Assembly (NCBI GenBank): GCA_025455065.1
Contig: JALONG010000049.1
Coordinates: 1 to 33,676, forward strand
Direction of reading: 5' to 3'
DNA from: Candidatus Kapaibacterium sp.
Lineage (GTDB): Bacteria > Bacteroidota > Ignavibacteria > Kapaibacteriales > UBA4661
Length of the DNA: 33,676 bases
In this document: in pieces, positions 1 through 33,676 of the stretch
How positions within the stretch are numbered: the stretch's first letter is position 1
Layout: each line of letters begins with the position of its first letter
The notes under the pieces: generated by a model
Told to the model about the DNA's origin: nothing
The model's database searches: none
Seen by the model: only the letters and a program-made list of their open reading frames with translations
Program-made: the position numbers and the translations under genes

Positions 1-1523
1 TTTGAGGATTGTGCTTGTGGAGTGTTTTGAGTAAACTCAGTCGTTTGGGGTTTTTGTGAATTTTGCACAGACAAGAATGTCTGTGCTACGGTTGGGTTTT
101 GTGAAGAAGCGATTTCTCCTGCAAAACTCGCCGTCGCCTTCTTCTTCAGTTCCGCCCGTTGCAAAACGCCGAAACGGTGCTGTTCGTCAATCACCACCAA
201 GCCCAAACGCTTGTATTCAACCGTGCTTTGGAAGAGCGCGTGTGTGCCGACGATGATGTTTGCTTCGCCCGAAAGGATTTTTTCGCTGACTTCGTTGCGT
301 TGCCGTTTTTTTTGACCGCCGACAAGCTGCGCCACCGTGATTTTCTGCGGAGTTTCGGTTTCGGCGAAATGATTGTTGAGTTTGTCGCAATAATCGCGGA
401 GCGTGTTGTAATGCTGTTCGGCGAGGATTTCGGTGGGAGCCATAAGAACACATTGCAAGCCTGCATCAATCGCTGCGAGCATTGCCAAAAGCGCCACAAC
501 GGTTTTTCCCGAACCCACATCACCCTGCAAAAGCCTGTTCATGGGCTTTGTGGAGCGCATATCTTCGACAATTTCCCGCAATACGCGCTTTTGCGCTTTG
601 GTGAGGTCAAAGGGCAGAAGTTCCAGCAATGTTCGGGCAAGCGGACTTTTTTCGGCAATGGAAGGCGCTACATCCAGCGATTTTACGCCATTATGCCGCA
701 TTGCCAAGAGCAGCTCAAAGAAAAATAATTCCTCGAATTTCATGCGTTCTCGCGCTTTGGCAAGTGCCTCGTGAGAATCGGGAAAATGTAGTTGTCGTGC
801 GGCTTGGCGGATGCCCGGAAACTCGAATTTTTCGAGAAGTTCGTCCGACAATGTTTCTTCCAAATTGGGAATTTCCTGCTCAATAACTGCCGCAACCAAA
901 TTTCGCATAACCCGCATCGTTAAGCCTGCATCCTTCATTTTTTGCGTCAGGCGGTATTTCGGTAAAATCTTGCCATCGCTGTATAAATCAGCGTCTTCGG
1001 GGTCAATGCGCTCAATTTCGGGATGATGAAACTGAATTTTGCCATAGCTATATTCCGGCACACCGCTCACCGCAAGCACTTGGTCAGGCTCAAAAACACG
1101 TTTGAAATACTCGGCTTGATTCCAAAACACAATTTCCGCTTTTGCGCCGCTATTATCGTCCAATTCAATCACAACCATTGTGCGGTTTTTCCCAAACGTT
1201 CTGTCGCGCACCGCTCGCACAAAGACGACAACAGTGATTTCGGTTTGGAGGTTGATGTTTTGTTCGGAAAAAGCGTCTTGTTGCTGGGCGTTCATAAGTG
1301 CAGTGCGCAAATCGCGGAGCGACGGGACGCTGTTGCGGTCAATGTAAGCGCGGGGATAAAACCGCAGTAAATCTGCCGAAGTGAGGATTCCCGCTAGTGC
1401 GAGAGCCTCAGCGCGGCGCGGACCGATGCCTTTCATGTACTGAATCGGCGAGACGGGCTGCGAAGGCTCTTTGGGAGCGCTTTGTGGAGAAGTGTGCGGT
1501 GTGGCTTCGGGCATGAGAATCAT
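1..1523 (-). CDS. recG: ATP-dependent DNA helicase RecG (3' part beyond window)
   Basis: RecG is a superfamily 2 helicase that remodels branched DNA and stalled forks. The visible 507 codons contain an N-terminal helix-hairpin-helix/wedge (YMKGIGPRRAEAL near residues 29-41), an OB-fold wedge, and the helicase domain with Walker A GDVGSGKT (334-341) and the DEQH box (446-449). The ATG at 1523 is used; an alternative in-frame ATG lies at 1514, and neither has a clear Shine-Dalgarno sequence. The gene runs off the left edge before motif III (TAT) and the second RecA-like domain. After RFGVLQRAELKKKA (450-463), where RecG proteins normally run within a few residues into the motif III strand, this protein carries at least 44 extra residues rich in S, Q, T and P. 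They include VAQTFLSVQ (479-487), which is encoded by an interspersed palindromic repeat. The reading frame stays open to the window edge. Confidence 0.93.
   Translation of the reverse strand, partial: MILMPEATPHTSPQSAPKEPSQPVSPIQYMKGIGPRRAEALALAGILTSADLLRFYPRAYIDRNSVPSLRDLRTALMNAQQQDAFSEQNINLQTEITVVVFVRAVRDRTFGKNRTMVVIELDDNSGAKAEIVFWNQAEYFKRVFEPDQVLAVSGVPEYSYGKIQFHHPEIERIDPEDADLYSDGKILPKYRLTQKMKDAGLTMRVMRNLVAAVIEQEIPNLEETLSDELLEKFEFPGIRQAARQLHFPDSHEALAKARERMKFEELFFFELLLAMRHNGVKSLDVAPSIAEKSPLARTLLELLPFDLTKAQKRVLREIVEDMRSTKPMNRLLQGDVGSGKTVVALLAMLAAIDAGLQCVLMAPTEILAEQHYNTLRDYCDKLNNHFAETETPQKITVAQLVGGQKKRQRNEVSEKILSGEANIIVGTHALFQSTVEYKRLGLVVIDEQHRFGVLQRAELKKKATASFAGEIASSQNPTVAQTFLSVQNSQKPQTTEFTQNTPQAQSS
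65..90 (+). repeat. Interspersed palindromic element, family A, inside recG
   Basis: A perfect 9-bp inverted repeat (GCACAGACA / TGTCTGTGC, loop AGAA, 65-86) followed by TACG. The same hairpin recurs at 1912-1933, 1995-2016, 6389-6410 and 29098-29120, and a variant with a larger loop lies at 28988-29021. This copy lies inside the recG reading frame and encodes VAQTFLSVQ on the minus strand. The style is REP/BIME-like or Rickettsia-palindromic-element-like; the family name is my own label. Confidence 0.88.
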
Positions 1524-2119
1524 TATGCAATGAGCAAAAATGCTGATGGATTGTGCCAAATTTGTGAAAAACTTGCGCGTTAGTCAAACATTTTAGGTGA
1601 TGAGAAGTACAAAAACAGAAAGCCTTGTCAAATCTTGTGCTGACAAAAAAGTCATTGTCTGAAGGTGCATAAAATCTTGCTTGTGGGAAATCTTCTTCGC
1701 TAAAGCACGAAAAATTATTGATTATTTCAAAATCTCCTCTTATATTGCGAGTCTGCATAAAATCTCACGCCACAATTACCAAGACCTTTCGCGGCTTGGT
1801 GTTAGGCTCTCGAAACAGCGCAAATGCTTGTCTTTTGCTTGTAAGGGCTGGATTAGAAAACGCATTATTACGAGGAATAAAAGAAATGTACGTGAACAAA
1901 TCTTCTTCGTAGCACAGACATTCCTGTCTGTGCCTCATTTAACGCCGCTAGGCGTGATTACTACCTTGAAGATTATTCGCTGCGCTCATTTTTGACACAG
2001 ACAAGAATGTCTGTGCTACGATGGAGGCTTTGAATACTTGCTGTTCCTTTTATCCCAACACTTGGCAATCAATCAAACACTGTTCGCACAATTTTCACAT
2101 TTGTTAAGGAGTAACGACC
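1524..2119. other. Divergent intergenic region recG/secD
   Basis: About 600 bases with no gene I can support; short open frames here have no recognisable product. The right half holds the composite palindromic element at 1908-2020. The rest should carry promoters for recG (leftward) and secD (rightward), but I see no clean TAnnTTTG box for either. Confidence 0.6.
1908..2020 (+). repeat. Composite palindromic element, family A (copy 1)
   Basis: Two family A hairpins face each other. The left one (1912-1933, loop TTCC) has perfect 9-bp arms. The right one (1996-2015, loop AGAA) has 8-bp arms. The outer ends CGTAGCACAGAC and GTCTGTGCTACG are inverted. Between them lies a segment with TAACGCCG and TATTCGCTGCGCTCATTTTTG. 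The same order of parts, with a similar centre, recurs at 28985-29123, so this is a defined mobile-looking unit of about 113-139 bp and not a random pair of hairpins. Confidence 0.85.
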
Positions 2120-4156
2120 TTGAAACAAGGATTACTACGGAAATGGCTAATTATTACCCTCCCGCTTATTGCGGCTGCGGTATTGCTATTCCCGACTTTC
2201 CGCGCATCGCAGCTTGAAAAACAACGTCAAGAGTTGGTTGCTGCGAAAAATGAAACTGCGCTTGCCGCATTCGACAAAGAAAACGGCGAAACGCTGCGCA
2301 AAAACAAAGAACAAAGCCTCAAGCTCGGTCTTGACTTGCGCGGCGGCATCTATGTAACGCTCGAAGCGGACGTTATCCGTCTTCTGGAAGAATCTGCTAT
2401 GCGCGATGCCATTGACGAGGTGTTTTTGGAAACACTCGAACAAACCCGTCAGCAAGTAGAGTCGGGCGGCGATGACGATGTATTGCCTGTGTTCCTTAAA
2501 AATTTTGATGCTATTGCTCGCCCTAAAGGACGCAAACTTTTCTCGTACTATGACACCGGCGACAACCGTGACCTCAGCGAAGATGCTATTGTCAAGCGCC
2601 TTGAACGGAATATCAACGAGGCGATTGACCAAGCTATCGAAGTTGTGCGTCAGCGTATTGACAAATACGGTGTTGCCGAGACGACGATTCAAAAGCAAGG
2701 CACACGCCGCATTGTGATTGAACTTCCGGGTGTAAGCAATGAAGCCGAAGTTCGCTCACTTTTGCAAACCACCGCTCGTTTGGAGTTCAAACTCCTTCGC
2801 AGCAATGCGCAGATTGTTCGCTCGTTTTTTGCGATTGACCAACTGCTCAAAAACAAGGGCGCTCAAGCAACCGCTTCCACAAACGCAACGGCTACGGCTT
2901 CCACAGCGACAACTTCTGCGGCTTCGACAGCAACAGCAAGTGCCGGAGCGGATTCTGCGAAAAAAGATCCCTACGCAGGTCTGAGCGATGAGCAGAAGCG
3001 TGAAAAATTCAAGAAAGATTATCCCTTCACATCGTTGTTCGTAACCTACTTTAACCCGCCGGGCGAAGGACAGCAGCCCGTTCCGGTGATTTACGAAAAG
3101 AACGAATTCCCCGAAGGCGAATACAGTTTCCAAATCCCTGAGGAAACTCTTCAGAAATATGAAGAAATCATGGCTCGTCCCGATGTTCGCCGTATTATCG
3201 GTAACGAATATCAAGTGCTTGTTTCCGCAAAGCCGGAGCCGTTCTTTGAACGTCAGGGCATCAAACTTTATTACATCTACGGTGTTTTGGCAAAGCCGGA
3301 ATTGACAGGCGATGTGATTTCCGACGCGCAAGCAACGTTTGACCCGACAACGAACGCACCAATGGTTACAATGGACATGAACGCTGACGGTGCTGCAAAT
3401 TGGGCGCGTATCACGGGCGCAAACATCAAAAAGCGTATTGCTATTGTGCTTGACGACCGCGTATATTCTGCGCCGACGGTACAAAACAAAATCACGGGCG
3501 GACGCTCACAAATTACGGGCAGTTCTACGATTGACGAAGCACGATTGCTCGAAATCGTTCTGAAAGCCGGCGCACTTAAAGCACCGGTGAAAATCGTTGA
3601 AGAGCGCGTTGTCGGTCCGTCGCTTGGTGAAGACTCCATTCGCAAAGGTATTATCTCCGGTGCGATTGCGGCATTGCTTGTGGTCTTGTTTATGATTTTG
3701 TACTACGCAAACGCAGGAATGTTAGCGGATATTGCCGTTATGGTCAATATCTTGCTTGTTGTGGCGCTTCTGGCTGCATTTGGCGGAACGCTGACCTTGC
3801 CGGGCATCGCGGGTTTGATTCTGACGCTTGGTATGGCGGTGGACACAAACATTCTCGTTTTTGAGCGTATTCGTGAGGAATTAGCTCACGGGCGTTCATT
3901 GCGGGCGGCTGTGGATGAAGGCTTCAAACGCGCGTTTAACGCTATTTTGGACTCGAACATTACCACGATGATTACCGGTGCAATTTTGTATTACTTGGGT
4001 ACCGGTCCGATTCGCGGTTTTGCCGTTACATTGATGATTGGTATTATCATCACGCTTTTCACGGGTATTACGCTCTCGAAAGTGTTCTTTGAACTCATTC
4101 TTTCGCGTGGCGCGACAAGCATTAATCTTGGTCAGCCCGCTTCGGACAAAGCGTAA
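2120..4156 (+). CDS. secD: Protein translocase subunit SecD
   Basis: SecD is the membrane subunit that, with SecF, uses the proton motive force to help complete protein export through SecYEG. The 678-residue protein has an N-terminal membrane helix (about 8-27), the LDLRGG motif (71-76), a large periplasmic P1 region, and a C-terminal block of membrane helices including GMAVDTNILVFERIREEL. The start is TTG, supported by AAGGAG eight bases upstream and by the position of the first membrane helix. It is long for SecD, partly because of an Ala/Thr/Ser-rich low-complexity stretch at about 248-282, just after the LEFKLL strand of P1. secF follows after 39 bases, so the two are very likely co-transcribed. 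Confidence 0.96.
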   Translation: MKQGLLRKWLIITLPLIAAAVLLFPTFRASQLEKQRQELVAAKNETALAAFDKENGETLRKNKEQSLKLGLDLRGGIYVTLEADVIRLLEESAMRDAIDEVFLETLEQTRQQVESGGDDDVLPVFLKNFDAIARPKGRKLFSYYDTGDNRDLSEDAIVKRLERNINEAIDQAIEVVRQRIDKYGVAETTIQKQGTRRIVIELPGVSNEAEVRSLLQTTARLEFKLLRSNAQIVRSFFAIDQLLKNKGAQATASTNATATASTATTSAASTATASAGADSAKKDPYAGLSDEQKREKFKKDYPFTSLFVTYFNPPGEGQQPVPVIYEKNEFPEGEYSFQIPEETLQKYEEIMARPDVRRIIGNEYQVLVSAKPEPFFERQGIKLYYIYGVLAKPELTGDVISDAQATFDPTTNAPMVTMDMNADGAANWARITGANIKKRIAIVLDDRVYSAPTVQNKITGGRSQITGSSTIDEARLLEIVLKAGALKAPVKIVEERVVGPSLGEDSIRKGIISGAIAALLVVLFMILYYANAGMLADIAVMVNILLVVALLAAFGGTLTLPGIAGLILTLGMAVDTNILVFERIREELAHGRSLRAAVDEGFKRAFNAILDSNITTMITGAILYYLGTGPIRGFAVTLMIGIIITLFTGITLSKVFFELILSRGATSINLGQPASDKA

Positions 4157-4195
4157 TTTCTTACCACCAATTATCTTCTTTGGAGAATTTTTACC

Positions 4196-5158
4196 ATGCA
4201 ATTCTTTCACGATACAAAAATTGACTTTTTGAGCAAACGCCGTTTGTTCTTCTTTGCGTCGGTGGTTATCAATATCGTCGGTATTCTTGTCGTTGCTATC
4301 AAAGGCTTGGATTACGGTATTGACTTTGTTGGCGGTACGGAAGTCGGCGTAAAATTTAGCGGCTCACAGGCTGTGCAAACCGAGCAGGTTCGTAAAGCAA
4401 TGGACGAAGCTAAATTTGCCGGGTCAGAGATTAAATCCTACGGAAAGACAGATGAATTCTTGATTCGCTTACCTAACGTTGCGGGAAAAGATTATTCTTC
4501 CACCGCAATTATGGAGAATCTCAAAAAAGCGTTTCCGAATCAAACTATCACCTTGCTAAAAGTAGATAAAATCGGTCCTAAAGTAGGCGCGGAACTTCGC
4601 TCGAAAGCCTTCTTGGCTCTTGGTTTGTCGTTTGTAATGATTATGATTTACATCGCTTTCCGCTTTGAGTTCCTCTACGGCTTGGGTGCTATTGTTGCGC
4701 TGTTGCACGATGCAATTTTAGCGTTTGTGGTTTCGGTGATGGTTCACGACTTAGGTATCATCAATTTGGAAGTAAACCAAAGTATGCTTGCGGCAATGCT
4801 GACGGTTATCGGTTTTTCGGTACACGATACCGTGATTATCTTCGACCGTATCCGCGAAAACCGCGAAAAGCACAAAAATATGCCGTTTATTGATATGGTG
4901 AACCTCAGTATCAACGAGACACTGAGCCGCACTATCAATACTGTAATGACGGCGGTTTTGGTGCTTATCGTTATCACGGTTTTTGGCGGTGAAGTGCTTC
5001 AAGGCTTTGCATTTGTGATGCTCATTGGCTTTATCACTGGTGCGTACTCTTCTATCTACATTGCCAGCGCGTTTGTTGCGTGGTATTTGGAGACATTCAA
5101 AAAATACGACCTGCACGTGGAAAGCTACGGCAGTATTTCGGCAAAAGCGAAAGCGTAA
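4196..5158 (+). CDS. secF: Protein translocase subunit SecF
   Basis: SecF pairs with SecD in the inner membrane to drive late steps of Sec export. The 320-residue sequence begins with a membrane helix (about 14-34), followed by the DYGIDFVGGTEV segment typical of SecF, a short periplasmic domain, and five more membrane helices. These include the ATVIGFSVHDTVIIFDRIRE-type region (here LTVIGFSVHDTVIIFDRIRE). Length and domain order match normal SecF. The ATG at 4196 is preceded by GGAG and lies 39 bases after secD. Two hairpins downstream (5222-5246 and 5254-5271) probably end the secDF transcript. Confidence 0.96.
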   Translation: MQFFHDTKIDFLSKRRLFFFASVVINIVGILVVAIKGLDYGIDFVGGTEVGVKFSGSQAVQTEQVRKAMDEAKFAGSEIKSYGKTDEFLIRLPNVAGKDYSSTAIMENLKKAFPNQTITLLKVDKIGPKVGAELRSKAFLALGLSFVMIMIYIAFRFEFLYGLGAIVALLHDAILAFVVSVMVHDLGIINLEVNQSMLAAMLTVIGFSVHDTVIIFDRIRENREKHKNMPFIDMVNLSINETLSRTINTVMTAVLVLIVITVFGGEVLQGFAFVMLIGFITGAYSSIYIASAFVAWYLETFKKYDLHVESYGSISAKAKA

Positions 5159-5221
5159 TAGAAGCCCGAATGTGCTTTTAAGAGACATTCAGAAGTATAA
5201 AATAAACTTGGAAAACACAAT

Positions 5222-5253
5222 AAAGGGGCTTAATTTAAGTCCCTTTGTTGTTT
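5222..5253 (+). terminator. Probable intrinsic terminator after secF
   Basis: A hairpin AAAGGG-g-CTT/AAG-t-CCCTTT (5222-5246) with loop AATTT is followed by GTTGTTT. It sits 63 bases after the secF stop. The T tract is interrupted, so termination may be partial. Confidence 0.6.
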
Positions 5254-5281
5254 CCGGCTTGAATGTGCCGGATATTCTTTT
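5254..5281 (+). terminator. Second hairpin after secF
   Basis: CCGGC/GCCGG arms (5254-5258 and 5267-5271) with an 8-nt loop are followed by ATATTCTTTT. It may act as a back-up terminator for secDF or as a leader element for the STAS gene that starts 34 bases later. Confidence 0.4.
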
Positions 5282-5305
5282 CACTTTTCATTCTCTCCGA
5301 TTTTT

Positions 5306-5659
5306 ATGGCTGAAGCATTGGAATTCCACGCGCATCCGACAAATCACGCCGTTGCGACGGTGATTTTAAGCGGACACATTACAGGCGGACCGCAAGCTGT
5401 CGAGTTTTCGACGCATTTGAACAAATTTGTGGCAAGCAAAGTGAAACACGTCATTGTGGATTTGTCGGCGGTGTCGCTCATTAACAGTTCCGGGCTGGGA
5501 ATGTTGGTCGGCGGACTAACGACAATGCGGAAATCGGGCGGAACAATGCGCTTTGCGGCAGTCCCTGCGAATGTGATGAACCTGCTTGAAATTACGCGCC
5601 TCAATACCGTGTTTGATATCTACGAGTCTGTTGATGCAGCGTTGAAAAAAATCGGGTAA
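5306..5659 (+). CDS. STAS-domain anti-sigma factor antagonist
   Basis: A 117-residue single-domain STAS protein of the SpoIIAA/RsbV type. Such proteins bind an anti-sigma or serine kinase partner and are inactivated by phosphorylation of a conserved serine. The sequence shows the STAS core strand HVIVDLSAVSLINSSGLGML; the Ser61-Ser62 pair in NSSGLG corresponds to the phosphorylated site of SpoIIAA (Ser58, the second serine). Length is normal for the family. No kinase or phosphatase partner is encoded nearby, so the regulated target cannot be read from context. The gene lies between secF, behind two hairpins, and dcd, and is probably transcribed on its own or with dcd. Confidence 0.9.
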   Translation: MAEALEFHAHPTNHAVATVILSGHITGGPQAVEFSTHLNKFVASKVKHVIVDLSAVSLINSSGLGMLVGGLTTMRKSGGTMRFAAVPANVMNLLEITRLNTVFDIYESVDAALKKIG

Positions 5660-5807
5660 AGAAGAAGAAAAGTATGAAATTGGAAGTATGGGATATGAAA
5701 GCCTCATGAAAACTGATTTTACAGGCTTTTTTTACTTCCTTGGAAAATCTTCAAACCCGCACCAAACCTATAACCCAGAACCTATCGCCTGTAACCTTCT
5801 TTTAACA

Positions 5808-6341
5808 ATGATTTTATCCGATGCAGAAATTCTCCGCGCCATTGAGACCGGAGATATAGTCATAACGCCGTTTAACCGTGATGCGCTTGGCTCAAACAGC
5901 TACGATGTTCGTTTGGGCAAGACCTTGGCTTGTTATAGTGATGCTGTTTTAGATGCGAAGCAACATAATTTGATTCGCACCTTTGAAATTCCCGAAGAGG
6001 GGTTTGTCTTGCAGCCCCATGAGTTCTATCTCGGCGTTACCGAAGAATATACCGAAACGCACAAACACGTGCCGTTTTTGGAAGGAAAATCCAGCGTCGG
6101 GCGCTTGGGGATTGACATTCATGCGACGGCAGGAAAAGGCGATGTGGGGTTTTGTAATACGTGGACGTTGGAAATTTCGGTGAAACAGCCCGTGCGCGTG
6201 TATGCCGGAATGCCGATTGGACAACTCATTTATTTCGAGGTGTTGGGGGAAATTATCAACCCTTACAACAAGAAAAAAAGCGCGAAATACAACGGTCAAA
6301 CCAGCCTTCCGGTTGAATCCATGATGTGGAAGAATTTTTGA
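5808..6341 (+). CDS. dcd: dCTP deaminase
   Basis: Dcd deaminates dCTP to dUTP, feeding thymidylate synthesis. The protein has 177 residues from the ATG at 5808 (MILSDAEILRAI is the usual Dcd N-terminus). The frame is open further upstream to 5688, but that extension has no family match. Visible motifs are SNSYDVRLG near the N-terminus, EGKSSVGRLG (substrate-binding Ser/Arg segment) and GDVGFCNTWTLEI, whose Glu is the expected catalytic residue. This follows the archaeal/Bacteroidota-type Dcd pattern more than the E. coli one. The gene is followed after 10 bases by the DUF1684 lipoprotein gene. Confidence 0.93.
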   Translation: MILSDAEILRAIETGDIVITPFNRDALGSNSYDVRLGKTLACYSDAVLDAKQHNLIRTFEIPEEGFVLQPHEFYLGVTEEYTETHKHVPFLEGKSSVGRLGIDIHATAGKGDVGFCNTWTLEISVKQPVRVYAGMPIGQLIYFEVLGEIINPYNKKKSAKYNGQTSLPVESMMWKNF

Positions 6342-6351
6342 GTGCCGCACA

Positions 6352-7032
6352 ATGACAGCGTTTTTCCTTGATAGTTTCTTTCGCCGTAGCGCAGACATTC
6401 TTGTCTGTGCAGTATGTGTTTGCAGCATCTTCGTTGTTGCAGCGTGTGAACGCCAAAACAAGCCGCAAAGCAGCATCAATCCTTATTTCAAACCCGATAC
6501 TATCCTTTTGGAGCGCAAAGAAAAAGATACGTATTGGCGCGAAGGCGAAGCCTCTCCGCTCAAAGCCGAAGATAAAGCCTTGTTTCAAGGATTGACATAT
6601 TTTGCTCCTAATGAGCGCTATTGCGTGGAGGCACGGTTTGAAGCGCTTTTGCAGCAAGATACGGTCCGCTTGCAAACAAGCGATAACGAACTTCGCACGA
6701 TGCTCCGTGCGGGATATTTTTATTTTCGTATCGGCGAGGATTCATGCCGCTTAACGGCGTTTCGTTATACGGGTGTGGAAGGCAAGATGCAGCATGGCTA
6801 TTTTGTGCCGTTCAAAGATGCAACCAACGGCACGGACACGTACCGTCCGGGGCGGTATATTGACGTTGCCGTTCCTTTGGGCAATACACCGTATATTTTG
6901 GATTTCAACCGCGCATTTAATCCGTATTGCAATTACAACGAGGATTATTCCTGTCCGCTTGTTCCGCAGGAAAATATCCTTGCCGTGAGGATTGAAGCGG
7001 GTGAGAAGGTCTTTTTTCATCCACGCAAATAA
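6352..7032 (+). CDS. DUF1684-family lipoprotein
   Basis: A 226-residue predicted lipoprotein. After a hydrophobic signal segment it has a lipobox-like VVAAC (Cys32), then a domain I recognise as DUF1684. Its pattern includes RKEKDTYWREG, GLTYFAPNERY, FVPFKDATNGTDTYRPGRY and LDFNRAFNPYCNYNEDYSCP. The biochemical role of DUF1684 is not established. The signal peptide region overlaps a palindromic element (6389-6410) that encodes SADILVCAV, so part of the hydrophobic segment comes from the repeat. An alternative is that translation starts elsewhere and the signal is fortuitous. The gene follows dcd after 10 bases. Confidence 0.82.
   Translation: MTAFFLDSFFRRSADILVCAVCVCSIFVVAACERQNKPQSSINPYFKPDTILLERKEKDTYWREGEASPLKAEDKALFQGLTYFAPNERYCVEARFEALLQQDTVRLQTSDNELRTMLRAGYFYFRIGEDSCRLTAFRYTGVEGKMQHGYFVPFKDATNGTDTYRPGRYIDVAVPLGNTPYILDFNRAFNPYCNYNEDYSCPLVPQENILAVRIEAGEKVFFHPRK
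6386..6410 (+). repeat. Palindromic element, family A, in a signal peptide
   Basis: GCGCAGACA/TGTCTGTGC with loop TTCT (6389-6410), preceded by CGTA. It is the family A hairpin with one arm mismatch, in the opposite orientation to the recG copy. It lies within codons 12-20 of the lipoprotein gene and is read in a different frame from the recG copy. Confidence 0.85.
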
Positions 7033-7110
7033 CCAATACTTCTAACCGATACTTCGGACATTCGGGCGCAATATCTTGAATTGTTCATTTGTTTTTCAAC
7101 CGACGACACT

Positions 7111-7809
7111 ATGCAACTTTTCCCTCATCGGATTCGTGATTATTCTTTCCAAAGCGTACGGCGCCTTGCTTCGGGCGCTGCTGTGCTGATGCTGGTTTTG
7201 GGAGTAGAGGCGTGTGTGGTGGTGGTACAAAAACAGCAACAACAGCAAGCACCGCAAGCGAAAACAGCCGCAAAAGCCGAAGAAAAGCCACTCCGTCAAT
7301 TACCATCAAAGCCCACCGTGCCGATGTCGGATGAAGTTGTGCGCTCGGAACTTGGTGATATGGTGTCGCTGCTGCCCGTAGAATGGTCGCTCGTGAACAT
7401 TGAAACCAATTTGCCTGTGCAGGTTTTTAGTGTTGCGGTGAATAACCAATACACCGCAAGCCTGATTTATTCGGTCTTGCGCAAGGAAGAGAATTTCGAC
7501 CAAACGTTTCAAAAAGACGGTTTGGTGGGCATCGGACGCATTAGCGCATCGAAACGCGATACAAAAATGCGGAATATCAAGCGTTTGGGGGAATTTGAAG
7601 AAGTACAGGTCGGGTCGAAGCGCTTTTGTTTGTACCGTTACACGACCGACAACGGCGCTACGCTGAACCGTGTGGCGGTGTTCCGCTCGTCATTTGGGAA
7701 TTATTACGAATGTACGCTATCGGATTTAACATTTACGGGGCGCAAACTGACTCCGCGCGAAGAGATGGAAAGCCTGTACGCATCGGTCTTAGCGACGATT
7801 GATTTTTAG
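7111..7809 (+). CDS. Predicted lipoprotein of unknown function
   Basis: A 232-residue protein from the ATG at 7111; an upstream in-frame ATG at 7081 would add ten residues. It has a basic N-terminus, a hydrophobic segment AAVLMLVLGV and a lipobox-like VEAC. A Gln/Ala/Lys-rich linker follows, with a run of five glutamines. The folded part begins near SDEVVRSELGDMVSLLPVEW and ends in EEMESLYASVLATIDF. I do not recognise a family. The pattern (lipid anchor, disordered linker, compact alpha/beta-looking domain with a PVEWSL segment) suggests a periplasm-facing or outer-membrane-attached protein. It sits 78 bases after the DUF1684 lipoprotein gene. Confidence 0.75.
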   Translation: MQLFPHRIRDYSFQSVRRLASGAAVLMLVLGVEACVVVVQKQQQQQAPQAKTAAKAEEKPLRQLPSKPTVPMSDEVVRSELGDMVSLLPVEWSLVNIETNLPVQVFSVAVNNQYTASLIYSVLRKEENFDQTFQKDGLVGIGRISASKRDTKMRNIKRLGEFEEVQVGSKRFCLYRYTTDNGATLNRVAVFRSSFGNYYECTLSDLTFTGRKLTPREEMESLYASVLATIDF

Positions 7810-8066
7810 AACGGTGAAAAAAATACATGAAGGAAATGACGATAGTGTGTGGAAGCGATTTGATCAGCGATGACTTGAAAGCCTCACCAGTACACGTCTT
7901 GTGAAAATACTCGCAATGCTGTTTCCTCGAAAAGTGAGCAATGACCTATACAAAAGACTGTGAAGCATCATAGGAAAATTTTGTAATCGCTTAAAAAATG
8001 TGTATATTTGTATCTCTTTTCTATGTTCTAACTGTACTTTCTTACACTACCAGCGGAGCAAATTGC
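7810..8066 (+). other. Intergenic region before the small basic protein
   Basis: About 257 bases with no supported gene. The only clear signal is the promoter at 7980-8010. Confidence 0.5.
7980..8010 (+). promoter_or_regulatory. Bacteroidota-type promoter
   Basis: TTTG at 7980-7983, exactly 19 bases, then TATATTTG at 8003-8010. This is an exact match to the Bacteroidota consensus TTTG-N19-TAnnTTTG. Transcription should start near 8017, which excludes an upstream in-frame ATG at 7998 and supports the ATG at 8067 for the next gene. Confidence 0.8.
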
Positions 8067-8489
8067 ATGGCAACAGCTACAGCAGCACCTCGTAAACGTC
8101 GCACTCGCAAAAACAAGTATATTACGCTCCACTCGCCCTTTCTGATGAAGGAAACGAAGCATGAACTCATCGGTGAGCCGATTGAGAACGGTGGTAGAAG
8201 GCAACAATGGGCGCGTTGCACACGGACGCATCATTCGCAACTGGTAGATTTGGACGAACTCGAAGCAAAAGCAAATAGCAAAGACGAAGAAATTTTGATT
8301 ATTCGTGAAAATGCTGTGGCGTACAACCCGCGCAACGAGTACAATATCGGTGATACGATTGAACATGAAGTTTGGCAAACGATTGGTCGGGTGATTCGCA
8401 AAGAAATCACCAGCAACGGCAGCCATGCAATTGTGGTGCAGTTTGAAGATAAAAGCGAAAAACGCTTGATTGAAAAATTGCGCAACTAA
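8067..8489 (+). CDS. Small basic protein with possible Tudor-like C-terminus
   Basis: A 140-residue protein of unrecognised family. The N-terminus is strongly basic (PRKRRTRKNKY), suggesting nucleic acid contact. The middle has a CTRTHHSQLVDLDELE segment. The C-terminal ~50 residues (YNIGDTIEHEVWQTIGRV through VVQFEDKSEKRLIEKLR) resemble the small beta-barrel found at the C-terminus of UvrD/PcrA-type helicases and in CarD-like proteins (GD.V.H..wG.G.V....). That resemblance is by eye only. The start is fixed by the promoter at 7980-8010. It precedes rpsU by 68 bases, so a role linked to transcription or translation is possible but unproven. Confidence 0.7.
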   Translation: MATATAAPRKRRTRKNKYITLHSPFLMKETKHELIGEPIENGGRRQQWARCTRTHHSQLVDLDELEAKANSKDEEILIIRENAVAYNPRNEYNIGDTIEHEVWQTIGRVIRKEITSNGSHAIVVQFEDKSEKRLIEKLRN

Positions 8490-8557
8490 ACCTTCCCTGT
8501 ACCTCTTGTCTATAATTCACATCTTATCTGTCAAACATTTTTCAAGGATACCTTTCA

Positions 8558-8752
8558 GTGATTGGTGTTACTATTCAAACCAGCGAGTCTATTGACAAAG
8601 CTCTCCGTCGCTTCAAGAAAAAATATGAGCGTAGCGGCGTTTTGAAAGAGTTCAAAAAACGTGCTTTCTTCACAAAGCCGTCTATTCAGCGCCGTATGGC
8701 GAGAATGAAAGCTGCCCGCCGTCAGATGCGCCTGACGATGGAACAAGAATAA
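8558..8752 (+). CDS. rpsU: 30S ribosomal protein bS21
   Basis: bS21 is a small basic protein of the 30S subunit near the anti-Shine-Dalgarno region of 16S rRNA. The 64-residue sequence has the family pattern ESIDKALRRFKKKYERSGVL followed by EFKKRAFFTKPSIQRRMAR and a basic C-terminus. The start is GTG at 8558, preceded by AAGGA at a somewhat long distance. A strong hairpin terminator lies about 50 bases downstream. Confidence 0.95.
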   Translation: MIGVTIQTSESIDKALRRFKKKYERSGVLKEFKKRAFFTKPSIQRRMARMKAARRQMRLTMEQE

Positions 8753-8800
8753 GCATTTACGCCCTTTTCCGCCCGATACTACACTCCGCCTGATACCAAA

Positions 8801-8847
8801 CAAGGCGATGCTCCACTTGAGCGTCGCCTTGTTTGCTTTCTGTTTTT
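8801..8847 (+). terminator. Intrinsic terminator after rpsU
   Basis: CAAGGCGA/TCGCCTTG arms (8801-8808 and 8824-8831) with an inner GCTC/GAGC stem are followed by TTTGCTTTCTGTTTTT. It lies between convergent rpsU and the minus-strand CDGSH gene and could serve both sides. Confidence 0.85.
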
Positions 8848-8871
8848 GACAAGCCCTCTTCTTTCTGAAAC

Positions 8872-9303
8872 TTACCCTGCAAAGCTGATTTTCGTGTGTG
8901 TGCCGTCGCAATACGGCTTATTGGCTGAGGCTCCGCAGCGACAAAATGCCGTTACTTTGGTTTTCTGCACCGTGTTTCCCGCGCTGTCCTTGACACTGAG
9001 ATTCCCATATACCAAAAGCGGTCCGTTGGGAACGGCTTCAACGATAGATTCTGCATCAATCTTCTCCGCTTGTCCCTGTATGTCGTTATTGCGAAAGTAC
9101 GAAAGCGCACCAGAGGGGCATTTGTCAATTTGTGCCACAATGCGATCACTGTTTGCGCCGTTGATATTCACCCAAGGACGTGCTTTCGGGTCGAAAACTT
9201 CGCCTAAGCCTTTGAAACAAATCGCAGAGTGAATACATTCACCGGGCTTCCAAACAACGGTAACTTCGCCGTTAGTGTATGTTTTGGTAATTTCTTTGGG
9301 CAT
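8872..9303 (-). CDS. (4Fe-4S) mono-cluster and CDGSH iron-sulfur protein
   Basis: A 143-residue two-domain iron-sulfur protein. Residues 1-70 match the divergent mono-cluster domain seen upstream of CDGSH domains: CIHSAIC (23-29), VFDPKARPWV and CPSGAL (62-67). Residues 115-140 hold the CDGSH motif with cluster ligands Cys121, Cys123, Cys132 and His136 (CRCGASANKPYCDGTH), expected to bind a 2Fe-2S cluster with 3Cys-1His ligation. The ATG at 9303 is chosen over a GTG two codons upstream because GAGG sits at suitable spacing. It is convergent with rpsU; the physiological electron partner is unknown. Confidence 0.93.
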   Translation of the reverse strand: MPKEITKTYTNGEVTVVWKPGECIHSAICFKGLGEVFDPKARPWVNINGANSDRIVAQIDKCPSGALSYFRNNDIQGQAEKIDAESIVEAVPNGPLLVYGNLSVKDSAGNTVQKTKVTAFCRCGASANKPYCDGTHTKISFAG

Positions 9304-9369
9304 AACCACCTCGAATAAAAAATCTGTGAAATATGTTGGTTTTTTCTAACAGTGCTTCGTGCTTGTGCA

Positions 9370-10023
9370 TTACAACGATGCCGCGAAAAGTTCCTGTGCC
9401 TGCGTGATTTCGTCTTGGATAATGGTATGCGGCATATTGGGATAGAGTTGGGCTGCTACCGCAGCCCCCATTTCTGAAAAAAGTTCTACTGTTTCCAAAA
9501 AACGTGCTTTGGGAATATGCGGGTCTCGGTCGCTACAGCCCATAAACACTGGTGTTCCGGCAAAATTACCTGCATAATCGCGTGGCGTACCTTCGGGACC
9601 AATGACACCGCCGCTAAAGGCATATATGCCGCCATAACGCTTGGCATTGCGAGCAGCATACTCCAACATCAAACACGCACCCTGTGAAAATCCGACAAAA
9701 TATTGCTTCTCCGATGGAATGCCATGCTGCAGGGCTGATTCAGACAATGTTTTGATAACATCAAGAGCTGAGGACAAGCCCGGCTCGTTGGACTCCATTG
9801 GTGCCATAAACGAGTACGGATACCACGTATGGTCGGTTGCCTGCGGTGCTAAATAAGCAAGGTTATATGCGGGTTGTGTGGGGGTGAAAAATTGTCGTAA
9901 TGTGAGTATATCTTCTGAAGTGCCGCCGCGTCCATGCAGGAAAAATATGACCGCATTTGCTTCTGCGAGAGCAGCCCCTTTGCTTTGCAGGGCATCGGCG
10001 GAATGTCTATGCTGAGTGTTCAT
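9370..10023 (-). CDS. Phospholipase/carboxylesterase-family serine hydrolase
   Basis: A 217-residue alpha/beta hydrolase of the esterase/lysophospholipase group. It has the oxyanion segment FFLHGRGG (27-34), the nucleophile elbow GFSQGA with Ser113, the acid Asp167 in CSDRDPHIP, and His199 in YPNMPHTII, which together form a full catalytic triad. There is no signal peptide, so it is probably cytoplasmic. The ATG at 10023 is used; a TTG at 10041 is possible. Substrate cannot be inferred. It lies 66 bases upstream of the CDGSH gene on the same strand and may share a transcript with it. Confidence 0.9.
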   Translation of the reverse strand: MNTQHRHSADALQSKGAALAEANAVIFFLHGRGGTSEDILTLRQFFTPTQPAYNLAYLAPQATDHTWYPYSFMAPMESNEPGLSSALDVIKTLSESALQHGIPSEKQYFVGFSQGACLMLEYAARNAKRYGGIYAFSGGVIGPEGTPRDYAGNFAGTPVFMGCSDRDPHIPKARFLETVELFSEMGAAVAAQLYPNMPHTIIQDEITQAQELFAASL

Positions 10024-10172
10024 AGTGAAAATGAGGTTCAAAGAATGGGATGGTTACTGCTGCAAATATCGTGATTGGCGCTCAGGAAACAAATGAATTT
10101 CGTGCGTGATTATGACTTTGGGTCATAGAACAACCTTACTTTTCGGGACTATTTTCCCAATGCAAATACCTG

Positions 10173-10180
10173 TATCTTTG
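10173..10180 (+). promoter_or_regulatory. Candidate TAnnTTTG promoter box
   Basis: TATCTTTG fits the Bacteroidota -7 element. The upstream -33 box is poor (T-rich only). Predicted start is near 10187, which would give a leader transcript ending at the terminator at 10422-10463. Confidence 0.45.
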
Positions 10181-10261
10181 CACTGTGTCGGATAAACGTG
10201 GTATTATTCTTTTGTCTTCTTGTTTCGATTGTCTTCTTGATTCAGTTTTTCGGATAACGCA

Positions 10262-10351
10262 ATGACAACTTCACAACGATTCTTGGTCTTGCTCTTAACG
10301 GCATTGTTTCTGGTGTGCATGATGTGTGTCTCCCACGTTTTTGCACAGTAA
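10262..10351 (+). CDS. 29-residue signal-peptide-like small ORF
   Basis: ATG at 10262 opens a 29-codon frame that reads MTTSQRFLVLLLTALFLVCM then MCVSHVFAQ and stops. It looks like a complete signal peptide with an alanine cleavage site (VFA-Q) and no mature protein after it. It could be a small membrane peptide, the leader peptide of an attenuator, or the remnant of a secreted-protein gene. It is bracketed by a promoter-like box and a terminator, which favours a real short transcript. Confidence 0.4.
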   Translation: MTTSQRFLVLLLTALFLVCMMCVSHVFAQ

Positions 10352-10421
10352 CCGCAAAGTTGTATCAGTCGTATCACGCTTTTGGCGCGAATCTCGTTTC
10401 GTCTCTTCTGTCGCCCCTCTC

Positions 10422-10463
10422 GCGCACTTTCAAGCAAATGGCTTGAGGAGTGCGCTTTTTTTT
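10422..10463 (+). terminator. Strong intrinsic terminator upstream of the adaptor gene
   Basis: GCGCAC/GTGCGC outer arms (10422-10427 and 10450-10455) with an inner CAAG/CTTG stem are followed directly by eight T. It lies 166 bases before the adaptor start codon, so it either ends a short independent transcript or acts as an attenuator in the exporter leader. Confidence 0.8.
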
Positions 10464-10563
10464 ATCTTTGCTGTCGCTTCGTATCATACCCACAACGCTT
10501 CACTCTATTTTCTCGACGCTTCGCCGTGCTTTTTTTGGTTGCCTACAGGTCTTTTACGATGTT

Positions 10564-10576
10564 TGTTACAGTAACA
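10564..10576. promoter_or_regulatory. Palindrome upstream of the exporter operon
   Basis: TGTTACAGTAACA is a perfect 13-bp palindrome located 53-65 bases before the adaptor ATG. It is a candidate operator; the LytTR regulator in the same gene cluster is a possible but unproven ligand. Confidence 0.35.
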
Positions 10577-10628
10577 ATGCCGAATTTAGAAACACAGATA
10601 TACTTTCGCAATATTTCAGGAAAAATCA

Positions 10629-11735
10629 ATGAAATCGCTTAGAATAGCTACAAGCCTTTGTGTATGCGCCCTAGCAGTTTTTTCTGCTTCATGCAAAAAA
10701 AATGCTGATACCGCTAGACCCGAATATCGCGCTCTCACCGAAACCGTTTACGCTTCCGGCACGCTCACACCGCGTGGGGAATACAAAGTCTATGCCCTTG
10801 CAGACGGCATCATTACTCGTCGTTTGGTGGATGAAGGTGCAGAAGTGAAAACAGGTGATATTTTGTTTCGTATTGACAACGATGAACAGGCAGCTCGCAT
10901 GAATGCTGCACGCGACGTGTTTCGCACCGCACAATCCAACTACACCGCGACTTCTCCCGCACTCGCGGAGGCTGAATCCGGTTTGCGTTCAGCACAGTCA
11001 AAGTTCGCAACGGATTCCATGCAATTTTCCCGCGTCAGCGACCTGTTTACCGCCAAAGCTATGACGCAAGCCGATTTCGACCGTGCGAAACTTGCCTTTC
11101 AGGTTTCACAAAACGATTTCGCCGCCGCGAAACAACGTTACGAGCGCACCAAACGCCAGCTTTTTGTGGAAATGCAAAATGCTGAAAGCCAATACAAAGT
11201 CAGTGCGAAGCAAGAATCTAACGCTTTTGTCAAGACATTGACCGATGGTATGATTTATGAACTCTACAAACAACAAGGCGAGGCTGTGCGCCGCAATGAC
11301 CCTCTGGCACTTATCGGGAGCGGCAATGAAGTCTATATCAAACTGAGTGTGGATGAACTGGACATCAGGAAAATTCAAGTCGGGCAGGAAGTCTTAGTGA
11401 AAATTGACCTGTATCCCGATAGCGTCTTCAAAGCAAAAATCGAAAAAATTTACCCCATGCTCACCAAACAAGACCAGTCGTTTCGCGTGGATGCGCGTTT
11501 CGTGGAAGCACTACCGGCGAGGTTTGTAGGCGTTACTGCCGAAGCAAATATCATCATCAGCCGCAAAGAAAAAGCACTCGTTATTCCGAAAGCACTCTTG
11601 CTAAAGGGCGATAGCGTTCTTGTCAAAAATGGTAATTCGGAACAGAAAGTAAAAATTCGCAAAGGTGCGGAAACATTTGATTTTGTCGAGGTTCTGGGCG
11701 GATTGGATGGAACAGCAGAACTCGTGAAGAGGTGA
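10629..11735 (+). CDS. Periplasmic adaptor (HlyD/MacA-type) of an ABC exporter
   Basis: A 368-residue membrane-fusion protein that would link an inner-membrane ABC transporter to an outer-membrane channel. It has a signal peptide with lipobox FSASC (Cys22), so it is a predicted lipoprotein. A lipoyl half-domain (GIITRRLVDEGAEVKTGDIL) is followed by a coiled-coil hairpin of about 100 residues, the second lipoyl half (DGMIYELYKQQGEAV) and the beta-barrel domain. The permease and ATPase genes follow on the same strand. Its stop codon lies only three bases before the first 15-bp repeat array, so the normal gap to the permease has been filled by a repeat-bounded gene. Confidence 0.9.
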   Translation: MKSLRIATSLCVCALAVFSASCKKNADTARPEYRALTETVYASGTLTPRGEYKVYALADGIITRRLVDEGAEVKTGDILFRIDNDEQAARMNAARDVFRTAQSNYTATSPALAEAESGLRSAQSKFATDSMQFSRVSDLFTAKAMTQADFDRAKLAFQVSQNDFAAAKQRYERTKRQLFVEMQNAESQYKVSAKQESNAFVKTLTDGMIYELYKQQGEAVRRNDPLALIGSGNEVYIKLSVDELDIRKIQVGQEVLVKIDLYPDSVFKAKIEKIYPMLTKQDQSFRVDARFVEALPARFVGVTAEANIIISRKEKALVIPKALLLKGDSVLVKNGNSEQKVKIRKGAETFDFVEVLGGLDGTAELVKR

Positions 11736-11738
11736 GTT

Positions 11739-11830
11739 GGTTACTTGGTTCTTGGTTGCTTGGTGCTTGGTTACTTGGTTCTTGGTTACTTGGTTCTTGG
11801 TTACTTGGTTCTTGGTTACTTGGTTCTTGG
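11739..11830 (+). repeat. 15-bp tandem array, six units (left arm)
   Basis: Six consecutive 15-bp units of GGTTACTTGGTTCTT run from 11739 to 11828, the second unit degenerate (GGTTGCTTGGTGCTT), ending in GG. The array starts three bases after the adaptor stop. Its reverse complement matches the array at 12231-12320 at 13 of 15 positions per unit, so the two can pair as a stem of about 90 bases enclosing the gene between them. Confidence 0.95.
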
Positions 11831-11867
11831 TAAAATTATTGAATATAACATTACAATTATTGCGGTT

Positions 11868-12236
11868 ATGCAGCATAAATTGGATGATTTGAAAGTGTAC
11901 AAACTTGCGATGGATATTGGGCGTGAATGTTACGATATGGCAACTACATTTCGTGAGTTTGACCGGCGCACTATTGGTGGGCAGCTTGTCCGTGCTGCGG
12001 ATTCTGTTGCCGCTAATATTAGCGAAGGCTACGGGCGATTTTCTCGCAAAGAACAAAAGCAATTTTGTTATTACGCTCGCGGCTCATTGTACGAAACAAG
12101 AACGTGGATAACCAAAGCACAAGAACGGAACTGTATCACAAGCACTCAGGCAGAACACTTGCACACCTTGATTCAGCAATGCGGCAAGATGCTTAATGCC
12201 TACACTCGCTATATCAGCAATGAACAATCCAAGTAA
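11868..12236 (+). CDS. Four-helix-bundle protein (23S rRNA IVP / S23 family)
   Basis: A 122-residue protein of the family first found inside intervening sequences of 23S rRNA genes. It shows the family pattern LKVYKLAMDIGRECYDM, GGQLVRAADSVAANISEGYGR and FCYYARGSLYETRTWI. The fold is a four-helix bundle; its molecular role is unsettled, and it is distantly related in shape to Avd proteins of diversity-generating retroelements. The ATG at 11868 matches the family start; the frame is open through the left array (repeating YLVLG), which I exclude. The stop codon lies inside the first unit of the right array. It is inserted between adaptor and permease genes and has no evident link to export. Confidence 0.88.
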   Translation: MQHKLDDLKVYKLAMDIGRECYDMATTFREFDRRTIGGQLVRAADSVAANISEGYGRFSRKEQKQFCYYARGSLYETRTWITKAQERNCITSTQAEHLHTLIQQCGKMLNAYTRYISNEQSK

Positions 12237-12320
12237 CCAAGCCCCAAGTAACCAAGCCCCAAGTAACCAAGCCCCAAGTAACCAAGCCCCAAGTAACCAA
12301 GCCCCAAGTAACCAAGCGAC
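12231..12320 (+). repeat. 15-bp tandem array, six units (right arm, inverted)
   Basis: Six 15-bp units AAGTAACCAAGCCCC, the last degenerate (ends GCGAC). It is the inverted counterpart of the array at 11739-11828, has the same number of units, and ends eight bases before the permease ATG. Confidence 0.95.
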
Positions 12321-12328
12321 CAACCACC

Positions 12329-13582
12329 ATGAACCTCCACATTTCCATAGCAAAAACACACCTTCTTGCCAAAAAGAAGCAAACTATTACCGCAATGCTC
12401 GGAGTAACTTTCGGTATCGGGATGTTTATCTTGATGATTGGCGTAATTACGGGTGTGAACGAGTATTTAACCGATTCGATGCTCGAATCCACAGCACACG
12501 TGCGGATGTACAATGATTTGGCTTCGTCGAATCGCACGTCAATCATTGAAGAAACGCTGCTTTCAACCTTAGAAGTGGCTTCAACGCTGCATCAAAAGCC
12601 GAAAAATATCAAACTCAGTATTCGCAATGGAATGCAGATTGTCAGCGATTTGAAAAATCATCCCGAAGTCGCCGGAGTGTCGCCACAACTGAGTTCGCAG
12701 GTGTTTTACAACTACGGTCCCGTGCAGTTAAACGGGAATATCGCCGGAGTGAATATTGTGGATGAAGATAATCTTTTCGACGTTGCCGGAAAAATCAAAG
12801 CAGGGCGCATGGAAAGCCTTCTCACGACGGGAAACGGTCTTATTATGGGGGCAGGGTTGGCAAAAAAACTGAATGCACAAGTAGGCGACCGCATTACGAT
12901 TACAACGCCTTTTGGTGGCTCTATGACGCTCAAAATCGTGGCAACATTTGCAACGGGCAACGTCCAAATTGACAACGTAAAAAGTTATGCAAGCATCGGC
13001 ACTGTACAGAAAATTCTTCAGCGCGACCCTGGGTATATCACCACTATCAGCGTGAATTTGAAAGATATGAACGATGCAAAGAAAATTGCGCCGGAATTAC
13101 AAGCTAAATACGGCATAAAATCGGAAGATTGGGAAACAGCAAACGCGGTGATTTTGCAAAGTTTTGTCATTCGGAACATTATGACGTATGTCATTGTAAC
13201 GACGCTACTTGTGGTGGCAGGGTTCGGAATTTACAACATTATGAGCATGACCATCAACGACAAAATGAAGGATATTGCCATCATGAAGGCAACAGGTTTT
13301 ACGGCGCGGGATATTGTGATTGTGTTTATGCTGCAAGCCGTAATTGTGGGTTTTTTCGGGGCATCGCTAGGGCTGATGATAGGCGGTTCGCTGGCGTATT
13401 GGGTTTCGACGATTCCCGTAGATTTCGGTGAATTTGCCTCCATGACGCGCTTTCCGGTGAATTTCGACCCAATGCACTATCTTTTCGGCATTATTTTCGG
13501 CGTTGGAGCCACGTGTTTAGCGGGTTTTCTGCCCTCGCGCAAAGCAGGGAAGATAGACCCGGTGGATATTATTCGTGGTTGA
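12329..13582 (+). CDS. ABC transporter permease (MacB/LolC-type, FtsX domain)
   Basis: A 417-residue inner-membrane permease. It has one N-terminal membrane helix (about 20-45), a large periplasmic MacB-PCD domain and three C-terminal helices of the FtsX domain, including the conserved NIMSMTINDKMKDIAIMKATG cytoplasmic stretch (contact with the ATPase). It ends in PSRKAGKIDPVDIIRG, a typical terminus for this family. With the adaptor (10629) and ATPase (14223) it forms a three-part exporter or lipoprotein-release system; the substrate is unknown. The ATG comes directly after the repeat array and has no clear Shine-Dalgarno sequence. Confidence 0.92.
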   Translation: MNLHISIAKTHLLAKKKQTITAMLGVTFGIGMFILMIGVITGVNEYLTDSMLESTAHVRMYNDLASSNRTSIIEETLLSTLEVASTLHQKPKNIKLSIRNGMQIVSDLKNHPEVAGVSPQLSSQVFYNYGPVQLNGNIAGVNIVDEDNLFDVAGKIKAGRMESLLTTGNGLIMGAGLAKKLNAQVGDRITITTPFGGSMTLKIVATFATGNVQIDNVKSYASIGTVQKILQRDPGYITTISVNLKDMNDAKKIAPELQAKYGIKSEDWETANAVILQSFVIRNIMTYVIVTTLLVVAGFGIYNIMSMTINDKMKDIAIMKATGFTARDIVIVFMLQAVIVGFFGASLGLMIGGSLAYWVSTIPVDFGEFASMTRFPVNFDPMHYLFGIIFGVGATCLAGFLPSRKAGKIDPVDIIRG

Positions 13583-13619
13583 GTTGAATTGTTTACACTC
13601 GTCAATTTGATAACATCTT

Positions 13620-13650
13620 TCATGCCGACGCAGGTCGGCATCCATATCGC
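13620..13650 (+). repeat. 31-bp inverted repeat, left copy (family B)
   Basis: A 31-bp sequence containing its own hairpin (ATGCCGAC/GTCGGCAT, loop GCAG, 13622-13641) and ending TCCATATCGC. It is a perfect reverse complement of 14151-14181, so the pair brackets the GIY-YIG gene. A partial second copy (GACGCAGGTC) lies further inside, near 13702-13712. Confidence 0.93.
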
Positions 13651-13767
13651 ACAAATACACGTTGTGGTCACTTGTCAAGCCTGATAGCACCTGTTGTTAT
13701 GATGACGCAGGTCGAGATTCTTCACCCAATTCAATAGAACAATCAATGTGAATACGCTGAATGCCCG

Positions 13768-14076
13768 ATGAACACTTATTTCGTCTATATTCTTGCAAAC
13801 AGCAAATATGGTACTCTTTACATTGGTGCGACAAATAATCTGCCTAGAAGAATGTATGAACACTCGCACGGTCTGATAGAGGGTTTTACCCAAAAGTATA
13901 GTGTGCATCAGCTTGTCTGGTATGAATCTACGGTTAATGCTTTCTCAATGGCTACACGTGAGCGACAAATGAAAGAATGGAAACGCGAATGGAAAATTAA
14001 CCTTATCAATACGCATAACCCGGAATGGCAAAATTTATATCAACATGGAGAGATACTACCATTGCCGATACCATAA
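13768..14076 (+). CDS. GIY-YIG endonuclease-like protein
   Basis: A 102-residue single-domain GIY-YIG protein. It has the first strand YFVYILAN (4-11), the second motif GTLYIGATNNLPRRMYEH (15-32), which carries the expected catalytic Tyr and Arg, and the ERQMKEWKREWKINLI helix holding the conserved Glu. The family includes small stand-alone nucleases of unknown biological role and homing-type enzymes. It is enclosed by a perfect 31-bp inverted repeat and lies between the permease and ATPase genes of one exporter, with 185 and 146 base flanks. This suggests that it arrived as part of a mobile unit. Confidence 0.9.
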   Translation: MNTYFVYILANSKYGTLYIGATNNLPRRMYEHSHGLIEGFTQKYSVHQLVWYESTVNAFSMATRERQMKEWKREWKINLINTHNPEWQNLYQHGEILPLPIP

Positions 14077-14150
14077 TCGCCTGTGATTTTTCCTCAATGA
14101 ATGCTGACCTACGCCCCGAATGATAAGCGGAGAATGGAACAAATTATTAC

Positions 14151-14181
14151 GCGATATGGATGCCGACCTGCGTCGGCATGA
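14151..14181 (-). repeat. 31-bp inverted repeat, right copy (family B)
   Basis: Perfect reverse complement of 13620-13650, with the same internal hairpin (14160-14179). It ends 41 bases before the ATPase ATG. Confidence 0.93.
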
Positions 14182-14222
14182 CAGATAGATAATCAACTAC
14201 AACATCCGAGAAATATACAACC

Positions 14223-14918
14223 ATGAACACCGTTCTTCAAACACAAACCATTACCAAATACTTCCACGAACCCGAAACCTTTGCCGTTCTCAAAGACGTG
14301 AGTTTTGAGGTCGAGAAAGGCGAATTTGTCAGCATTGTCGGCAAATCCGGCTGCGGGAAATCCACGCTTTTGTATGTGCTTTCGACGATGGATACCGACT
14401 TCGAGGGGGCATTAACACTCAACGGAACGGACATTCACGGCAAAACGCAAGACGAACTCGCCCGTTTTCGCGGGGAACATATCGGCTTTGTGTTTCAGTT
14501 TCACTATCTCCTGCCGGAGTTCACGTGCCTCGAAAACGTGATGATTCCTGCCTTGAAGCTGGGGAAATACTCACGCGAGGAAATCCGTGACCGCGCTTTG
14601 CAAAAACTCGACCTTTTGGGCGTGAGAGAACACGCTGAAAAGCGAGCATCCAAGCTCTCCGGCGGACAGCAGCAGCGTGTGGCTATTGCCCGTGCGCTTA
14701 TCAACGACCCGACAATTATCATGGGCGACGAGCCAACAGGAAACCTTGATTCCACCAACACGCGCATCGTGTTTGACATTTTGAAAGACCTCAGTCGCAC
14801 GTTTCACCAAACAATTATCACTGTTACGCACGACCAAGAATTTGCCGCCATGACCGATAGAATTATTGAAATGCAAGACGGGCGGATTATTTCGCATGGA
14901 AATCGCCTTAGCGCATGA
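14223..14918 (+). CDS. ABC transporter ATP-binding protein (MacB/LolD-type)
   Basis: A 231-residue ATPase that would power the permease encoded upstream. All motifs are intact: Walker [10 protein letters not shown] (40-48), Q-loop Gln92 in [11 protein letters not shown], signature LSGGQ (145-149), Walker B IIMGDE (165-170) and H-loop His203. The [19 protein letters not shown] stretch is typical of the MacB/LolD branch. It is separated from the permease by the GIY-YIG unit and followed by the histidine kinase gene after 159 bases. Confidence 0.95.
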
Positions 14919-15077
14919 GTACGAACTGCATAATTTGAAAAGCAGAATGTACACAAAGATTTGCAAAACGGAGCCACAACAATTCATGTTTTTTGCGAGA
15001 AAAAGAAAATTTATCAATCGCTTACAGCCGAGCAACAATCACCAACATTTCACATTTTTGCTTTTGAACAATTCATT

Positions 15078-16127
15078 ATGACCATCAACCGCAAAAAAGT
15101 CTATCCGATTATGTTCGTATTTATTGTTGTCAGTACGATAGTCAGGGTGTTCTTATTTCCTGAATTTGGTTTGACGCTCTATGTGATTGCCTTTTTTTCG
15201 TCCTTGGTGGCGATACCGCTTTTGTTTGAAGGTACGCTTGCCGTTCACAATTATTTCAATCGCTTTTTCTCCACCCAAACGCGCCCGTTTCACCCGTCAT
15301 ATCGGCTTGCACAGCGTATTGCTATTCAACTTGGCTTGGGGATACTTGCGTATTTTGCTCTGGCAGGCATTGGCATTTGGTTCTGGCAAGGTTTTATTCC
15401 GGCTGTCATCAAACCATTGCTTTTTAGCCGCCCATTTTTTGTTGCCGGCAGTTTCTCCCTAATTACTGTTGTCGTTGCGATTAACCTCGCCCTTTTCGGC
15501 AAAGAATTTTTCGATAATTGGAAGGCGGAACTCTTGCGCAATGAACGCCTCCAAAAAGAGCGCAGCGAAGCGCAATACGAAAGCCTCAAAAACCAGCTTA
15601 ACCCTCACTTTCTTTTTAATGCACTCACCTCGCTCAGTAGCCTCATTGCTGAAAATCCGCCGCTTGCCGGAGAATATGTACAGCAACTTTCCAAAGTCTA
15701 TCGTTACGTGCTGCAAAGCCGCGAGAAGGAATTTGTGCCGCTCGAAACGGAAATGAGGTTTATTGCCCATTACCTCCGATTGCTCAAAACCCGCTTCGGT
15801 ACTGCTTTGCAGATAGAAAGTGTTGTAAACGAAGAGGCATTGGAGCGCCTCATTGTTCCCGTGACACTGCAAACGTTGGTGGAAAACGCAATTAAACACA
15901 ACGTCATCAATCTTCAGAAGCCGCTTACTATCAGGGTTTATAGCGAAAACCTGCAAGGCGCATGGTATCTGGTTGTGGAAAATTCTTTGCAACGCCGCAC
16001 GCTTGTTGAAACATCAAATAAACAAGGTTTGATGAGGCTTAGAGGTTTATACGAGCATATTTCCCAACACCCCGTTATCGTCAAAGAAACAGCCACAACA
16101 TTTGCTGTCAAAATCCCTTTGCTCTAG
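15078..16127 (+). CDS. LytS/YehU-type sensor histidine kinase
   Basis: A 349-residue membrane kinase from the ATG at 15078 (the frame is open to 14961, without family support). Four membrane helices lie at about 8-27, 31-50, 81-103 and 119-140, followed by a short linker and a His_kinase domain with LKNQLNPHFLFNAL, in which His177 is the expected phosphorylation site. The N-box TLVENAIKHN is present, but the GHKL nucleotide-binding part is short and its later glycine motifs are poor (QGLMRLRGLYEH in place of GIGLxN). Degenerate GHKL ends occur in this family. It pairs with the LytTR regulator 53 bases downstream. Confidence 0.88.
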   Translation: MTINRKKVYPIMFVFIVVSTIVRVFLFPEFGLTLYVIAFFSSLVAIPLLFEGTLAVHNYFNRFFSTQTRPFHPSYRLAQRIAIQLGLGILAYFALAGIGIWFWQGFIPAVIKPLLFSRPFFVAGSFSLITVVVAINLALFGKEFFDNWKAELLRNERLQKERSEAQYESLKNQLNPHFLFNALTSLSSLIAENPPLAGEYVQQLSKVYRYVLQSREKEFVPLETEMRFIAHYLRLLKTRFGTALQIESVVNEEALERLIVPVTLQTLVENAIKHNVINLQKPLTIRVYSENLQGAWYLVVENSLQRRTLVETSNKQGLMRLRGLYEHISQHPVIVKETATTFAVKIPLL

Positions 16128-16180
16128 CTTTCATCATCATTCCCTGACCGATTATGACACCCGAAACACTTCTCTACACC

Positions 16181-16954
16181 ATGAAAGCCGTCATTATCGA
16201 AGACGAGCCGCTTGTTGCAAAGGATTTACGCAATTTGCTGAACCGCATTGACGCAGGAATTGAGGTTTTGAGCGTTTTGGACAGCCTCGAAAGCGCCGAA
16301 GCGTGGTTTGCCAATAATGCCGAGCCGGATGTACTGTTTTGTGATATTCAACTTTCCGACGGCGTAAGTTTCGACCTTTTCAAGCGCATAGAGGTTGCTT
16401 GTCCGATTATTTTCACGACCGCCTACGATGAATACGCGCTTCGTGCTTTCAAATTGAACAGTTTGGATTATCTGCTGAAGCCCATTGACAGCGAGGAATT
16501 GGAGGCTGCGTTGTCGAAATTCCAGCGCTGGCGAGCGCAAAATGTCGTTCCTGCAATGCCGTCGCAATTAGCTGGGCTGCTCAGAGATTTGATGCCGCAA
16601 GCGCACGAAACCAAGCGCTACAAAGAACGTTTTTTGGTGCATGGCAAAGGCGCAATATTGCTTATTCCGGCAGAAGAAGTTGCGCTGTTTCAAAAAGAAG
16701 AAGTGATTTTCCTCACGGTGCGAGACGGGAAGCGCTATTTGACCGATTATACCACGATGGAAGAACTGGAAGAACTTGTGAATCCTGCCGAATTTTTTCG
16801 CGCCAACCGCCAAACACTCCTTCATTTAGGCGCTGTTCAGGGATTTCGCAGTGAATTTACGGGGAAACTGAACGTTACTATCAAAAACATTCCCGAACTG
16901 ACGATAGATGTGAGCCGCGAGAAAGCAAGCGCTTTTAAGCGGTGGTTGGGGTAA
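16181..16954 (+). CDS. LytTR-family response regulator
   Basis: A 257-residue regulator with an N-terminal receiver domain and a C-terminal LytTR DNA-binding domain. The receiver starts MKAVIIEDEP, has phospho-acceptor Asp55 in LFCDIQLSDG, TTAYDEYALRAF and LLKPID with the conserved Lys. The LytTR domain spans about RFLVHGKGAILLIPAEEV to the end, with FFRANRQTLLH. An ATG nine codons upstream (16154) is also possible. With the kinase it forms a two-component pair that may control the exporter operon. The palindrome at 10564-10576 is one place to test. Confidence 0.92.
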   Translation: MKAVIIEDEPLVAKDLRNLLNRIDAGIEVLSVLDSLESAEAWFANNAEPDVLFCDIQLSDGVSFDLFKRIEVACPIIFTTAYDEYALRAFKLNSLDYLLKPIDSEELEAALSKFQRWRAQNVVPAMPSQLAGLLRDLMPQAHETKRYKERFLVHGKGAILLIPAEEVALFQKEEVIFLTVRDGKRYLTDYTTMEELEELVNPAEFFRANRQTLLHLGAVQGFRSEFTGKLNVTIKNIPELTIDVSREKASAFKRWLG

Positions 16955-16991
16955 ATTGTGCCGCCAAAGCACGGAAGAAAAAATGTGCATG

Positions 16992-17058
16992 AACGCTGGT
17001 ATTTTCGTAGATTGGCGGTCGGTTATTTTGACCGTCAATCTACGATGGTATCAGCGTT
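16992..17058. repeat. Long imperfect hairpin (29-bp arms)
   Basis: Arms of 29 bases (16992-17020 and 17030-17058) match at about 24 positions, with blocks AACGCTG, CGTAGATTG and CGGTC, around a 9-base loop. It follows the regulator stop by 38 bases and has no T tract. It could be another interspersed palindromic element or a 3'-end stabilising hairpin. Confidence 0.75.
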
Positions 17059-17132
17059 TGTCGTTAGAAATGACTTTTGATGTAAGAAATACGCTGCTTT
17101 GTCTCACAATTTTGTTCATTAGCCCAAGCCCC

Positions 17133-17900
17133 ATGAATCTACAAAACCAAACTACCCTCATCACCGGAGCATCCGCAGGAATCGGGCTTGCGTGTGCGGA
17201 AATGTTCGCCGAAGCCGGAGCGCGTCTTATCTTGGCGGCTCGCAGAAAAGAGCGTCTTGACGAATTAGCCAAAAACCTCAAAAGCCGCTTTGGAACTGAT
17301 GTTTATACCATCGCACTAGATGTGCGCGACCGTGAGGCTGTCAAAACAAGCATTGAAGCGCTTCCCGAAGCATGGCGCGATATTGATATTCTCATCAACA
17401 ATGCAGGTTTGTCGCGGGGTTTGGAGCCGATTCAGGAAGGCAGCATTGATGATTGGGAAGAAATGATTGATGCGAATGTGAAAGGCTTGCTCTATGTCAG
17501 TCGTGCCGTTCTGCCCGGAATGGTAGCACGGAAGCGGGGTACGGTTATCAATTTGGGTTCGATTGCAGGGCGTGAGGTCTATCCCAAGGGCAATGTATAT
17601 TGTGCCACCAAAAGCGCTGTCCGTGCGCTTTCGCAGGCGATGTACCGCGACACCAATGGCGCAAACGTGCGCGTTTGCAACATTGACCCGGGAATGGTGG
17701 AAACGGAGTTTTCGGAAGTGCGTTTTCACGGCGATAAAGACCGTGCGAAGGCTGTTTATCAAGGTTTAATGCCGCTTTCAGCGCGAGATATTGCTGATGT
17801 GATTCTCTTTTGCTGTACCCGTCCGCCGCACGTAACCTTGCACGACATTCAGATTATGCCGACGGCGCAAGCAGCAGCAACGATTGTTACGCGGACGTAA
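17133..17900 (+). CDS. Short-chain dehydrogenase/reductase (YdfG-like)
   Basis: A 255-residue classical SDR. It has the nucleotide-binding TGASAGIG (11-18), NNAG (89-92) and the catalytic set Ser143, Tyr156, Lys160 (YCATK). Arginines after the second strand (LAARRKERL) point to NADPH. Overall pattern is closest to the YdfG group (NADP-dependent oxidation of small 3-hydroxy acids such as serine or allo-threonine); the actual substrate is unknown. The ATG at 17133 places the Rossmann motif at the usual distance; the open frame further upstream runs through a hairpin and is excluded. nadD follows after 44 bases. Confidence 0.93.
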   Translation: MNLQNQTTLITGASAGIGLACAEMFAEAGARLILAARRKERLDELAKNLKSRFGTDVYTIALDVRDREAVKTSIEALPEAWRDIDILINNAGLSRGLEPIQEGSIDDWEEMIDANVKGLLYVSRAVLPGMVARKRGTVINLGSIAGREVYPKGNVYCATKSAVRALSQAMYRDTNGANVRVCNIDPGMVETEFSEVRFHGDKDRAKAVYQGLMPLSARDIADVILFCCTRPPHVTLHDIQIMPTAQAAATIVTRT

Positions 17901-17944
17901 GACCGTACCTCTGTTCCAATCTCTCTTCTCTTTTTTCGTAACAT

Positions 17945-18586
17945 ATGAAAATCGGCATCATCGGCGGAAGCTATAATCCGCCGCACATTGCGCATCTTAT
18001 CATCGCAGACCGCTTCACCGAACAGATGAAGTTGGATTTAACCTTTTTTGTTCCGGCATACCGTTCACCGTTCAAAATTTCCGATGATTCCTTTGAATCC
18101 AGCACCTCGCAGCAGCGCTTGGAAATGCTGGATTTGGCGATAGAATCGAATGAAAAATTTGAACTTGATACGGTAGAAATTGACCGCGAGGGCGTTTCCT
18201 ACACGATTGACACGCTGAAACATTTTCGGCAAAAATTCGGCGCGGAGGCTGAATTATATTTGCTTGTCGGCGGCGACCAAGCAGCAGCCTTTACGAAATG
18301 GAAAGATTGGGAAGAAATTTTGGGCTACGTGCAACTGTGCATCGCCCGCAGACCGCATACAATCTCGCCCGATGTGGAACGGGCGATTGCATTTCACCTT
18401 TCCACCGACGAGCGTTCTCCGGTGTGGATAGAAGCCCCGATTTTAGCGGTTTCTTCGACCGAGGTGCGGCAGCGCGTAGCGCAAAATCAGTCTATTCACT
18501 ACCTCGTACCGGAAAATGTTCGGCAATACATTTACCACAATAATTTGTACAAAATGCCCGAAAACGACGGTTCATGGCGGATTTGA
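17945..18586 (+). CDS. nadD: Nicotinate-nucleotide adenylyltransferase NadD
   Basis: NadD joins ATP and nicotinate mononucleotide to form deamido-NAD in NAD synthesis. The 213-residue protein has the nucleotidyltransferase motif GGSYNPPHIAH (7-17), VGGDQAAAFTKWKDWEEI in the NaMN-binding part and SSTEVR (170-175, the ISSTxxR motif). Length is normal. The last 13 bases overlap the start of the next gene in another frame, which suggests translational coupling. Confidence 0.95.
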   Translation: MKIGIIGGSYNPPHIAHLIIADRFTEQMKLDLTFFVPAYRSPFKISDDSFESSTSQQRLEMLDLAIESNEKFELDTVEIDREGVSYTIDTLKHFRQKFGAEAELYLLVGGDQAAAFTKWKDWEEILGYVQLCIARRPHTISPDVERAIAFHLSTDERSPVWIEAPILAVSSTEVRQRVAQNQSIHYLVPENVRQYIYHNNLYKMPENDGSWRI

Positions 18587-18909
18587 CAAACGAAAGTGCG
18601 CATCGTATCGTCATTGTGAGCAATAGACAGTTTTTACCGAAAACCTACCCTACACTCATGGAAAACCTTGATATTCATCTATTCTCCGAAGATGCTTTGC
18701 GCAAGCAACTCGAAACTGCCGAAAGTAAACTCGGTTACAAACTCGTTCATTTTTACGTGGACAGTAACGGTATTTTGAGCAAAACGCCAACAAATACCAC
18801 TGCACAGTTCTACCTTTCGCCTTCCGGCGGCACCCTCCGCGACACAAATTTCAATTTGGTCACGTATAGCGCAAGGTATGATATGTACAAGGGTTTAGGG
18901 CGCTTGTAA
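18574..18909 (+). CDS. Orphan 111-residue protein overlapping nadD
   Basis: I do not recognise this protein. It starts at an ATG 13 bases inside the nadD stop and ends before a 190-base gap. It is a soluble, mixed alpha/beta-looking sequence (HRIVIVSNRQFLP, HLFSEDALRKQLETAESKLG, KLVHFYVDSNGILSK, AQFYLSPSGGTLRDTNF) without signal peptide or metal motif. The overlap with nadD, the same strand and no stop over 111 codons support a real gene. Confidence 0.65.
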   Translation: MADLTNESAHRIVIVSNRQFLPKTYPTLMENLDIHLFSEDALRKQLETAESKLGYKLVHFYVDSNGILSKTPTNTTAQFYLSPSGGTLRDTNFNLVTYSARYDMYKGLGRL

Positions 18910-18912
18910 AAA

Positions 18913-18926
18913 GTTGATATATCAAC
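18913..18926. promoter_or_regulatory. Perfect 14-bp palindrome
   Basis: GTTGATATATCAAC lies right after the orphan gene and 176 bases before plsY. It has no T tract, so it is more like an operator than a terminator. No cognate regulator is evident. Confidence 0.3.
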
Positions 18927-19101
18927 AGTTAGGAAGAAATTTCGCTGGTAGCAAAATATTTCTTCACAAAAATTGAATGTTACTTGATTTTTACATGGAA
19001 ATCTGCTAAGTTTATGGCTGTATAAGTAGGTGCGTTACAGTCTTCCGCACTCGGTATCACTCTTTAAGTCTTTTTGTGTTTCACCTCTTTGGACAACGAT
19101 T

Positions 19102-19794
19102 ATGGATCCAATCATCCGCTTAATCATTGTAACCGTGCTGAGTTTTCTCGCCGGTTCGCTTCCGACAGCCGTTATCATCAGCCGTCGCTTTTTTGGTTTT
19201 GATATTCGTGAACGCGGAAGCGGCAATATGGGAAGTACCAATGCTTTCCGCGTCCTTGGCGTAAAATGGGGCTTGGCGGTGCAGATTATTGACATTGTGA
19301 AAGGCGTTTTGGCTGTTACTGTTATTGCATACTTCTTTGTTGGTGTGCAGATTCCCTTCCCGAATTACACGCCCTTCCAAGACATTACGCTGGTGCGCGT
19401 GATTTGTGGTATTGCTGCGGTCATGGGGCATATTTGGTCGCCGTGGGTGGGTTGGAAAGGTGGAAAGGGCATTAATACTGCTGCGGGAATGCTTATTGGT
19501 GTTGCTCCCGTGGAAGTTGCCGTTATTTTTAGCATTTTTCTTATTACCGTTGGAATTTCGGGCTATGTTTCGCTCGGTTCAATCCTTGCTGCAATGGCAC
19601 TTCCCACAACGATGGCTGTTCGGTACAACATTTTTCATGTTGATATTGAAGGCTACCACACGATTGTTTTTATGCTCATCGGCTTAAGTTTGCTGGTGAT
19701 TTATGCGCATCGCCAAAACATACAACGACTTTTGGAAGGCAATGAAAATAAGTTTGAAAATCTCAGGTTGGTGAATATCCTCAAGAAAAAGTAG
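19102..19794 (+). CDS. plsY: Acyl-phosphate:glycerol-3-phosphate acyltransferase PlsY
   Basis: PlsY is the membrane enzyme that moves an acyl group from acyl-phosphate to glycerol 3-phosphate, the first step of phospholipid synthesis. The 230-residue sequence has several membrane helices and the conserved segments GSLPTAVIISRRFFGFDIR, GSGNMGSTNAFRVLG and GHIWSPWVGWKGGKGINTAAG. The ATG at 19102 gives the normal N-terminus; an upstream in-frame ATG at 19030 is rejected for lack of family match. gpsA, which makes the glycerol 3-phosphate substrate, follows after 43 bases, so the pair forms a functional unit. Confidence 0.95.
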   Translation: MDPIIRLIIVTVLSFLAGSLPTAVIISRRFFGFDIRERGSGNMGSTNAFRVLGVKWGLAVQIIDIVKGVLAVTVIAYFFVGVQIPFPNYTPFQDITLVRVICGIAAVMGHIWSPWVGWKGGKGINTAAGMLIGVAPVEVAVIFSIFLITVGISGYVSLGSILAAMALPTTMAVRYNIFHVDIEGYHTIVFMLIGLSLLVIYAHRQNIQRLLEGNENKFENLRLVNILKKK

Positions 19795-19837
19795 ATTTCT
19801 TCAACGATACATTTCTTCATTTGTCAAAAACGAAATT

Positions 19838-20830
19838 ATGCACATTTCTGTTTTAGGAGCCGGCGGCTGGGGTACAGCGCTGGCTCTTGTTTTATCTGCC
19901 AATCAGCACCGCGTTACGCTCTGGGCGCGAAATGAGGACACGATAGCACAAGTGCGTCGAACTCGCATCAATAGTGCGTATTTGCCGGGTGTGGTTATCC
20001 CGGATGAAATCAACCTCACGCACGTTGCCGCCGAAGCAAACGCTGCCGAAATGCTCGTCATCGCTATTCCGACGCAGTTTATTCGCCCTGCTTTTGGGGA
20101 CTATGGTTTGGATGCTGCGGGAAAAATTGTGGTCAGCACATCGAAAGGCGTGGAGCGGGGAACGCTCATGCGGGTTTCGGAGGTTTTGCGCGATGCCGCC
20201 GGAGTGGAGGCGAAAAATTTTGCGGCGCTCACCGGACCAAGCCACGCTGAGGAAGTCGCACGGCAGCTCCCGACAACGGTTGTAGCGGCTTCGGAGAGTG
20301 AGGATATTGCGAAGTTGGTACAACGCGTCTTTACGCGCTCGACTTTTCGGGTGTATCACTCAACTGATGTGATTGGTGCGGAACTTGGTGGTGCAGTGAA
20401 AAATGTGATTGCTATTTCGGCGGGAATTGTGGACGGGTTAGGCATGGGCGACAACACCAAAGCAGCCTTGATTACACGCGGGTTGGCAGAAATTACCCGC
20501 TTGGGAATTGCTCTGGGGGCACAACCAATGACGTTTTCCGGGCTTTCGGGATTGGGTGACTTGATTGTTACCTGCGCAAGCCGCCATTCCAGAAACCGCG
20601 CCGTTGGTGAGCAGATTGCCAAAGGGAAAACGTTGGAACAAATTCGTCGCGAGACGCAGCAAGTTGCCGAAGGGGTGTTTTCATCGGAATCGGTCTATGC
20701 GCTTTCGCAGAAAATTGGCGTGGAAATGCCGATTGCCAATAAAGTGTATGAGATACTGTTCGAGGACAAGCCCGCACCACAAGCCATGCACGAACTGATG
20801 ACGCGGGAAGTCAAGCCGGAAAATTGGTAA
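19838..20830 (+). CDS. gpsA: Glycerol-3-phosphate dehydrogenase (NAD(P)+) GpsA
   Basis: GpsA reduces dihydroxyacetone phosphate to glycerol 3-phosphate for phospholipid synthesis. The 330-residue protein starts with the dinucleotide-binding GAGGWGTALA (7-16). It also has STSKGVERGT, LTGPSHAEEVARQLPT, GAELGGAVKNVIAISAGI with the conserved Lys, and GLSGLGDLIVTC. Length is normal. It is downstream of plsY and convergent with the minus-strand ATPase/TPR module, with only 74 bases between them. Confidence 0.97.
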   Translation: MHISVLGAGGWGTALALVLSANQHRVTLWARNEDTIAQVRRTRINSAYLPGVVIPDEINLTHVAAEANAAEMLVIAIPTQFIRPAFGDYGLDAAGKIVVSTSKGVERGTLMRVSEVLRDAAGVEAKNFAALTGPSHAEEVARQLPTTVVAASESEDIAKLVQRVFTRSTFRVYHSTDVIGAELGGAVKNVIAISAGIVDGLGMGDNTKAALITRGLAEITRLGIALGAQPMTFSGLSGLGDLIVTCASRHSRNRAVGEQIAKGKTLEQIRRETQQVAEGVFSSESVYALSQKIGVEMPIANKVYEILFEDKPAPQAMHELMTREVKPENW

Positions 20831-20904
20831 ATGCCGTAGGCGTTGGAATCACGCACAAAGAATGTCGTTGAAGAAAATCAACAATGCAACATCATTCGGA
20901 AGAG

Positions 20905-22827
20905 TTATCGTGCTGCCAAAAAGGAGGAAAAGGCATCTTTCCTCAGTTTTTTCACCAGTGATTTTATACCCTTTCGTAGTCTTTCTCGTGGTGTCCACAA
21001 AAGTTCTGCTATGCTGTCCAGCACACGCTCAATCATGCTTTTGTCCTCAAGTGAAAGACCCGGCAGGTCGTCTGGCATTGGTGATCCTGCTTGTATCTGT
21101 GCGGCGAAGAACTCTTTGTGCTTGCGGTAGTAAGCGCTGGGACGGGCGACACCGCATTGGTGAAGGCGCTGAAGTGCTGCGTCTTTATAGCCCGCTAGCA
21201 ATTCTGTGTCCACATCATCTGTCATCCGTAAATATTTTTCGCACCTTTCTATCAAAAAGAGTAATTCCATTGCTTGCTGAATTGCTAGTTTTTTTTGTCC
21301 CATGCTGTAATTATAGAGACTCCAATTCTCTAAAGCAAATGCAAAGGTAAAAGAAAGGCTACCAATCCTTGGTGATGTTTGCTTATTGTCAAAGATTTTA
21401 TTCACCAAGTGGCGGAAAATTTCAGACGATTCATCTGCGCTTTTTTGTGCGCCCTGAAAATCGCTTATACGATATTGTGCTGAGGCGAGGAATCTCAATG
21501 CTTGGGCTAGAGAATGTTGATATTTCTCTTGGCGTACTGCCAAACGTCGGTATATAGCGATTGCCTCGCCTAAATTTTCAATCCTTCCTTTTGAAGGAGA
21601 TGTTTCCAGCATTTCAAAAGAAAGCGCAACGTCTGATAAAACCTCATCTGATTCATCCACTCGTAATAGGGGATAGCAGTTAGTTACCTCAGAGAAAAGT
21701 AAGTTTGCTGCTTCGCGTTCGGCATTGTCGAGTCTTGCCATACCTAGCCGGGTTCCTGCCCTAACGACCTCAGAAACATACTTTCCATGGTCACGATAAC
21801 GCTGTGACCAAAAGCGAAAAATGTTCAAAGATTCTTGATAGATTTCGGTGACTTCTTTTCTACGACTACTTCTCCAATCTAGCAGTGTTCCCAAAATAAA
21901 GAGCGTCTTAGCAAAATTGATAGCCAGTGATTCGCTTGTTTCACTGCTTTGGCTCATTGCCAGCATATCATCAAATCCGGCGCGTTTGCAGAGTTCTTGG
22001 CTCTGGTTGATGCTTTTTTTGAGAGATATTTCTGCTTCTCCGTCCCACCCAGTTTGCTCATACAACTGCCCCAAAAAGCGATACGCACGCGGCAGGGCGA
22101 CCTTATCAGGCAGGTTATCGCTACTAACGCTTTCCAACAAATCAATATACTGCTGCGCATACTCAATACCTTCGCCGCTCTTCCCGACCGCCGTAAGTAC
22201 GGGGAGTAGTTGCTCATAAAGGTTTGTTTTGAGAAGAAATGTCGCGGGTTCGTTGCTCAAGGAAGCAAGTTTTTCTTTGAGGCGTGAAATTTCTTGAAGT
22301 TCGGCATCAGTGGCGGCGTGGGGCTGGTATCGTTCGACGGGCAGTTCTAGCGGCAAAGGAATGTTTTCCATTGGCATTTCTTCGGAGGGCAGACTGCCTG
22401 TGAAAGCACGGAACGACCACATATCGGGCAGTGCTTGGCTGACCTTGCGGACTGCTTCCGCGCCCAGAGCAATGCGGCAAACGCAAGCAATAGGAAGGCG
22501 AAAAAGGTAGTCGCGGCGCTGGTTGAATCCGACATACATCTCCGCATTGGAGGCAAGGGCGGCGAAATCATCCAGAAACAGTATTCCGGTCGAGCCTGTT
22601 TGCTTGCTTTCTTCCGCAAAAGCATAGACCTCATCCATGAAAGAGCGGTATGACTGCCCTTGGACGGCAATATTTTTACTGAGGCGTGCCGAAAAATGCT
22701 CTTGAATACGTGTTTTGAAGCGCCGCCAAACGCGGTCATCGTCGCATTGAAGGACAATAAACTGAAAATCTTCACTTTCCAGTACGCGCAGACACAGTGC
22801 TAGTTCTTCTTCAAATGTGGTATTCAT
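20905..22827 (-). CDS. TPR-like protein with degenerate NTPase-like N-terminus
   Basis: A 640-residue protein, second gene of a two-gene unit; its ATG overlaps the ATPase stop by four bases (ATGA), so translation is probably coupled. Residues 1-150 look like an NTPase-type domain without a Walker A motif: a strand FQFIVLQCDDD, a Walker B-like GILFLDDFAAL (81-91), FNQRRDYLFRLPIACVC (101-117) and LPDMWSFRAFTG (133-144). This resembles N-terminal domains of TPR proteins in some cyanobacteria and Chloroflexi, by memory and eye. Residues about 190-570 are helical with TPR-like spacing (YRFLGQLYEQTGWDGEAEIS, RFLASAQYRISDFQGAQKSA). The C-terminus is basic. The function is unknown; with the ATPase it may form a sensing or defence complex. 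Confidence 0.75.
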   Translation of the reverse strand: MNTTFEEELALCLRVLESEDFQFIVLQCDDDRVWRRFKTRIQEHFSARLSKNIAVQGQSYRSFMDEVYAFAEESKQTGSTGILFLDDFAALASNAEMYVGFNQRRDYLFRLPIACVCRIALGAEAVRKVSQALPDMWSFRAFTGSLPSEEMPMENIPLPLELPVERYQPHAATDAELQEISRLKEKLASLSNEPATFLLKTNLYEQLLPVLTAVGKSGEGIEYAQQYIDLLESVSSDNLPDKVALPRAYRFLGQLYEQTGWDGEAEISLKKSINQSQELCKRAGFDDMLAMSQSSETSESLAINFAKTLFILGTLLDWRSSRRKEVTEIYQESLNIFRFWSQRYRDHGKYVSEVVRAGTRLGMARLDNAEREAANLLFSEVTNCYPLLRVDESDEVLSDVALSFEMLETSPSKGRIENLGEAIAIYRRLAVRQEKYQHSLAQALRFLASAQYRISDFQGAQKSADESSEIFRHLVNKIFDNKQTSPRIGSLSFTFAFALENWSLYNYSMGQKKLAIQQAMELLFLIERCEKYLRMTDDVDTELLAGYKDAALQRLHQCGVARPSAYYRKHKEFFAAQIQAGSPMPDDLPGLSLEDKSMIERVLDSIAELLWTPRERLRKGIKSLVKKLRKDAFSSFLAAR

Positions 22828-24236
22828 AACACTGATTCGGGTGGACGCAGCGCAGAGGAAGGAAGGAAGCCCGGTTGTATCACGTATTGCTGGTACATAT
22901 TGGACGCTTCGATGATGGGATGCACACGTTTATAGCTGCCGTCGTTATATTCAAGCACAATGAGCTGTTCCAAGCATTGTTGCAAACTGGTGCTAAATGG
23001 CGTGGGAATACCGCTTTTGTTGTTTTCCCGAAGCTGCTTGAGTGTTTCAAGTGTTTCTATGTCAAGGTTATTTGCGTACTCAGTAGCGAGGCGTTGGACG
23101 GCTTTTTGGATTGCGGTATGGTCAATCGTTGTCGCGGTATTTGTGGTGAAAATCAACGCATACTGAATGATGCGTAAAAGCTCGCGTGGCGAACCGCCGG
23201 AATACATAATTGCCATTTTGACGGTCTCACGACTATCAAACAGCGATTCGTCTATGCGCTTAAAGACGAACTCGTAGAAGCGTTCTATGGCTGCGGGAAC
23301 TTCATCGCCGTTTCTTTCGCGCAATTTGACAAAGGGAAACGAAACAACTGTGCTGAACATTTCAAGGTGTGTGCGTTCTTTCATCAGTTCAATCGGCAGC
23401 GCAAATATCGTATTCGCTTTGATGAGTTGAATTTTGTTACTTTCATCAATAATCACCTTGCGTCGCATAGCCGCCGTTGCTATCTTTTCCGAGCCATCCA
23501 CAATAAAAAGAATATCCCGCGCAATCCCGCGCTGATTCAATTCCAATACCGTCGTTTGAAGAAATTCATTAAAGCGATTCGCAAAGTCAGGGAAGCGTGT
23601 GCGCACCACTGTGCGGATTTTGGTCGTGTTTTCGGTGCTGCCTATAAGCCCTGCTTTCAATTTCGCCGCAAATTTGAAAATACTGAAAAACCCCGGCGTT
23701 TCGCTACCAAGTTCCAACTCTATGCCGCCACTGCGTTTGATATTTGTATTGATTTCTTCGATTCTTTCGCTAAACCAGTTATGGATAGAAACCAGCATTG
23801 CTTGGTCATCGGCTGGGATCTTATCCTCGTGCAGGCGCTTTGCAAGCTGTTCTACTTGCACAAGCACAATATCCATGTATTCTATGTCGTTGGTATCCAA
23901 TTCGCTATCAATATTGCACACAACGCAATAGAAGCAGTCGGGCTTATTCAGTCTGGCAACATATTTCGCCAATTCCGATGTTTTCCCCGAACCCCGCATA
24001 CCGCCAAGGAAGAGAGTAGTTTTGTTGAGATAATTAATGGAACTGTCGTAGGTAAAATCATCAGAATCAACGTTGAGCGTCTCATAAATCATCCTCTCGG
24101 CAAAATCCCCGCGCACATCGCTAAAATCAACGAAAAATGGGTCATCAGGGCTTGGAACAGGCGTATCAAAGCGGACAGCACGTCTGATTTCTTTCAACGT
24201 CGTTGCCTTTTGATTTTGAGGGATTTCCGGCGACAT
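22824..24236 (-). CDS. P-loop ATPase (STAND/AAA-like) with C-terminal winged-helix-like part
   Basis: A 470-residue ATPase, first gene of the two-gene minus-strand unit. It has Walker A GMRGSGKT (79-86), Walker B-like ILFIVDGSE (242-250, Asp247) and a sensor-type SGGSPRELLR (346-355), in the order of STAND/Orc1-like AAA ATPases. Residues about 375-445 could form a winged helix. Between Walker A and Walker B lies a long insert (about 110-230) with helical segments and a hydrophobic patch FFSIFKFAAKLKAGLIG. It has no signal peptide. It is coupled to the TPR-like gene. Paired inverted repeats at 24282-24320 lie just upstream of its start. The function is not known; it is a candidate defence or signalling module. 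Confidence 0.8.
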   Translation of the reverse strand: MSPEIPQNQKATTLKEIRRAVRFDTPVPSPDDPFFVDFSDVRGDFAERMIYETLNVDSDDFTYDSSINYLNKTTLFLGGMRGSGKTSELAKYVARLNKPDCFYCVVCNIDSELDTNDIEYMDIVLVQVEQLAKRLHEDKIPADDQAMLVSIHNWFSERIEEINTNIKRSGGIELELGSETPGFFSIFKFAAKLKAGLIGSTENTTKIRTVVRTRFPDFANRFNEFLQTTVLELNQRGIARDILFIVDGSEKIATAAMRRKVIIDESNKIQLIKANTIFALPIELMKERTHLEMFSTVVSFPFVKLRERNGDEVPAAIERFYEFVFKRIDESLFDSRETVKMAIMYSGGSPRELLRIIQYALIFTTNTATTIDHTAIQKAVQRLATEYANNLDIETLETLKQLRENNKSGIPTPFSTSLQQCLEQLIVLEYNDGSYKRVHPIIEASNMYQQYVIQPGFLPSSALRPPESVL

Positions 24237-24281
24237 GGCTTTTGTTTCCTTCGTGAATCTAGGTTTACAAGGGTGAGATAA

Positions 24282-24320
24282 TTGTTCATCCGAACAAACG
24301 ATGTGAAAAACAATCGTTTG
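24282..24320. promoter_or_regulatory. Two mutually exclusive inverted repeats upstream of the ATPase gene
   Basis: TTGTTC/GAACAA (24282-24297) and CAAACGAT/ATCGTTTG (24295-24302 and 24313-24320) share bases 24295-24297, so only one hairpin can fully form. They lie 46-84 bases upstream of the ATPase ATG on the minus strand: operator pair or leader switch. Confidence 0.4.
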
Positions 24321-24394
24321 CGAATGTACGATAAAATTAAAAAAAAATAGCGGTTTTTATCCTTCTTGCGTTCAAATGACAAATGCGAACGTCG

Positions 24395-24402
24395 TATTTT
24401 TG
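24395..24402 (+). promoter_or_regulatory. Candidate TAnnTTTG promoter box for the amylase gene
   Basis: TATTTTTG fits the Bacteroidota -7 element; no good -33 box at 19 bases. The predicted start near 24409 would give a leader of about 165 bases. Confidence 0.35.
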
Positions 24403-24576
24403 AAAGGAGGTTTGTTGCAGCGAACAGTAGTAGTGATTTTGCATCACCATAGAAGCATACTAAAGCGCACTGCTAAACCTTTTCAAATCAGTCTCTTCAT
24501 GCACTCTGTTGTACGGTAAGACTCTTGGAAGTATATTGCCAATAATTCCTATTCCTTTGGCTTTATTTCTGATTTC

Positions 24577-27315
24577 ATGTTTTTTCTCCGAACCTCTTCT
24601 CTCCTTGCATTCGTGCTGCTTTTGAGCATGGTGCAAGCCTTCGCACAACGCTCCACCGTCACCTTTCGCCTCGCCGACCCGCAAAAACGCTATGTCCGCG
24701 CCTTCGTGCCGGGCGAGTTTAATAATTGGGGACCCAATTCCGGCGGACGCATAAGTAGCGGTGCGGCTTCCGAGATGCAATATGATTCCGCAAGCGGCTC
24801 GTGGATAAAAACCTTGATGCTCAATGTGGGACAGCGCTATCTCTACAAATTCCACGTGCATCTGAACGCTTCGGGAGCGCAGTTTGAGTGGCTGCCCGAC
24901 CCTTTGAACGACGTGCAGGACGGTTCGGCGAACCAAAACTCCGTGCTGCAAGTCGCACCATTGCTTATTTTTCAGCCTGCCTTGCAAACCAGTAACAATG
25001 CGGTCTTGGGCGTGAGTGCTTCTCTTGCCGGAAATTCCTCACTGACGCGGCTTGCCGTTATAGCGGGTGCAGACACGACCCTTATCACTGACTCCGACCT
25101 CTCACGTGTGCAGCAAAGCGGCTTTCTGAGGCTGACCTTTCGCAATGCCGTTTCCACCTCAGCAAACGTGCGGATTTTGGTGAGTGACAATGCCGGAAAC
25201 AGCGCTAACTACCGCTTTCCTGTCATTATCAACGCCACTCCCGCTTGGGCGCGAGATGCCGTCTGGTATCAGATTTTTCCTGAGCGCTTCCGCAATGGCG
25301 ACACGCGCAACGACCCCACGCGGGCTAGTCTCGAACTCGGCAACGGCGTTACCGACAAATGGCGCATTAAACCTTGGGGCAGCGATTGGTTTTCGCGGGA
25401 CGAGTGGGAACGCGAGTTTGGTGGGAATTTTTACAACAACTCCATATTCCACCGCCGCTATGGAGGCGATTTGCAGGGCATTATTGACCGCTTGGATTAT
25501 CTGAAAGATTTGGGCATAACGGCGCTGTACCTGAACCCCATATTTTACGCCAATTCCTTGCACAAATACGACGGTAACGCTCATCATCACATTGACCCGT
25601 ATTTCGGACCCAACCCCCAAGCGGACTTGGCGCAAATTGCCCGTGAAAATGCAGCCGCAGAGCCGTATAATCCCCAAACGTGGCGCTGGACAAGCGCAGA
25701 TTCACTCTTTTTGCGGCTGATTCAAGAAGTGAAGCGGCGGAATATGCGCATCATCATTGACGGCGTTTGGAATCACACGGGGCGCGGGTTTTATGCCTTC
25801 GAGGACATCGTGCGGAACCAGTCGCAATCCCGCTTTAAGGACTGGTACGCTGTGTCGCGCTTCGACGACCCCGCAACGGCGACGAATGAATTTGCCTACA
25901 AATCATGGGAAAATTTCACCTCGCTGCCCGAATTTGCGCGGACTTCGGACGGACGCGACCTTGCGCCTGCACCGAAAGAATACATCTGGAACGTGACGCG
26001 GCGCTGGATGGACCCCAACGGCGACGGCAATCCCAACGACGGCATTGACGGCTGGCGTTTGGACGTTGTGCCGTATATGCCGCTTGGGTTCTGGAACGAG
26101 TGGAATGTGTATGTGCGCACGATAAACCCCAACGCCTACACTACCGCCGAAATCTGGACAGACCAAACGCCTCTTTTTGTGCGGGGCGGCAACTTTTCGG
26201 CAGCGATGAATTATTGGGCGTTTGCGCTTCCCGTCAAAGACTTTTTCATCAACCGGCGCGGCACGGCGGAATCGTTCTGGAACACCATTACAAGCCGCAT
26301 GAATGCTTACACGCCAGAAGTGCAAGCAGCGATGCAAAACATGATGGATTCCCACGACACAGAGCGCCTTGCCTCGCAAATTGTGAACAGCAACCTTACA
26401 GGAACGCCCACGAACAACGCTTGGGGGCGACCGTCCTATCTCATTCGCAAGCCCACGCAGCAAGAGCGTGATGTGCAGAAACTCATTGCACTCTTTCAAA
26501 TGACCTTCACCGGCGCTCCCATGCTCTATTACGGCACGGAATCCGGCATCTGGGGCGGCAACGACCCCGACGACCGCTCCCCGATGAATTGGGCAGATAT
26601 TCGCTTCGATGCGCAAACTGCCTCGCACTCCCCAGCATTTATGCGCCCTGTGGATGATATGAATTTTGATAGTAGTTTGGTAAGTTTTTACAGAGAATAC
26701 ATTCAATTCAGAAACCGCTCACAAATAGCTTTTAGTAGTTCTTTTGACAGATTAACGTATTCACTCTCCAGAGCAAATTTTATGAGTGTCAATTCACGTG
26801 CTTTCGGTTACTACTTTGCATCTAACCAAGTAAACGATGCTTTTGTAGCCTTTAATTTGAGTGAGGACACTGTTTCAATGACTGTTCCTATTCGATGCTT
26901 CTGTGCTGCGTATAAAGCAAATATTTTCAGTACAGCACCAATAAGTTTTGACCTTCGGCAGCAACCAGTTAGAACTTTTACAATAATTATGCCGCCACAA
27001 AGCGGAGCTTTGCTGAAATTATTGACACAGGTGGGTGTTAAAATAAATGAGTTAAACTCTACTCTTAAAACCTTCCCCCAACCCTTCACCGAGCGTACGA
27101 CGCTGGAATACACGCTGGAGCGCCCGTCGGAAGTGCTGGTGCGGGTGCATGATGCTTTGGGGCGAGAGGTGATGCGCTTTTCGGAGGGGCTGGTAGCGGC
27201 TGGTGCGCACACGCGGGAGATAGACGGGACGGCGCTTGCAAGCGGAGTGTATTTCTGCACGGTGAGTGAAAGCAGCAGTGGTATGGTTCGGCGGGTAATG
27301 CTGGTGAAGCGGTAG
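24577..27315 (+). CDS. Secreted GH13 alpha-amylase-family enzyme with T9SS-type C-terminus
   Basis: A 912-residue secreted glycoside hydrolase acting on alpha-glucans. A signal peptide (1-23, cleavage after AFA) is followed by a CBM48/E-set-like domain (AFVPGEFNNWGPNSGG, 42-57) and a second beta domain. The GH13 barrel has YQIFPERFRNGD, DGVWNHTG (395-402), nucleophile Asp496 in GWRLDVV, acid/base Glu525 in TAEIW and Asp594 in SHDTER, so the active site is complete. The last ~80 residues (from FPQPFTERTTLEYTL to GMVRRVMLVKR) look like a type IX secretion sorting domain. The segment encoding about residues 693-831 is clearly richer in A/T than both flanks. The neopullulanase/cyclomaltodextrinase branch is likely, but specificity cannot be fixed by eye. 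Confidence 0.93.
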   Translation: MFFLRTSSLLAFVLLLSMVQAFAQRSTVTFRLADPQKRYVRAFVPGEFNNWGPNSGGRISSGAASEMQYDSASGSWIKTLMLNVGQRYLYKFHVHLNASGAQFEWLPDPLNDVQDGSANQNSVLQVAPLLIFQPALQTSNNAVLGVSASLAGNSSLTRLAVIAGADTTLITDSDLSRVQQSGFLRLTFRNAVSTSANVRILVSDNAGNSANYRFPVIINATPAWARDAVWYQIFPERFRNGDTRNDPTRASLELGNGVTDKWRIKPWGSDWFSRDEWEREFGGNFYNNSIFHRRYGGDLQGIIDRLDYLKDLGITALYLNPIFYANSLHKYDGNAHHHIDPYFGPNPQADLAQIARENAAAEPYNPQTWRWTSADSLFLRLIQEVKRRNMRIIIDGVWNHTGRGFYAFEDIVRNQSQSRFKDWYAVSRFDDPATATNEFAYKSWENFTSLPEFARTSDGRDLAPAPKEYIWNVTRRWMDPNGDGNPNDGIDGWRLDVVPYMPLGFWNEWNVYVRTINPNAYTTAEIWTDQTPLFVRGGNFSAAMNYWAFALPVKDFFINRRGTAESFWNTITSRMNAYTPEVQAAMQNMMDSHDTERLASQIVNSNLTGTPTNNAWGRPSYLIRKPTQQERDVQKLIALFQMTFTGAPMLYYGTESGIWGGNDPDDRSPMNWADIRFDAQTASHSPAFMRPVDDMNFDSSLVSFYREYIQFRNRSQIAFSSSFDRLTYSLSRANFMSVNSRAFGYYFASNQVNDAFVAFNLSEDTVSMTVPIRCFCAAYKANIFSTAPISFDLRQQPVRTFTIIMPPQSGALLKLLTQVGVKINELNSTLKTFPQPFTERTTLEYTLERPSEVLVRVHDALGREVMRFSEGLVAAGAHTREIDGTALASGVYFCTVSESSSGMVRRVMLVKR

Positions 27316-27326
27316 ATAAAACTCTT

Positions 27327-27503
27327 CCCCGTCCTACGCCTTCTTCGGCGTAGTGCGGGTTACCCGGCAGATGATTTACCCAACAAAAAAATCCGGCGTG
27401 AAAACCCGTACAACGGCAGCGTTCTTGCGCTCCTCAGCCGTTGGACGGGGACAACCTGCTGTTGCGGTAAAAGTCCCATATTGACAGAACGGCAGGTTTT
27501 CAC
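27327..27503. ncRNA. Highly structured intergenic region (four-way-junction-like)
   Basis: CCCCGTC/GACGGGG (27327-27333 with 27444-27450) encloses three helices: CTACGCC/GGCGTAG (27334-27353), GCGGGTT/AACCCGT with one G-U (27355-27361 with 27403-27409) and AACGGC/GCCGTT (27412-27417 with 27437-27442). A fifth hairpin AACCTGC/GCAGGTT (27453-27459 with 27492-27498) follows. An alternative GTGAAAACC/GGTTTTCAC pairing (27398-27406 with 27495-27503) would exclude two of these. It could be a structured RNA in the amylase 3' end, an independent ncRNA, or an interspersed repeat. I recognise no known family. Confidence 0.45.
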
Positions 27504-27527
27504 TTCGCAAAAATCTCCGCCAATTTC

Positions 27528-27549
27528 GCACTAAAAAGTGCTATATTTG
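27528..27549 (+). promoter_or_regulatory. Promoter box with adjacent palindrome
   Basis: TATATTTG at 27542-27549 matches the Bacteroidota -7 element and is directly preceded by the palindrome GCACTAAAAAGTGC (27528-27541), which would lie over the promoter spacer. The -33 box is weak. Predicted start is near 27556, ahead of the dehydrogenase ATG at 27624. Confidence 0.55.
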
Positions 27550-27623
27550 CAAGCTACACTCGCAATTCGCTTGCGTGCTTGTCTCGCGCAGCGACCATTT
27601 TTCGCACCATTCGCAGATTTTCG

Positions 27624-28949
27624 ATGAAAGACGCACTTATTCGGCGCATTACGGAACGTGATTACACCGTTGGTATCATTGGTTTGGGGTATGTCGGATT
27701 GCCGCTCTTGGCGGCGTTCCATAAACAGGGCTTCCGCGTTGTCGGTATTGATATTGACGCGGCAAAAATAGAAGCCTTCCGCACGGGAACAAGTTACATC
27801 AAACACTTCGCTGCCGCAGAAATGCAGGAATTAAGCGCTTCGGGGCGTGTTCGCGTGACGAATGATTTTGCTCTTGTCAATGACGTGGATGCCGTGATTT
27901 TGTGCGTTCCCACGCCGCTCACCAAACACCGTGAGCCGGATATGAGTTACATCATTAACACTTCCAATGCGATTGCACCGCACCTCAAACGCGGTCAAAT
28001 CATCATTCTCGAATCCACGACCTACCCCGGCACAACCGACGAACTCATTCGCCCCATCTGCGAAAGGGCTTCAGGACTGAAGTCCGGCGAAGGATTGTAT
28101 TTTGCCTTCAGCCCTGAGCGCGAAGACCCGGGCAATCCGCATTACGGCACAGCAACAATTCCGAAAGTCATTGGCGGCGACGGCGCAGATGCGCTGGACA
28201 TCGCAGAGGCGCTGTATTCTGCGGCAATCGTGCGCACGGTGCGCGTTTCCAATCCCAAAACGGCGGAAGCGGTGAAACTGCTCGAAAATATCTTCCGCTC
28301 GGTGAATATTGCTCTCGTGAACGAGTTGAAATTAGTCTTTCATGCGATGGGCATTGATGTACACGAGGTGATTGAAGCGGCGAAGACGAAGCCTTTTGGT
28401 TTTATGCCGTTTTACCCCGGTCCGGGTTTAGGCGGACACTGCATTCCGATTGATCCCTTTTACCTGACGTGGAAAGCTCGTGAATTTGGCTTGCATACAC
28501 GCTTTATCGAACTTGCGGGTGAAGTGAATACTGCTATGCCGCAGTTTGTGTTGAAGCGTACAATCGAAGCGCTGAATCACAAGAAAAAGTGTATGAACGG
28601 AAGCCGTATTCTTTGCGTCGGACTGGCATACAAGCCGGATGTGGACGATATGCGCGAATCACCGACCTTTGCGATTATGGATTTGCTGCAACACGAAAAA
28701 GCGATTGTTGATTTTTACGACCCCTATATTCCGACCATCCCTGCAACCCGCGAACACGCTGCCTACACAGGCAAAACCTCCGTTGAATGGCGTAAAGACG
28801 TGATTTCGGGCTATGATGCGGCAGTGATTGTTACGAATCATAAATCCGTCAATTACGCGGAATTGCTTCAGTGGTGCGATACCGTGATTGACACGCGCAA
28901 TGCGCTGAACGGTATGGATGCTGCTTGGGAACAGGTTTGGAAGGCGTAA
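27624..28949 (+). CDS. UDP-sugar 6-dehydrogenase (WbpA/UDP-GlcNAc dehydrogenase-like)
   Basis: A 441-residue NAD-dependent enzyme that oxidises C6 of a UDP-sugar to a uronic acid in two steps, for surface polysaccharide. It has the Rossmann motif GIIGLGYVGLPLL (17-29), ESTTYPGTT with Glu130, ENIFRSVNIALVNELK with Lys236, and catalytic Cys273 in GPGLGGHCIPIDPFYL. The pattern fits the WbpA/TviB-like UDP-N-acetylglucosamine dehydrogenases more than UDP-glucose dehydrogenase, without certainty. The ATG at 27624 is preferred to a TTG at 27579. No other polysaccharide gene is adjacent. Confidence 0.9.
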   Translation: MKDALIRRITERDYTVGIIGLGYVGLPLLAAFHKQGFRVVGIDIDAAKIEAFRTGTSYIKHFAAAEMQELSASGRVRVTNDFALVNDVDAVILCVPTPLTKHREPDMSYIINTSNAIAPHLKRGQIIILESTTYPGTTDELIRPICERASGLKSGEGLYFAFSPEREDPGNPHYGTATIPKVIGGDGADALDIAEALYSAAIVRTVRVSNPKTAEAVKLLENIFRSVNIALVNELKLVFHAMGIDVHEVIEAAKTKPFGFMPFYPGPGLGGHCIPIDPFYLTWKAREFGLHTRFIELAGEVNTAMPQFVLKRTIEALNHKKKCMNGSRILCVGLAYKPDVDDMRESPTFAIMDLLQHEKAIVDFYDPYIPTIPATREHAAYTGKTSVEWRKDVISGYDAAVIVTNHKSVNYAELLQWCDTVIDTRNALNGMDAAWEQVWKA

Positions 28950-28984
28950 AAGTGATTTGACAAATTCGTGTTGCATTGTTTCCC

Positions 28985-29123
28985 GTAGCACAGACTGAGC
29001 GCGGATCTCAACTTGTCTGTGTTCCTAACGCCGTCAGGTATAATTACCGAAAGCAGCGCAAACACTGGCTTTAAGACTATTCGCTTCGCTCATTTTTGAC
29101 ACAGACAAGAATGTCTGTGCTAC
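28985..29123 (+). repeat. Composite palindromic element, family A (copy 2)
   Basis: Same layout as 1908-2020. The left hairpin GCACAGAC/GTCTGTG (28988-28995 and 29015-29021) has an enlarged loop that itself contains TGAG/CTCA. The centre has TAACGCCGTCAGG and TATTCGCTTCGCTCATTTTTG. The right hairpin (29100-29119, loop AGAA) ends in GTGCTAC. It fills the gap between the dehydrogenase and the cytochrome-like gene. Confidence 0.85.
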
Positions 29124-29157
29124 AGTGAAGATTGTTTTCTTGTGTTCCTAAACTTGT

Positions 29158-29574
29158 ATGCACAGCATCACATCTCGCATAATGTCGTTATTGCTCCTTG
29201 CAGCCGGAGCAGTTTCCCTCTTTGGCGTGTACTCATGCGGACGCACGATAACTGACCCCGCAGAGATTGTGATTCCGCCGTCGAATGTAAGTTTTGAGCG
29301 GCATTTGCTTCCGGTATTTAATTTGACGTGTAACTCTTCGGGTTGCCACAGCGCACAAACACGTGCGGGCGGAGTGGCTTTAACATCATATTTTGAGGTT
29401 GTTTTTAACGCGCCGGGTTTGGTGCTTCCGAACAGACCCGACCAAAGTATTTTGCTGCGCGTTATGGATTTTACGTCGCGGACGCGCATCCCGCACCGCG
29501 AGTCGTTCCAAAGCCGTATCACACAAAATCACATTGACGGTGTGCGGACGTGGATTCGTGAAGGTGCGCAGTAG
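29158..29574 (+). CDS. Cytochrome c-like lipoprotein with CX4CH motif
   Basis: A 138-residue exported protein. It has a hydrophobic signal segment and a lipobox-like VYSC (Cys27), then ERHLLPVFNLTCNSSGCHSA with a CX4CH motif (Cys58, Cys63, His64). The stretches GGVALTSYFEVV and LPNRPDQSILLRVM match the pattern of planctomycete-type cytochrome c domains common in Bacteroidota lipoproteins. Heme attachment through CX4CH is unusual and not certain. A methionine ligand may be Met106 or near. No oxidase or partner is nearby; the next gene encodes a SPOR-domain protein 36 bases downstream. Confidence 0.75.
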   Translation: MHSITSRIMSLLLLAAGAVSLFGVYSCGRTITDPAEIVIPPSNVSFERHLLPVFNLTCNSSGCHSAQTRAGGVALTSYFEVVFNAPGLVLPNRPDQSILLRVMDFTSRTRIPHRESFQSRITQNHIDGVRTWIREGAQ

Positions 29575-29610
29575 GTTGTGTGTTGTTGTTTCATTCAAAT
29601 TTCTGATTCC

Positions 29611-30399
29611 ATGCGATTATTCCTCCTCCTTCTCGTGTTTTGTGTGGTATATTTGCCTTCGCTTGCCGCACAAAACCGTGATACCGCTTCGGCGAAAGCG
29701 CCCGTGCAGCCTCGTGTTTGGCTGACGATTGAGGTTTTGGAAAAAAAACCGTCGCTTGGTACGAAAGCCTCTGCATTCAATGAATTTATTCCGGTGGTGA
29801 TTGTGGATAGTGCCACCAACGCCTATTTGTACGCGCTTTCGGGGGAAATGGTCGAGGTGGGAAAAGAGCGCACGTATTTTGTGAGTGTTGTTTCGGGCGA
29901 AGATAAATCGTTTTTGGTGGAAGGCGCTCCGGTGCAAGTTGTTCGGACGGGTGTACCGCAAAAAGATGACCTTATTTACCAACGCGAGTTTGTGATTCGC
30001 ACGTCCGTTGCGGCAGACACCGCAGCACCGATTCCTGAAAATATCGTTGCCGAAGCAGCACCGCCAAAGCCTGTTTTGAAGCCACAAGCAGCAACACTTT
30101 CGTACAATGCCAACGCTCAAAATCCCTGCCCCTATTTGATTCAATTTTGCGCATTATCGCTGGAAAAAGATGCCTTACAAATCCGCGATGCTTTGCGCAA
30201 AGCAGCGGCAAAGGAAAAACGTCTCGCAGATGCTCGTGTAGAGCCATTTTTCGAGAAAGTGCGGAACATTCAGTATCAGCGCGTCCGGGCGGGCTGTTTT
30301 GCCAGCATCAGCGAGGCAAAAGAAGCAATGGAGAGTTTTACGAAGATTTCCCAAAGCCTGAAACTCGGCGTTGTGCCTATTGTGGTAAAGTCGGAATAA
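29611..30399 (+). CDS. Secreted protein with C-terminal SPOR-like domain
   Basis: A 262-residue exported protein. A signal peptide (1-20, LPSLAAQ) is followed by a beta-rich region that might be a DUF4384-like or surface domain (RVWLTIEVLEKKP, NAYLYALSGEMVEVGKERTYFVSV), a Pro/Ala-rich linker, and a C-terminal domain (about 180-260). The last has CPYLIQFCALSLEKDALQIR and YQRVRAGCFASISEAKEAM, the usual SPOR pattern for binding denuded peptidoglycan glycan strands. The ATG at 29611 is used because it starts the signal peptide. A role at the cell envelope or division site is inferred from the domain only. Confidence 0.8.
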   Translation: MRLFLLLLVFCVVYLPSLAAQNRDTASAKAPVQPRVWLTIEVLEKKPSLGTKASAFNEFIPVVIVDSATNAYLYALSGEMVEVGKERTYFVSVVSGEDKSFLVEGAPVQVVRTGVPQKDDLIYQREFVIRTSVAADTAAPIPENIVAEAAPPKPVLKPQAATLSYNANAQNPCPYLIQFCALSLEKDALQIRDALRKAAAKEKRLADARVEPFFEKVRNIQYQRVRAGCFASISEAKEAMESFTKISQSLKLGVVPIVVKSE

Positions 30400-30457
30400 T
30401 GATTCGGCATTGAGAACGAGAGTTCCGCCACTTACACTGTCTTGCGAGGAGCATTGT

Positions 30458-30553
30458 CCACGAATAGCACGAATCCTCACGAATCAAGACAATCACAACA
30501 TTTTTTTCACTCGCAAAAGAATACAAATTCGTGTCAATTCGTGCAATTCGTGG
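30458..30553. repeat. Imperfect 27-bp inverted repeat (family C)
   Basis: Arms 30458-30484 and 30527-30553 are inverted and built from repeated (C)ACGAAT blocks: CCACGAATnGCACGAATnnn then CACGAAT. The loop is 42 bases. It ends 48 bases before the recO ATG. It resembles interspersed repeats I have seen in related genomes; that is memory, not a search. Confidence 0.75.
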
Positions 30554-30601
30554 ATAAAATTCAGCGGAATCCGACCGAAGACTTATACTCCCAAACAGCG
30601 C

Positions 30602-31369
30602 ATGATTTCTACTACCGAAGCCATTATTTTGAAATCGGTCAAATACCGCGATTCGGGCAAACTTCTGACCGTTTATACAGCAGAATTTGGACGATGTTCG
30701 CTTATTGCCAATGGCGCTCGGAAGGCAAAAAACAAGTTTGGAAGCGCCTTAGAGCCAATGTCGTGCAGTACACTCACCTTTTACAAGCGCTTGGGAAAAG
30801 ACCTTCACACACTTTCGGGAGCAGAAACCGCCGTGCCGATGCGGAATCTCATGGACTCCTTCGACCGCATGACAACAGGGCTGGCAATCTGCGAAACAGT
30901 CCATTCCACGCAAACGCACGAAGAACAGAATCTCGCTATTTTCACGCTTTTGAAACAATCCTTGCTGGCGCTGAACGCAGGCGAAGGCAACGAACAAACG
31001 CTCTTAGCGTGGTTTCAAGCGCATTATGCGGCACAGTTGGGTTTTCGCCTTGCGCCGGATTTCTGCGCAGCAAGCGGTGAAGCGGTCTCGCCGTCGGATG
31101 CTCCACAGTTTGTTCTCTCCTTAGCAGACGGAGCGCCTTATTCACCAGCTTTTGCGCAAGTAAACACGGGTTTTCGGATGGATGCCGGAACATTGGCTAT
31201 TTTACAGCGTTTGTTGCACATTCCGCCTGAACAGGCTCTGCGCATTGCGCTTTCCGAGCGCCAGCACACGCAGTTGTCGGATTTTCTGACGCTGTATTAT
31301 CAATTTCACCTCGACCGCACCGTCAGTGACCGTTCCCGCCGTTTTATGCAGGCTGCACAGGGCTTGTAG
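30602..31369 (+). CDS. recO: DNA repair protein RecO
   Basis: RecO loads RecA with RecR and anneals SSB-coated DNA in recombinational repair. The 255-residue protein begins MISTTEAIILKSVKYRDSGK, the usual RecO OB-fold start, followed by LTVYTAEFGRCSLIANGARK. The helical C-terminal domain follows. The Cys4 zinc motif seen in several RecO proteins is absent: only single cysteines are present in that region (DFCAASGE). The open frame continues upstream to 30410 through an inverted repeat and is not used. hrcA follows after 83 bases. Confidence 0.9.
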   Translation: MISTTEAIILKSVKYRDSGKLLTVYTAEFGRCSLIANGARKAKNKFGSALEPMSCSTLTFYKRLGKDLHTLSGAETAVPMRNLMDSFDRMTTGLAICETVHSTQTHEEQNLAIFTLLKQSLLALNAGEGNEQTLLAWFQAHYAAQLGFRLAPDFCAASGEAVSPSDAPQFVLSLADGAPYSPAFAQVNTGFRMDAGTLAILQRLLHIPPEQALRIALSERQHTQLSDFLTLYYQFHLDRTVSDRSRRFMQAAQGL

Positions 31370-31395
31370 TCGTCATGTTCTGCGTATTCTTCGTG

Positions 31396-31426
31396 CTTGC
31401 AAAACGCCTGAAAAATCGTAGTTTTG
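31396..31426 (+). promoter_or_regulatory. Promoter for hrcA
   Basis: CTTG (31396-31399), 19 bases, TAGTTTTG (31419-31426): a near match to TTTG-N19-TAnnTTTG. The start near 31433 excludes the upstream ATG at 31375 and supports ATG 31453. I see no CIRCE element (TTAGCACTC inverted repeat) here. Confidence 0.6.
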
Positions 31427-31452
31427 TGAACACGATTTTTCTTCAACGCATT

Positions 31453-32523
31453 ATGAAAAATACCCCACTTTCACGCCATACCGAGCGCACGTTGTCCACC
31501 CGTGAACGCTCCATTTTGCAAGCGATTGTCCAGAATTTTATTTTGGATGCTACGCCTGTCGGGTCGCGCAATCTCTCGAAAGTTTTGCAGGAAGAATTAC
31601 ATCTCAGTCCAGCCACGCTGCGTAATGCAATGGCTGACCTTGAAGAAATGGGCTACATCACGCAGCCGCACACGTCGTCGGGGCGAGTGCCGACGGACAA
31701 AGGGTATAGGTATTACGTGGATTCGCTGATGAACATTGAAGCGCTGGCAACAAAGGAAATTCAGACGATTCAGCAAAATATTTTAGTGGCAAAACAGCAA
31801 GAAGCCGCATTGAAAGATGTCTCTAAGGTATTGGGATCGCTTTCGCGTTATGTCAGTGTGATAAAAATGCCGCAAATCGCTCATGCAACGATTGATAAAA
31901 TCGAACTTTTCCGTCTTGCCTCGCGCCGATTGTTGGTTGTGCTGACGCTTAATTCCGAGATTGTTCGGACGCTTACGCTGGAAGCATCGTTTGAGCTTGA
32001 GAGTCTTGATTGTGAGGATGTCGCTCGTGCTCTTAATGAGCGGATAGCAGGGCAACCGTTGGATGAAATTCGGACAAATTTGCCGAATCTTGTTCGTGAA
32101 GTTGATACGGACAACCACGCATTGGTGAGGCTTTTCGTGGATTCTGCCGATGCGCTTTTGACCGACCACGTTGTTCCGGGCGGGACAGTGCATATTGCCG
32201 GAGCGCAGCACCTTTTTGACCACCCTGAATTTGGCTCTCCGTCTCGTGTTCGGAGTATCATCGAGCTTATCGAAAGCGAAGAAATTATCGTGCATTTGCT
32301 GGAAAATTCTGCCGCGCAAGAAGGCACGGTAAGCATTGCGATTGGCAGCGAGATAGATTCGACGCTGATGGAAGAATACAGCTTGCTGACGACGAAATAC
32401 CGCTACGCGCCTGCTAATGCGGTCGGGACGATTGGGCTGATTGGTCCGAAACGCATGAATTATTCGCGCTTGATTGCCATTATGCACTACGTGGCTTCAG
32501 CGCTTTCGCAAGATGAATTGTAA
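31453..32523 (+). CDS. hrcA: Heat-inducible transcription repressor HrcA
   Basis: HrcA represses chaperone genes through the CIRCE operator. The 356-residue protein has an N-terminal winged helix (STRERSILQAIVQNFILDATPVGSRNLS and SPATLRNAMADLEEMGYITQPHTSSGRVPTDKGYRYYVD), then the GAF-like and dimerisation regions, ending in NYSRLIAIMHYVASALS, a usual HrcA terminus. Start choice rests on the promoter position. grpE and dnaJ, its frequent neighbours, do not follow; two Uma2-family genes do. Confidence 0.95.
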   Translation: MKNTPLSRHTERTLSTRERSILQAIVQNFILDATPVGSRNLSKVLQEELHLSPATLRNAMADLEEMGYITQPHTSSGRVPTDKGYRYYVDSLMNIEALATKEIQTIQQNILVAKQQEAALKDVSKVLGSLSRYVSVIKMPQIAHATIDKIELFRLASRRLLVVLTLNSEIVRTLTLEASFELESLDCEDVARALNERIAGQPLDEIRTNLPNLVREVDTDNHALVRLFVDSADALLTDHVVPGGTVHIAGAQHLFDHPEFGSPSRVRSIIELIESEEIIVHLLENSAAQEGTVSIAIGSEIDSTLMEEYSLLTTKYRYAPANAVGTIGLIGPKRMNYSRLIAIMHYVASALSQDEL

Positions 32524-32565
32524 TTGTTTACTTCAATCTCCAAAGGTTATTTTCAAAGGTTGTTT

Positions 32566-33099
32566 ATGGAAACATCTCAACAAGAAATTTTGACTGATGA
32601 ATACCGTGTAATCCGCACCGGTGCTTCGGTTGCGGAGTATCTTGCGCTTGAAGAAGAGCATCAAACAAAATACGAATATCACAACGGAGATATAGTCGCA
32701 ATGCCCGGTGGAACAAGTGAACACTCAAGTTGTAATGCCGCTTTGACGGCATTGCTCTTTTTTCAGGCTCGAAAGCAAGGAAATAGGCTCTTCACCAGCG
32801 ATATGCGCGTCAATATACCGACCTACAATCGCTATGTGTATCCTGACCTGACAATAGTTCGTGGCGCACCTGAGTTTGCCGACGCAAAACGCACACAATT
32901 ACTGAATCCGACCGTGATTATTGAGGTGTTGTCAGGCAGTACGGAAGATTATGACCGCTCGGACAAATTCGAGTATTACCGCAGTATTCCGTCGTTGCAG
33001 GAAGTCGCGTTTTTCGCTCAAGACCGCGCCCACGCTGAACTTTTTCGCAAAAATGCAAACGGGCGTTGGGAAATAATTGAAGCGGAGGTTTACCCGTAA
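32566..33099 (+). CDS. Uma2-family (DUF820) putative endonuclease, copy 1
   Basis: A 177-residue Uma2-family protein of the PD-(D/E)XK nuclease fold. It has EYLALEEEHQTKYEYHNGDIVAMPGG, then a PTYNRYVYPDLTIV strand holding the Asp, and the NPTVIIEVLSGSTEDYDRSDKFEYYRSIPSLQE block with the Glu and Lys expected in the active site. The family is widespread, often in many copies, with unclear function. The ATG at 32566 is used. The next gene is a tandem paralogue. Confidence 0.88.
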   Translation: METSQQEILTDEYRVIRTGASVAEYLALEEEHQTKYEYHNGDIVAMPGGTSEHSSCNAALTALLFFQARKQGNRLFTSDMRVNIPTYNRYVYPDLTIVRGAPEFADAKRTQLLNPTVIIEVLSGSTEDYDRSDKFEYYRSIPSLQEVAFFAQDRAHAELFRKNANGRWEIIEAEVYP

Positions 33100-33163
33100 T
33101 AACTGTCCATCACATTTCTTTCAGCAAATCCTCGTCATTTATTCCAATTTGTACCACGTTCTT

Positions 33164-33676
33164 ATGGAAACGCACGAACAAGATGTTTTGACGCAAGAAT
33201 ACCGCGTAATCCGCACCGGTGCTACGGTGGAGGAGTATTTTGCATTTGAAGATAAGAGTGAATTTCGCCATGAATTTCATAATGGAGATATAGTTGCTAT
33301 GCCCGGAAATACTGGCTACCACGAAGAACTCAATGCCGAACTTATTGCTGCTTTGCTTGGGCAGCTACGCAAACGAGCGAAAGTGTATGGAAGTAATTTG
33401 AAAACAATGATTCCCACGTACAATCGGTATGTCTATCCTGATATTACGGTGGTTTCGGGCGAACCCGAATTTGCCGACGCGAAACGTACACAATTACTGA
33501 ATCCGACAGTCATTATTGAGATTCTTTCGGGCGGTACGGAAGATTATGACCGCTCGGATAAATTCGAGTATTACCGTAGTATTCCGTCGTTGCAGGAAGT
33601 CGCGTTTTTCGCTCAAGACCGCGCCCACGCTGAACTTTTTCGCAAAAATGCAAACGGGCGTTGGGAAATAATTGAA
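33164..33676 (+). CDS. Uma2-family (DUF820) putative endonuclease, copy 2 (3' end beyond window)
   Basis: Starts METHEQDVLTQEYRVIRTGA and stays open to the window end (171 codons). The N-terminal tail and the C-terminal third match copy 1 closely, while residues about 25-100 differ more (EFRHEFHNGDIVAMPGNTGYHEELNAELIAALLG). From about residue 145 the DNA of the two copies is almost identical. Active-site pattern PTYNRYVYPDITVV and NPTVIIEILSGGTEDYDRSDK is kept. It is 64 bases after copy 1. Confidence 0.88.
   Translation, partial: METHEQDVLTQEYRVIRTGATVEEYFAFEDKSEFRHEFHNGDIVAMPGNTGYHEELNAELIAALLGQLRKRAKVYGSNLKTMIPTYNRYVYPDITVVSGEPEFADAKRTQLLNPTVIIEILSGGTEDYDRSDKFEYYRSIPSLQEVAFFAQDRAHAELFRKNANGRWEIIE

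Follow-up and report, generated by a model that had tools for sequence, protein, structure and literature searches.

The S23/IVP open reading frame is known mainly from intervening sequences (IVSs) of 23S rRNA in Leptospira, Coxiella, Salmonella and Brucella. In the Coxiella IVS the ORF is preceded by tandem heptamers (GACAGAT) whose number varies between strains, and the part of that report drawn on here doubts that the protein is made; it also cites the proposal of Ralph and McClelland (1993) that the IVS goes back to a mobile element whose ORF has a role in mobility (PMC4990558). A comparable arrangement is described for RAYT/REP systems, for which the portions of the literature used here report a gene flanked by two inverted copies of a repeat, further copies of which are scattered through the genome either alone or paired as hairpin doublets (PMC2817692; PMC3116915). 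Heptamer arrays, with units GGGAATC and GGGGA(C/T)T, have been described separately in Xanthomonas and Nostoc; two Xanthomonas genomes contain 70 and 75 convergent pairs, and the sections concerned state that such arrays were not generally found with mobile elements (PMC4692102); the terms S23, IVP and four helix bundle do not occur in the text of that paper available to us. A miniature element (MITE) with a minisatellite is known in Porphyromonas gingivalis, according to the part of PMC4596501 consulted.

In this study, we examine an IVP gene in a 33,676-nucleotide stretch of DNA from Candidatus Kapaibacterium sp., hereafter the window, together with IVP loci and short-unit arrays elsewhere. 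We conclude that positions 11737-12317 are probably one copy of a family of small transposable elements that follow a RAYT/REP-like logic. The features of the locus are collected in Table 1.

Table 1. Array, gene and neighbour positions at the IVP locus, in window coordinates.
Feature	Position	Strand	Basis and details
Left array	11737..11831	+	Tandem Repeats Finder: unit TTGGTTACTTGGTTC, 15 bp, 6.3 copies, 95% matches
IVP/S23 four-helix-bundle gene, 122 aa, ATG start	11868..12236	+	PF05635, TIGR02436
Right array	12229..12317	-	Tandem Repeats Finder: unit CCAAGTAACCAAGCC, 5.9 copies, 100% matches; inverted vs left array
Upstream host gene, HlyD/RND-type periplasmic adaptor	10629..11735	+	Profile matches
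Downstream host gene, FtsX/MacB-like ABC permease	12329..13582	+	Profile matches

The original prediction had described two mirrored 15-bp arrays around an IVP gene, with arms agreeing at 13 of 15 positions per unit. Tandem Repeats Finder recovered both arrays with coordinates within a few bases of those predicted, the agreement at 13 of 15 positions held, and a repeat search gave arms (11737-11823 and 12229-12315) of 87 nt, 89% complementary and 405 nt apart. The unit TTGGTTACTTGGTTC of the left array is in turn built as a doublet of 7+8 bp around TTGG. The start of the left array lies 2 nt beyond the adaptor stop codon, with the G-rich strand of the array directed towards the IVP gene; the IVP stop codon lies within the first right-hand unit, and the right array overlaps the last 8 nt of the gene and has its outer end 11 nt 5' of the permease start codon. 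An in-frame TTG start at 11745 would extend the IVP frame across the left array. Arms of this kind were measured by an inverted score, the best inverted match between the 400 nt upstream and the 400 nt downstream of an IVP gene, and the control comprised the same measurement at 266 positions displaced by 1.5-2 kb within the same loci (95th percentile 15, 99th percentile 21.45, maximum 32). The IVP locus of the window scores 61, against that maximum of 32.

A transcript folding into a stem of about 90 bp, with the gene in its loop, had also been anticipated. The predicted fold of 11730-12328 agrees with this, at -236.3 kcal/mol against a mean of -161.5 for 100 shuffles (z -11.2), and in it both arrays pair to form the outer stem. 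An Rfam search of the window gave no match, hence no rRNA at the locus, and the predicted architecture of a 23S IVS between two protein-coding genes stands. A plain rRNA intervening sequence was rejected as a description of the element, which is located between the adaptor and permease genes and not in 23S rRNA.

Homologues of these two neighbours in five members of the order (37-45% identity) are at most 60 nt apart, a tight junction. The empty adaptor-permease junction that had been sought in a close relative was not found: the closer relatives G001, G005 and G007 have other sequence there, by eye a chemotaxis-receptor gene, and in G009 roughly 850 nt of different sequence stand at this point. 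A right-arm array without an IVP gene precedes the same permease in G005. At the window copy we saw no target duplication and found no close empty site.

Other repeats occur in the window. Directly downstream of the permease, at 13615-14186, a GIY-YIG gene (13768-14076; PF01541, E 1.2e-12) is flanked by two 36-nt inverted repeats that are 97% complementary, a second gene-in-inverted-repeats unit in the same operon; a similar palindrome pair without a gene is present in G001 (L153, about 330-420). The palindromic, REP-like repeat CACAGACAAGAATGTCTGTG occurs at five places (61-92, 1908-1939, 1991-2022, 6380-6410 and 29095-29126), and 32524-33676 holds a Uma2 family gene (PF05685) followed by a related copy, 267 nt at 89% identity, that is cut by the window end.

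The window IVP is the single PF05635 match of its genome in a profile search (E 1.4e-30, 106.1 bits; curated cut-off 33.8) and also matches TIGR02436 (E 3.1e-30, 104.6 bits; curated cut-off 24). Its AlphaFold monomer model (pLDDT 94.6) is a confident bundle of four helices. The best Foldseek matches of the model are the S23-family structures 2gsc and 2rld, with five chains of 2gsc (XCC0516) ranked first to fifth (TM 0.82-0.87 on the query); Avd comes next, alone (4dwl) and in the complex with the reverse transcriptase of a diversity-generating retroelement (DGR; 8ub7, 8ube), at E 0.009-0.03 and probability 1.00. The NCBIfam profile DivGenRetAVD (bAvd) scores 24.2 bits, below its cut-off of 80. 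XCC0516 is described as a ring of five subunits (Lin et al. 2006, as cited in the portion of PMC4990558 used). Among 12 pairs of IVP genes, dN/dS was 0.04-0.25 in 11 and the twelfth was saturated, which indicates that IVP is selected as a protein, under purifying selection.

The gene between inverted short-unit arrays is the general arrangement of IVP loci, with exceptions. PF05635 matches were found in 45 of the 99 genomes around that of the window, up to 17 in some. Many of the 30 best-scoring PF05635 loci of the order, a non-random sample by this choice, have inverted arrays beside the gene, with a unit that differs from locus to locus. A second set of 80 IVP loci was taken from named genomes of many phyla (genome-contig loci, the best 80 of at least 590), and a third came from the 45 predicted viral contigs that carry an IVP gene. 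Loci with a flank shorter than 120 nt were excluded (2 of 30, 4 of 80 and 1 of 45, respectively). The expectation that IVP genes of relatives would also have flanking inverted arrays was borne out: the inverted score exceeded the 95th control percentile at 24 of 28 testable order loci and the 99th at 14. The corresponding numbers were 52 and 25 of 76 for genome-contig loci and 34 and 16 of 44 for viral-contig loci, near-duplicate contigs counted in. Three plasmid IVP loci read by eye have inverted arms, and 6 of 12 IVP loci in a gammaproteobacterial sample, scored with slightly different flank limits, were above 15. Detectable arms are absent at some IVP loci, 24 of the 76 genome-contig loci not exceeding 15. 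Direct-orientation scores passed the 99th percentile at 1 of 28 order loci and 5 of 76 genome-contig loci, most clearly at L005.

Some loci depart from this layout in other ways. L005 (G094) has two tandem IVP genes (the second at 1501-1818) in the order array-gene-array-gene-array, its three long arrays having one orientation. At L215 (G045, 1865-6280) and L233 (G012), a long open frame that matches Eco57I/MmeI methylases encloses an IVP gene together with several array pairs; the IVP is in another frame of the same strand and the outer frame is open throughout. The view of IVP as a phage gene was rejected when one IVP query gave no match among 50,697 phage records, although 45 predicted viral contigs have such a gene.

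Arm anatomy was examined at 83 non-redundant loci with an inverted score of at least 19. The best arm period was 7 at 61 of them, 14 at eight, 8 at six and 9 at two. On the inward-reading strand of the arms G exceeded C at 74 of the 83 loci, and GGG occurred 235 times against seven for CCC; the G-rich strand is therefore directed inwards on both sides, regardless of the unit. Where one genome has several IVP copies, the units differ between copies and the two arms of each copy agree.

We compared arm units with the proteins at 89 loci, leaving out those with an inverted score below 19 and L111, a duplicate of L007, and masking 18 pairs with shared flanks. Mean arm similarity was 0.58 for protein pairs of 60-80% identity (35 pairs) and 0.19-0.24 for pairs under 50%. 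The rank correlation between protein identity and arm similarity was 0.265, against a maximum of 0.089 in 500 permutations. Shared base composition within a genome may inflate this covariation, and an antisense control, which reduces the inflation in part, left 0.236 for same-sense minus antisense similarity (maximum of 1000 permutations 0.121). Among the 43 genome-contig loci alone the covariation was not significant (rho 0.08; permutation maximum 0.18), so the signal is carried by fairly close relatives within the order.

Filled and empty versions of one site were found on cyanobacterial plasmids. The IVP element is present on plasmids of Trichormus variabilis ATCC 29413, T. variabilis 0441 and Scytonema NIES-4073, and six cyanobacterial plasmid records without it are 97.0-97.4% identical in two pieces covering 90% of the query. 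All four of the records that were fetched from these six read AAAAA-GTAAT-TAACAAATAA at the empty site, and at the filled site GTAAT stands on both sides of an insert of 423 bp that comprises the IVP gene and both arrays. This 5-bp duplication contains the TAA stop codon of the upstream plasmid gene. IVP is the only annotated ORF of the insert; no transposase, nuclease or reverse transcriptase motif was found in the element, and the IVP has no transposase match in Pfam/NCBIfam. That arrays were in place before the gene is contradicted here, the arrays being absent from the empty site. The IVP gene and both arrays move as a unit, as the plasmid copy shows, and we regard this as practically certain.

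Later changes are visible at the same site. In the Scytonema NIES-4073 copy the left array is shorter by 14 bp, two units, and a plasmid of Nostoc C052 (L330) holds the left array and, by eye, what is apparently the first part of the IVP gene. Such a remnant, decaying towards a single array, illustrates a possible origin of solo arrays. No insertion other than the one at this plasmid site could be traced to single-base precision, the flanks being too divergent at four more plasmid sites, and exact-pattern searches for empty sites in viral contigs gave no matches.

Repeated copies were found in two genomes. G065 has two IVP genes of 92% protein identity at non-homologous sites, with a 494-bp alignment that covers the IVP gene and about 50-60 bp on each side. 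G026 has a non-coding interior of 337-361 bp in three complete array-bounded copies (contigs C3, C7 and C8) and in two partial pieces besides; the sites are unrelated and homology stops at the arrays. The interior was absent from the 11 other genomes searched. We rejected the idea that these interiors are broken IVP copies, since neither the G026 IVP nor P0001 found a match by tblastn at an E threshold of 10. On an Aulosira plasmid (L336), a copy without the gene retains the two ends typical of the T. variabilis element; there is a relative with an empty site, and only 2 bp are shared exactly on both sides. Among the usual signs of a transposable element, an empty site with a duplication was thus seen for the plasmid relative only and copies at non-homologous sites in G065 and G026, the window's genome having its one IVP gene; no known movement enzyme was found. 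The original prediction had taken equal unit numbers on the two sides as a sign that the arrays evolve together or are copied as a unit. Copying as a unit is upheld by the empty plasmid site and by the G065 and G026 copies, but equality is no rule, the arms of L024 having 49.7 and 28.9 copies.

Arrays also occur without an IVP gene. The exact array core CTTGGTTACTTGG, a 13-mer, was found 63 times in the window's genome (G000) and 11 times each in G005 and G006, and was absent from 15 other genomes, which include the four members of the genus without PF05635 (G001, G003, G004 and G007) and G002, whose IVP genes carry other units. The places in the window's genome group into the window and 31 further sites, and the 20 sites fetched are single-orientation arrays with an IVP gene in none. 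The original prediction had named two findings that together would refute it, other IVP genes in the genome without flanking arrays and arrays alone at many sites; the former did not appear, there being no other IVP gene in the genome, but the latter did. In G005 and G006, TTGG arrays are present, yet the resident IVP belongs to another subfamily with other arrays, and the TTGG arrays there are therefore without a matching IVP. At L192 (G000), L195 (G006) and L196 (G005), TTGG-unit arrays occupy the beginning and parts of the interior of an open frame next to a gene that by eye is sigma-factor-like, and add a peptide rich in Gln, Asn, Pro and Ser.

Other units are similarly restricted. Three copies of GTTCANN were found, among 30 genomes, only in G026 (160 matches), whose single IVP bears that unit; three copies of GCGAATN were found among the same number only in G077 (94), G045 (21) and G012 (1), and not in exact form in G028, although IVP arms there include GCGAATGG. 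In G077, convergent array pairs separated by 12 to 82 nt and lacking an IVP gene occur at four loci (L220-L223). As a control, each unit pattern was read backwards; it matched a few other genomes, since heptamers of other kinds are present in them. The published Xanthomonas heptamer, as three copies of GGGAATC, occurred in a single genome (G485) among 369 taken from the class that includes Thiohalocapsa, and the one IVP match of that genome, partial and with an interrupted frame, lies between GGGAATC-type arms at a site read by eye as the accB-accC junction. Its backwards control, three copies of CTAAGGG, also matched one genome, G273, where an IVP lies between AGGGC(C/T)(A/G) arms. IVP is not rare in this sample, being present in 12 of the 28 genomes scanned out of the 369; the 28 include G485 and G273, and the remainder were chosen mostly for size. 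By analogy with the solo REPs of RAYT elements, we read solo arrays as derivatives of the element and not as evidence that refutes the prediction.

Gene ends, taken from a simple ORF caller, often lie close to the arrays. The outer array end was within -10 to 15 nt of a stop codon for 47 of the 84 IVP arms facing one and of a start codon for 27 of 78. For solo arrays the same distance was found on the 5' side in 15 of 22 cases for stop codons and 6 of 23 for start codons, and on the 3' side in 6 of 34 and 1 of 10, respectively. Two IVP genes lie at junctions within CRISPR operons, cmr2-cmr3 in Picosynechococcus 7003 (L339) and cas6-cas4 in Anabaena 90 (L340).

The reading that we favour for the window locus is a mobile one. 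Elements of the proposed family would be about 0.4-0.6 kb long, with two convergent short tandem-repeat arrays, usually of 7 bp, as ends and IVP as the sole gene. Copies would insert, both arrays included, at tight gene junctions, in many cases at a stop codon; copies lacking the gene, and arrays standing alone, would derive from the full element. The ends vary between elements, agree between arms, track the protein in close relatives and occur dispersed, both singly and in hairpin pairs, which points to a protein that reads its own unit; the IVP four-helix bundle would then recognise its array unit as nucleic acid and supply a mobilisation function in cis and in trans. We think it fairly likely, if a shade less so than the family assignment itself, that IVP acts on the arrays. 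From these patterns we infer that IVP binds the arrays and is needed for movement, of a form that may be DNA or RNA. An IVP ring may bind several units of one G-rich strand and so bring the two arms together, and cutting or copying may be performed by a partner activity encoded outside the element. Agreement between the arms may arise by conversion between them in the hairpin; whole-unit changes were observed in the Scytonema copy. On this view, the 23S rRNA IVS would be an element of this sort that has settled within rRNA.

A 5-bp target duplication is typical of many DDE transposases, and the duplication at the plasmid site would fit a unit moved by an unlinked host or insertion-sequence transposase, with IVP as cargo or expression tuner and the arrays as mere terminal repeats. 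The spread of copies without the gene and the lack of a known transposase in the element also agree with such passive carriage. End sequences that are wholly different between loci, even within one genome, would be hard for one unlinked transposase to use, however, and the tracking of the IVP subfamily by the unit within the order, together with purifying selection on IVP, also speaks against an idle gene; we consider this explanation unlikely. Movement through RNA, in which the stem transcript is cut out as in 23S rRNA and spread by a borrowed reverse transcriptase, with IVP in an Avd-like role, is decidedly unlikely. It can draw on the strong predicted stem (z -11.2), on the match of the IVP model fold to Avd and the DGR complex, on the weak NCBIfam Avd score and on the cleavage of the Coxiella 23S rRNA IVS by RNase III reported in the part of PMC4990558 used, but the element has no reverse transcriptase, the Avd score is far under the curated cut-off, and a strand-symmetric inverted element needs no RNA.

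The closeness of outer array ends to gene ends (a stop codon at 47 of 84 IVP arms and 15 of 22 solo arrays) would also be expected of a hairpin kept for its neighbours, as a terminator, mRNA stabiliser or translation insulator at operon junctions, with IVP as an autoregulator. Yet the neighbour genes are unrelated, near-identical plasmids manage without the element, and one sibling (G005) retains an array without the gene, so that we hold such a regulatory role to be very improbable. Gene-free arrays at many sites, such as the 31 further core sites in the window's genome, and the right-arm array that stands alone before the same permease in G005, might suggest that slippage-born heptamer arrays are independent of IVP genes, which lie or land between them by chance. 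This is hardly credible: at the plasmid site the arrays are missing when it is empty and arrive with the gene, and mirror orientation with agreement between arms recurs across phyla. An array-bounded mobile element encoding IVP remains our preferred account.

A broader proposal is possible but more speculative: IVP may be a new class of mobilisation protein which, with heptamer arrays, would form a bacteria-wide transposable family whose ends are fast-diversifying arrays read by a protein ring, and the Xanthomonas and Nostoc heptamer arrays and the 23S IVS would be its derivatives. The element, in which no transposition enzyme is recognisable, looks like an overlooked kind of jumping element. 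It offers a single explanation for the role of S23/IVP, the origin of 23S IVSs and the existence of genomes strewn with 7-bp G-rich arrays, and it poses a new problem, how two arms keep one unit although units vary widely among elements. Filled and empty sites on closely related plasmids from cyanobacteria that are culturable and non-pathogenic make the question of whether IVP is a mobility protein a simple experiment.

IVSs, REP/RAYT systems and heptamer arrays are each known. The link between IVP and arrays and the occurrence of such an element outside rRNA appear to be new, as neither was met with in a search of the open-access literature (preprints and most subscription journals lie outside it). 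The window element shares with the 23S rRNA IVS its protein family and the ORF in the loop of an inverted-repeat stem. It differs from the IVS in being placed between protein genes, in having long tandem arrays as arms and dispersed derivatives, and in that an empty site with a target duplication is seen on plasmids. The IVP genes compared here are under purifying selection by dN/dS, in contrast to that of Coxiella, of which the cited part of PMC4990558 doubts the production. As in RAYT/REP systems, the window IVP gene is bracketed by inverted copies of a repeat found at many other places in the genome, but IVP is not a Y1 tyrosine transposase (it matches PF05635 and, weakly, bAvd), and the repeat is a tandem array of locus-specific units, unlike the REP palindrome. 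The Xanthomonas and Nostoc heptamers and cyanobacterial STRRs are, as here, short 7-bp G-rich intergenic arrays; their link to IVP is drawn in this study and not in the available text of PMC4692102. The Avd protein of diversity-generating retroelements is predicted by comparison with the modelled structure to have the same fold as IVP, which differs in missing the NCBIfam Avd cut-off and in having no linked reverse transcriptase. Gene-less copies bounded by inverted ends, in G026 and on the Aulosira plasmid, resemble MITEs, but here the ends are themselves tandem arrays, with a unit that varies from element to element.
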